Source of the DNA: Clostridia bacterium
GTDB lineage: Bacteria; Bacillota; DTU025
DNA: 39,939 bases
Assembly (NCBI GenBank): GCA_034926675.1
Contig: JAYFQW010000034.1
Coordinates: forward strand, 1 to 39,939
Reading direction: 5' to 3'
In this document: positions 1-39,939 of the stretch, in pieces
Layout: every line of letters begins with the position of its first letter
Position numbering within the stretch: position 1 is the first letter of the stretch
Position numbers and translations under genes: made by a program
The notes under the pieces: model-generated
The model's input: only the letters and a program-made list of their open reading frames with translations
Told to the model about the DNA's origin: nothing
The model's database searches: none

Positions 1-150
1 CATAGCAAGAACATGCGCGCCGGGCGAATGCTTGCATTGTTTCGGATCCCATTTCACCAGGTTATCGATGGTTTCAACTATCCCAAGCTCCCTGATGACC
101 TGACCGATCATGGCGCCTGCTCCCGCCGAGAAAGCCCTTAGCGACATCAT
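1..150 (-). pseudogene. N-terminal fragment of an IS1634-type (DUF4277) transposase, cut by the window edge
   Basis: The minus strand is open for 50 codons from an ATG-ATG pair (150-145) to the left edge. The peptide contains GAGAMIGQVIRELGIVE and then WDPKQC...SPGAHVLAM, which matches the conserved N-terminal DUF4277 region of IS1634-family transposases (a WDP...LSPGE.VLA pattern). A purine-rich AGGCGAGG sits directly before the ATG pair. Whether the element is intact beyond the window cannot be seen. It is a mobile-element flank of the CRISPR locus. Family assignment is from remembered motifs, not a search. Confidence 0.65.
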
Positions 151-277
151 CCTCGCCTCTTACGTTGAGCATACAACAATCACGCCAAGAGTACAAGGAA
201 GCAATTTCCATTTGCAGGCCTGCCAATCGGCTGAAAAAACCTTCAGGCCTGTGCCGTCAGGGTGCTGAATATGGGAT

Positions 278-568
278 ATGAGGCGAAGGTTTATCGTATG
301 CTACGATATATCGGACCCCAAACGCCTGCGGAAGATGTTCCGCAAGATGCGAGGGTTCGGCGATCCGTTGCAGAAATCCGTGTTCACATGCGATCTTTCG
401 ATCAAGGAGCGCGCCCAGATGATGAAAGCCATCGCGAGGATCATCGACCCCAGCGACGATTCGGTGCTCATAATCGACACCGGCGCGCTCGATGCCAAAC
501 GCGAGTCGTTGGAGTACATGGGGAAAGACATCATGCCGGACGAAGGACGTGCGGCGGTCATTGTATGA
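278..568 (+). CDS. cas2: CRISPR-associated endonuclease Cas2
   Basis: This 96-residue protein has the Cas2 ferredoxin-like layout. The N-terminal strand FIVCYDISDPKR carries the conserved metal-binding Asp and is followed by a basic helix (RLRKMFRKMRGFG), QKSVFTCDLS and a late strand DSVLIIDTG. Cas2 works with Cas1 as the spacer-integration complex. The length is normal for the family. It is the only convincing gene on the plus strand in the left 13 kb and converges on the csb2 remnant, with stops about 30 bases apart. No cas1, cas4 or repeat array lies on either side in this window, so it is an orphan here; the upstream side ends in a transposase fragment. An overlapping frame starting at 262 has no family features. 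Confidence 0.9.
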   Translation: MRRRFIVCYDISDPKRLRKMFRKMRGFGDPLQKSVFTCDLSIKERAQMMKAIARIIDPSDDSVLIIDTGALDAKRESLEYMGKDIMPDEGRAAVIV

Positions 569-596
569 TCATGAGCCCGCAGGTACCTGTCGTGAG

Positions 597-1491
597 CTAG
601 CAGGCGCCGCCGTCGGTCGCAGGCACGAACACGCCCAGGCCAAAGTGGCATCCGTAGCCTAACGCTATTGAGCCCGTCACCGCTTCGGCGAATGTGAGGC
701 GGAAGGCCAGCCCCATCTGTATGGGCGCAGGTTCGAGTGCCTTCAGCCTGCTCAGTCTGTACCCACTCCAGTCGCCCTGCCTTCCCTCCCGCCCGCATAA
801 CCGCAATCCGACTAGAGGCGGCAACGAAGGGTCGTCCCGCATTCGCTGCCGCCATTCGGCCCTGAGCTGATTCTCGGGCGAATCGAGTTGTGTCCCGTCG
901 CGACCCAACTTGGGCGCACCCGCGCGCGTGACCTTCGGGTGGCGCGACATGACATAAGGGCTGTATGAAACCCACTGAACTGAACTGGCGAATCCGGGCC
1001 AAATCTGACCGAGACTGGCGCTATCGAATGCCCCTTCTATCCTCAACCTCACCGGATCAAGGTCAAGCCCCCATGTTCACTTCCTGCAGACGAATCGACG
1101 CATCTAGCTCCCTCGACCCAAATCCTATCGGAGCATAAGCAACAAGCCGTTCAATGCGTCCGTCGCCGTTGGCATCGTACGGTAAGTAGAATGCGTGACT
1201 ATGACCGCGCAGCGGCCTTCCGCTGGAATCCTTCCCTGCCAGCATGCTTGAGACTGCGCTGCCGTTGGCTCTCCCGAACTGGCTCATCAGCGCTAGCCTG
1301 CATCTCTCCGCGAATGCTACTGTGAGGCCCACGTCGGGACCATTTCCCTCCACGGAGTAGGCAACTGCCACGATACGTTCATCTACAGCCATGTCCCGGG
1401 AACCCCCATGTCAATGGCCTGTGGTCCCTGAAAACAGTTCTCCTGGCAAACGCACAGCCCCGCTGTCTCCATCCCTCACCCCGTCCAACAT
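597..1491 (-). pseudogene. csb2: Decayed 3' part of csb2 (type I-G/I-U Cas5-Cas6 fusion)
   Basis: Two adjacent minus-strand frames rebuild the C-terminal half of a Csb2 (GSU0054-family) protein. The first (1063-1392) holds SGRPLRGHSHAFYLP followed by DANGDGRIERLVAYAP; the second (597-1052) ends with LTFAEAVTGSIALGYGCHFG. Both are hallmark stretches of this family. The frames are joined by a C5 tract (1068-1072): removing one base gives a continuous reading through NMGLDLDPVRLRI. Upstream, the same frame continues to about 1491 but is cut by an in-frame TGA at 1411-1413. About 250-300 N-terminal residues expected for Csb2 are missing, because cmr6 occupies that space. In type I-G systems Csb2 serves as Cas5 plus the crRNA-processing Cas6. 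Here it looks like a relic; a sequencing indel could explain the frameshift but not the missing N-terminus. Confidence 0.75.
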
Positions 1492-1520
1492 TGCTGCCCA
1501 CAGCAGGAATGCTTGGGATG

Positions 1521-2513
1521 CTATTGCAGGGCCCCCAGCAGCTCTCTGTACCACGCCTTATCCCTGCTCTTGTTCTCGCGTCCGGCCTGCTTGACCTTTT
1601 CGATTATCGCTTTGGCAACACGTCGCTTCTGCTCGGGTTCGGCCTCCAGCCGTTGCCACTGTTCGAAAATACCGTGTATCGAGCCTGCAACTGCCGAGTT
1701 GGGCAGAACCTCAATCTGCTGAATGAGATCAGCGACCTCCTTCTGCTCCGGCTCGACAGGCGGCACAGGTGGCCCGAGCTCCAAACTGAGCCGTCCGTAG
1801 CCACTGCTGGTCTTGGCGCCTACTCCAGCTATCTCCAGCGAGTGCTTGAGGAGATCGAACGCTGCCGTAACCCACTCCTCCGGTCCCGCCAGCGCAATCA
1901 GGTAGACACCGTCCGCAGACAGAAACGGTACAGGATTCGGGCCATCCCAATCCGCGGGCGGGACGTTTCCTGTCTGATAGTAGTCCGGGTGGTGCACCGT
2001 CATCACATCCGGAAGGAGCCTGCTTGTTCCGGGTACCGGCATCGCGTCAAAGAAAGTGAGGTAGCTGGCGCTATCGGAGTCACCGAACATCACAGAGTGC
2101 GCACGGCTCGCAGCCCCCGGCTGCCAGTCGTCACCCAGCCATTGCCTGGCAAAAGACGATGCCAGCCCTTTAAGGGCTGTGCCGGGAATGTACGGGACGC
2201 CCAGCGTGTGATGAAGCATGATGGAAGTTTCGAGCACGCTGTCTTCGCCTAACCCAACGGCCATGCGTCCTGTGACCGTTGCGCGTCTACAACTCGCTCC
2301 GGACCCTTCGAGGCATTGCTTCCATCGACTGAACCAAACAGAGTAGCATTCGGGCTGCCGTATCGCCGCCACTTGCTCCACAAGCGACGCACGGGCGTCG
2401 GACGAGCGATCCTGATCCCGGATATACTTGTCAAGCCAAAGCCCGGCGTTGGTTGTTGGCTTCACTCCCGCCTCAACCAGATGATACCGCCTTGTCACCC
2501 TAATCACCTGCAT
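1521..2513 (-). CDS. cmr6: Type III-B RAMP protein Cmr6 (Cas7-like)
   Basis: The protein is 330 residues if it starts at ATG 2513, which overlaps the end of cmr5 by 14 bases and follows a GAGGAAG stretch; the frame is open further upstream, with another ATG at 2522. The central region RMAVGLGEDSVLETS plus LGVPYIPGTALKGLA is the RAMP signature of Cmr6: a glycine-rich start and the PY(I)PGTSLKG motif. A later stretch, VGAKTSSGYGRL, is the usual second glycine-rich loop. The C-terminal 90 residues are charged and helical, an extension beyond the RAMP core. Cmr6 caps the backbone of the Cmr effector complex. It is the last gene of the cmr operon, and the csb2 remnant follows immediately. Confidence 0.9.
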   Translation of the reverse strand: MQVIRVTRRYHLVEAGVKPTTNAGLWLDKYIRDQDRSSDARASLVEQVAAIRQPECYSVWFSRWKQCLEGSGASCRRATVTGRMAVGLGEDSVLETSIMLHHTLGVPYIPGTALKGLASSFARQWLGDDWQPGAASRAHSVMFGDSDSASYLTFFDAMPVPGTSRLLPDVMTVHHPDYYQTGNVPPADWDGPNPVPFLSADGVYLIALAGPEEWVTAAFDLLKHSLEIAGVGAKTSSGYGRLSLELGPPVPPVEPEQKEVADLIQQIEVLPNSAVAGSIHGIFEQWQRLEAEPEQKRRVAKAIIEKVKQAGRENKSRDKAWYRELLGALQ

Positions 2514-2874
2514 CTTCCTCATCCACGTCCGACTGAACTCCGAGCACTGACGTGGCAAACCGTTTGTACCAGACGAGGGCTGCCATAACATCCCTGGTCA
2601 GCGCCATGTACTCATGCAATTCGGCCTTGCGGCTGCGTTCACACATGTTTGGTACACCGATAGCCTCGGAGATATGCTCGATAAGCTTCTTCTGCTCGGG
2701 GGTCCCCCTGGATTCGACGAAACCAAGCGCCTGGGCCAACCCTGCCGTGCGAATCAGAACCGGCAGCTTATGGGCCATTGAGCCGTACTTGGCGCGAGCC
2801 TGTTGTCCATCGTCCGACATCCCTGAAACCTGCGGGAATATCCCCAAAGCGTACTCTTGGGCCTTGGTTCTCAT
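2500..2874 (-). CDS. cmr5: Type III-B small subunit Cmr5 (Cas11)
   Basis: This 124-residue, helix-rich protein starts MRTKAQEYALGIFPQV, the typical Cmr5 N-terminus, and has a central KYGSMAHKLPVLIRTAGLAQAL, which is the conserved core of the family. The start ATG at 2874 overlaps the cmr4 stop in an ATGA; the open frame extends upstream to 3063, but that part lies inside cmr4 and lacks family similarity. Cmr5 forms the inner filament of the complex that lies along the crRNA-target duplex. It ends in an acidic tail (DVDEEDAGD) that overlaps the cmr6 start, so the two are probably translationally coupled. Confidence 0.92.
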   Translation of the reverse strand: MRTKAQEYALGIFPQVSGMSDDGQQARAKYGSMAHKLPVLIRTAGLAQALGFVESRGTPEQKKLIEHISEAIGVPNMCERSRKAELHEYMALTRDVMAALVWYKRFATSVLGVQSDVDEEDAGD

Positions 2875-3737
2875 TGCTGATCCCCTCCCCCAAGCGTCAC
2901 GCGGCAGAGGCCCCTCCCGACTGTGGCTTTTCCACCAAGCTGAAGCGGTTTCTGTACCAGGCGGCCAAGTGTAGCGAAAACCTGCTCGGGAGCGGCTTTG
3001 ACAGGAGAGGCGGCCACAATGCCTGAAAGGACTGTTTCGGCAGGTAGGGCTTCCTCGTACCAAAGCCCGCCCTTCGCCACGGTCTTGGTATCTTCCTGAA
3101 GCCTTATCCGCGAGAAGACTTCGGTTGCTGTGTCAAGCAGGAAACTCAGCACATCGTCGCTCACAATGCACAGTCGCTGAACCAGCATCGTCTGCCATAC
3201 CGAATCGTCGGGGAATACCTGTCGACCCATCCACTCCGCCCATCGTCGGGCGTTGCCGCTAGTCTCAGAAACCAAATTCAAGTCCTCAAGCAGGACCTTG
3301 CTCGCCTCCGCTATCACAGAACCAGCATCGGACACGAAGCAATGTCCTTCTACAACATCAGGCACTTCGGAAGGAACATCGGTCACCCCTGCGCTGTCCG
3401 CATCTCGAAGGAAACGGCGAAGGACGTAAGGTGAAGTGACCCATGCGAACGTTCCCAACACACTCCGGACCGGCAGAAGAAGCAGCCGAAGGTCTGAGAA
3501 GGCCGCCGACCCCGCATGCGCAACGTCGCTGGCCGGATCTGGGCCGAAAACCGCGGTACGCATCTCCTTGTCTTCACAGGCATCACGCAGCACACCCTTG
3601 AGAGACGACCCCGGTAGATATGGCAGACCTGTGGCCTTCTCGCGCGCAACAGGAAGATCCATTACCCCCACCCCTTGCCCGGTTCCTGCATGCAGCGGCG
3701 AAATGGCATGAACGAACACAAGACGGGATTTCATCAC
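2871..3737 (-). CDS. cmr4: Type III-B backbone and target-RNA cleaving subunit Cmr4 (Cas7)
   Basis: At 288 residues it has normal Cmr4 length. The N-terminus SPLHAGTGQGVGVMDLPVAR, followed by TGLPYLPGSSLKGVLRD, is diagnostic. The Asp in MDLPVAR (residue 27) is at the position of the catalytic Asp that cuts target RNA at six-base intervals in studied Cmr complexes. The later stretch SAAFSDLRLLLLPVRS and GTFAWVTSPYVLRR is also characteristic. Cmr4 polymerises along the crRNA. The gene starts 9 bases after the cmr1 stop (ATG ATG at 3737) with a GAGGTAATG context, and overlaps cmr5 by four bases. Confidence 0.94.
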   Translation of the reverse strand: MMKSRLVFVHAISPLHAGTGQGVGVMDLPVAREKATGLPYLPGSSLKGVLRDACEDKEMRTAVFGPDPASDVAHAGSAAFSDLRLLLLPVRSVLGTFAWVTSPYVLRRFLRDADSAGVTDVPSEVPDVVEGHCFVSDAGSVIAEASKVLLEDLNLVSETSGNARRWAEWMGRQVFPDDSVWQTMLVQRLCIVSDDVLSFLLDTATEVFSRIRLQEDTKTVAKGGLWYEEALPAETVLSGIVAASPVKAAPEQVFATLGRLVQKPLQLGGKATVGRGLCRVTLGGGDQQ

Positions 3738-3746
3738 ATTACCTCC

Positions 3747-5099
3747 TCACAGAGAATTCAGAAAGACCTGCAGAACGTTCGGGTCCCCATGCAGCGGCTG
3801 AATTGTAGCGGCTTCTTGATTCGTGAGCATTGCCTGCACACTGTACTCTCTCTGATCGCCTTTCAATACCAGCCCCTCTGGGATCTGTTCGACACTCGTT
3901 CCTTCAAGAACCAATGCGAGGCCGACGGCTCCCCCTCCATCACACGCCACCGGGCGCAGTATCAGAGGGCTGGCAAGACGCTCGCAGCCTTCGGCGCCGC
4001 CCTGCAGGGTTGTCGTAGAAGGGTCGCCCGCTGCCTCATCCTTGAAATGGAACACAATAGGAAGCCCGAAGGCTGCACGGGGGAATTTCCGTACTTCTGA
4101 GATGGGATCCCTATGCCTATAACAGCTGCTACCTGTTAGCCTTCTTATCTCATCCGGTTCTGGCCATTTGCTGCGCCCGGGCGTAAGGGGGGGATTGCGT
4201 GGGTAGCGCTCCTGGCGAAACTCGCACAGTCGTTTGGCCAGGTGATTCCACGCTTGCGTGGCGCTGTCGAAAACCTGGGTTACTGCCATTCGCGGGTCTT
4301 TGGCAAAACGCGGAATCCCGTCAGGCCACTCGCCATCTGAAACATGTCGATGCAATCCTTCCTCAATGAGGAGCCTAATATCTTGCGGTGTAGCAACCTG
4401 ATCCGTTTCAGAACTAGGCTTAGGATCAACAGAAGTCAATCTCAATGCGCCGAACCCTCGCCTGGTCCGCCCACCAACCCCTCCAAAAGTCTCCCAAGCC
4501 CAGAGTGCAGCTTCGACCTCTGCCCGCTCACTCTCGGGGAAGGTGAGAATCAAATCGAATCTCACATTGCCCATGAGCGAGTGTATTGTGGTCTCCGTGC
4601 CGTCGCGCCTAATGGCTTCCCTCTCAGGCTGCAACGGAAACGCTACATACGGGTGAGCAACCGCAGCCACAGATCTCGCCACGGGCGCACGTCCTTCTCT
4701 GGACTGAAGACTGAATGCCGTCAGAGGTCCGCCTCTGCGAGTCACCTTCACAGCCAACTCCACCTGTGAAACCCTCGGCTTGCTAGGGGTGCTGGCCGCG
4801 CCCCACAGCCTGCTCTCAGCTTCTCTCATTCTCCGCAAGTCTCCGCCGAATTTCCCGCCCCGGCACGCGCGCCACCAAAACCGCAGCTGCCCCCTGATTC
4901 CGGAGCCACGGATCACAAGGTCCGAATCGGCCCTTCCAGGCTTGGCGCCGCCCCCGAAGAGAGGAGTTATCAGCTCGTAGCTTCGAGTCTGAGTTATCAA
5001 CGGAATCCGCCGGCCGCCCGACACTCGGCTATCTAACACAGGTTCTACCGCAGGCGGCGAGATCGGTGTACCCTCTTTGTCAGTGGGAATCCTTCGCAT
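3747..5099 (-). CDS. cmr1: Type III-B RAMP protein Cmr1 (Cas7-like)
   Basis: I place the start at ATG 5099 (450 residues), preceded by GGAGGTGTAGAAGGG and 8 bases after the cmr3 stop; the frame stays open to 5225 inside cmr3. The region TQTRSYELITPLFGGGA followed by IRGSGIRGQLRFWWRA is the Cmr1 hallmark, and further on FGGVGGRTRRGFGAL gives the second glycine-rich loop. Cmr1 caps the Cmr4/Cmr6 filament and helps bind target RNA. The protein is longer than the smallest Cmr1 proteins because of a C-terminal half with a second RAMP fold. No lesions are seen. Confidence 0.92.
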   Translation of the reverse strand: MRRIPTDKEGTPISPPAVEPVLDSRVSGGRRIPLITQTRSYELITPLFGGGAKPGRADSDLVIRGSGIRGQLRFWWRACRGGKFGGDLRRMREAESRLWGAASTPSKPRVSQVELAVKVTRRGGPLTAFSLQSREGRAPVARSVAAVAHPYVAFPLQPEREAIRRDGTETTIHSLMGNVRFDLILTFPESERAEVEAALWAWETFGGVGGRTRRGFGALRLTSVDPKPSSETDQVATPQDIRLLIEEGLHRHVSDGEWPDGIPRFAKDPRMAVTQVFDSATQAWNHLAKRLCEFRQERYPRNPPLTPGRSKWPEPDEIRRLTGSSCYRHRDPISEVRKFPRAAFGLPIVFHFKDEAAGDPSTTTLQGGAEGCERLASPLILRPVACDGGGAVGLALVLEGTSVEQIPEGLVLKGDQREYSVQAMLTNQEAATIQPLHGDPNVLQVFLNSL

Positions 5100-5107
5100 G
5101 GTCCCTT

Positions 5108-6280
5108 CTACACCTCCATTCGCTGGAGTGTCCCATACCAAACTCCAAGCGCAGCAAGCCCAAATCCATCGAGGCGATCCTGCTCTCCGTCGCTGACAGG
5201 CGACAACCAGATCCTGTCGACCCATCTGTCAATGGCGTCGTCATCGCCACTCAGCTCAAGGAATAGGACAGTTCCCGCCGGGGCAAGCCGCCGAGCAGGT
5301 TTCGGGCCTCTCTCTGCCATGTCCCATCCGGATACAACGTGCGGCCTTCCTATGGCAATCGCCTTCAGCCCGGGAGTGACTCCGTCGATCTGGTTGAGAA
5401 GCCATGTCGGTCTCCACCCCGTCTCGAAATGAGCGTCCGTCAGGAGTACCACCCTGCAATGGCGGTTTCGGCGTATGTGGCTCTTCAGCCGGTCCGGGCA
5501 TGCCGGCAAGGACGAGTCGCTCTTCCGCCACACGGCCAGCCGTCGTTCTCCGCCCAGAAAGCCCAGTCCGTCTGGGAGATTGAGCGTTTCGGTGGCCACT
5601 GCCAGCGCCAACCTATGCGCGTCGCCGGGATTCGACCCGCCCCTGGGTCTGGTGAACTCCAGTCCTCTCGTCTGAAAGAGAGCCCCTTTCTCCACGTCCG
5701 CGGCTCCGGTCTCGGGGTCTATGCCGACGTGCACCCGAGCTTCTCGCGTGGGTCCGTCATGTCCGATGCCCTCAAGATCGACACTCTGATCCTCCGGGTT
5801 CACAAGCCACTCTTCAAAGGCTTCCCAGTACCAGTAACGCGGCGCTTTCTTAATGGGCTTTCGGAAATCGGGCTTCGGCATTCCCACAAGCGAGAGACCC
5901 TCTGGAAGGTCGGTGTGCACATCGGGAGGAGCTTCAAGAGGGACTAGCCGCTTCAGCGCTGCCCGCGCGCCATCAGGCGGTTCCGGCTCCAGCAGCAACG
6001 CATCTGATGGCGAATGAACTAGCCAACGCGCGATATCGCCTGTGTTCTTGTCAAGTTCAACGAGGAGCGGGCCATGAACGGCAATCTGCTTCACCCATGA
6101 GATGGCGTCCTTCTGAAACCGCCCCTCTCCATCCTGACCTGCTCTGGTCCTTAATGCCCCGGCGGTTGTTGAGGGAAACGGAAAGGGCAGAGACACCGCT
6201 CTGGTTCCGGGCACTGCGTCAAATGGGCGACCATCGCGGAAGATGAGCGGGTCTCGAGCTTCGATAACCCAAACAGTCAT
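5108..6280 (-). CDS. cmr3: Type III-B subunit Cmr3 (Cas5)
   Basis: This 390-residue protein begins VWVIEARDPLIFRDGRPF and continues with LPFPFPSTTAGALRTR, both conserved in Cmr3. It carries the glycine-rich FLGGERRLAVW around residue 245. Cmr3 is the Cas5-like subunit that holds the 5' handle of the crRNA and contacts Cmr2. Its ATG (6280) overlaps the cmr2 stop as ATGA, so translation is likely coupled. The C-terminal stretch DRLDGFGLAALGVWYG resembles the last RAMP loop. Nothing looks damaged. Confidence 0.92.
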   Translation of the reverse strand: MTVWVIEARDPLIFRDGRPFDAVPGTRAVSLPFPFPSTTAGALRTRAGQDGEGRFQKDAISWVKQIAVHGPLLVELDKNTGDIARWLVHSPSDALLLEPEPPDGARAALKRLVPLEAPPDVHTDLPEGLSLVGMPKPDFRKPIKKAPRYWYWEAFEEWLVNPEDQSVDLEGIGHDGPTREARVHVGIDPETGAADVEKGALFQTRGLEFTRPRGGSNPGDAHRLALAVATETLNLPDGLGFLGGERRLAVWRKSDSSLPACPDRLKSHIRRNRHCRVVLLTDAHFETGWRPTWLLNQIDGVTPGLKAIAIGRPHVVSGWDMAERGPKPARRLAPAGTVLFLELSGDDDAIDRWVDRIWLSPVSDGEQDRLDGFGLAALGVWYGTLQRMEV

Positions 6281-8082
6281 TTCTTCTCCCCCTCTCCGGA
6301 TGATGCATCTGGCGAGGACGCAGCAGCTGGCTTAGGAGTCGACGCGAGTTCACGTGCGATGATCAGCTCGTCGGCCAAATGATCAACTGGCAGGCCGTCC
6401 TGGGTCAGGATGTCGACCAGCCTTCGGATTACGTCTTCACTGACTTCTCTCGAACCACGTTCAGCCCTCTTGCGACTCAAGATGCGCTTAACCTCAGAAG
6501 ACAGCACACGCTGTAGCAAGTTGTCGGGGCCTTCCCCCGCGCCCTCAAGTTCCATAGCCAAAGAGCGCAGTTCGTAGCCTAGCTCAGCAGGTATCTCCTC
6601 ATTGCGGTGCAATTCTATGAACCACTCCAGCCTCCGGTCGAATGATCCCCATGTTCCCCCCACGGTCCGCTCCGAACCAGCTCGTTTGCTCAGAGTTACG
6701 GCCAATGCGTTTTTCCCCTTCACGGATTTCGCGTACGATTCAGCTTCGCGGACCAGCTCCAGGGCTTCCGAAAGCGGCTCGAGATGATGCACCACAGCAA
6801 GTCCCACAGATAACGTAGGGTGGACGGCCTTCCCGCTCTTCGTGTCCGCGATGGCGAAACCAGCCATCTGCTCGCGGAAGGCATCAGCCAGAGTTCTCGC
6901 GCACTCGAGCGCACTGTGCAGAGGAAGCAACGCCAACACGTCGTCTCCCCCGGCGTAGATCAGGGACCCTCTGAATCGGCTCACAATAGGTTCGACGCGC
7001 CTGGCAAATAGGCTGGCCGCTCGGGACAGGGCTCTGTGCTGCTCGATGGTTCGCTGCTCGGCGATGATCTGCCCCATATGGTCGCCGTCAGCGTGCAACA
7101 GCGCATAGTAAGGGCCGGGGCCGGCGCCGCCAAAGGCTCGATCTAGGAACCGGCCCAGCGCTTCCTGTGCCTGCCGGAGCTTGTCACCGTCAAAGAATTC
7201 TGCCAACCGCTCAAGATACAGCAGATGACCGTCGTTATAGCCGAAGACAGGGTCCTTCACAGGGGCAGTGTCAAGACCATCAGAGCCTATCCCCAGTTGT
7301 CTCAGGCGACCGACATACTCTTCGACTGCGCCTCGATGCCTCTCGTTGAGCCGTTCCAGCATGGGCATTGCCGCAACATGCGACGTGCTGAAGAAACGGT
7401 CGCCTTGTCCACGTCTGCCATGTCGCTTTAGCAGTCCTACTCCGCACAGCCTCTCCCCTCGGCGCACCCCGTAGCTTTGCCGAAGCTCCTCCCCGCTCAT
7501 CGTTCGGTAGGCGTCCCTCGGGATCACCGATTCACGCAATCCATCCAGAGAAGACTTCTCCTCCGAACTCCCCCATTTTGATGGGGCGAAGTCCCGGGTT
7601 GCCTTCCTTGCGGCCATCAGGGCCTCAGCCTGTGTGCGGGCCCCGGCATAGTCATCTCTGATCGGACACGAAACCCAGAACAGCTCCAGCAAGTCATCAA
7701 CTTGCAGTTGCGCCGTTGCGCGATCGAACTCGGCTGCCTTCCCGACCCTGTCGAACGCTTCATCACTGATCTCCCGCAATCGTTCCAGCACTCGGATGCG
7801 AACGGCCTCTCCCAGCTTTGCGGGGTCTTCTCTAGTTCTGGCAACGATTCTGTTTGCGGCATTGAAGTTGTCAAGGCGCAGTTCGGATAGGCTCTGCGGC
7901 GCCGGGAAGATCAGGCTCCATTCGATATCCCCGCCGCTGCGCTCCACGATTGCCTCTGCGGCGGCCTTGCTCAGCTCGCTCAGCAGCCATGAGCCAAACC
8001 ACAAATCCCGGCTGCGGCGAGCAGAGGCGATAAACTCCTGGACCGGGCCGACGTGAAACACGACTAGGTGCACTTCGTCCAT
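6277..8082 (-). CDS. cmr2: Type III-B large subunit Cmr2 (Cas10), HD-less, with active palm motif
   Basis: I start this 601-residue protein at ATG 8082, eight bases after a strong GGAGGAGGG; the open frame runs upstream to 8133 without support. It opens HVGPVQEFIASARRSRDLW, the usual N-terminus of Cmr2 forms that lack the HD nuclease domain. Palm-domain motifs are present: HADGDHMG (about residues 331-337) and IYAGGDDVLAL with GGDD at 378-381. Intact GGDD predicts synthesis of cyclic oligoadenylate when target RNA is bound, matching the two CARF effectors encoded just upstream. The CxxC pairs that form a zinc finger in longer Cmr2 proteins are not visible: only RGERLCGVGLLKR remains, with one Cys. 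Without an HD domain, DNA cleavage by the complex itself is not expected. It is the first gene of the cmr operon. Confidence 0.95.
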   Translation of the reverse strand: MDEVHLVVFHVGPVQEFIASARRSRDLWFGSWLLSELSKAAAEAIVERSGGDIEWSLIFPAPQSLSELRLDNFNAANRIVARTREDPAKLGEAVRIRVLERLREISDEAFDRVGKAAEFDRATAQLQVDDLLELFWVSCPIRDDYAGARTQAEALMAARKATRDFAPSKWGSSEEKSSLDGLRESVIPRDAYRTMSGEELRQSYGVRRGERLCGVGLLKRHGRRGQGDRFFSTSHVAAMPMLERLNERHRGAVEEYVGRLRQLGIGSDGLDTAPVKDPVFGYNDGHLLYLERLAEFFDGDKLRQAQEALGRFLDRAFGGAGPGPYYALLHADGDHMGQIIAEQRTIEQHRALSRAASLFARRVEPIVSRFRGSLIYAGGDDVLALLPLHSALECARTLADAFREQMAGFAIADTKSGKAVHPTLSVGLAVVHHLEPLSEALELVREAESYAKSVKGKNALAVTLSKRAGSERTVGGTWGSFDRRLEWFIELHRNEEIPAELGYELRSLAMELEGAGEGPDNLLQRVLSSEVKRILSRKRAERGSREVSEDVIRRLVDILTQDGLPVDHLADELIIARELASTPKPAAASSPDASSGEGEKK

Positions 8083-8207
8083 ATTTCCAAACCCTCCTCC
8101 TCTCTGACAACGCCATCCATGAGGCAACGTCATACTGCCCTGCTAACCAGCACCTTTCATTCTCATAGGTTCATGCGACCGCGTAAGGCTGCTGCGGCAG
8201 AATGCCG

Positions 8208-9116
8208 CTACGCTCCCAATTGCTTTCGCATTGATGCGAGCAGTAACTGTTCGTCTTCAGGGGACAACGCGCCTGTTTGAGCCGAAGGAAGCTCAATCAC
8301 AGTTATTCCATGGGCCTGTGCAAGCTTGAGATTATCGGAGCCATACTCCCTATCCAGTACGAGAATCTTCTTGGTGTACACACCCAAGAAGCGCTGTTCT
8401 CCAGCGGCGATTATCTGCTCGACTCCCCTTTTCTCCCTCGCCTTGCCGCCGCTCTTGACTTCAACTATGCCGACGCCATTACCCCGGCGCAGCACCAGGT
8501 CGATCTCTAGATTCCCGTATGAATGCGGCCTCACAGAAGCCTTTACCTCATCGAATTCAGGCTGCAGCGCTTTATAGACCATCAGCTCGAACCCATCTTT
8601 GGGCAGGCCTTCTTCATAACCGCCAAAGTGGGCTCTGAGGTGGAGGTCGATGTCAAGAGTTGCCCCCACCGTTGCTTCTCCGAGGAATTCAAGGCCCTGT
8701 TCAGAACTGACACGATACGTGTGTATCTTGTTGCCGTTCCCCTCACTTATTAGGTAACAGAACGGAGTGCCATGCGACTCGGCTAGGCGATAGGCCGCAA
8801 TGGCCATAGTCTTGGTGCCGCCCGTGAGGTTGAACAAGACCTCGTCCGGCGTCCAAGACTGCTCGCCAATGAGCTTGCTTATCCTTGCTTCGATATCAAC
8901 TATGTCATAGGGGCCGACTTCCTCAATTGTGCACTTGACCGGAACACCATGTTCAGTGGTTTGTTCCTCCAGGATGGAACGCAACTTGTCAGCAACTGGC
9001 CTCGTCCAGGACGTACAGACCAGAACCGCATGATGAGGTTGCAGACAGAGTACTGGCAGCAGATTAGCAATAGGTTGCTCTCCCACTAGAGAGATCATCA
9101 CCCTGCGATTGTCCAC
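8208..9116 (-). CDS. can2: CARF-PD-(D/E)xK cyclic-oligoadenylate-activated nuclease, Can2/Card1 type
   Basis: The N-terminal half is a DUF1887-like CARF domain (MISLVGEQPIANLLPVL; LFNLTGGTKTMAIAAY with GGTK near residues 99-102). The C-terminal half has a PD-(D/E)xK nuclease core: Glu in GFELMVYKAL, Asp in NLEIDLVLRRG (about 206) and Glu/Lys in VGIVEVKSGG (about 219 and 221). This order is that of Can2/Card1, which are nickases or nucleases switched on by cA4. The 302-residue length is shorter than the roughly 370 of Card1. The chosen start is GTG 9116, ten bases after GGAGAAGGGG; a TTG at 9137 and ATG at 9098 are alternatives. It lies 125 bases upstream of cmr2 in the same direction, so it probably supplies the nucleic-acid-degrading output of the type III response. 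Confidence 0.85.
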   Translation of the reverse strand: MDNRRVMISLVGEQPIANLLPVLCLQPHHAVLVCTSWTRPVADKLRSILEEQTTEHGVPVKCTIEEVGPYDIVDIEARISKLIGEQSWTPDEVLFNLTGGTKTMAIAAYRLAESHGTPFCYLISEGNGNKIHTYRVSSEQGLEFLGEATVGATLDIDLHLRAHFGGYEEGLPKDGFELMVYKALQPEFDEVKASVRPHSYGNLEIDLVLRRGNGVGIVEVKSGGKAREKRGVEQIIAAGEQRFLGVYTKKILVLDREYGSDNLKLAQAHGITVIELPSAQTGALSPEDEQLLLASMRKQLGA

Positions 9117-9222
9117 ACAACCAACCCCTTCTCCCAAATGCTATTGGGCTTTCAAGGGCCCGCAGTTCGTGAACCCTGCGTTCGGCTCCGCGCCGTGATG
9201 ACGGAAGTATCTAACTCGAGTA

Positions 9223-9237
9223 TTAGTCCGCAGGCAT
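9223..9237 (-). other. Four-codon minicistron behind a very strong ribosome-binding site
   Basis: The minus strand reads GGAAGGGAGGATTATG (9252-9235), one of the best Shine-Dalgarno sequences in the window, but the ATG opens only Met-Pro-Ala-Asp before TAA. No frame of useful length starts here. It lies in the 199-base gap between csx15 and can2. It could be the lost start of a truncated gene, a leader minicistron coupled to can2, or chance. The rest of the gap (9117-9315) shows no gene. Confidence 0.3.
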
Positions 9238-9315
9238 AATCCTCCCTTCCTTTCTTGTTTTTGAACTTCGCGCTGGATTCTGTTGGCCGGAATCTGGGCG
9301 CCGGGGCCGGGCCGG

Positions 9316-9717
9316 TCATTTGCCGGATCCACCCGCAAACCTTCTGGTCCTCGACTCCTGCCTTACAGCCTCCAGGTTGATCAGCTCCGCCACTTCATAG
9401 CGCGTCGGCACGCTTCCGGAAACGGGGCGCAGACGAATGCAGGAAGGAAAGTGACCCATCCGTCCATGCAGTTCAGCAACGACAAGAGCCGCGGCAATAT
9501 GCAGGCCAGGCAGGTTCACGAGCACCGGATGCGATTGCCACTGGCTTGCCGAAATCGGCAGGCCGTCTACGAGAGCCCTGATCTGGGGCGCAAACGCCGT
9601 CTCGTGGTCCATCTGGCACGGAACATCAAACAAACCCTCTATTGTCTGCCCGCTTAGCGACTCAATGTCCTGTCTTTGTGCCTCACTCAGAGGATGAGAG
9701 AAATTGACGACGATCAT
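9316..9717 (-). CDS. csx15: CRISPR-associated protein Csx15
   Basis: From ATG 9717 the protein is 133 residues and begins MIVVNFSHPLSEAQ. The block FDVPCQMDHETAFAPQ, then PVLVNLPGLHIAAALVVAEL followed by HGRMGHFPSCIRLRP, and the ending EVAELINLEAVR match the Csx15 family as I remember it. Csx15 is found next to type III CARF effectors; recent work on type III accessory proteins places it among candidate ring nucleases that degrade cyclic oligoadenylate, though I cannot verify that here. It overlaps the upstream csx1 stop by four bases (ATGA at 9717-9714), which supports coupled expression with that effector. The upstream extension of the frame to 9765 is within csx1 and is not part of the family. 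Confidence 0.8.
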   Translation of the reverse strand: MIVVNFSHPLSEAQRQDIESLSGQTIEGLFDVPCQMDHETAFAPQIRALVDGLPISASQWQSHPVLVNLPGLHIAAALVVAELHGRMGHFPSCIRLRPVSGSVPTRYEVAELINLEAVRQESRTRRFAGGSGK

Positions 9718-10982
9718 TGCTCTGCCTCCTGCTGCCCATCGGCACTCTGCGGCGCCATCTTCCATTTTGCCTCTTGCCCGATTGTGGACTTCAAGCAGTC
9801 CCAGGCCTGCCGGGCTTGCGTGAGAATCTGGTCCGTGTCGAGCGAACCTCCACTTTCATGGCCATGATGGTGAAGAGCATTGCGGAATCCCCAGATCGCC
9901 TTGACCGCATCTCCGATCTCGGGAGACAGCCACAGTTTGAGGCTGTTGGCCTTCCAGATCATCTTCTCAGCATTCCGCCGCTGCTTTCGCGTTCTCCATG
10001 ATGACCTGTCTCCATTGTGGTATGTGACCATCAAGACGGCCCACTCACGCATCATCCCTATGGCGTGCGCGGTCCTGCCCACTTCCAGGAACCTGTCGAT
10101 TATGTTGGCCTGCCGCCTTATCTCGCTCTCGTCCAGCTCGTCCGGAACAGCATCGCCGCTCTCCGATGCGAACTGGGACGCGAAACCGCCCACCAGCCCA
10201 AATAGCTCATCTGGCAGCAGCGCTTTCTCAGCCAGGACAGAGGACATTGGTTCGGCAAGAAGCGAACCTAATTCCACGGCCCGCTCCGCCATCTCGATAG
10301 GAAGACCTAGGTCCAGGGCATCGGAGAACCGCGAAAGGGACCTTTCTATGGCAGCGGTCTGGCCCGAGGAGTCCTCCGTCCCTTTGAGCGTGTCCGCAAG
10401 CTTCTGCGGCAGATAGGTGTCTCGATACACTCGCACGGCATACGCCCAGTTCATTAGCTCAATGAACAGGTTCAGATTGATCAGCGGGGCGGGTTCCGGA
10501 GGGCCGTTCTTGTTGGTGCTCATCATGCCATAGTAGAGTCCCTCAATGTGCACACTCGGGCGCAAGAAACTCAGGTACTGCGCTGCGATGCAGAATACGA
10601 TCTGGGCGGAACGAAAACCGTGGGTGACGTCGAGGATCAGGTCGCATTCATCGGGGACATTCAGAAGAAGCTCGCGGACAATGCTCCTGATTTCGGCAGC
10701 AGTCTTCCCGTCTGCGATTTTCCATTCCTGCAGATCGATACCGAGTTCGCGAAACTCCGCCTTGAGGCTGGGGAGCCTTTCCTCCATCACCTTCTTCGTG
10801 CACAATGCGATCACGCGATCGGGGCGACGTTTATCACACAAAGTCTCCTGCAGCTTGATGAGGGCGATTGGCGCCAACCTCGCGCCTTCTTTGATCTTCG
10901 GGTGCTCAGGCAAGTAGTATTGAACGGGCTTGTCAGACGGAATAACCCCCGGTGCGAACACCAGCACTCTCTGTCTGGACAT
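9714..10982 (-). CDS. csx1: CARF-HEPN ribonuclease, Csx1/DxTHG (TM1812-like) family
   Basis: The 422-residue protein has an N-terminal Rossmann-like CARF domain (VLVFAPGVIPSDK) with the diagnostic DVTHGFRSAQ at residues 118-127, the ligand-binding DxTHG motif. The C-terminal part is helical and ends in a HEPN ribonuclease motif RNALHHHGH (R367-x4-H372). Such proteins cut single-stranded RNA when they bind the cyclic oligoadenylate made by Cmr2/Cas10. The domain order, length and neighbouring csx15 and cmr genes support a second effector arm beside the Can2/Card1-like nuclease. The start at 10982 follows GGAGGTTTTGCTGAG. Which ring size it senses cannot be read from sequence. Confidence 0.88.
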   Translation of the reverse strand: MSRQRVLVFAPGVIPSDKPVQYYLPEHPKIKEGARLAPIALIKLQETLCDKRRPDRVIALCTKKVMEERLPSLKAEFRELGIDLQEWKIADGKTAAEIRSIVRELLLNVPDECDLILDVTHGFRSAQIVFCIAAQYLSFLRPSVHIEGLYYGMMSTNKNGPPEPAPLINLNLFIELMNWAYAVRVYRDTYLPQKLADTLKGTEDSSGQTAAIERSLSRFSDALDLGLPIEMAERAVELGSLLAEPMSSVLAEKALLPDELFGLVGGFASQFASESGDAVPDELDESEIRRQANIIDRFLEVGRTAHAIGMMREWAVLMVTYHNGDRSSWRTRKQRRNAEKMIWKANSLKLWLSPEIGDAVKAIWGFRNALHHHGHESGGSLDTDQILTQARQAWDCLKSTIGQEAKWKMAPQSADGQQEAEQ

Positions 10983-11056
10983 CTCTCAGCAAAACCTCCT
11001 CCCATCAGCCGTGACCGGCCGGCCCGCCGGATCATGGCGACAGCCATGGGGTTTCC

Positions 11057-13177
11057 TCAGTCCCCGAAGCATAGCCTCATCAACCTTTCGACCGCCTCCT
11101 TGTGTTTCGCCCGAAGCCAGGCTGGAGCCAGGATCTGGGCCGACGAGCCGAACCCGCGTATCCAGGCCCGGAATTCGTCCACACCGGAGACTATGTCGAA
11201 ATAGAGTATTGAACCATCGCCGAGCCTCTCCACTCGGGCGTGTTCTCGATGCCGGGCGACCTTCAACACCTTGTCAGGCACACTGAAGTCGTTTTCGAAA
11301 TGCACGATCACGTTTACAGCCGGGCCGCCGGTAGCCATACCCCATGCATCTCTGAAGAGGTCTTCAATGCGGAAGTCGTCGGGATAAGCGAATTTGGAGC
11401 CGGCGATCGCCTCGACATTGCGCATGACGTCCACGCGATAAGTGTTGTTGGTTGAGGAGAGTATCCCGCCCTGCAGCCAATCCCTGGCCGCTAGATACCA
11501 TTCGCCGCGTTCGCGGAAATACACGAGGGCCAGAGGCGCCGCGACCCGCCTTCGTCCGTCGCGATCGTACATGAACGACACCAAACGCGAATCTTGGGCG
11601 CACTCCTCAAGCAGGCTAACCTTGGCTTGGGTGTCGACGTCGGTGTATAGAGCCGGCAAACCCTTCACACAGCGCCACCCTGGCAGTCTGCTCATCGCCG
11701 GCTCGGCAGTGGCCGCGACCTCGCCGTCCGAGCCCGATAGGCATCTCCTCAGTTTTGCACATGCGGAGGCCAGTTTGGCGTCGCCCCCGATCGACCGCCC
11801 AATCACGTCCAATAGAGCCTCCGCCTCATTCGGCGTGAAGACGATGGGAATCAGCCGCCGGGCGCCATGGCGATAGATGCGCCAGACCCGCTCGGCCCTG
11901 TAGCCATCGGACATCGTGTGAGGATCATCGAAACCGTAATCACCATCATCCTGGTCCCATTCATCCGGGTCGGGTTCAAGACCGACTCTCAGGGACTCCA
12001 GGGCAGCCCTGTAATGAATCATGTGAGCAGGCGGGATACCGAATCGGTGCGCTATATGACCCTCGGAGAGCCCTGCATCGCCCGCGTCTATTAGGGCATC
12101 TGCGATGGACCGAAGCTTCTCCACCACCACAAAGTCGGGCGGCCTGCCGACCTCAGGCGCCCTCCACAGCATCGGCGCGCTCGGGCAGGCCATGGCTTCC
12201 AGTTCGGACGGGGCCTGCAAACGATCCCTCAGTGGCCCTCCGGGCAGGCGCGACAACTCGCCGAACAGCCGCTCAGGCGCAGAATCATCCGAGTACTTTT
12301 CGTGCAGACGGCGAGCGGTCTCCTCCATACGCTCTCTTAGGGCCTCAGGCTTGAAGACCACGGCAGACGCGCCGAACTGCCTGATCCAGGCCGCGATCTC
12401 AGTCAACCCGCGCACCCTGTCGCGCAGCACGACCGAACCGTCATCCAGAGTAGTCAGGATTGCGCTGGGGCGGTAAGCCACGTGCCCCCGTACCTTGTCA
12501 ATCACGCGGAAGTCGTCAAAGAAACGCACCTCTACGTCGTACAGCGTACCGCTCATCTCCACGCCCCACGGCTCACGAAAGCACTCCTCAAGATCGAAGT
12601 CCTCGGGGTAGTCGAATGTAAGCCAGGTCTCGCGCAGTGACGAGATGCGCGATCCGCGCAGAAGGTTTACTCTCTCGCTAGAACCCAGCACCGCAAGGTA
12701 CCAGTCGTCCTGCGCCCAATAGTAGACCGTCCCCAGAGGGCACACTACTTGCTCCTCCATACCGCCCCGGCGTGGGCGATACACGGTGAGCAACCGGTGA
12801 CGCCTGGCAATGAACTCAGCGATGAACTCAGCGTGCCGCTCAAACTCGGCTCTCTGCCCACGCGGCCTGCCTTGGAAGTACCGAACCCACCTGCGCGATG
12901 CGTACTGACCGAGGGCGCTCGTATCGCCACTTTGCATTGCATACCGGATCAGGTTCCCCTCGGCTCTTGCAAGCGCTTTCCCCCTGTTCCCTACTTCGCG
13001 TTCGGTACGGATCAGGTCCAGAAGACGCGATACTTCTTCAGCGGTAAGGGCGTACGCTGCAGTCGGTATCCGCCTGGGCCTCACAGACCGGTTAACGACT
13101 TCGGCAAGCCCGTTGGCGATCAGCCCGTTGATAGCCGCCTCCACCCTGTATTCCTCAGTACGCAGGTGCTCTGCCAC
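11057..13177 (-). CDS. Tandem WYL-domain transcriptional regulator, main part (upstream part split off by TGA)
   Basis: Two similar halves are fused. The first has a winged-helix piece (residues 1-45), a WYL domain (about 130-205, with VCPLGTVYYWAQDDWYLAVL) and a WCX-like tail (YDVEVRFFDDF to about 290). The second has another HTH (about 365-410, GLSEGHIAHRFGIPP), a second WYL domain (about 520-600, APLALVYFRERGEWYLAARD) and a second WCX tail. WYL proteins bind nucleic-acid-like ligands and often control CRISPR and phage-defence loci; this one lies directly upstream of the cas genes. The GTG at 13177 has no ribosome-binding site. The frame stays open upstream to a TGA at 13244, beyond which the same frame encodes another HTH, so this is probably the larger part of one disrupted gene. 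Confidence 0.75.
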   Translation of the reverse strand: MAEHLRTEEYRVEAAINGLIANGLAEVVNRSVRPRRIPTAAYALTAEEVSRLLDLIRTEREVGNRGKALARAEGNLIRYAMQSGDTSALGQYASRRWVRYFQGRPRGQRAEFERHAEFIAEFIARRHRLLTVYRPRRGGMEEQVVCPLGTVYYWAQDDWYLAVLGSSERVNLLRGSRISSLRETWLTFDYPEDFDLEECFREPWGVEMSGTLYDVEVRFFDDFRVIDKVRGHVAYRPSAILTTLDDGSVVLRDRVRGLTEIAAWIRQFGASAVVFKPEALRERMEETARRLHEKYSDDSAPERLFGELSRLPGGPLRDRLQAPSELEAMACPSAPMLWRAPEVGRPPDFVVVEKLRSIADALIDAGDAGLSEGHIAHRFGIPPAHMIHYRAALESLRVGLEPDPDEWDQDDGDYGFDDPHTMSDGYRAERVWRIYRHGARRLIPIVFTPNEAEALLDVIGRSIGGDAKLASACAKLRRCLSGSDGEVAATAEPAMSRLPGWRCVKGLPALYTDVDTQAKVSLLEECAQDSRLVSFMYDRDGRRRVAAPLALVYFRERGEWYLAARDWLQGGILSSTNNTYRVDVMRNVEAIAGSKFAYPDDFRIEDLFRDAWGMATGGPAVNVIVHFENDFSVPDKVLKVARHREHARVERLGDGSILYFDIVSGVDEFRAWIRGFGSSAQILAPAWLRAKHKEAVERLMRLCFGD

Positions 13178-13243
13178 TCGGCGGACTAGGTCTTCACGAC
13201 AAGGCCAGCTGTCGGTGGAATGCGCCAGTTCCTCTATAGCGAG

Positions 13244-13504
13244 TCAGACGGCGAGTTCTTCATCGTCCAGATGAAGTTCGCCGCCTGACTCTGGGGGGAT
13301 AGCAGGTATGCAGTCTGTGACAAGTATCGTCCTTCCGCGAACATCCAGGCCAAATCCCTGTGAACTCGCTTTCTCCACATACCTACGTACAGTACGATCG
13401 GACACGCCCAGCGCCGTCGCCGCGTCGCTCAATCCCAGCGATGAGGGGTAAGCCTGCGAGACCAAGCCGATCAGAGACTCCAACCCCTGCTCGACCTTGC
13501 CCAT
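13244..13504 (-). CDS. N-terminal HTH piece of the WYL regulator, ended by an in-frame TGA
   Basis: From ATG 13504 (GGAGG ten bases upstream) the 86-residue peptide contains a DeoR/HTH_11-like helix-turn-helix: LSDAATALGVSDRTVRRYVEKA. It then runs to DDEELAV and stops at TGA 13246-13244. The next codons in the same frame (LAIEELAHSTDSW and on) lead directly into the winged-helix of the WYL ORF without any other start codon. The simplest reading is that this is the true N-terminus of an approximately 810-residue double-WYL regulator and that TGA is a nonsense mutation, a sequencing error or, less likely, a readthrough site. If translated alone it would be a small DNA-binding protein. Confidence 0.65.
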   Translation of the reverse strand: MGKVEQGLESLIGLVSQAYPSSLGLSDAATALGVSDRTVRRYVEKASSQGFGLDVRGRTILVTDCIPAIPPESGGELHLDDEELAV

Positions 13505-13556
13505 CTCGAAGAAACCTCCATCCAAACGCTGCACTCAATGGTGGTTTTTCGCCATG

Positions 13557-13565
13557 ATTCTAGCA
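13557..13565 (-). promoter_or_regulatory. Possible extended -10 promoter element for the HTH/WYL regulator
   Basis: On the minus strand TGCTAGAAT fits an extended -10 (TGn-TAnAAT). It lies about 50 bases upstream of the HTH start at 13504. No clear -35 hexamer stands at 17 bases. Weak, sequence-only evidence. Confidence 0.25.
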
Positions 13566-13872
13566 TTTCCTTCACATTTCTCGACTCCGCCGGAGCCTAG
13601 CACATCCGTCGTCGTCCATCATCATCGTCGTTAGTCATCCTCCCTGAAGGTCCCTCGCCGCCAATCGACGAATACTCGGGACATATGGCAATCTTCACTG
13701 TTCTCCACGATCCTCGTCTCACGGGAAAGACGTATTCACCATCGGAACCGTCTCTTCGAACATACCCTCTCTGCTACCCTTCGATCCGAGCTATACGGCG
13801 GCTCAGATTCGCGACATCCTCGATCGCGGAGCCAATGTCAATGAAGCGATCAGCGGCGGCTGGACGCCCCTC

Positions 13873-14577
13873 ATGTTCGCTGCACGCCGCGGCGCCGACG
13901 TAGAGGTTATCCGGGCTATGCTTGCGGCGGGCGCCGACGTCAATGCGGCCGACTCGCAAGGCAGAACGGCATTCATATGGGCTGCATCTGAAGAGAGCAA
14001 CCTCGAGGCGGTAAAGGCGCTGCTTGAGGCGGGCGCAGATGTGAATGCCAATGATGGTGAGGCACTATCCATGGCGGCCTGGGAGCACAGCTCGCCAGAG
14101 ATGATTGAGCTGCTGCTGGCCGCAGGTGCCGACGTGCATGCCGGCGAGGACGACGACGGTCGAACACCGCTTGCTTACGCTGCAATGACCGCCTCCGACC
14201 CGCAGGTGATCCGCATGCTGCTTGATGCGGGCAGCGACGTCCACGTGCGCTATGAGGAGGGCTACACGGTTCTCATACTGGCGGCAGGAGACAACCGAAA
14301 TCCCGAGATCGTCCGCATGCTCGCCAATGCAGGCGTAGACATCAATGCCGTCAAACAGCCTGAAGGGTGGACAGCCCTGATGATCGCGGCCCAAGCCTGC
14401 AAGTCCCGGGGAATCATTGACGCGCTCCTTGACGCGGGCGCCGACGCCACGCTCAAGTGCACAGATGGGAAAACCGCCTTCGACTACGTCAAGGGAAGGA
14501 AGTGGCTCAAGGGCACTGACGCGTACTGGCGCCTGCGCGATGCGAAGTACAAGTCCTATTCCGATTCCACAGACTAG
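13873..14577 (+). CDS. Ankyrin-repeat protein, apparently lacking its true 5' end
   Basis: At least six consecutive ankyrin repeats of about 30-35 residues are seen, each with the usual TPL.xAA...LLxAGADVN pattern (for example GRTPLAYAAMTASDP, then RMLLDAGSDVH). The last part (DGKTAFDYVKGRKWLKG) is a degenerate end cap. The first ATG, 13873, falls inside a repeat: upstream codons in the same frame already encode AAQIRDILDRGANVNEA. That frame is open from about 13648 but contains no ATG, GTG or TTG. So the gene is 5'-truncated, uses a rare start (CTG near 13771, or ATA/ATT), or has lost its start. There is no signal peptide in the visible part. Ankyrin repeats bind proteins; no specific partner can be named. 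It is one of very few plus-strand genes here. Confidence 0.7.
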   Translation: MFAARRGADVEVIRAMLAAGADVNAADSQGRTAFIWAASEESNLEAVKALLEAGADVNANDGEALSMAAWEHSSPEMIELLLAAGADVHAGEDDDGRTPLAYAAMTASDPQVIRMLLDAGSDVHVRYEEGYTVLILAAGDNRNPEIVRMLANAGVDINAVKQPEGWTALMIAAQACKSRGIIDALLDAGADATLKCTDGKTAFDYVKGRKWLKGTDAYWRLRDAKYKSYSDSTD

Positions 14578-14626
14578 CGGAGTAATGACAGACGGAGTCA
14601 TCCTCGCGGAAAAGGCCTGTTAGCTG

Positions 14627-15060
14627 GCCTAGCCTCGAACGCCGCGCGGCAAAAACGGCTAGAGCTGGCATATCGCCAGTTTTCATCATTAGTTTCGGAG
14701 ATACCCGCAATTTCTGAGTACATCGATTTCGGGAGACCGCCTGACCGTTTCCAAATCGCGAAAATCGGGGGGTATCCGGCCCGTCCGGGCGTGGAACCGG
14801 GCAAGGCGAATGTGATGACATCCCATCATATGTCTGAACTTGGCAATACCGTCCGGGTGATGGCATGTCATTCCGCCAGTTCGCCATATACTAGGTGGTT
14901 GTTGGCCTTAGGCGAGTCCCGCGCGGCACCGATTTGCCGACTGGCGGCACCCGGTCCAAATCGATGTACTCAAAAACTGCGTCCATCGGCGAGACTATCG
15001 GCAAAAAGTGACGGCTTGCCCGCTTGGATACCCCATTGGGTATATCGTTGGAGTTCAACG
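14627..15060. repeat. Imperfect palindrome of about 430 bases (two diverged inverted copies)
   Basis: Two inverted pairs share one axis near 14843: the outer pair TGAGTACATCGATTT (14715-14729) against AAATCGATGTACTCA (14958-14972), and the inner pair ATGACATCCCATCAT (14815-14829) against GTGATGGCATGTCAT (14857-14871). Outside the outer pair the arms stay alignable (ACTCA-AAA-TGCG, CGA-ACTA and CGTT-GAG at equal offsets) to about 14627 and 15060. Both arms can be read as similar peptides (NRCTQKLR...). No convincing gene lies in it. It may be two inverted copies of a short non-autonomous mobile element or a dispersed repeat; no terminal inverted repeats or target duplication were identified. 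Confidence 0.6.
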
Positions 15061-15168
15061 CGGATACGCGGTGGAATCGCTGACTTTTCGCCGCAAGACA
15101 TGCCTCGCACCTCACCTAGTCTCCTCTAGGATAACCTGCCCGCGCAGCGCCGCATCCACGCCCATAGG

Positions 15169-15414
15169 CTATGGAATGCGCGCACCACAACCTGGCTTCC
15201 GCCGCGGCCGCAGTTGAGGATGATCCGCTGCCCTCTCGGCTAGGGCCAGCGTCCTGCCCGTCCCCACCGGTGCATGCAGCACGGCACATCCACTCTGGAA
15301 CTGAACGAATGCCTTCTGATGATCGTCAAGGTTCACGATCGGCACACGCTGAGGTTCGGCAACCACATACCTTCCCACTGCATCCGTAGGATAGCTTGAT
15401 CCCCTTGTGTACAC
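15169..15414 (-). pseudogene. Fragment resembling the N-terminus of a UvrD-like helicase
   Basis: An 81-codon minus-strand frame contains VNLDDHQKAFVQFQSG followed by CAVLHAPVGTGRTLALAERAA. This resembles a Q-motif plus Walker A (GTGRT for the usual GTGKT) at the start of a superfamily 1 helicase. After AERAAD the similarity ends, and no later helicase motifs follow in any frame, so it would be a short relic. It lies amid insertion-sequence scraps. The assignment rests on one motif pair and could be wrong. Confidence 0.35.
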
Positions 15415-15502
15415 ATAGCCTCAGCCAACAGGCCGCGCGTGGGTAATATGGAACTTGCGTCCCTTACGCGTGTATTAGCCGCCTAGCTGCAGTCTCCTTC
15501 CG

Positions 15503-15574
15503 TACCAGCTCAACCAGTGGGACGGACTCGAGGCGTCCATGCAGGACGGACGATTGGAGATCAGCAACAACCGC
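15503..15574 (+). pseudogene. Short IS66-type transposase remnant
   Basis: The frame reads YQLNQWDGLEASMQDGRLEI then SNNR, matching the C-terminal NQW..L..Y..DGRLEIDNN..ER segment of IS66 transposases. Similarity stops after NNR, and IS3 sequence starts about 50 bases later, so this is a scrap cut by a later insertion. Confidence 0.5.
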
Positions 15575-15623
15575 CTAACGGGCCTGTTGCCGAACTCGTA
15601 CATGAACACCCGATCATTCACAG

Positions 15624-16223
15624 GCTAACCGAAAGCGGATTCAGCACTACATGAGCGACATGCAGATCGCCGGGATCTGCCCGGGGCCGAACCTGAGCCG
15701 CCGCGATCTTCAGAGCAGGCTATATCCTTACCTGCTTCGGGGCTTGGAGATCACGAGAGCAAACCAGGTGTGGGGCATCGATATCGCCTGCATACGGCTC
15801 CGGGAAAGCTGGATGTATCTCGTAGCCGTCATAGACTGGTTCTCACGCTACGTCGTGGGATGGGAGGTGGATGAGACGCTCGAAATACCGTTTGTGCTGT
15901 CCGCAGTCAGGAGGGCGCTGGACGTAGCCAGGCCAGAGATACTCAACAGTGACCAGGGCAGCCACTTCACAAGCCCTCAGTACATGGCCCTCGTAAGTGG
16001 TGCTGAGGTCCAGATCAGCATGGACGGGAGAGGTCGAGCGTGGGACAGTATCCTCATAGAGCGGTTCTGGCGGTCTCTCAAGTATGAAGAGGTGTATCTC
16101 AAGGAGTACTCAATCCCGCGCGAGGCCAGACTTGGCATTGGGGACTACATCGGGTTTTACAATGACCTCAGGCCTCATCAAGCGCTAGCATACAGGACTC
16201 CGGCTGAGGTGTATCTGGGGTAA
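15624..16223 (+). pseudogene. IS3-family transposase OrfB, 5'-truncated
   Basis: The frame from ANRKRIQHYMSDMQIAGI through LRGLEITRANQVWGIDIACI to the stop at 16221-16223 carries the IS3 OrfB rve integrase core. All three DDE residues are present: Asp in WGIDIA, Asp in NSDQGSHFTS and Glu in IERFWRSLKYEEVY. The ending YNDLRPHQALAYRTPAEVY is the standard IS3 C-terminus. The N-terminal 80-100 residues of OrfB and all of OrfA are missing upstream, where an IS66 scrap abuts. Translation could start at ATG 15651 (190 residues), but the element could not move on its own. Confidence 0.85.
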
Positions 16224-16296
16224 AGCAGGCGGACCGCCCCAGCAGTGTGGGGGGAGGTGCGATCCGCGGACGTTAAGGCGGGGGTCCTCTGCACGC

Positions 16297-16593
16297 TCAG
16301 GGCATAAGTCTCGCCATGTGTGGGTCAAGCCAGCGTCCCGGCACCCCGGCGGCTCCCGCAGGGCACCCCCTGGGGACCACGACAAGGACGACCCTCACCC
16401 CTCTCAAGCGCACGGGGCATTGCTTAAGAAACCCATTAGCGGTGTCTTGACGAAGGGGTCCACCATACTCAGAGGGCCCTCGACCGGCCCATGCGTAGTA
16501 CCCGCTCGTGGAGACCTCAAGAACCCTGCACATGGCAGTTATGCTATGGGTGGCCTTCTCTCGCTGTATGAACCTGAACGCTTCTAGCGAGTC
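16297..16593 (-). pseudogene. IS3-family OrfB, N-terminal fragment only
   Basis: Following the minus-strand OrfA in the -1 frame, the sequence reads EAFRFIQREKATHSITAMCR then VLEVSTSGYYAWAGRGPS, the standard start of IS3 OrfB. After that the reading decays into proline/glycine-rich sequence without the DDE core. It lies tail-to-tail with the plus-strand OrfB fragment, so two different IS3 copies were broken and joined here. Confidence 0.7.
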
Positions 16594-16880
16594 GGGATGG
16601 TCTCGCTGGCGAAGAAGGCCACGGCTGTTCTTAGTATCTCGCGCTCCTCCTGCAAGATCCGGTTTTCCCTTCGTAGTCGCCTCAGTTCTTCACGCTCAGA
16701 AGTGGTCAGGCCGTCACGTTGACCCTGATCTATATCCGTTTGCTTCACCCAGTTGCGCAGGGATTCGATGGACACCCCGAGATCCGCGGAGATCTCCCTA
16801 AGGCTCTTACCACTGGTCTGAACTAGCTTCACTGCCTCTGCCCTGAACTGCGGCGGGTACGGCGGTCTACTCTTGGGCAT
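16584..16880 (-). CDS. IS3-family transposase OrfA
   Basis: From ATG 16880 (AGGAGGAG upstream) a 98-residue protein starts MPKSRPPYPPQFRAEAVKLV and contains a helix-turn-helix (SLREISADLGVSIESLRNWV) followed by a leucine-zipper-like coiled coil (REELRRLRRENRILQEEREI). This is the DNA-binding OrfA of IS3 elements. It appears intact, and overlaps the OrfB start as expected for -1 programmed frameshifting, but its OrfB partner is truncated. The element's right-hand end should lie between 16880 and 16990. Confidence 0.85.
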   Translation of the reverse strand: MPKSRPPYPPQFRAEAVKLVQTSGKSLREISADLGVSIESLRNWVKQTDIDQGQRDGLTTSEREELRRLRRENRILQEEREILRTAVAFFASETIPTR

Positions 16881-16987
16881 GCGGACACTCCTCCTCACTG
16901 ACTATACCCTACACCGCGAAGCCTCTGAGTGTCCACAGAAACGGGGTAGGCTCACGCTTTGACAAGAGCTGACAACGAGTAGGCGTG

Positions 16988-17629
16988 TCAATCGTCCAAT
17001 GTCTTTATTGGTGTTGCCGGCACACCCACGGCCACCGTCCTCGCTGGTATGTCCTTAACGACTGCTGCGCCGGCGCCGATTACGCTCCACCCTCCGACGC
17101 GTTTGCGATTGATGACGCAGGCATTAAGCCCAAAGTAGCAGCCTTCTTCGATGATCACGTCACCCGCAATGTTCACTGCAGGCATGCAGCTTGTAAAGTC
17201 ACCAAGAATGGAGTCGTGGCCTACTTTGCAGTCAAGGTTGAGGAGGCAGTGTTTGCCTATGCTGATATTGGTTGTGAGTATCGTGCCTGCACAGATAATG
17301 CTGCCTTCTCCGATGGCTACGTGTTGCGACTTCCGCACACTGGGGTGAATGAGAGTTGCGAATCTGCGGTGGAACTGTTGAAGCTTGTCCACTAGGCGCT
17401 TGCGGAGCCGTGGGTCGCCGATAGCACATGCCACATAGACATCTTGGTCTAGTTCTCCGACGTGATCGATGGGGCCAAGGACTGGCTGTCCTTCTACAGT
17501 GGTTCCGGTTGCTCCGTCGTCTAGGAAACCCAGTAGCGACCATTCAGGCGATGCGACGTTTATCTCCTCTATCAGCCAAGCTACTTCGCGTCCGAAGCCT
17601 CCGGCTCCTACGATTGCGATGCGTTTCAT
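16988..17629 (-). CDS. PglD/NeuD-type sugar O/N-acetyltransferase
   Basis: The 213-residue protein has an N-terminal Rossmann-like domain (KRIAIVGAGGFGREVAWLI) and a C-terminal left-handed beta-helix of hexapeptide repeats. KVGHDSILGDFTSCMPAVNI contains the catalytic-base His and the loop typical of PglD (UDP-4-amino-sugar acetyltransferase) and NeuD. The C-terminus WSVIGAGAAVVKDIPARTVA, then GVPA, is standard. It lies 42 bases downstream of the PglC-like priming transferase, so it may acetylate the nucleotide sugar used for priming, such as a UDP-4-amino-4,6-dideoxy sugar made by the CapD-type dehydratase in this cluster. The aminotransferase (PglE-like) that would link the two steps is not in the window. 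It is the last gene of the polysaccharide cluster. Confidence 0.85.
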   Translation of the reverse strand: MKRIAIVGAGGFGREVAWLIEEINVASPEWSLLGFLDDGATGTTVEGQPVLGPIDHVGELDQDVYVACAIGDPRLRKRLVDKLQQFHRRFATLIHPSVRKSQHVAIGEGSIICAGTILTTNISIGKHCLLNLDCKVGHDSILGDFTSCMPAVNIAGDVIIEEGCYFGLNACVINRKRVGGWSVIGAGAAVVKDIPARTVAVGVPATPIKTLDD

Positions 17630-17671
17630 GAGATCTACTACCTCCGCACGAATGTTGGCAAGGGCATTGAT

Positions 17672-18295
17672 CTAGTGCTCGGCGGGGTCCGTATCCGTAC
17701 CCGTGAACTCCGGCATTGTCGCATGTCCGTTGCTGCTGATTCCGTCATGCCTCAGCACTTTACCGACGGTCATTAGCAGTATCTTGAGATCTAGCAGTAG
17801 GCTCCAGTTGTCGACGTACCATACATCCAGACGGAATTTCTCTTCCCAGGTGAGGGCGTTCCTGCCGTTGACCTGTGCCCAGCCTGTGATGCCGGGCTTG
17901 ACTTCGTGGCGTCGGGCTTGTTCTGGTGTGTAGCGGTCCAGATATTGCGGTAGTAGTGGACGCGGGCCTACGAGGCTCATCTGCCCGGTAAGTACGTTGA
18001 GGAGCTCCGGCAGCTCGTCTAGACTAGTTGATCGCAACATGCGACCAACTTGCGTTAGGCGCTGAGAATCGGGTAGTAGGCGACCGTCGGGTGCAGTCGT
18101 GTTTCTCATGGTGCGGAACTTGTACATGCGAAACAGCTTGCCATCCTTGCCGGGTCTTAGCTGGGCAAACAGCACGGGCCTCCCGAGGTCAGCCGTGACA
18201 AGTAAGCTGACAATCAGGAAAACCGGCGATAGCACCAGTAGACCGATTATTGCCGCCAGTACATCTACCGTCCGTTTCACAGCGTTGCCAACCAT
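17672..18295 (-). CDS. Priming sugar-1-phosphate transferase, PglC-like (monotopic phosphoglycosyl transferase)
   Basis: This 207-residue protein has one N-terminal hydrophobic segment (about residues 8-35, VDVLAAIIGLLVLSPVFLIV) and the full catalytic core of the bacterial sugar transferase family: YKFRTMR, a loop with TSLDELPELLNVL (the catalytic Asp-Glu pair), MSLVGPRPLLPQY and KPGITGWAQVNGRN. The short form without the extra membrane region matches PglC rather than WbaP/WcaJ. It transfers a sugar phosphate to undecaprenyl phosphate at the inner membrane, the first step of repeat-unit assembly. The start ATG at 18295 is followed closely by the conserved KR..D motif, and a 465-base gap lies upstream, so it may have its own promoter. 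Confidence 0.92.
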   Translation of the reverse strand: MVGNAVKRTVDVLAAIIGLLVLSPVFLIVSLLVTADLGRPVLFAQLRPGKDGKLFRMYKFRTMRNTTAPDGRLLPDSQRLTQVGRMLRSTSLDELPELLNVLTGQMSLVGPRPLLPQYLDRYTPEQARRHEVKPGITGWAQVNGRNALTWEEKFRLDVWYVDNWSLLLDLKILLMTVGKVLRHDGISSNGHATMPEFTGTDTDPAEH

Positions 18296-18760
18296 GAAAA
18301 TGCACCGCCCGAATCGTCGACTTGCTGATTACGATTGAGTTACTCTACTGAACCTCGTTGTCTCCCTTTGCGCACGCACAAGGCTCAGCTGCTCTGACCC
18401 GATCGGGGGTCTATCTCGACCGCTCGTTCCCTGCGCGATGGATGTTGTCGCCTGGGTCATAGCTTTCCACGTGCCGCTGCGCTGTATAGAGCAAGCCACA
18501 CTTTGTTGCAGACGTCTCGGTCTGCCGTACTACACCCGTCCGTTCTAGAGATCAAGGTCCCCTAGGCGTGTCATTTGACGCTGTCTGATACAAAGGCTAT
18601 CAGCACAACCGGCATATTCGCACAGTGAGCATGTGAGATTGGTGCTGATTCTGGTCATTGCTGCCCTCTGCCATCAACGCATCGAGAGAGGCTTGCACCG
18701 CCGGTAGTCACAGAACAGTCAATGTTGCCATCTCCCACCGCGCCACTATCCTCCCCTGCT
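18296..18760. other. Intergenic region, no gene seen
   Basis: This 465-base gap lies between the WbuB-like gene and the priming transferase. All frames are short and without recognisable motifs. I see no hairpin with a T-run and no confident promoter. It could hold decayed sequence or a promoter for the downstream pair. Confidence 0.4.
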
Positions 18761-20041
18761 TCAGGCACTGACTTGCTTGTATCCGGCAGATCCGACTGAA
18801 TCCACATTTCTCAAGTGAGCAGTGATTGTTTCGTAAGCCCTTGATACGGTGTAGTACTCCTCCAAGTACGCACGTCCTCTGCGACCCATCTCACGGCGAA
18901 GCTCCGCGTCTCTAGATAGCCGACCTATGGCTGCCATGAACCCATCTAGGTTGCCATTCTCAACCCAGATGCCACTACCAGATTCACGCAAGACATCCTT
19001 GATGTCAGTATTGACGTCTGTTGCCGCGATGATTGGTACGCCAGCCTCCATGTACGCAGTAAGCCTGGATGGGAAATTGGGTATGGTGAATCGTGGGTCG
19101 AGGAGAATCAGACCCACATCGCATACTGTCAGCAGTTCATCGTACCGATCTTTGGGCAAGGCTCTCAGCAGTCTGGCATTCTTGTGCTGGCCATTCCTCA
19201 GATGCGCATCAATGCGGTCATACTCAGTCCCCGAACCCACAATCAAGAAGAAAACATCATTCCTGCCCTTTGAACTGTCTAGCGCCTCCAGCAGGAAATC
19301 CAATCCTTGCGGCTTTCCAAGATTACCTCCGAACACCAGCAGAATGGAATCGTGAGGTATCCCCCAGTCGTCCTTTACGTGCGCGCGGTTCTCGGTAGAA
19401 TCGTGCACAGGTCTGGGGTCTATGCTGTTCGGGCATACCTCTAGCGTAGTCTCTGGGATGTTGGGGTTGTGGGCCAGCAAGTACCTCACATTGGCTGGAG
19501 ACATGCAGCCTATGTAGTCAGACAAGCAATAAAGCCGTTTCTCCTTCCCACGGAAGTAGCGCCAAACTAAGCTACCATGACTAATCATCCCCAAGTCCAC
19601 TGCGTTTTGAGGGAATATGTCCTTCAGTAGAAGATAGGACGTACATCCGTCTCTCCGCTTGACATCATCGACAACCCTCTCAAAAGTCACCGGCGGTGTT
19701 GCATACAACACAAGGTCAAATCGTATCTCTCCGAGGTATCTCCGTATGGCGGACGTGAATTGATGCTGGATCAAAATCGTGGAAATGGCCTTTTCAATGA
19801 CATTCGCCTTTGTGATATTGCCGGTTCGTACTCGTAGAATAGTCACGCCATCCTTTGTGGTAAGTTCAGTTGGTCTACCGCTACGACGCTGTGAAGGACA
19901 CACAATGTACACGTCGTCCCCGCGATCTCTGAACTCCCTCATTAGGTCCGTATATATTCCACGTTCCGAGATGCTTTCGATATCTGATAGTGTTAGAAAC
20001 AGTAGTCTCAAGGGATACACCAACCTTGCCGAAGATCTCAT
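18761..20041 (-). CDS. GT4-family glycosyltransferase, WbuB-like (probable L-FucNAc transferase)
   Basis: The 426-residue protein starts with RLLFLTLSDIESISERGIYT, the usual N-terminus of WbuB-type GT4 enzymes, and has the two-Rossmann GT-B layout: LLLKDIFPQNAVDLGM in the acceptor half, VFGGNLGKPQGLDFLLEAL at the start of the donor half and a donor-site stretch IPNFPSRLTAYMEAGVPIIA. WbuB enzymes act on L-FucNAc in Escherichia coli and relatives and sit beside fnlABC, exactly as here: fnlC ends about 130 bases upstream. The role is therefore inferred from both similarity and context. A C-terminal EEYYTVSRAYETI is typical. The first few residues before RLLFL may not belong. Confidence 0.82.
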   Translation of the reverse strand: MRSSARLVYPLRLLFLTLSDIESISERGIYTDLMREFRDRGDDVYIVCPSQRRSGRPTELTTKDGVTILRVRTGNITKANVIEKAISTILIQHQFTSAIRRYLGEIRFDLVLYATPPVTFERVVDDVKRRDGCTSYLLLKDIFPQNAVDLGMISHGSLVWRYFRGKEKRLYCLSDYIGCMSPANVRYLLAHNPNIPETTLEVCPNSIDPRPVHDSTENRAHVKDDWGIPHDSILLVFGGNLGKPQGLDFLLEALDSSKGRNDVFFLIVGSGTEYDRIDAHLRNGQHKNARLLRALPKDRYDELLTVCDVGLILLDPRFTIPNFPSRLTAYMEAGVPIIAATDVNTDIKDVLRESGSGIWVENGNLDGFMAAIGRLSRDAELRREMGRRGRAYLEEYYTVSRAYETITAHLRNVDSVGSAGYKQVSA

Positions 20042-20173
20042 CCCTAGGCTCTGCTACCCTAGACTAGTGGCAGCGCTGATCCCCTAGTTCTGGCGAGGAA
20101 TCGTCAGAATCACGATGGTCATAGGCTCCGGAGCAGATGCTATTCGTTTTCGACACGTGCAAAATCCGATAGC

Positions 20174-21310
20174 CTACAGATTCTCCCGGTACCACACATA
20201 GCGCTTCACATAATCTGTGTAACTCAGGACGATCCGCGCTACTTTCTCCGACACATTTGGCACGGCATAGTCACGGACCAACAGCAACGTGCGATCTGTT
20301 CCTCTTCCTTGAGCCTGAAGGATATTCAGACCTCTGAGAACCGTCTCCAGATCCAACCCAGTCATCATCACTGAGGCTTCTTCCATGCCCTCTGGACGCT
20401 CATGTGCATTGCGTATGTTCAGCGCGGGGAAGTTCAGTATTGACGATTCCTCAGTGATCGTGCCACTGTCAGAAAGAACAGCATGAGACGAAATCTGCAG
20501 CTTTACATAATCGCTGAAGCCTAGAGGGCGAACGAGCTCAACCAGGGAGTTCAGCTGGACACCCTCAGCATCCATTCGTTTCTTTGTGCGGGGGTGAGTT
20601 GACACAATCACACGCTTGCAGTATTCAGCTGCTAGCCCATTGAGCAAATCAATCAGCTTCCGAAACTGCCGGCTGTCGTCGATGTTCTCCTCACGATGTG
20701 CACTGACGACGAAGTAATCATATTGACTGAGGCCAAGCCTGTCCAATACGTCCGAAGCGTCAATCTTGGGTTTGTAGTATGATAGCACCTCATACATCGG
20801 ACTGCCTGTCTTGATGACCCTATCAGGCGGCAGCCCTTCGCGCAGCAAGTATTCACGAGAGATAGCGCTATAAGGCATATTGATGTCACTGATGTGGTCC
20901 ACTATCCGGCGGTTGATTTCCTCAGGCACTCTTTCATCGAAGCAACGGTTTCCGGCTTCCATATGAAACACCGGAATCTTTCTTCGCTTGGCTGCAATCG
21001 CTGCTAGGCAGCTATTTGTGTCCCCCAATATCAGAACAGCATCCGGCTTGACTTCCGCCATTACCGAGTCGGATCGGGCAATAACCAAACCAATGGTCTC
21101 TGCCGGCGTGCTGCCTGCCGCGTCTAGATAGTGGTCAGGCTGCCTGATCTCGAGATCCTCGAAGAATATCTGGTTCAGCTCATAGTCATAGTTCTGTCCA
21201 GTGTGGACTATGATATGGTCCATATACCTGTCCAGCGCAGCCATTACCCTGGAAAGACGTATTATCTCCGGACGGGTTCCGACTATTGTCATGACTTTTA
21301 GCTTGCTCAT
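20174..21310 (-). CDS. fnlC: UDP-N-acetylglucosamine 2-epimerase family, FnlC/WbjD (UDP-L-FucNAc formation)
   Basis: At 378 residues it matches the non-hydrolysing WecB-type 2-epimerase fold: [17 protein letters not shown] at the N-terminus, [53 protein letters not shown] and [10 protein letters not shown]. The [12 protein letters not shown] form (rather than GLRSGD) and its place after the fnlA-fnlB pair identify it as FnlC/WbjD/CapG, which epimerises UDP-2-acetamido-2,6-dideoxy-L-talose at C-2 to UDP-L-FucNAc. Its ATG overlaps the fnlB stop as ATGA (21310-21307). It is a cytoplasmic nucleotide-sugar enzyme. No lesions. Confidence 0.92.
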
Positions 21311-22437
21311 TGCTTTACCTCGCGGAAGTAGGTGTCGGGCCGCTTCGGGTCGAAAACCTCACTCGCCCAGAAAATCACCACCATGTCAGTGGACCCTACA
21401 TTCTCGATGGAATGAGTGTAGCCGGGCGGGATGTCTACAACCCTGAAGTCCTCACCTGACACCTTCATCTCTACCATGTCTCCGGTTCTCAGATGCCTCA
21501 GCCGAATAATCCCCGTGCCCTCAACCACGAAGAATTTCTCAACCTTCGTATGGTGGTAGTGGTTGCCCCGGGTAATCCCAGGTTTAGTCCTAGAGACAAA
21601 GACCTGACCTATGTGAGGTGATTTGATGAACTCAGCGAGAGCGCCCCGGACATCAGTCTTCTGCTCAAGATCGTATGCCAGATCACTACCATCCAGGTAT
21701 GAGAGGTAAGTGGCATAGAGGCAGGCAGTGAATCGGTCTGAGAACTCAGGAAGCATACACGTCATGCGACTATCCCGGAAAGACTGGATGGTCTCTGCCA
21801 GGTCACCAAGCCTGACGGCAAACCCTTTGATTTCTTCGGCAAAGCGGAAACCTGGACCTGCCGGCTTGCCATCGATCTCATCCAGGAGCGCTGCAACAAC
21901 ATCGTCTACATAAACGAGTCCCAGTTCTCTGTCAGGATCCACTATCGTGATGGGCAAGTCCCGTGCAATGTTGTGACAAAACGTTGCTACAACTGAATTG
22001 TAGTTGGGACGTGACCACTTGCCAAAGATGTTCTTGAAGCGGAACACAACTGTCTCTGCACCGGACTCGTCTGCAAACTTCTTCAGTTCTTCCTCGGCCC
22101 GTCGCTTGCTGATGCCATAGGGATTATCCAGTTCTGCTTGGATTGATGAAGACATGATGATTCTGGGGTTCTTGTTGGCAGTACGAAGTGTATCACACAT
22201 TGATCTTGTGAACTCGGCGTTCCCAGCCATATACTCATCAGTGCTCTCGGGTCTGTTTACGCCGGCAAGATGCACAATAACATCGGCTATGTGCAGCGCC
22301 TTGTCGAGTTTGTCTCTCGAATCGTTCGCTTCATATTCCAGAACACGTATATCATCACGTCCAGAAAGCATCTGGATCAGATTCCTGCCTAAGAACCCCC
22401 CGGAACCAGTCACCAGGATCGTCTTCAATGTTGCCAC
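21307..22437 (-). CDS. fnlB: Bifunctional UDP-sugar 3-epimerase/reductase FnlB/CapF (SDR plus cupin)
   Basis: This 376-residue protein has an N-terminal NAD(P)-binding SDR domain ([18 protein letters not shown], then [14 protein letters not shown] with the Tyr-x3-Lys pair) and a C-terminal cupin domain ([34 protein letters not shown]). That fusion is specific to CapF/FnlB/WbjC, in which the cupin epimerises at C-3 and the SDR reduces the 4-keto group on the way to UDP-L-FucNAc. The GTG start at 22437 lies inside the end of fnlA, nine bases after AAGGAG. It overlaps fnlA and fnlC on both sides, so the three form a tightly coupled unit. Confidence 0.93.
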
Positions 22438-23465
22438 TCCTCAAGCTCCTTCCGGACATATTCCAGTTTCAGTAGCATCTCAGCAAGTTCATTCACTGAC
22501 AACCGGCGCGTGTTATGAGAGTTGTAGTCAGACGCCACGGTGATCTTCTCATGCCCCGCCACAAAGTACTTATCATAGTTCAGATCCCTATTATCGGCCG
22601 GAATACGGAAATATCCTCCGAGATCCTCAGCTCTGGCCATCTCTTCACGATTCACTAGGGTCTCATAGACCTTCTCGCCGTGTCGTGTGCCTATGATCTC
22701 AATTGGGTTAAGGGCACCGAATATCCTCTTGAGGGCCAATGCTAGCGTGTTTATTGTTGCAGCCGGTGCTTTCTGAACAAAGATGTCCCCGGGCTCTCCA
22801 TGCTGAAATGCATACACCACCAGATCTACAGCATCATCTATCGACATCATGAATCGAGTCATTTCCGGATCGGTAACGGTGATTGGGGCTCCCGCCTTGA
22901 TCTGTGATACGAAAAGAGGTATCACAGACCCGCGTGATGCCATTACATTGCCATAGCGAGTACCACACAACACGGTTCCTCTATCCACAGCTGTTCTGGA
23001 CTTTGCCACCATGAGTTTCTCCATCATGGCCTTGGAAATACCCATGGCGTTCACTGGATAGACGGCTTTGTCTGTGCTGAGTACGACTACTCGACTCACA
23101 CCGTTTTCTACAGCGGCATTCATCACATTCTCCGCCCCGACTGCATTCGTCAGCAGGGCTTGCATCGGGTAGAACTCACACGAAGGCACCTGTTTCAAAG
23201 CAGCCGCATGGAATACGTAGTCAACCCCAGTCATCGCATCGCGCAGGCTTCCATAGTCCCGCACATCGCCGATGCAAAAGTGCAGTTTGGGGTTGGAGTA
23301 CTCAAGGCGCATGTCGTGCTGCTTCTTCTCATCTCTGCTGAATATGCGTATTTCGCCAACGCTGGAATCCAGGAACCTACGCAGGACCGCATTCCCAAAT
23401 GTCCCAGTCCCACCCGTTATTAGAATAGCATTCCCTGTGAAATGGCTGCTTCCTTCCCTAATCAC
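22425..23465 (-). CDS. fnlA: UDP-GlcNAc 4,6-dehydratase/5-epimerase FnlA/CapE
   Basis: The core starts with ILITGGTGTFGNAVLRRFL, a Rossmann glycine motif, followed by IFSRDEKKQHDMRLEY, VFHAAALKQVPSCEFYPMQA and STDKAVYPVNAMGISKAMME. Ser/Thr-Asp-Lys with Met-x3-Lys in place of Tyr-x3-Lys is usual for this dehydratase branch. The cluster with fnlB and fnlC fixes it as FnlA/CapE, the first enzyme of the UDP-L-FucNAc route. I prefer the GTG at 23465, behind AAGGTGAG, because homologues begin shortly before the glycine motif; the frame is open to an ATG at 23540, which would add 25 unconserved residues. It is the first gene of the fnlABC unit, with an IS remnant upstream. Confidence 0.9.
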   Translation of the reverse strand: MIREGSSHFTGNAILITGGTGTFGNAVLRRFLDSSVGEIRIFSRDEKKQHDMRLEYSNPKLHFCIGDVRDYGSLRDAMTGVDYVFHAAALKQVPSCEFYPMQALLTNAVGAENVMNAAVENGVSRVVVLSTDKAVYPVNAMGISKAMMEKLMVAKSRTAVDRGTVLCGTRYGNVMASRGSVIPLFVSQIKAGAPITVTDPEMTRFMMSIDDAVDLVVYAFQHGEPGDIFVQKAPAATINTLALALKRIFGALNPIEIIGTRHGEKVYETLVNREEMARAEDLGGYFRIPADNRDLNYDKYFVAGHEKITVASDYNSHNTRRLSVNELAEMLLKLEYVRKELEEWQH

Positions 23466-23785
23466 TCCGAGTCTCACCTTCGCTCTCCATTCCCTCGTTA
23501 CCAGCAGTGTCGCGGATAGTGCCACTTGGGCGTTTTTCATTGTCTCATGATTCCTAACAAAGGTGTATCCCTATGGGTCCACTCACCGGTCTCTGACACC
23601 AGGTAGACAAACAGGGCGCGTTGCAGCAGATGGATTGGCCTATGAAAACTCGCGGCCAAGGAGTCGTGTTGCTACGCGTTAGGCCTCGTGTTGTGGCTGG
23701 TTTCACGCACTCTCTTCGGTTCCGGGACCTCCGTCCGGGACAGAATTGCCTTCTGAGCTGCGCTAGTCTCCACACGCTTTACGAT

Positions 23786-24120
23786 TCATGCGTCGAGAGT
23801 TCCGATCTCAACAATGCGTGTCCCTTTGAGTTGGCTTCTGGTATTTGCCGACGGCTCGCCCACCTTGATCTCCGCCATCCTAACCAGCAGAAGAGCTAAC
23901 CGGCAGACAGAAACGTGCGCTCTGATCTGGTCGGAAACGCGATGGTACATGGGCCTCAAATCCAGTGATGACTCAAGCGTTCGGAATGCCGCCGCCACCT
24001 CGAGGGGTTGCTTGTTGCTTGTAGCCCAGGTCTACGTCTTCAGCTGAGAGTGTATCGTCGCAGGTCTTGATCAGATACTTGCCATCCATGCGGGCCTCTT
24101 CTTTGATTTTGGCCCGCTGG
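23786..24120 (-). pseudogene. IS1634-type transposase, C-terminal fragment with a frameshift
   Basis: The minus strand reads AKIKEEARMDGKYLIKTCDD, then TLSAEDVDLGYKQ, then after a frameshift near 24005 continues EVAAAFRTLESSLDLRPMYH followed by RVSDQIRAHVSVCRLALLLV. This is the conserved C-terminal DDE-type region of IS1634 transposases (DGKY..RT, ...SAED...YK.L.EVE.AFR.LKS.LDLRP.YHR...RI.AH). Upstream to about 24310 the frames are broken. It is a dead relic within the polysaccharide cluster. Confidence 0.75.
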
Positions 24121-24459
24121 ATTCGGGGAGCGCCCTTCTACTCCAGCGCCAGATGCTTCCCGAACCTGCAGCTTGCCATGATCGCGCATACAGCCCTAGA
24201 ATGCGGCTCTCCCGCGATGTATCTGGGACCCTCGGTAGGGCTCAGCCAAGCTAGCGGGCCCTTAGTTCCTCCCGCGTGCGTATTCACTGTCGAACCCGGG
24301 ATTCCCCTGACCTAGATCAATGAAGCTAGTGACTGGACATAACCCTTGCCGTTAGCGAGGACGACCCTCACCCCACCTTGCCGTATCCGAATCGTGCCCT
24401 GAAGTAAACGACAGCCCTGCTCCATAGCACAGTCAGCTGATGTGGACCGCTTCCACCAG
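24121..24459. other. Non-coding spacer, probably decayed insertion-sequence DNA
   Basis: No intact frame has family features. The part next to 24120 may be eroded transposase. It carries a 17-base stretch at 24358-24374 (AGGACGACCCTCACCCC) also found at 16384-16400, within the other IS-scrap zone. Confidence 0.35.
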
Positions 24460-25725
24460 CTATTCCGACAGAATCCTGCCATATATCTCTAGTAGCCGCC
24501 CTGTGTTTGTCTCTACACAGTGTGCTCTCAACGCACGCGCCCTAGCATTCTCAGAAAATGATGCCGCTAGGTCATCGTTTTGAAAGATCTCGCATACATA
24601 ATACGCTAGCATATGCGGTGCGTTTGCCTGGTACATGAAGCCTTCGCTCTCATGTGTCAGCATATCAGGTATCCCGCCAACATACGAAGCTACACAGGGA
24701 ACTCCTAATAGCATGGCCTCGCCCAGTGAATTCGGGCTATTCTCGATTGATGATGGACACACGAATACGTTTGACTTCAGGTATCGGTGACACATTTCTT
24801 GCTCGCCCAACAGTCCTGTGAAAACGACATTCTCCTCAAGCCCGTACTTTCTCATTAGTCGCCCAATGTACTTTCCATAGTAAGTCATGAGTATTCTGTC
24901 TCTTAGGGTGTCTGGTCTGGCTATATTCCGTCCGCCCACATAGATTTTGCAGTCAGGAAAACGCTGCAAGACTAGGGGCATTGCTTCTATAGCATAGTGT
25001 AGACCTTTTGCTGGATACTGACCTTGACTGACGAAAATGGAGTGCCTCTCACATTCACTGACACTCCATCTGTGTTTGTAGAACTCACTCCTCAGACTCT
25101 CATTGCACAGATGATACTGCACATTCGGATGGACCTGCTGACTCCAAGCTCTATCCCATGTAGTTCGGCCAATCACATGGTCTGACTTCGCTATTGCTTC
25201 AATCTCGTTTCTTCCTCTCGTGCGATACAGTCTCTGCAGACCAATTACGCTATCCCGCCTCAGCAGATTCCTGACTGTGAAGCCGTGAACAACTCTCCAG
25301 GGCAAATCTGCGCGGACGTGTGCTGCGATTAGGGACACTACTCCCTGAATTGAGATAACGACCTTTCTGTTCTGTCTCTCGCAGGCATTCACTGCAGCAA
25401 GTGTATGAGCCAATTCTGTTCCGTGAATATGCACAATATCAGGCCGGACCTCGTCAAGAATGGCGTCTAGGATCACATTGTTATCAATGAGTCTTCTGTC
25501 ATTGTCTCTTGCAGGCCTAAAGGCATAGTATGTGATCTTCCTTCCTTTCATCTTGGCGAAGGCACTCACGCCCTTTTGAGGAAATGCAATCGAAAGCTCA
25601 ATTCCTTCTTGATTGGCCAGCTTTTCCGATGCCCGTATCAGCCAACCACCGAACGGAGACACGGTTTCATTCATCAACAGGCTGGCTTCAGGTAGTGGAA
25701 TGTTCACGAACCACAAGACTCTCAT
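24460..25725 (-). CDS. GT4-family glycosyltransferase
   Basis: From ATG 25725 (AGAGGTGGATC upstream) the protein is 421 residues with GT-B architecture: RVLWFVNIPLPEASLL at the N-terminus, PDIVHIHGTELAHTLAA with the His-Gly-Thr acceptor loop, and a donor half with IFVSQGQYPAKGLHYAIEAM and CPSSIENSPNSLGEAMLLG, whose E-x7-E-type motif (ENSPNSLGEAM) is the nucleotide-sugar site of GT4 enzymes. Donor and acceptor cannot be told. It starts 38 bases inside the end of the polymerase gene, pointing to coupled translation. It should act on the cytoplasmic face of the membrane on a lipid-linked repeat unit. Confidence 0.85.
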   Translation of the reverse strand: MRVLWFVNIPLPEASLLMNETVSPFGGWLIRASEKLANQEGIELSIAFPQKGVSAFAKMKGRKITYYAFRPARDNDRRLIDNNVILDAILDEVRPDIVHIHGTELAHTLAAVNACERQNRKVVISIQGVVSLIAAHVRADLPWRVVHGFTVRNLLRRDSVIGLQRLYRTRGRNEIEAIAKSDHVIGRTTWDRAWSQQVHPNVQYHLCNESLRSEFYKHRWSVSECERHSIFVSQGQYPAKGLHYAIEAMPLVLQRFPDCKIYVGGRNIARPDTLRDRILMTYYGKYIGRLMRKYGLEENVVFTGLLGEQEMCHRYLKSNVFVCPSSIENSPNSLGEAMLLGVPCVASYVGGIPDMLTHESEGFMYQANAPHMLAYYVCEIFQNDDLAASFSENARARALRAHCVETNTGRLLEIYGRILSE

Positions 25726-26875
25726 GTGATCCACCTCTTGCTGCTTTAGCACCAATACCTTTGATCTCCATAAAGTACAACGGCGTTACCAAGGGAAAGA
25801 ACCATACATTCTGACCTGCAAAGGTTACGGCCAAGATGGCAAACAGCAGTCTGTCATTCTTTAGTATGCTCAATAGACGATACAGGACAAGAAAGAGCAT
25901 GATGTACCCATACCGAACGCATATCTGGCCGAAAGAATCCCATGGCGCTATGGTGATGTCTTTGTAGTACAAGTCGTAGCCGCTATTCCCCATTCCAAGA
26001 ATATATCGGCTGCCAACACTGAGGGCTTCTAGCAGTGGATCAAACCTGGTGGCGAAAGCCGCACTTCCGAATAGCTTGTACGTGTAATGGTAGATTGATG
26101 CTTCTCTTATGAAGCCGCCGAACACAGCAACAGACACGACAACCAGCAGTCTCGCTCGTCTGTCATTCTTGAAGATATCGAAAGCTATCACTGCGAAAAC
26201 GAGCAATCCCGCGGTCGACTTTGTGAGGATAATCGCAAGCGAGTAAAGAATGATTGTGAGGACGTTCCTTCTTTCAGTACACCTAACATATGAGTAGAGC
26301 CCCAGGTTCAGCAGCATCTGAAATGCACCCGGCTCCCACGCTATGCCCGCGTTTCTCCTCACAATGTCACCATCAACCAGCAGAACGTTAAAGAGAAGAG
26401 CTGTCCTATGACTAGTGTGATAGTAATGATAGACGGGCAGCCTATACACCAGGCCCGGCAAGAGAGTATAGACCAGCACCCCTATCAACGAAAGCACAGC
26501 AGCGACGAATATCGGCCTTTCAATGCAGTTCAGGTATTCATCGATTGCGTATTTCTGACTCACTACGAAACCTAACAGGAAGCAAAGCGGAAAGTACAGA
26601 TTCAGTATGCTCATCTGACCCACGGATGCTACATTTCCCAAGTCGTAAATTGAGCTCATAGCGAAAACGAGCATGAACGTGATCAGTACAGCTGTCTGAT
26701 TGAGCCTAATCCTGTTCACGTACCTAGCATTCAGCCCGACCAGCAGTAGAACCAGTGTCGCCCTTATGGGATTAGGTACCAACGGAGAGAAACTAATCAT
26801 AATCAGGATAACAGCTTCGATATGCCTACTATGAGTTCTGTTCATTATGGGGAACCTCTTTGCTTTCAATTCCAT
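25688..26875 (-). CDS. Wzy-like polysaccharide polymerase (O-antigen ligase/polymerase family)
   Basis: This 395-residue protein is very hydrophobic, with about ten membrane segments (for example AVILIMISFSPLVPN, ALVLLLVGL-type and LLVFAVIAFDIF stretches). A long external loop of about 70 residues in the middle contains YYHTSHRTALLFN and AGIAWEPGAFQMLLNLGLYS; a WEPG motif in this position is common in Wzy-type enzymes. It would join repeat units on the outer face of the membrane. Membership rests on topology, length and position between glycosyltransferases, because such polymerases have little sequence conservation. The first 15 residues may be replaced by an internal start at Met11. Confidence 0.8.
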   Translation of the reverse strand: MELKAKRFPIMNRTHSRHIEAVILIMISFSPLVPNPIRATLVLLLVGLNARYVNRIRLNQTAVLITFMLVFAMSSIYDLGNVASVGQMSILNLYFPLCFLLGFVVSQKYAIDEYLNCIERPIFVAAVLSLIGVLVYTLLPGLVYRLPVYHYYHTSHRTALLFNVLLVDGDIVRRNAGIAWEPGAFQMLLNLGLYSYVRCTERRNVLTIILYSLAIILTKSTAGLLVFAVIAFDIFKNDRRARLLVVVSVAVFGGFIREASIYHYTYKLFGSAAFATRFDPLLEALSVGSRYILGMGNSGYDLYYKDITIAPWDSFGQICVRYGYIMLFLVLYRLLSILKNDRLLFAILAVTFAGQNVWFFPLVTPLYFMEIKGIGAKAARGGSHESLVVREHSTT

Positions 26876-26947
26876 GCTGATCGCTGCGATGCTCGATACG
26901 TAGATTCTTCCTAGTGCTCCCCATGGATCACACCAGCAGACAAAGTA

Positions 26948-28183
26948 CTAGTGTTTGCCTGGCATTTCGCTCTCTATCATGCTCAGAATCCTGGCACAGG
27001 CTTTGATGTTGTTCTTCTCGCTTATGGCGAATTCTCTCGCTCGCGCTGCGAACTCGCATCTTTTTTCTCTCGTGAGGCTGAGCACTTCCACTATCTTGCT
27101 CCTCAGCGATTCCAATGAATTGTCGCCAACATAGAAGAAATGATCATCAAAGTCGTCTGGAATGCCGTCCAGTTTGTAGGCAATAACCGGATTGCCCGAC
27201 AAAAGATACTCCATGTTCTTAGACGGGAACGAGTACTTGGCAAATCCCTCTGTGTTCTGTCTCGGATTAACTAGAATAGTTGCGCTCTGCTGCAGTTTGA
27301 CTGCTTCGGTATTGGACAGCTGGCCCAGAAACCGAATCCTATCATCTTTGCTCGCACAGCATCTCACGAAGTCCTCGCAGTCTCCTCTGCCGCATATTAG
27401 CAGGCGGGTATTTGGATCGTCAATGCCAGAGAATGCTCTCACCAGATTAGTAACCCCATACTCTTTCGCTAGAGTACCCGTGTACAGAATAGTCTTGATG
27501 CTCTCTGCCTTCGGCCTCGGGCTGATAGGCATACTATCTGAGGATATACTGACAACACCTTCAACGACAATGTAGGGGCGCTGCCCTACGTTCAGGACGT
27601 ATTTCATATCCTCCGTCAGCAAAACAAATGAGTCCACATGCCTGAGATCGCGGTGGAACTCCCTCAGGTCGATTGCCTTCAGTATCTCACAGACAGCCGA
27701 CTGCTTATTTCCCAGGCGCATCAGATGAGGAAGGTCTGTGACAATCAAGCATAGGTGGATCGATGGATCTTGTTCCTTCGCGTAGACTGCGGCCTGCAGG
27801 AACGGTGTGTGTGCTGAGTATATTATAATAGCCTTCCTGGCAGTATCTCTCAATATGAACTCTCTCGTCTCTTTCCTAACGGAATTCCTTCTGGATATGT
27901 TCCGATACCCCCACAGATTGCAGAATGGCACATACTTGCACCGAACCAGGCCATCATAGGTATCCTCACATTTCCCGACGAATAAGTCCCTGTAGTCGTT
28001 GGGATAAGCCCCAACATACGGAGCAGATACTGCTTCCAGGTGAACACCATCAGCTCTCGCAAAACCATCTATCAGATTCCATTGCAGTTTGTTTGCAGCG
28101 TAACCAACTGGTCCCCTGGATTTGGCCAGGATTCTCTCTTCCGTATGCGGATCAAAAAAACCGCCTATGAAGAGGATGTTCAT
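26948..28183 (-). CDS. GT4-family glycosyltransferase
   Basis: I place the start at ATG 28183 (411 residues), giving the typical N-terminus MNILFIGGFFDPHTE; the frame is open 32 codons upstream without similarity. The donor half shows TILYTGTLAKEYGVTNLVRA, LLICGRGDCEDFV, IRFLGQLSNTEAVKLQQSA and LVNPRQNTEGFAKYSFPSK followed by NMEYLLSGNPVIAY, the standard GT-B donor-site series. The acceptor half contains AIIIYSAHTPFLQAAV. Substrate is unknown. It lies 72 bases before the polymerase start region and 460 bases after the epimerase. Confidence 0.82.
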   Translation of the reverse strand: MNILFIGGFFDPHTEERILAKSRGPVGYAANKLQWNLIDGFARADGVHLEAVSAPYVGAYPNDYRDLFVGKCEDTYDGLVRCKYVPFCNLWGYRNISRRNSVRKETREFILRDTARKAIIIYSAHTPFLQAAVYAKEQDPSIHLCLIVTDLPHLMRLGNKQSAVCEILKAIDLREFHRDLRHVDSFVLLTEDMKYVLNVGQRPYIVVEGVVSISSDSMPISPRPKAESIKTILYTGTLAKEYGVTNLVRAFSGIDDPNTRLLICGRGDCEDFVRCCASKDDRIRFLGQLSNTEAVKLQQSATILVNPRQNTEGFAKYSFPSKNMEYLLSGNPVIAYKLDGIPDDFDDHFFYVGDNSLESLRSKIVEVLSLTREKRCEFAARAREFAISEKNNIKACARILSMIESEMPGKH

Positions 28184-28644
28184 GTCCAGCAACCCCAGTC
28201 CTTCTGTAGATTGACATGTCGGATGTTGGCGCGGGTAGAGTTCCCCTTCCAAAATCGATCCATTACCATATGACCACAAACCTCACAGGATCGTAGATCT
28301 TGTTGGTGACTCCATTCTGCTCAAGTCAAGAGCTCCCGCCGACAGACTGCTGTATCTGGCCGACTCACAATGCCCTGCACTGTTCCATTCTCAGGAAAAA
28401 CATGATCAGCCCCCCAAAAGGGACGTGACACGCGGATACGACATAAGCATCGCCCTGTGACACAACGCCATCTGAGGGGCAAGGCTTGCCAGCATAAGCC
28501 CGACCACTTGCTAATCTCCAGCTTCAGATCTTCCGGTACATCCCGAGGGCCCCAGAACAGATACCGTCATACGCGCAGCAATGCTTGCCCTCTATGTCCC
28601 CGGGGTACAACTCCGACCTCAGCTGAGTAACTACAGCCCGGTAA
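28184..28644. other. Intergenic region, no gene recognised
   Basis: The 461 bases between the epimerase and the GT4 gene contain only short frames. One minus-strand scrap near 28520-28620 reads KHCCAYDGICSGALGMYRKI before a stop, but I do not recognise it. No clear terminator or promoter was found. Confidence 0.35.
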
Positions 28645-29604
28645 TCACTTCGCGGCAGGCTCTCGATACCTCAAAGATCTGGATATCCACTCGATCGTCC
28701 TGCGGAGTCCCTCCTCTAGTCCAACAGTTGCCCTGAACCCCAGGAGTCTCTGAGCGCCCGCCGTTGACGCCTGTGAGAATCGGACCTCCCCATCCCTTGC
28801 GGGAACATGGTCGATCAAGATCTCCCTGCCTAGTACAGAACATACCATCCGTGGAACATCGGCAATAGTAACCGAAAGCCCAGTGCCAATATCTACAGAC
28901 TCGCCGTTCAGTCTCTCAGCCTGTATCGCCAACACACTTGCCTTTACTACATCGTCGACAAATACGAAATCCCTGGTTTGACTGCCATCGCCGGTAACAG
29001 CGACGGGCAATCCCGCCACACCATTCCTGATGAATGCTGGAATAGCTGGCACAACTTCTCCTGCAAACGGCTGCCTTGGCCCATATACATTGAAGTACCG
29101 CAAGCATATTGTCTCGAGTCCGTAGGCGGAACAGAAGACCTTCATGTACAGTTCACCGGCCAGCTTACTAGCCCCGTATGGCGTTCTGGGCTCCAAAGCG
29201 CCGTTAGTGTCACCCTGCAGGGTTGCCGATGGATTGCCGTACACGGCAGACGAACTCGCAAACACTACGCGAGATACTCCAGCATCGCGCGCAGCCACTA
29301 GTGTGTTCAGCGTGCCAGACACGTTCACATCATGGGTTTCCACCGGATTGTTGACGGAATGCGGAACCGAGGCGATCGCGGCGAGATGATACACCGCATC
29401 GATTCCTCTGAGAGTACGCGTGAGACCGTCGATGTCTCTGATGTCTGCTTCCAGCAGTTCTATGTCTCCTAACGCGTCCAACAGATTATCACGACTGCCA
29501 GTACTGAAATTATCAATGACTCTCACACAGTATCCTTCTCGAACCAGGGCTTCAACCAAGTGCGAGCCTATGAACCCGGCGCCTCCGGTAACAGCAACGT
29601 TCAC
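28645..29604 (-). CDS. NAD-dependent UDP-sugar 4-epimerase (GalE/WbpP-like extended SDR)
   Basis: With GTG 29604 as start (AAGAAGGGGAG seven bases upstream) the protein is 319 residues and begins VNVAVTGGAGFIGSHLVEAL, the GxxGxxG NAD site. SSSAVYGNPSATL and RTPYGASKLAGELYMKVFCS supply the catalytic Ser and Tyr-x3-Lys; LRYFNVYGPRQPFAGE and GSQTRDFVFVDDV are typical of UDP-glucose/UDP-GlcNAc 4-epimerases. It would supply UDP-Gal or UDP-GalNAc, or another 4-epimer, to the transferases around it. Which hexose it uses cannot be settled from motifs alone. The frame is open to 29649. Confidence 0.88.
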   Translation of the reverse strand: MNVAVTGGAGFIGSHLVEALVREGYCVRVIDNFSTGSRDNLLDALGDIELLEADIRDIDGLTRTLRGIDAVYHLAAIASVPHSVNNPVETHDVNVSGTLNTLVAARDAGVSRVVFASSSAVYGNPSATLQGDTNGALEPRTPYGASKLAGELYMKVFCSAYGLETICLRYFNVYGPRQPFAGEVVPAIPAFIRNGVAGLPVAVTGDGSQTRDFVFVDDVVKASVLAIQAERLNGESVDIGTGLSVTIADVPRMVCSVLGREILIDHVPARDGEVRFSQASTAGAQRLLGFRATVGLEEGLRRTIEWISRSLRYREPAAK

Positions 29605-29655
29605 CAGGAATCTCCCCTTCTTCTTGGGTATGTGAACACGTCTACGCAAATGGCG

Positions 29656-29829
29656 CTACCCAAACTTGATTGGTTCAGGATCAACCTCATGATACACCCA
29701 GAATCTCGCAGGCGAGTCGTAATCCCTGTACAGCTCTTCTCCTGCTGTCCTACGGGAATCGCTTGTACCTCGCCCCAGTCCTGTTCGGGCAAGCCAAACG
29801 CACGCTCAGCCTCTTCCGGGACAATAGCC
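29656..29829 (-). other. Decayed unrecognised ORF
   Basis: Two minus-strand frames read as one peptide if shifted once: PEEAERAFGLPEQDWGEVQA then IPVGQQEKS, followed by YRDYDSPARFWVYHEVDPEP before TAG at 29658-29656. The composition looks like real protein, not antisense, but I do not know the family. The rest of the gap up to 30000 shows nothing. Confidence 0.3.
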
Positions 29830-30000
29830 TAGCACACCTGCCCTAGGCAACTCACGATAGGTTCCTTTGCCTCGGCCTGCCATGCATTTGGGTAAGTTGA
29901 CTATTCGGGCAAGTGCCTGCGCGGGTGTCCCTATCTTGCCAGTGGATGGCACTGCCAGTCAATGAGACCGGCCATCTCGCTTTCGGCGCAGGAAGGAACA

Positions 30001-30732
30001 TCACTTCCCCAGCAATTCCTTAGCTCTCATGATCGCATCTAGCGTGTCTTGCCCCAGGTTGCTGGCGATCCAGGCGGCCATTCGAGTCTTGATCCTCTGT
30101 CCAGCAGTTATCCATGAACCAGCAAAGTGGTGAACCGCATAAGTGTTGTCGGTTATCTGCCATTTTCCTTCTATTCTCGGAGGGCTAAACCACTCCCGCG
30201 GATATATGTGAACACCGTGCGTCAACACCTGGTAGTTTTCATCAGGCGTAAGGCCGTGCAATTCTCTCGAGAGGGCTGATATTGTGCAGACATTCGTGGT
30301 GATATCCATGGCCCCATTGGGCAAGATGAACGTACGCCTATCGTAGCAGTCCAGATGATCCTTAACCCAAAGGTTCCCTGGCTGAGCACCAATGACACCA
30401 GCGGGTATGTACCCGGGTTGCTCAAAACCCGAGAACGCTTCATGGCCTAAGAAGGGATGTAGCGATTTCAGCACCTCTACATCAGTGTCCATGTAGATCC
30501 CGCCATGGTGATACAGAACATGCAGTCTTGCGTAGTCGCTCACGAATGCCCACTTGCGTGCTTCGTGCGCCTGGCGACAATACTCGTTGGCTGATATGTC
30601 GAAGTTGTCCTCGTTCCACTCGACTATCTCGTACCCCGGCAGGTGTCTTTCCCAGCTGGCTATGCAATTCTGCACTAATTCTGGCTTCTTCCCCCCACCA
30701 AACCAACAACAATGAATGACCTTGGGAATCAT
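30001..30732 (-). CDS. GT32-like glycosyltransferase with DXD motif
   Basis: The 243-residue protein starts IPKVIHCCWFGGGKKPELVQ and has PGYEIVEWNEDNFDI, KWAFVSDYARLHVLYHHGGI and YMDTDVEVLKSL. The WSDYxR...GGIYxDxDV series is the signature of the Gly_transf_sug/OCH1 (GT32) family, where the DXD binds metal and the sugar nucleotide. A later GFEQPGYIPAGVIGAQPGN is common in bacterial capsule members. It has no membrane segment and should act in the cytoplasm on a lipid-linked acceptor. The start ATG at 30732 follows a short ORF by 6 bases. Confidence 0.88.
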   Translation of the reverse strand: MIPKVIHCCWFGGGKKPELVQNCIASWERHLPGYEIVEWNEDNFDISANEYCRQAHEARKWAFVSDYARLHVLYHHGGIYMDTDVEVLKSLHPFLGHEAFSGFEQPGYIPAGVIGAQPGNLWVKDHLDCYDRRTFILPNGAMDITTNVCTISALSRELHGLTPDENYQVLTHGVHIYPREWFSPPRIEGKWQITDNTYAVHHFAGSWITAGQRIKTRMAAWIASNLGQDTLDAIMRAKELLGK

Positions 30733-30738
30733 GTGCTT

Positions 30739-30921
30739 TCACACCCGTTTCACCGAGTAATAGCTACATCCGACATACTCCATGATTCTGAACAGCAAAC
30801 GCAGGCGGGTCCAGATAATGTAGGCTTCTAGTAATGGGCCAAGCTGCCTGCGCGCAGCCGCGGGTCGCACGACAAACCGACCTGCTATCGATGGCCGCAT
30901 GCTAGCGCCAGGTAGCTCCAC
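30739..30921 (-). CDS. Small ORF of unknown function, possibly a remnant
   Basis: Sixty codons (GTG 30921 or ATG 30900) end 6 bases before the GT32 gene in the same direction. The peptide is basic with a helical hydrophobic stretch (LGPLLEAYIIWTRLRLLFRI). I do not recognise it; a distant likeness to the start of lasso-peptide B2-type or other small membrane proteins is too weak to use. It may be the tail of a gene lost when the neighbouring duplicated block decayed, or a leader that couples translation to the transferase. Confidence 0.25.
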   Translation of the reverse strand: MELPGASMRPSIAGRFVVRPAAARRQLGPLLEAYIIWTRLRLLFRIMEYVGCSYYSVKRV

Positions 30922-30963
30922 ACCCTGGAACCCCGCACTTCATAAGCAAGCAAGAGGTCCGAC

Positions 30964-32843
30964 TCATGGCCGACAACGCCCTGACGGCTCAGTCACCGTC
31001 AGCCGAAGTGATGCATATTGGGTTGCCAACGAACCATTCCGAGAACCATCCTCCGGTCTCCAGTTACCCAGTACACACGATCTAAGGAAATCCACAAGTA
31101 TCTCTCGTGCTTGCTCTGGTCCCTCAGCCGCATCCAAAGCTGCCGCTATCTCACTCATGGCCACACTTGAGGTTTCCACATTCAACTCCGCATCCTTCGC
31201 CACGAATATCTTCCTGTGCTTGGTCGTGGTCGCCACTTCTTCGGTGGTCAGCATCTCCTCGAACAGTTTCTCTCCAGGGCGTACTCCGGTGTAGACAATC
31301 TCTATGTCCTTTCCGGGCTTCATGCCGGATAGACGAATGATCTCCTCTGCCAGCCGGGTTATCCTGATTGGCTCGCCCATGTCGAGACAAGTATCTCGCC
31401 GCCCTTGCCCATGGCGCCCGCCTGGATCACTAGCTGCACGGCCTCTGGTATGGTCATGAAGTACCTGGTCATGTCGAGGTGGGTCACGGCAACAGGCCCG
31501 CCTTCAGCTATCTGTTTTCGGAACATGGGCACCGCACTTCCCCGGCTGCCGAGCACATTATCGAACCTCACGGCCATGAACTTGGTCTGGCTCGCAGCCC
31601 CTATAGACTGCACCACCATCTCGGCAGCGCGCTTGCTCATACCCATCACGCTGACTGGGTTCACAGCCTTGTCGGGGGAGATCATCACGAACCGCTTCGC
31701 GCCGTGCGTGTGCGCCGCGCGGGCCACATTCTTGGTTCCGAACACGTTGTTCGTGAGCGCTTCCTCTGGGTTGGCGTCCATCAGCGGCACGTGCTTGTGC
31801 GCAGCGGCGTGGAATACCACGTCTGGATGGTGCAATCCGAATACTCTGTCTATCCTGTCAACATCGCGGATGTCCGCGATGACCGGGCACGTCTTGAGCT
31901 TGGGAAACTTGCGCCCGAGGTCGTGCTCTATCTCGAATATGCTGTTTTGCCCGTGTCCGAGAAGGACTAGCTGCCGAGGTTCGAACCTAGCCATCTGCCG
32001 ACATATCTCCGAGCCTATGGAACCGCCTGCGCCTGTGACCAGTACAGTCTGGTCGGCTAGATATGCGCTGATCTGATCCAGGTCAAGGTGCACGGGTTCA
32101 CGGCCGAGAAGATCCTCGATCTGGATGTCGCGGAGCTCCTTCACACTGACCTTGCCGTCTACAAGCTCATACATCCCGGGCAAGGTCTTGATCTTCACTT
32201 TAAGATCCCGGCACGCGTCCATAGCCTCGCGTATCACGGTCCCTGGCGCTGACGGCATCGCTACTATCGCTTCATTCACGTCATACCGCTCGATTACCTC
32301 GCCCAGCCGTCTCCTAGTGCCCAGCACCGGAAGGCTGTTTAGCACCCCTCCGCGCTTGGCGGATTCGTCGTCGATGAACCCCACGGCGGACCCGCCATTG
32401 CCATTGGATCCGCCATTCCCGCTGAACTGGCACTCCCTCGATATCTCTGCAAGCAACCTCACCCTGAACCGGCTCACTCCGACCAGGGCCACGGCCACAA
32501 GATACGATATGAGCAAGGCTCATCTGGCTAAGGCGACCGCAGGCCACGCAATCATGAGCGCTTAGTCGCAAACGTAGCCCATGGTGACGCCGGCGGTCAC
32601 TGCCATCGGATCCCGCACACTCGAGTGCCTCCATAGCCGCTGATACATCCCGAATATCGACATCACGAAAATCCTGACGGGCACCGTGGCTCACCATGCC
32701 CGTATGCACGATTCAGCCAGATCAGGAGAAACGGCAGAGTCGAACCTCACCAAGAGGCCGATGATGTCGGCCGCCATGAGGATCGCCGCCTCGGCCAGCA
32801 GATACCCGTATTGAGATATCCGCCAGGTCTTCGGAATCACCAT
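30964..32843 (-). pseudogene. Second, decayed copy of the CapD/WbpM-type UDP-GlcNAc 4,6-dehydratase
   Basis: This is a diverged paralogue of the intact gene at 33540-35414. The start context is conserved (GGGAAGGAAGTGGCATG; MVIPKTWRISQYGYLL). Lesions, read against the intact copy: in-frame TGA at 32691, TAA and TGA near 32565 and 32520 in the membrane region (SIFGMYQRLWRHSSVRDPMA reads on in frame), a deletion that removes the first Rossmann glycine motif after SNGNGGS, and a one-base loss near 31380, where EILV should continue LDMGEPIRI. The dehydratase core between 31381 and about 32400 is still well preserved (VLVTGAGGSIGSEICRQ, SPDKAVNPVSVMGMSKRA, Thr-Asp replaced by Pro-Asp). The C-terminal tail (about 31250 to 30964) differs from the intact copy. 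Confidence 0.88.
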
Positions 32844-32980
32844 GCCACTTCCTTCCCTGAGTGCGCCACAAACAGCAAACCCTATCAGAAAGCCGGAGTG
32901 GTACCTACCCATGTCGTGAATGGAGCAACTCCAGCAAGCTAGATCCAGTTCTGGGTTCAGCCAGTCAGGGCTCGATCTAG

Positions 32981-33540
32981 CTACTCGCGAGGCTTTGACT
33001 TGTCGCGTTGGTTTGAACGTGCTCTATGGTACGCCGGATGCTCGGTCACGCTCTCAACTCCGGGACCCACGTTCCTCGGGATTGCTCCCAGTATGGGCAG
33101 TCCCAGCACGGCTTCCACTTCCTCGGCCGACTTCATTAAGGTGTCGGCGAATTCCATGATGAACGCCATTCCCACTCCGACGAACACGCTCAGAACCCCG
33201 GCAGTGGCAGCGTTCAAAAGCTTGCGGGGCTTCACCGGACTGGTCGGAACGGCTGCCGGGTCTATCCGCCATATGTCCGATGTCTGCATCTGCTCGGTGA
33301 TGTGCATCCTGGGCCCGCGCCGACGCCATCTGCGTCTCGGCTTTGACGCCCTGCTTCAGCAGTTACTCCCGCATGGGGTTGGGGCTGGACACCGTGTGCC
33401 AACCACCTTAGCGACTGCCGAGTTGAGGCCAGCTTGACCTCGCGGTCCGCAACGGGCGCCAGATCCTTCTGATCTGCGCCTGCTCCTCGGCGGAAGGCTC
33501 GGGTAGCAGCGCAGCCTGCCATCTCCTCCGCCTGCGCCCC
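32981..33540 (-). pseudogene. Second, decayed copy of the Wzz/GumC-type chain-length gene
   Basis: The 3' part is readable: ITEQMQTSDIWRIDPAAVPT, then KPRKLLNAATAGVLSVFVGV and MKSAEEVEAVLGLPILGAIP, close to the C-terminus of the intact wzz gene (35487-36968). Further upstream in another frame, KAETQMASARAQ and SPNPMRE followed by a stop match EAESQMAAAQAK and TPNPIRQ of the intact gene, and AVAKVVG matches AVARVVG. About 80 residues between these blocks are missing, with frameshifts, and the 5' two thirds are absent. It precedes the decayed capD copy just as wzz precedes capD, so it is part of a duplicated block. Confidence 0.8.
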
Positions 33541-35414
33541 TACCCCACGCTGTCCTGCGCCGCCTGCATCCCCTGCTCCGCAAGCACCGCCTGCAGCACA
33601 ACCCCCACGCCTTCCGGATCCAACCTACCAAGGTCATCCTGTAGTTCCTCTGCCCATGTGCGAATCCGCGCGGGCTCTGGCGGATCCTCCCTGGACACGA
33701 ATATCTGGGTGTGCTTCGTGCTCATCGCGCGTTCAGCTGTGGTGAGTATCTCCTCGAACAGCCGCTCCCCTGGCCTAGTCCCAGTGTATTCGATCTTGAT
33801 GTCCTCGCCCGGTTCGCACCCGGATAGGCGTATGATCTGCTCGGCCAGTTCCACGATCTTCACAGGCTCACCCATGTCGAGGATGAACACCTCTCCGCCC
33901 TGACCCATAGCGCCTGCCTGCATCACCAGCTGAACGGCCTCGGGTATGGTCATGAAGTAGCGGGTCATGTCGGGGTGAGTCACCGTGACGGGCCCGCCCT
34001 CTGCTATCTGCCTTCGGAAGATAGGAACAACGCTGCCGCGGCTTCCGAGGACGTTGCCGAACCTCACGGCCATGAACTTGGTCTTGCTCTCAGTGCCAAT
34101 AGCTTGTACCACCATCTCGGCCGCGCGCTTGCTCATGCCCATCACGCTGACGGGGTTGACGGCCTTGTCGGTGGAGATCATCACGAACCTTCTGGCGCCG
34201 TGCTTGTCAGCAGCCGTGGCAACGTTTCTGGTGCCGAACACATTGTTGGTCAGCGCCTCTTTAGGGTTGGCCTCCATGAGCGGCACGTGTTTGTGCGCTG
34301 CAGCATGGAACACCACGCTCGGCTTGTACCGCTCAAACACCATGTCTATCCTGCTAGCGTCGCGGATATCCGCGATCACCGGGAACGTCTTGAGCCTGGG
34401 GAACTTGCGCTTCAGGTCCTGCTCTATCTCAAATATGCTGTTTTCGCCGTGCCCGAGGAGCACTATGTACTGAGGCTCGAACCTCGCCGCCTGCCGGCAT
34501 ATCTCCGAGCCTATAGACCCCCCGGCCCCTGTCACTAGCACCTTCTGCCCTCGGAGATAAGCCCCGATCTCGTTCAAGTTCAGCTGTACAGGCTCCCGAC
34601 CCAGCAGGTCCTCGATCTGGATATCCCGCAGTTGCTTGACGCTGACCTTGCCGTCTACAAGCTCGTACACCCCGGGCAGGGTCTTGATCCTCACCTTGAG
34701 ATCCCTGCATGCATCCATGATCTCGCGGATCACGGTCCCGGGGGCAGACGGCATCGCCACAATGACTTCGTTCACGCGACGCTGCTCGATGATTCTAGCC
34801 ATCTGATCCCGCGTCCCCAGCACCGGCAGGCTGTTGAGCACCCCTCCGCACTTGTCGGGGTCGTCGTCTATGAACCCCACAGCAGTCAGTCCCATCTCTG
34901 GATGGGCGAGCAGTTCCTTGGCCACCATCGACCCGGCAGATCCGGCTCCCACGATTGCTACCCTGCGACCGTTCCCGTTGGATCCGTTGCTGCCATTGGA
35001 TTGATGATTCCTTGAGATCTCCGCCATCAACCTGACCCTGAATCGGCTCAGCCCAATCAAGGCCATGGCGAAAAGATATGAAATCAGCAGCGCTCCCCGC
35101 GATGACAGAGCAGCGGGCCATACGGCGATGACGATGAGGTCAGCGACATAGGATGAGGTGACCCCTGCGGCTACGGCCATCATGTCACGTACGCTCGCGT
35201 ACTTCCATAGCCGCTGGTACATCCCGAATACCGACATCGCCAGGATCCTCACGGGCAGAGTCGCGGGCCACGCCCGCATGCATGATTGCGCCATGCCCGG
35301 CGGCACAACGCCATCGAACCTCACCAGCAGCCCGATCATATCGGCCGCCATGAGGGCCGCCGAGTCAAGGAGCAGATACCTCACTTGCGATATCCGCCAC
35401 GACCTGGGGATCAC
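33540..35414 (-). CDS. Membrane-bound UDP-GlcNAc 4,6-dehydratase, CapD/WbpM/PglF type
   Basis: I start at GTG 35414 (624 residues): GGGAGGAAG lies ten bases upstream, and the decayed paralogue has its start at the same place. Four hydrophobic segments occupy about residues 10-125. Two Rossmann motifs follow: VAIVGAGSAGSMVAKELL (sensor-like domain) and KVLVTGAGGSIGSEICRQ (catalytic domain), with FHAAAHKHVPLMEANPKEAL, STDKAVNPVSVMGMSKRAAE (Ser-Thr-Asp-Lys and Met-x3-Lys) and RFGNVLGSRGSVVPIF. The reaction converts UDP-GlcNAc to a 4-keto-6-deoxy sugar, a precursor of bacillosamine, QuiNAc or FucNAc. It lies 72 bases after wzz. Open frame continues to a TTG at 35477. Confidence 0.93.
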   Translation of the reverse strand: MIPRSWRISQVRYLLLDSAALMAADMIGLLVRFDGVVPPGMAQSCMRAWPATLPVRILAMSVFGMYQRLWKYASVRDMMAVAAGVTSSYVADLIVIAVWPAALSSRGALLISYLFAMALIGLSRFRVRLMAEISRNHQSNGSNGSNGNGRRVAIVGAGSAGSMVAKELLAHPEMGLTAVGFIDDDPDKCGGVLNSLPVLGTRDQMARIIEQRRVNEVIVAMPSAPGTVIREIMDACRDLKVRIKTLPGVYELVDGKVSVKQLRDIQIEDLLGREPVQLNLNEIGAYLRGQKVLVTGAGGSIGSEICRQAARFEPQYIVLLGHGENSIFEIEQDLKRKFPRLKTFPVIADIRDASRIDMVFERYKPSVVFHAAAHKHVPLMEANPKEALTNNVFGTRNVATAADKHGARRFVMISTDKAVNPVSVMGMSKRAAEMVVQAIGTESKTKFMAVRFGNVLGSRGSVVPIFRRQIAEGGPVTVTHPDMTRYFMTIPEAVQLVMQAGAMGQGGEVFILDMGEPVKIVELAEQIIRLSGCEPGEDIKIEYTGTRPGERLFEEILTTAERAMSTKHTQIFVSREDPPEPARIRTWAEELQDDLGRLDPEGVGVVLQAVLAEQGMQAAQDSVG

Positions 35415-35486
35415 TGCGCCACTTCCTCCCATGCACTGGAACGCGAGATACGAGCGCATTTGGCCAATCAGAAGCAAAGGCCGGAC

Positions 35487-36968
35487 TTATGTGCGCTTCA
35501 TCGTTCTGCTATTCCTGCTCGACTGCGAAGGATGGGAAACAGCGACTTGCTCAACCCTGCAGCCTGGATGAACCGGTATGGCGCCTAGTACGGGAACTCC
35601 GAGCGCCGCCTCGACCTCTTCCGCTGATTTCATGGACGTGTCGGCCAACTCCAAAACGAAAGCCGCGCCAACTCCCACAAAAAGCCCGAGCACGCCCGCG
35701 ATGGCGGTGTTGAGAACCTTTCTGGGTTTCGAGGGCTTTTCCGGGACTATGGCCGCGTCTATGAGCCTTATCTCCGGCGCCTGCATCTGCTCGCTGAGGC
35801 GAACTTCCTCATACTTCGTCCGGAGCATCACGTATACTCTCTGAGCCATTTCGAACTCCCGGATAACCCTGGCCAAATCGAGTTCACGCTCTGGCAGCTT
35901 TTCGAGCCTTGCCTCATCAATCGCGATGAGCTTGTCTAGAGCGTCTATCTTCGCCTGGGCCGCAGCCATCTGGCTTTCCGCCTCGATTACCTGCGCCAGC
36001 AAGGCCTGACGAATGGGGTTGGGCGTCTCCACCTGGGCGCCCACTACCCGCGCCACGGCCGAGCCCAGGGCTCCCTTAGCCTCAGCAATCTCAGCCGCAA
36101 GCCGCTGCACTTCCGGGTGAAGGTCAGTATACTTCTCCCCGGCCACCGCAAGCTTCATTTCGAGATCTGCGAGTCTCCCGCGGTATTGAGCCACCACCGG
36201 ATCTTCGACAATAGTCTCCTGCGAAAGCACCGTCTCGCTCATCCCCTGAATCTGCTGTCGAATCTCCTTGAGCTGAGCCTGGCTCTGCCCCAGAGCCATC
36301 TGCTCTTCAGCCCTCAGCGTTTCCAGCGCAAGAAGCTTCTTTATCTGCTCCTCGGCCTCCGCGGTAAGCTCGACTATCCTCTTGCCCGCTTTCACAGCAA
36401 GCACGCGTTCCTCTGCCCGCCTAAGTTCTAGGTCGGACAATTCCACCTGCTCCATGAGGTACTCGGCTGCGGTCCTCGAAGCAGATCTGTTCATATCCAT
36501 GTCGTACTCTATGAGCACGTCCACCAGGGCATTGGCTAGATCGCACGCCATTGTCTTGTCAGGCAACTGCACTTTCAGTTGCAGCACATCGGTCTTCATT
36601 ACTGACTTGGTGTTGATCACTTTCTTCAGTTTCTCAATGCGCGGAACACCCACGCCCGGTTCGAGTCCAAGCTTACCCAGGGCCCGCATCAAGATCGTTC
36701 GGCTTTGAAGGAGCTGAACGTAGTTCTGAGCAGTGTTCGATATCCCAGGCATTCCGACCCCGATAAGGGGAATCTCGCTGAGCGAAAGGTCGAAGTCGGA
36801 ACTCTTGCCCTTGATCATCAGGGTAGTCTCGGCCTCGTAGATCGGGGTGACCACGCAGCTCACAATGAACGCCACGATCATCGCGACCACGGTCAAGCCA
36901 ACAATCAGCCAGCCGCGCTTCAGTATCGTCTGCCATAATTCCTGTAGACTGATCTCTTCCTCGCCCAT
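35487..36968 (-). CDS. Wzz/GumC-type polysaccharide co-polymerase (chain-length determinant)
   Basis: The 493-residue protein has the classic layout: N-terminal membrane helix (about residues 19-41, WLIVGLTVVAMIVAFIVSCV), the Wzz-domain start ISLQELWQTILKRGW, a long coiled-coil middle (about 170-390, rich in Glu, Leu, Ala and Gln), then the proline motif VPEKPSKPRKVLN and a second membrane helix (AIAGVLGLFVGVGAAFVLEL). The C-terminus KSAEEVEAALGVPVLGAIP is typical of GumC/Wzc, but no Walker A or tyrosine cluster follows, so there is no BY-kinase on this polypeptide. It spans the inner membrane and sets chain length, working with the Wzy polymerase and the SLBB export protein, whose gene ends 13 bases upstream. 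Confidence 0.92.
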   Translation of the reverse strand: MGEEEISLQELWQTILKRGWLIVGLTVVAMIVAFIVSCVVTPIYEAETTLMIKGKSSDFDLSLSEIPLIGVGMPGISNTAQNYVQLLQSRTILMRALGKLGLEPGVGVPRIEKLKKVINTKSVMKTDVLQLKVQLPDKTMACDLANALVDVLIEYDMDMNRSASRTAAEYLMEQVELSDLELRRAEERVLAVKAGKRIVELTAEAEEQIKKLLALETLRAEEQMALGQSQAQLKEIRQQIQGMSETVLSQETIVEDPVVAQYRGRLADLEMKLAVAGEKYTDLHPEVQRLAAEIAEAKGALGSAVARVVGAQVETPNPIRQALLAQVIEAESQMAAAQAKIDALDKLIAIDEARLEKLPERELDLARVIREFEMAQRVYVMLRTKYEEVRLSEQMQAPEIRLIDAAIVPEKPSKPRKVLNTAIAGVLGLFVGVGAAFVLELADTSMKSAEEVEAALGVPVLGAIPVHPGCRVEQVAVSHPSQSSRNSRTMKRT

Positions 36969-36981
36969 GAGCGGCCCCCCG

Positions 36982-39939
36982 TTAGCGCGTTATAATCGCC
37001 TTGATCTGGTTCACAACTGAAAGGATCGAGATGATCATGTTCCAGTCTATCTTCTCAGAGAGCGGGACTATCACGATATCGCCCGACTTGAGCTCGGGAT
37101 TGCTGCCCTTAGTCGGGTCGATGGCTATTCCTTTTGCGGTCGTGTCGCCCAGGGCTATCTGGACGGCCTGTTCGCCTGTGTACACCATGATCTTGTCCAG
37201 ACGGGCGGCGGCCATCGGGCCTCCCGCCATCGCCAGGCTATCGATGAGTTTCATGCCGGTCTTGTAGTCGTACAGGCCTGGCCGCGCCACCCCGCCCATG
37301 ACTACGATCCTCCGGAGGGCCTCGGGGACGAACACCACATCTCCGTCTTCCAAGGCCATGGCCTCGCTCTGCGGACTGTCTCCCGAGAGCAGCCCCTCCA
37401 CGTCGGCTTCGACCACCCGGCTGGCGCTCTCGCCCCTTCGGGTGATGACTACCCGAGCGCCGTCGCCTGCCTGGGTTAGCCCGCCTGCGGCGGATATGGC
37501 GTCAAGGATTGTCGCGCCGCGGCGGAGTTCAAACTCACCCGTGCGGATGATGTGCCCCGCCACCTGCACCCTGATTCGCCCGGACGGAACGAAGAGTATG
37601 TCGCCCGCAGTAAGGGTCGGGTTACGCTTAATGTCGCCTTCGAATGCCAGGCGGTCGTCGGCCACCGACAGACGCAGGGCGTCCTCCACGCGCTCGCCGC
37701 GGTAGAGCCTCACCCGGTCCAGGTCAGCCTTGGCTGACGGCCCTCCGGCCATCGCCAGCGCCTCCATCAGGGTCATTCCCTCGGTGTAGACATACACTCC
37801 CGGTCGGGTTACCTCGCCCATAACCGCCACCTGCCGGCGCGTGTCTGATATAAACACCACGTCTCCGTCGGAGAGGGTGTGTCCGATGTCGCCCCCGCGC
37901 AAGGCCTGGTCAAGGTCTACTGTGGCCGACGGACCCGATTTGCCCGCAGGGATCACCAGCACCGACCGCCCATTCCCGTCGGGTGCAATCCCGCCCGCGG
38001 CAGCCACTGCGTCGATCACCCGAGCGCCAGCTGGGATCTCGTATGCCCCAGGCCTTCCGACCTTCCCGATCACGCTCACAGTGATCATTCGCGAACCCAC
38101 GCTCACCACATCGCCCGGGTTGACCGCGGGGTTGTCGGTTACCTTGCCGGAGAACAACACTCCGCCGTGCCCGATGGGCTCAGCCGCGCCCGATGCGAGC
38201 GCGCCGTCTTTGTAGATCGTTACGCTCTCCAGCGACGCCCTGGCAGTAGTGCCCCCGGCGGCGGCTATCGCGTCCAGCAGCTTTGCCCCACGCGGAAGCT
38301 TGTAGGCCCCGGGCCGCGCCACTTCGCCCAGCACCAGAACCTGCCCTCGCGCCTCGGGCACGAACAGGGCATCCCCATCCTCAACGGTCGGCGGAGCTCC
38401 TGTAACTCGACCCGCGAGCAACCCTTCAATATCTATCTCCGCGACAGTCGCGCCCGATGGTCCTCTCCTGGTGAGCACAACCGCGGTCCCATCGCCGTCA
38501 GCTCTCAGGCCGCCCGCCGCCGCCACTGCGTCAAGAACACTCGCTCCTCGCAGCAGCTCGACCTGTCCGGGCCTGCCCACGAACCCCGCTGCCTGAACCC
38601 GGATCGCAGCGCTCGCCACGATAACCACGGAACCAGGCTGAATCACCGGGTTCGCCTTCACGTCTCCTTCATATAGGAGGGTTTCCCCTGCGATCGCCAG
38701 AGTAAGCGGATCTGCAGTGTTCTCCCCGCGGTACACCTTCACAATTGATAGATCAGCCTTTGCCGTCGGCCCGCCGGCCGCGGCTAGAAGGTCCATGAGT
38801 GTGACATCCCGTCCAACCGGGTACACCCCTGGCCTGGCCACCTCGCCCAGGATAGCCGCTTGCTCCCTGGCCTCCGGTATGTAGATCACATCGCCCTCTG
38901 CTAGGGCATAGTTGGATTCCGACTTCTGGTCGCGCAGCACGGCTTCGGCATCCACTGCCAAGCTACCGGGCTTCGCGTTTGCGACTGCCTTCCTAGTCAA
39001 CACCGCCGCCCTGCCATCCGCGCCAGCCGCGAGCCCCCCTGCCGCCGCAATCGCGTCGACAACTTTCGCGCCTGCGGGAAGCTCGTATGCCCCTGGCCTC
39101 GCGACTCGTCCTATCACATTCACCGCCACCACGCGGCTGCCAACAACGATGATATCCCCAACACCCAGCACAGGATTGTCCTTGTTGGCGTCTCCTGTGA
39201 ACAGTTCCTTGCCGGCGCCAATCGGGGAGCTCGCGCCCTTTGAGGCATCGCCCCCGGCGTACACCGTAACGTTCTCAAGCGATGCCTTCGCAGTGGGCCC
39301 GCCCGCAGCGGCTATGGCGTCCATCAGCCTTGCTCCACGCGGAAGCCTGTAAGCCCCAGGCCTCGCCACCTCGCCCATCACCAGGGCCTGCCCTCGCGCC
39401 TCGGGCACGAACAGGGCATCCCCATCCTCAACGGTTGGCGGAGCTCCTGTAACTCGACCCGCGAGCAACCCTTCTACATCTATCTCCGAGACAGTCGCGC
39501 CCGATGGTCCTCTCCTGGTGAGCACAACCGCGGTCCCATCGCCGTCAGCTCTCAGGCCGCCCGCCGCCGCCACTGCGTCAAGAACACTCGCTCCTCGCAG
39601 CAGCTCGACCTGCCCAGGCCTGCCGACGAACCCCGCTGCCTGAACCCGGATCGCGGCGCTCGCCACGATAACCACGGAACCAGGCTCGATCACTGGATTC
39701 GCCTTCACGTCCCCTTCATATAGGAGCGCTTCCCCTGCGACAGCCAGGGTCAGCGGATCAGCAGTGTTCGCCCCGCGGTACACCTTCACAACTGATAGAT
39801 CAGCCTTTGCCGTCGGCCCGCCGGCCGCGGCTAGAAGGTCCATGAGTGTGACGTCCCGTCCAACCGGGTACACCCCTGGCCTGGCCACCTCGCCCAGGAT
39901 AGCCGCTTGCTCCCTGGCCTCCGGTATGTAGATCACATC
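36982..39939 (-). CDS. Giant multi-SLBB polysaccharide export protein (Wza-related), 5' end off the window
   Basis: At least 984 residues are visible and the frame continues past the right edge. It consists of about eleven SLBB (soluble ligand-binding beta-grasp) modules spaced about 87 residues apart, alternating two types: A (ILGEVARPGVYPVGRDVTLM, AAGGPTAKADL, VKVYRG) and B (AAGFVGRPGQVELLRGASVL, AAGGLRADGDGTAVVLTRRG), each pair closed by EDGDALFVPEARGQ. Units of four modules repeat with a period of 1047 bases (349 residues): 38341-38892 and 39388-39939 are nearly identical. The last module is followed by GDIVIVPLSEKIDWNMII, then SILSVVNQIKAIITR, a hydrophobic tail. SLBB modules in Wza form periplasmic rings; two or three is normal. 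The N-terminal Poly_export domain and signal peptide would lie outside the window. It is the first visible gene of the cluster. Confidence 0.88.
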   Translation of the reverse strand, partial: DVIYIPEAREQAAILGEVARPGVYPVGRDVTLMDLLAAAGGPTAKADLSVVKVYRGANTADPLTLAVAGEALLYEGDVKANPVIEPGSVVIVASAAIRVQAAGFVGRPGQVELLRGASVLDAVAAAGGLRADGDGTAVVLTRRGPSGATVSEIDVEGLLAGRVTGAPPTVEDGDALFVPEARGQALVMGEVARPGAYRLPRGARLMDAIAAAGGPTAKASLENVTVYAGGDASKGASSPIGAGKELFTGDANKDNPVLGVGDIIVVGSRVVAVNVIGRVARPGAYELPAGAKVVDAIAAAGGLAAGADGRAAVLTRKAVANAKPGSLAVDAEAVLRDQKSESNYALAEGDVIYIPEAREQAAILGEVARPGVYPVGRDVTLMDLLAAAGGPTAKADLSIVKVYRGENTADPLTLAIAGETLLYEGDVKANPVIQPGSVVIVASAAIRVQAAGFVGRPGQVELLRGASVLDAVAAAGGLRADGDGTAVVLTRRGPSGATVAEIDIEGLLAGRVTGAPPTVEDGDALFVPEARGQVLVLGEVARPGAYKLPRGAKLLDAIAAAGGTTARASLESVTIYKDGALASGAAEPIGHGGVLFSGKVTDNPAVNPGDVVSVGSRMITVSVIGKVGRPGAYEIPAGARVIDAVAAAGGIAPDGNGRSVLVIPAGKSGPSATVDLDQALRGGDIGHTLSDGDVVFISDTRRQVAVMGEVTRPGVYVYTEGMTLMEALAMAGGPSAKADLDRVRLYRGERVEDALRLSVADDRLAFEGDIKRNPTLTAGDILFVPSGRIRVQVAGHIIRTGEFELRRGATILDAISAAGGLTQAGDGARVVITRRGESASRVVEADVEGLLSGDSPQSEAMALEDGDVVFVPEALRRIVVMGGVARPGLYDYKTGMKLIDSLAMAGGPMAAARLDKIMVYTGEQAVQIALGDTTAKGIAIDPTKGSNPELKSGDIVIVPLSEKIDWNMIISILSVVNQIKAIITR

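Follow-up and report, generated by a model that had tools for sequence, protein, structure and literature searches.

Among the repeats described in prokaryotes, MITEs come closest to the one analyzed here, since they too are short, non-coding and dispersed, carry inverted arms, are present or absent at orthologous sites and have no gene of their own. However, the conserved inverted sites of the present repeat are internal and its ends variable, with no terminal inverted repeat common to the copies; it shows one tentative target duplication, and no parent transposase was found. Stem-loop-containing repeats (Cozzuto et al. 2008, PMC2267715) are likewise repeated, foldable, located mainly between genes and found by profile searches, whereas in our family the fold is an inverted pair of old origin, with no coevolution between the arms, and the spacer measures 228 nt. 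The Tn3-derived inverted-repeat miniature elements (TIMEs; PMC4133298) are similarly non-autonomous and hundreds of base pairs long; they have duplications of 5 to 6 bp, against one tentative 5-bp case in our repeat, in which no 38-bp Tn3-type terminal repeat was recognized on inspection by eye. REP, BIME and REPIN elements (PMC3116915, PMC8266576 and PMC2817692) are also dispersed palindromic repeats outside genes, but REPs are palindromic units of 20 to 40 bp (PMC3733652), whereas our unit, with arms of 67 nt and a spacer of 228 nt, is about ten times longer. Literature searches found no paper on this repeat family, which is not proof of absence. The repeat family is new, the MITE-like kind to which it is assigned is known, and its conservation of the core over the ends is unusual.

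The copy described first lies in a 39,939-nt stretch of DNA from a Clostridia bacterium (GenBank assembly GCA_034926675.1, contig JAYFQW010000034.1, positions 1 to 39,939), the whole of which is called the window below. The core that aligns across the family in a 12-copy alignment (A2) and in BLAST comparisons with two related genomes spans positions 14606 to 15056 (plus strand, the orientation being arbitrary), and the right edge of the repeat lies at about 15065. Within it are two inverted arms of about 67 nt: a left one at 14663 to 14729 (plus), covered by matches of a left-arm profile model (R1) at 14616 to 14783, and a right one at 14958 to 15024 (minus), detected both in the inverted-pair search and by the left-arm model. 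These arms are 72% complementary about an axis at 14843.5. The local alignment score of the two halves is 41, above the highest score (26) of 500 dinucleotide shuffles. Moreover, the model built solely from left arms (14 training sequences, with the window's own left arm among them) recovered the window right arm on the opposite strand (14933 to 15024; E = 3e-10).

The original prediction had seen a large palindrome with a single axis, made of two inverted copies of about 215 bases each. The inverted pair and its axis hold, on a smaller scale, as 67-nt arms around a 228-nt spacer (14730 to 14957), but the 215-base copies do not: high complementarity is confined to the outer 50 nt of the arms and a 15-mer at their inward ends. 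In the ungapped register of five equal-length copies, mean complementarity is 0.56 over the outer 50 nt and 1.0 over the 15-mer, against 0.35, 0.28 and 0.25 in segments successively inward of it and 0.25 outward of the arms, where chance is about 0.25. With its inner segments near chance, the spacer is thus not palindromic across the family. An inner pair at 14815/14871, which the prediction placed on the same center as the outer one, does exist in the window as ATGACATCCCATCA / ATGACATGCCATCA (13 of 14 bases; P of about 0.013); however, its axis at 14843.0 sets it one base out of register with the arms, and just 2 of 12 copies (the window copy and L035) pass the same test at P < 0.02, so it is a private feature outside any common palindrome.

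To determine the distribution of the repeat, BLAST searches were run against 21 genomes, consisting of the window genome (G000) and 20 relatives. Matches were recovered in three of them: 37 pieces in the Bacillota MAG THP_Bin_8 (G005), four in UBA5389 (G001) and one in the window genome. A profile search with the left-arm model across 12 genomes of the order (E up to 0.001) gave 34 matches in THP_Bin_8, which we grouped into 23 places, three matches in UBA5389 corresponding to two places, two matches in the window genome, one for each arm of the window copy and so a single place, and none in the remaining nine genomes. Many right arms in THP_Bin_8 and UBA5389, on which the model had not been trained, were matched on the opposite strand, indicating that the inverted architecture is a trait of the family. 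The suggestion of a MITE-like or dispersed family is thus supported, although the copies are scattered in a relative and not in the window genome. The genes next to different copies are unrelated and include those for a DinB-like polymerase, an ABC transporter, RNase J and radical SAM, ApbE and HD proteins, and the copies examined are mainly intergenic. In genome_contigs, 17 stretches matched, nine of them from THP_Bin_8, one from UBA5389 and seven as single matches in unrelated taxa, where our own rough arithmetic gives about four expected by chance. Searches of plasmids and phages returned no match to the repeat, nor did viral contigs searched with one exact pattern. In a tree of the copies, the window copy falls nearest to L031, without support, and the end branches have a median of 0.26 changes per site.

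The inward end of each arm is formed by the same 15-mer, TGAGTACATCGATTT, found by pattern search at 14715 to 14729 on the plus strand and at 14958 to 14972 on the minus strand of the window. At zero to one mismatches it occurs 25 times (22 of them exact) in three of seven genomes searched, always on contigs carrying copies of the family, while a reversed-pattern control gave no occurrence. A chromosome-wide protein site was considered and rejected, the 15-mer being absent outside family copies in these seven genomes. In 12 two-armed copies, the spacer between the 15-mers measures 228 nt in five and 225 to 227 nt in another five; the remaining two have spacers of 217 and 194 nt. Its length is near-constant although the copies are about 40% diverged; between the window copy and L031, for instance, 86 of 228 spacer positions are substituted with no gap. 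The one-armed copies that reach the position of the 15-mer have kept it in three cases (L034, L043 and L044) and lost it in one (L042); L041 has lost its left 15-mer. Retention of the 15-mer by one-armed copies suggests that these are young and that active lineages under constraint account for most of the divergence. With a median end branch of 0.26, intact 15-mers would also be expected from selection in place. The ends of the copies differ by subfamily whereas the core is conserved, which is the reverse of the expectation for a MITE, and a terminal inverted repeat common to all copies was not found. On the right side of the core, a small palindrome seen in the last block of alignment A2 is degenerate in the window (GATACCCCATTGGGTATA; 15027 to 15044) and takes a near-perfect GATACCCCCGGGGGTATA form in most other copies.

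Presence and absence of the repeat at orthologous sites was observed at two loci. At L032, the BLAST-aligned flanks lie 812 nt apart, against 26 nt in contig G001:C99, with no clear target duplication. At L040, they lie 875 nt apart, against 100 nt in contig G000:C79 of the window's own genome, and a 5-nt direct repeat, GCGCC, abuts the ends earlier suggested by other copies; this is our sole, tentative candidate for a target duplication. L034 was also considered as an empty-site case and set aside because the corresponding UBA5389 interval is longer and different, and thus not clean. L045 is equivalent to L035 minus the 15-mers, the inner arm parts and the spacer, a deletion as expected of an unstable inverted repeat. 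A transposase with matching ends was not found. Two further arrangements were seen at individual copies. At L047 (414 to 624 and 5830 to 6619; contig G005:C150), about 850 bp interrupt a repeat copy, and both end pieces of this stretch recur, joined, elsewhere on the same contig. At L031, the repeat is separated from the remnant of an ankyrin gene by a perfect 25-bp inverted repeat (3403 to 3427 and 4077 to 4101) that surrounds unrelated sequence of about 650 bp, and this unit is probably a separate inserted element.

We consider it probable that the family is a non-autonomous, MITE-like dispersed mobile repeat whose 15-mers are the putative paired recognition sites of a transposase or recombinase. 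That the inverted pair is instead a chance feature or a decayed local duplication with no wider meaning agrees with the near-chance similarity over most of the proposed 215-nt arms, but has next to no probability: none of the 500 shuffles reaches the score of the arms, many copies repeat this architecture, and the existence of these related copies refutes it. The 3' end of an IS1595-like element, or a remnant of it, borders the repeat on its left at six THP_Bin_8 places (L036, L038, L039, L041, L043 and L098) and one UBA5389 place (L050), several of them with the same following sequence, such that the repeat might be the non-coding right-hand part of that element, moved by its transposase. The gene of this neighbor scores 47.8 bits against the IS1595 family model, below the cutoff of 75, and 37.2 bits against the IS1/IS1595 zinc-domain model, above the cutoff of 28. 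However, the IS is bounded by paired ends of its own, ACTGTCCCA...TGGGACAGT, which enclose the transposase gene alone, and a search on the far side for an end of this type found none; hence, we read it as a neighbor and not as the mobilizer. Further, a long-open IS copy in UBA5389 (L085) has no adjoining repeat, and for the majority of repeat copies there is no neighboring IS. We therefore rejected the derivation from IS1595, which we regard as distinctly unlikely. In a rather unlikely variant, the 15-mer pair at its nearly fixed 228-nt spacing, together with the conserved core and free ends, would mark a mobile unit recognized at its two internal inverted sites and not at its ends, and used either by a recombinase or by a folded RNA for which the spacer would code.

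The structured RNA that the original prediction also offered received little support. In its most developed form, each copy would be a functional gene of a multi-copy non-coding RNA, in which the 15-mer pair would close a stem and the stem would enclose a folded domain of constant length. The near-constant spacer length is in keeping with this, as are fold z-scores of -5.1 on the minus strand and -3.2 on the plus strand and a consensus fold of the 12-copy alignment that beats column shuffles on both strands (with the local z-scores set aside, some being unstable owing to near-zero variance). Two spacer hairpins, at alignment columns 143 to 185 (three two-sided pairs; 8 of 500 shuffles) and 251 to 277 (14 cells with two-sided change; 13 of 500 shuffles), and G-U pairs favoring the plus strand point the same way. 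Against it, these two hairpins and a third were picked after inspection and show weak compensatory change, the third being unconvincing, and the 15-mer stem, being nearly invariant, shows no covariation. In an unbiased helix scan, the top plus-strand helix reached 0.56 against a null maximum of 0.73 and the top minus-strand helix 0.73 against 0.70, so that neither strand is clearly above the column-permutation null. Outside the 15-mer, left and right arms of one copy pair at 0.585 and those of different copies at 0.579 (P = 0.32, from 10 of 12 copies, with L041 and L050 left out), which identifies the arms as an old duplication and not as a stem under selection. Together with the lack of coding signal and of any match in an Rfam search of the repeat, this disfavors a structured RNA held by the arms. 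There is also no good promoter or terminator found and no consistent neighbor gene, and we regard the RNA gene as unlikely overall. Protein coding was likewise rejected: one plus-strand frame is fully open in the window, yet carries stops in other copies, every frame is interrupted in at least some of the five equal-length copies, substitutions by codon phase (374/446/379) show no phase signal, and pN/pS is 0.71 to 0.96 in all six frames; thus, the repeat has no transposase gene of its own. At one THP_Bin_8 locus (L015, 2179 to 2496; contig G005:C237), a T-box leader match just passes its cutoff (93.5 against 93 bits) and encloses a tRNA match at 2353 to 2425 on the same strand.

As a MITE-like repeat, the element would comprise a core of about 450 nt, or about 600 to 800 nt with its variable ends. 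A transposase or recombinase acting in trans would recognize the inner 15-mers of its arms as a pair of sites set at a nearly constant distance, and the family would have spread in a single genus belonging to an uncultured family of Bacillota. The window copy, which is old, probably arrived by lateral transfer together with an adjoining segment, as it is the one copy in its genome and borders a high-identity segment common to that genus. This segment (12902 to 13946, minus strand), which holds the 5' part of a WYL gene and its upstream region, is 90% identical to contig G005:C203, whereas other compared loci of the window genome and THP_Bin_8 share 66 to 74% identity, except for two pieces, of 81 nt (83%) and 66 nt (80%); the difference suggests transfer between genera. 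In G005:C203, the matching segment is likewise followed by an ankyrin remnant and a repeat copy, but as the two repeats are just about 70% identical, their being the same copy by descent is unsure. In the window, an ankyrin-repeat gene (13873 to 14577, plus strand; Pfam Ank) lies immediately to the left of the repeat. At the right edge of the repeat, a gene is cut, leaving its first 11 codons (15066 to 15101, minus strand; 36 nt with 89% identity to G001:C95). Of the 11 residues, 10 agree with the beginning of a 97-aa UBA5389 ORF that we take, from its motif, to be GIY-YIG-like. Farther to the right is the C-terminal part of an IS3-family transposase (15651 to 16223, plus strand; NCBIfam transpos_IS3, profile positions 193 to 368 of 369).

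These observations add a repeat family that is so far confined to a single family of uncultured Bacillota; its conservation pattern is unusual, combining a core preserved over the ends, fixed spacing and a near-invariant 15-mer. The enzyme, if found, would show whether small elements can be recognized at internal inverted sites. The repeat also marks a likely lateral-transfer boundary beside a type III-B CRISPR locus, whose genes (1521 to 9137, minus strand) encode RAMP proteins, Cmr3, Cmr2/Cas10 and a protein with a Card1-like CARF domain. Beside that locus, a 706-aa protein (11057 to 13177, minus strand) contains two WCX and two WYL stretches, and at the edge of the window a 984-aa protein (36982 to 39936, minus strand) contains 11 SLBB stretches.
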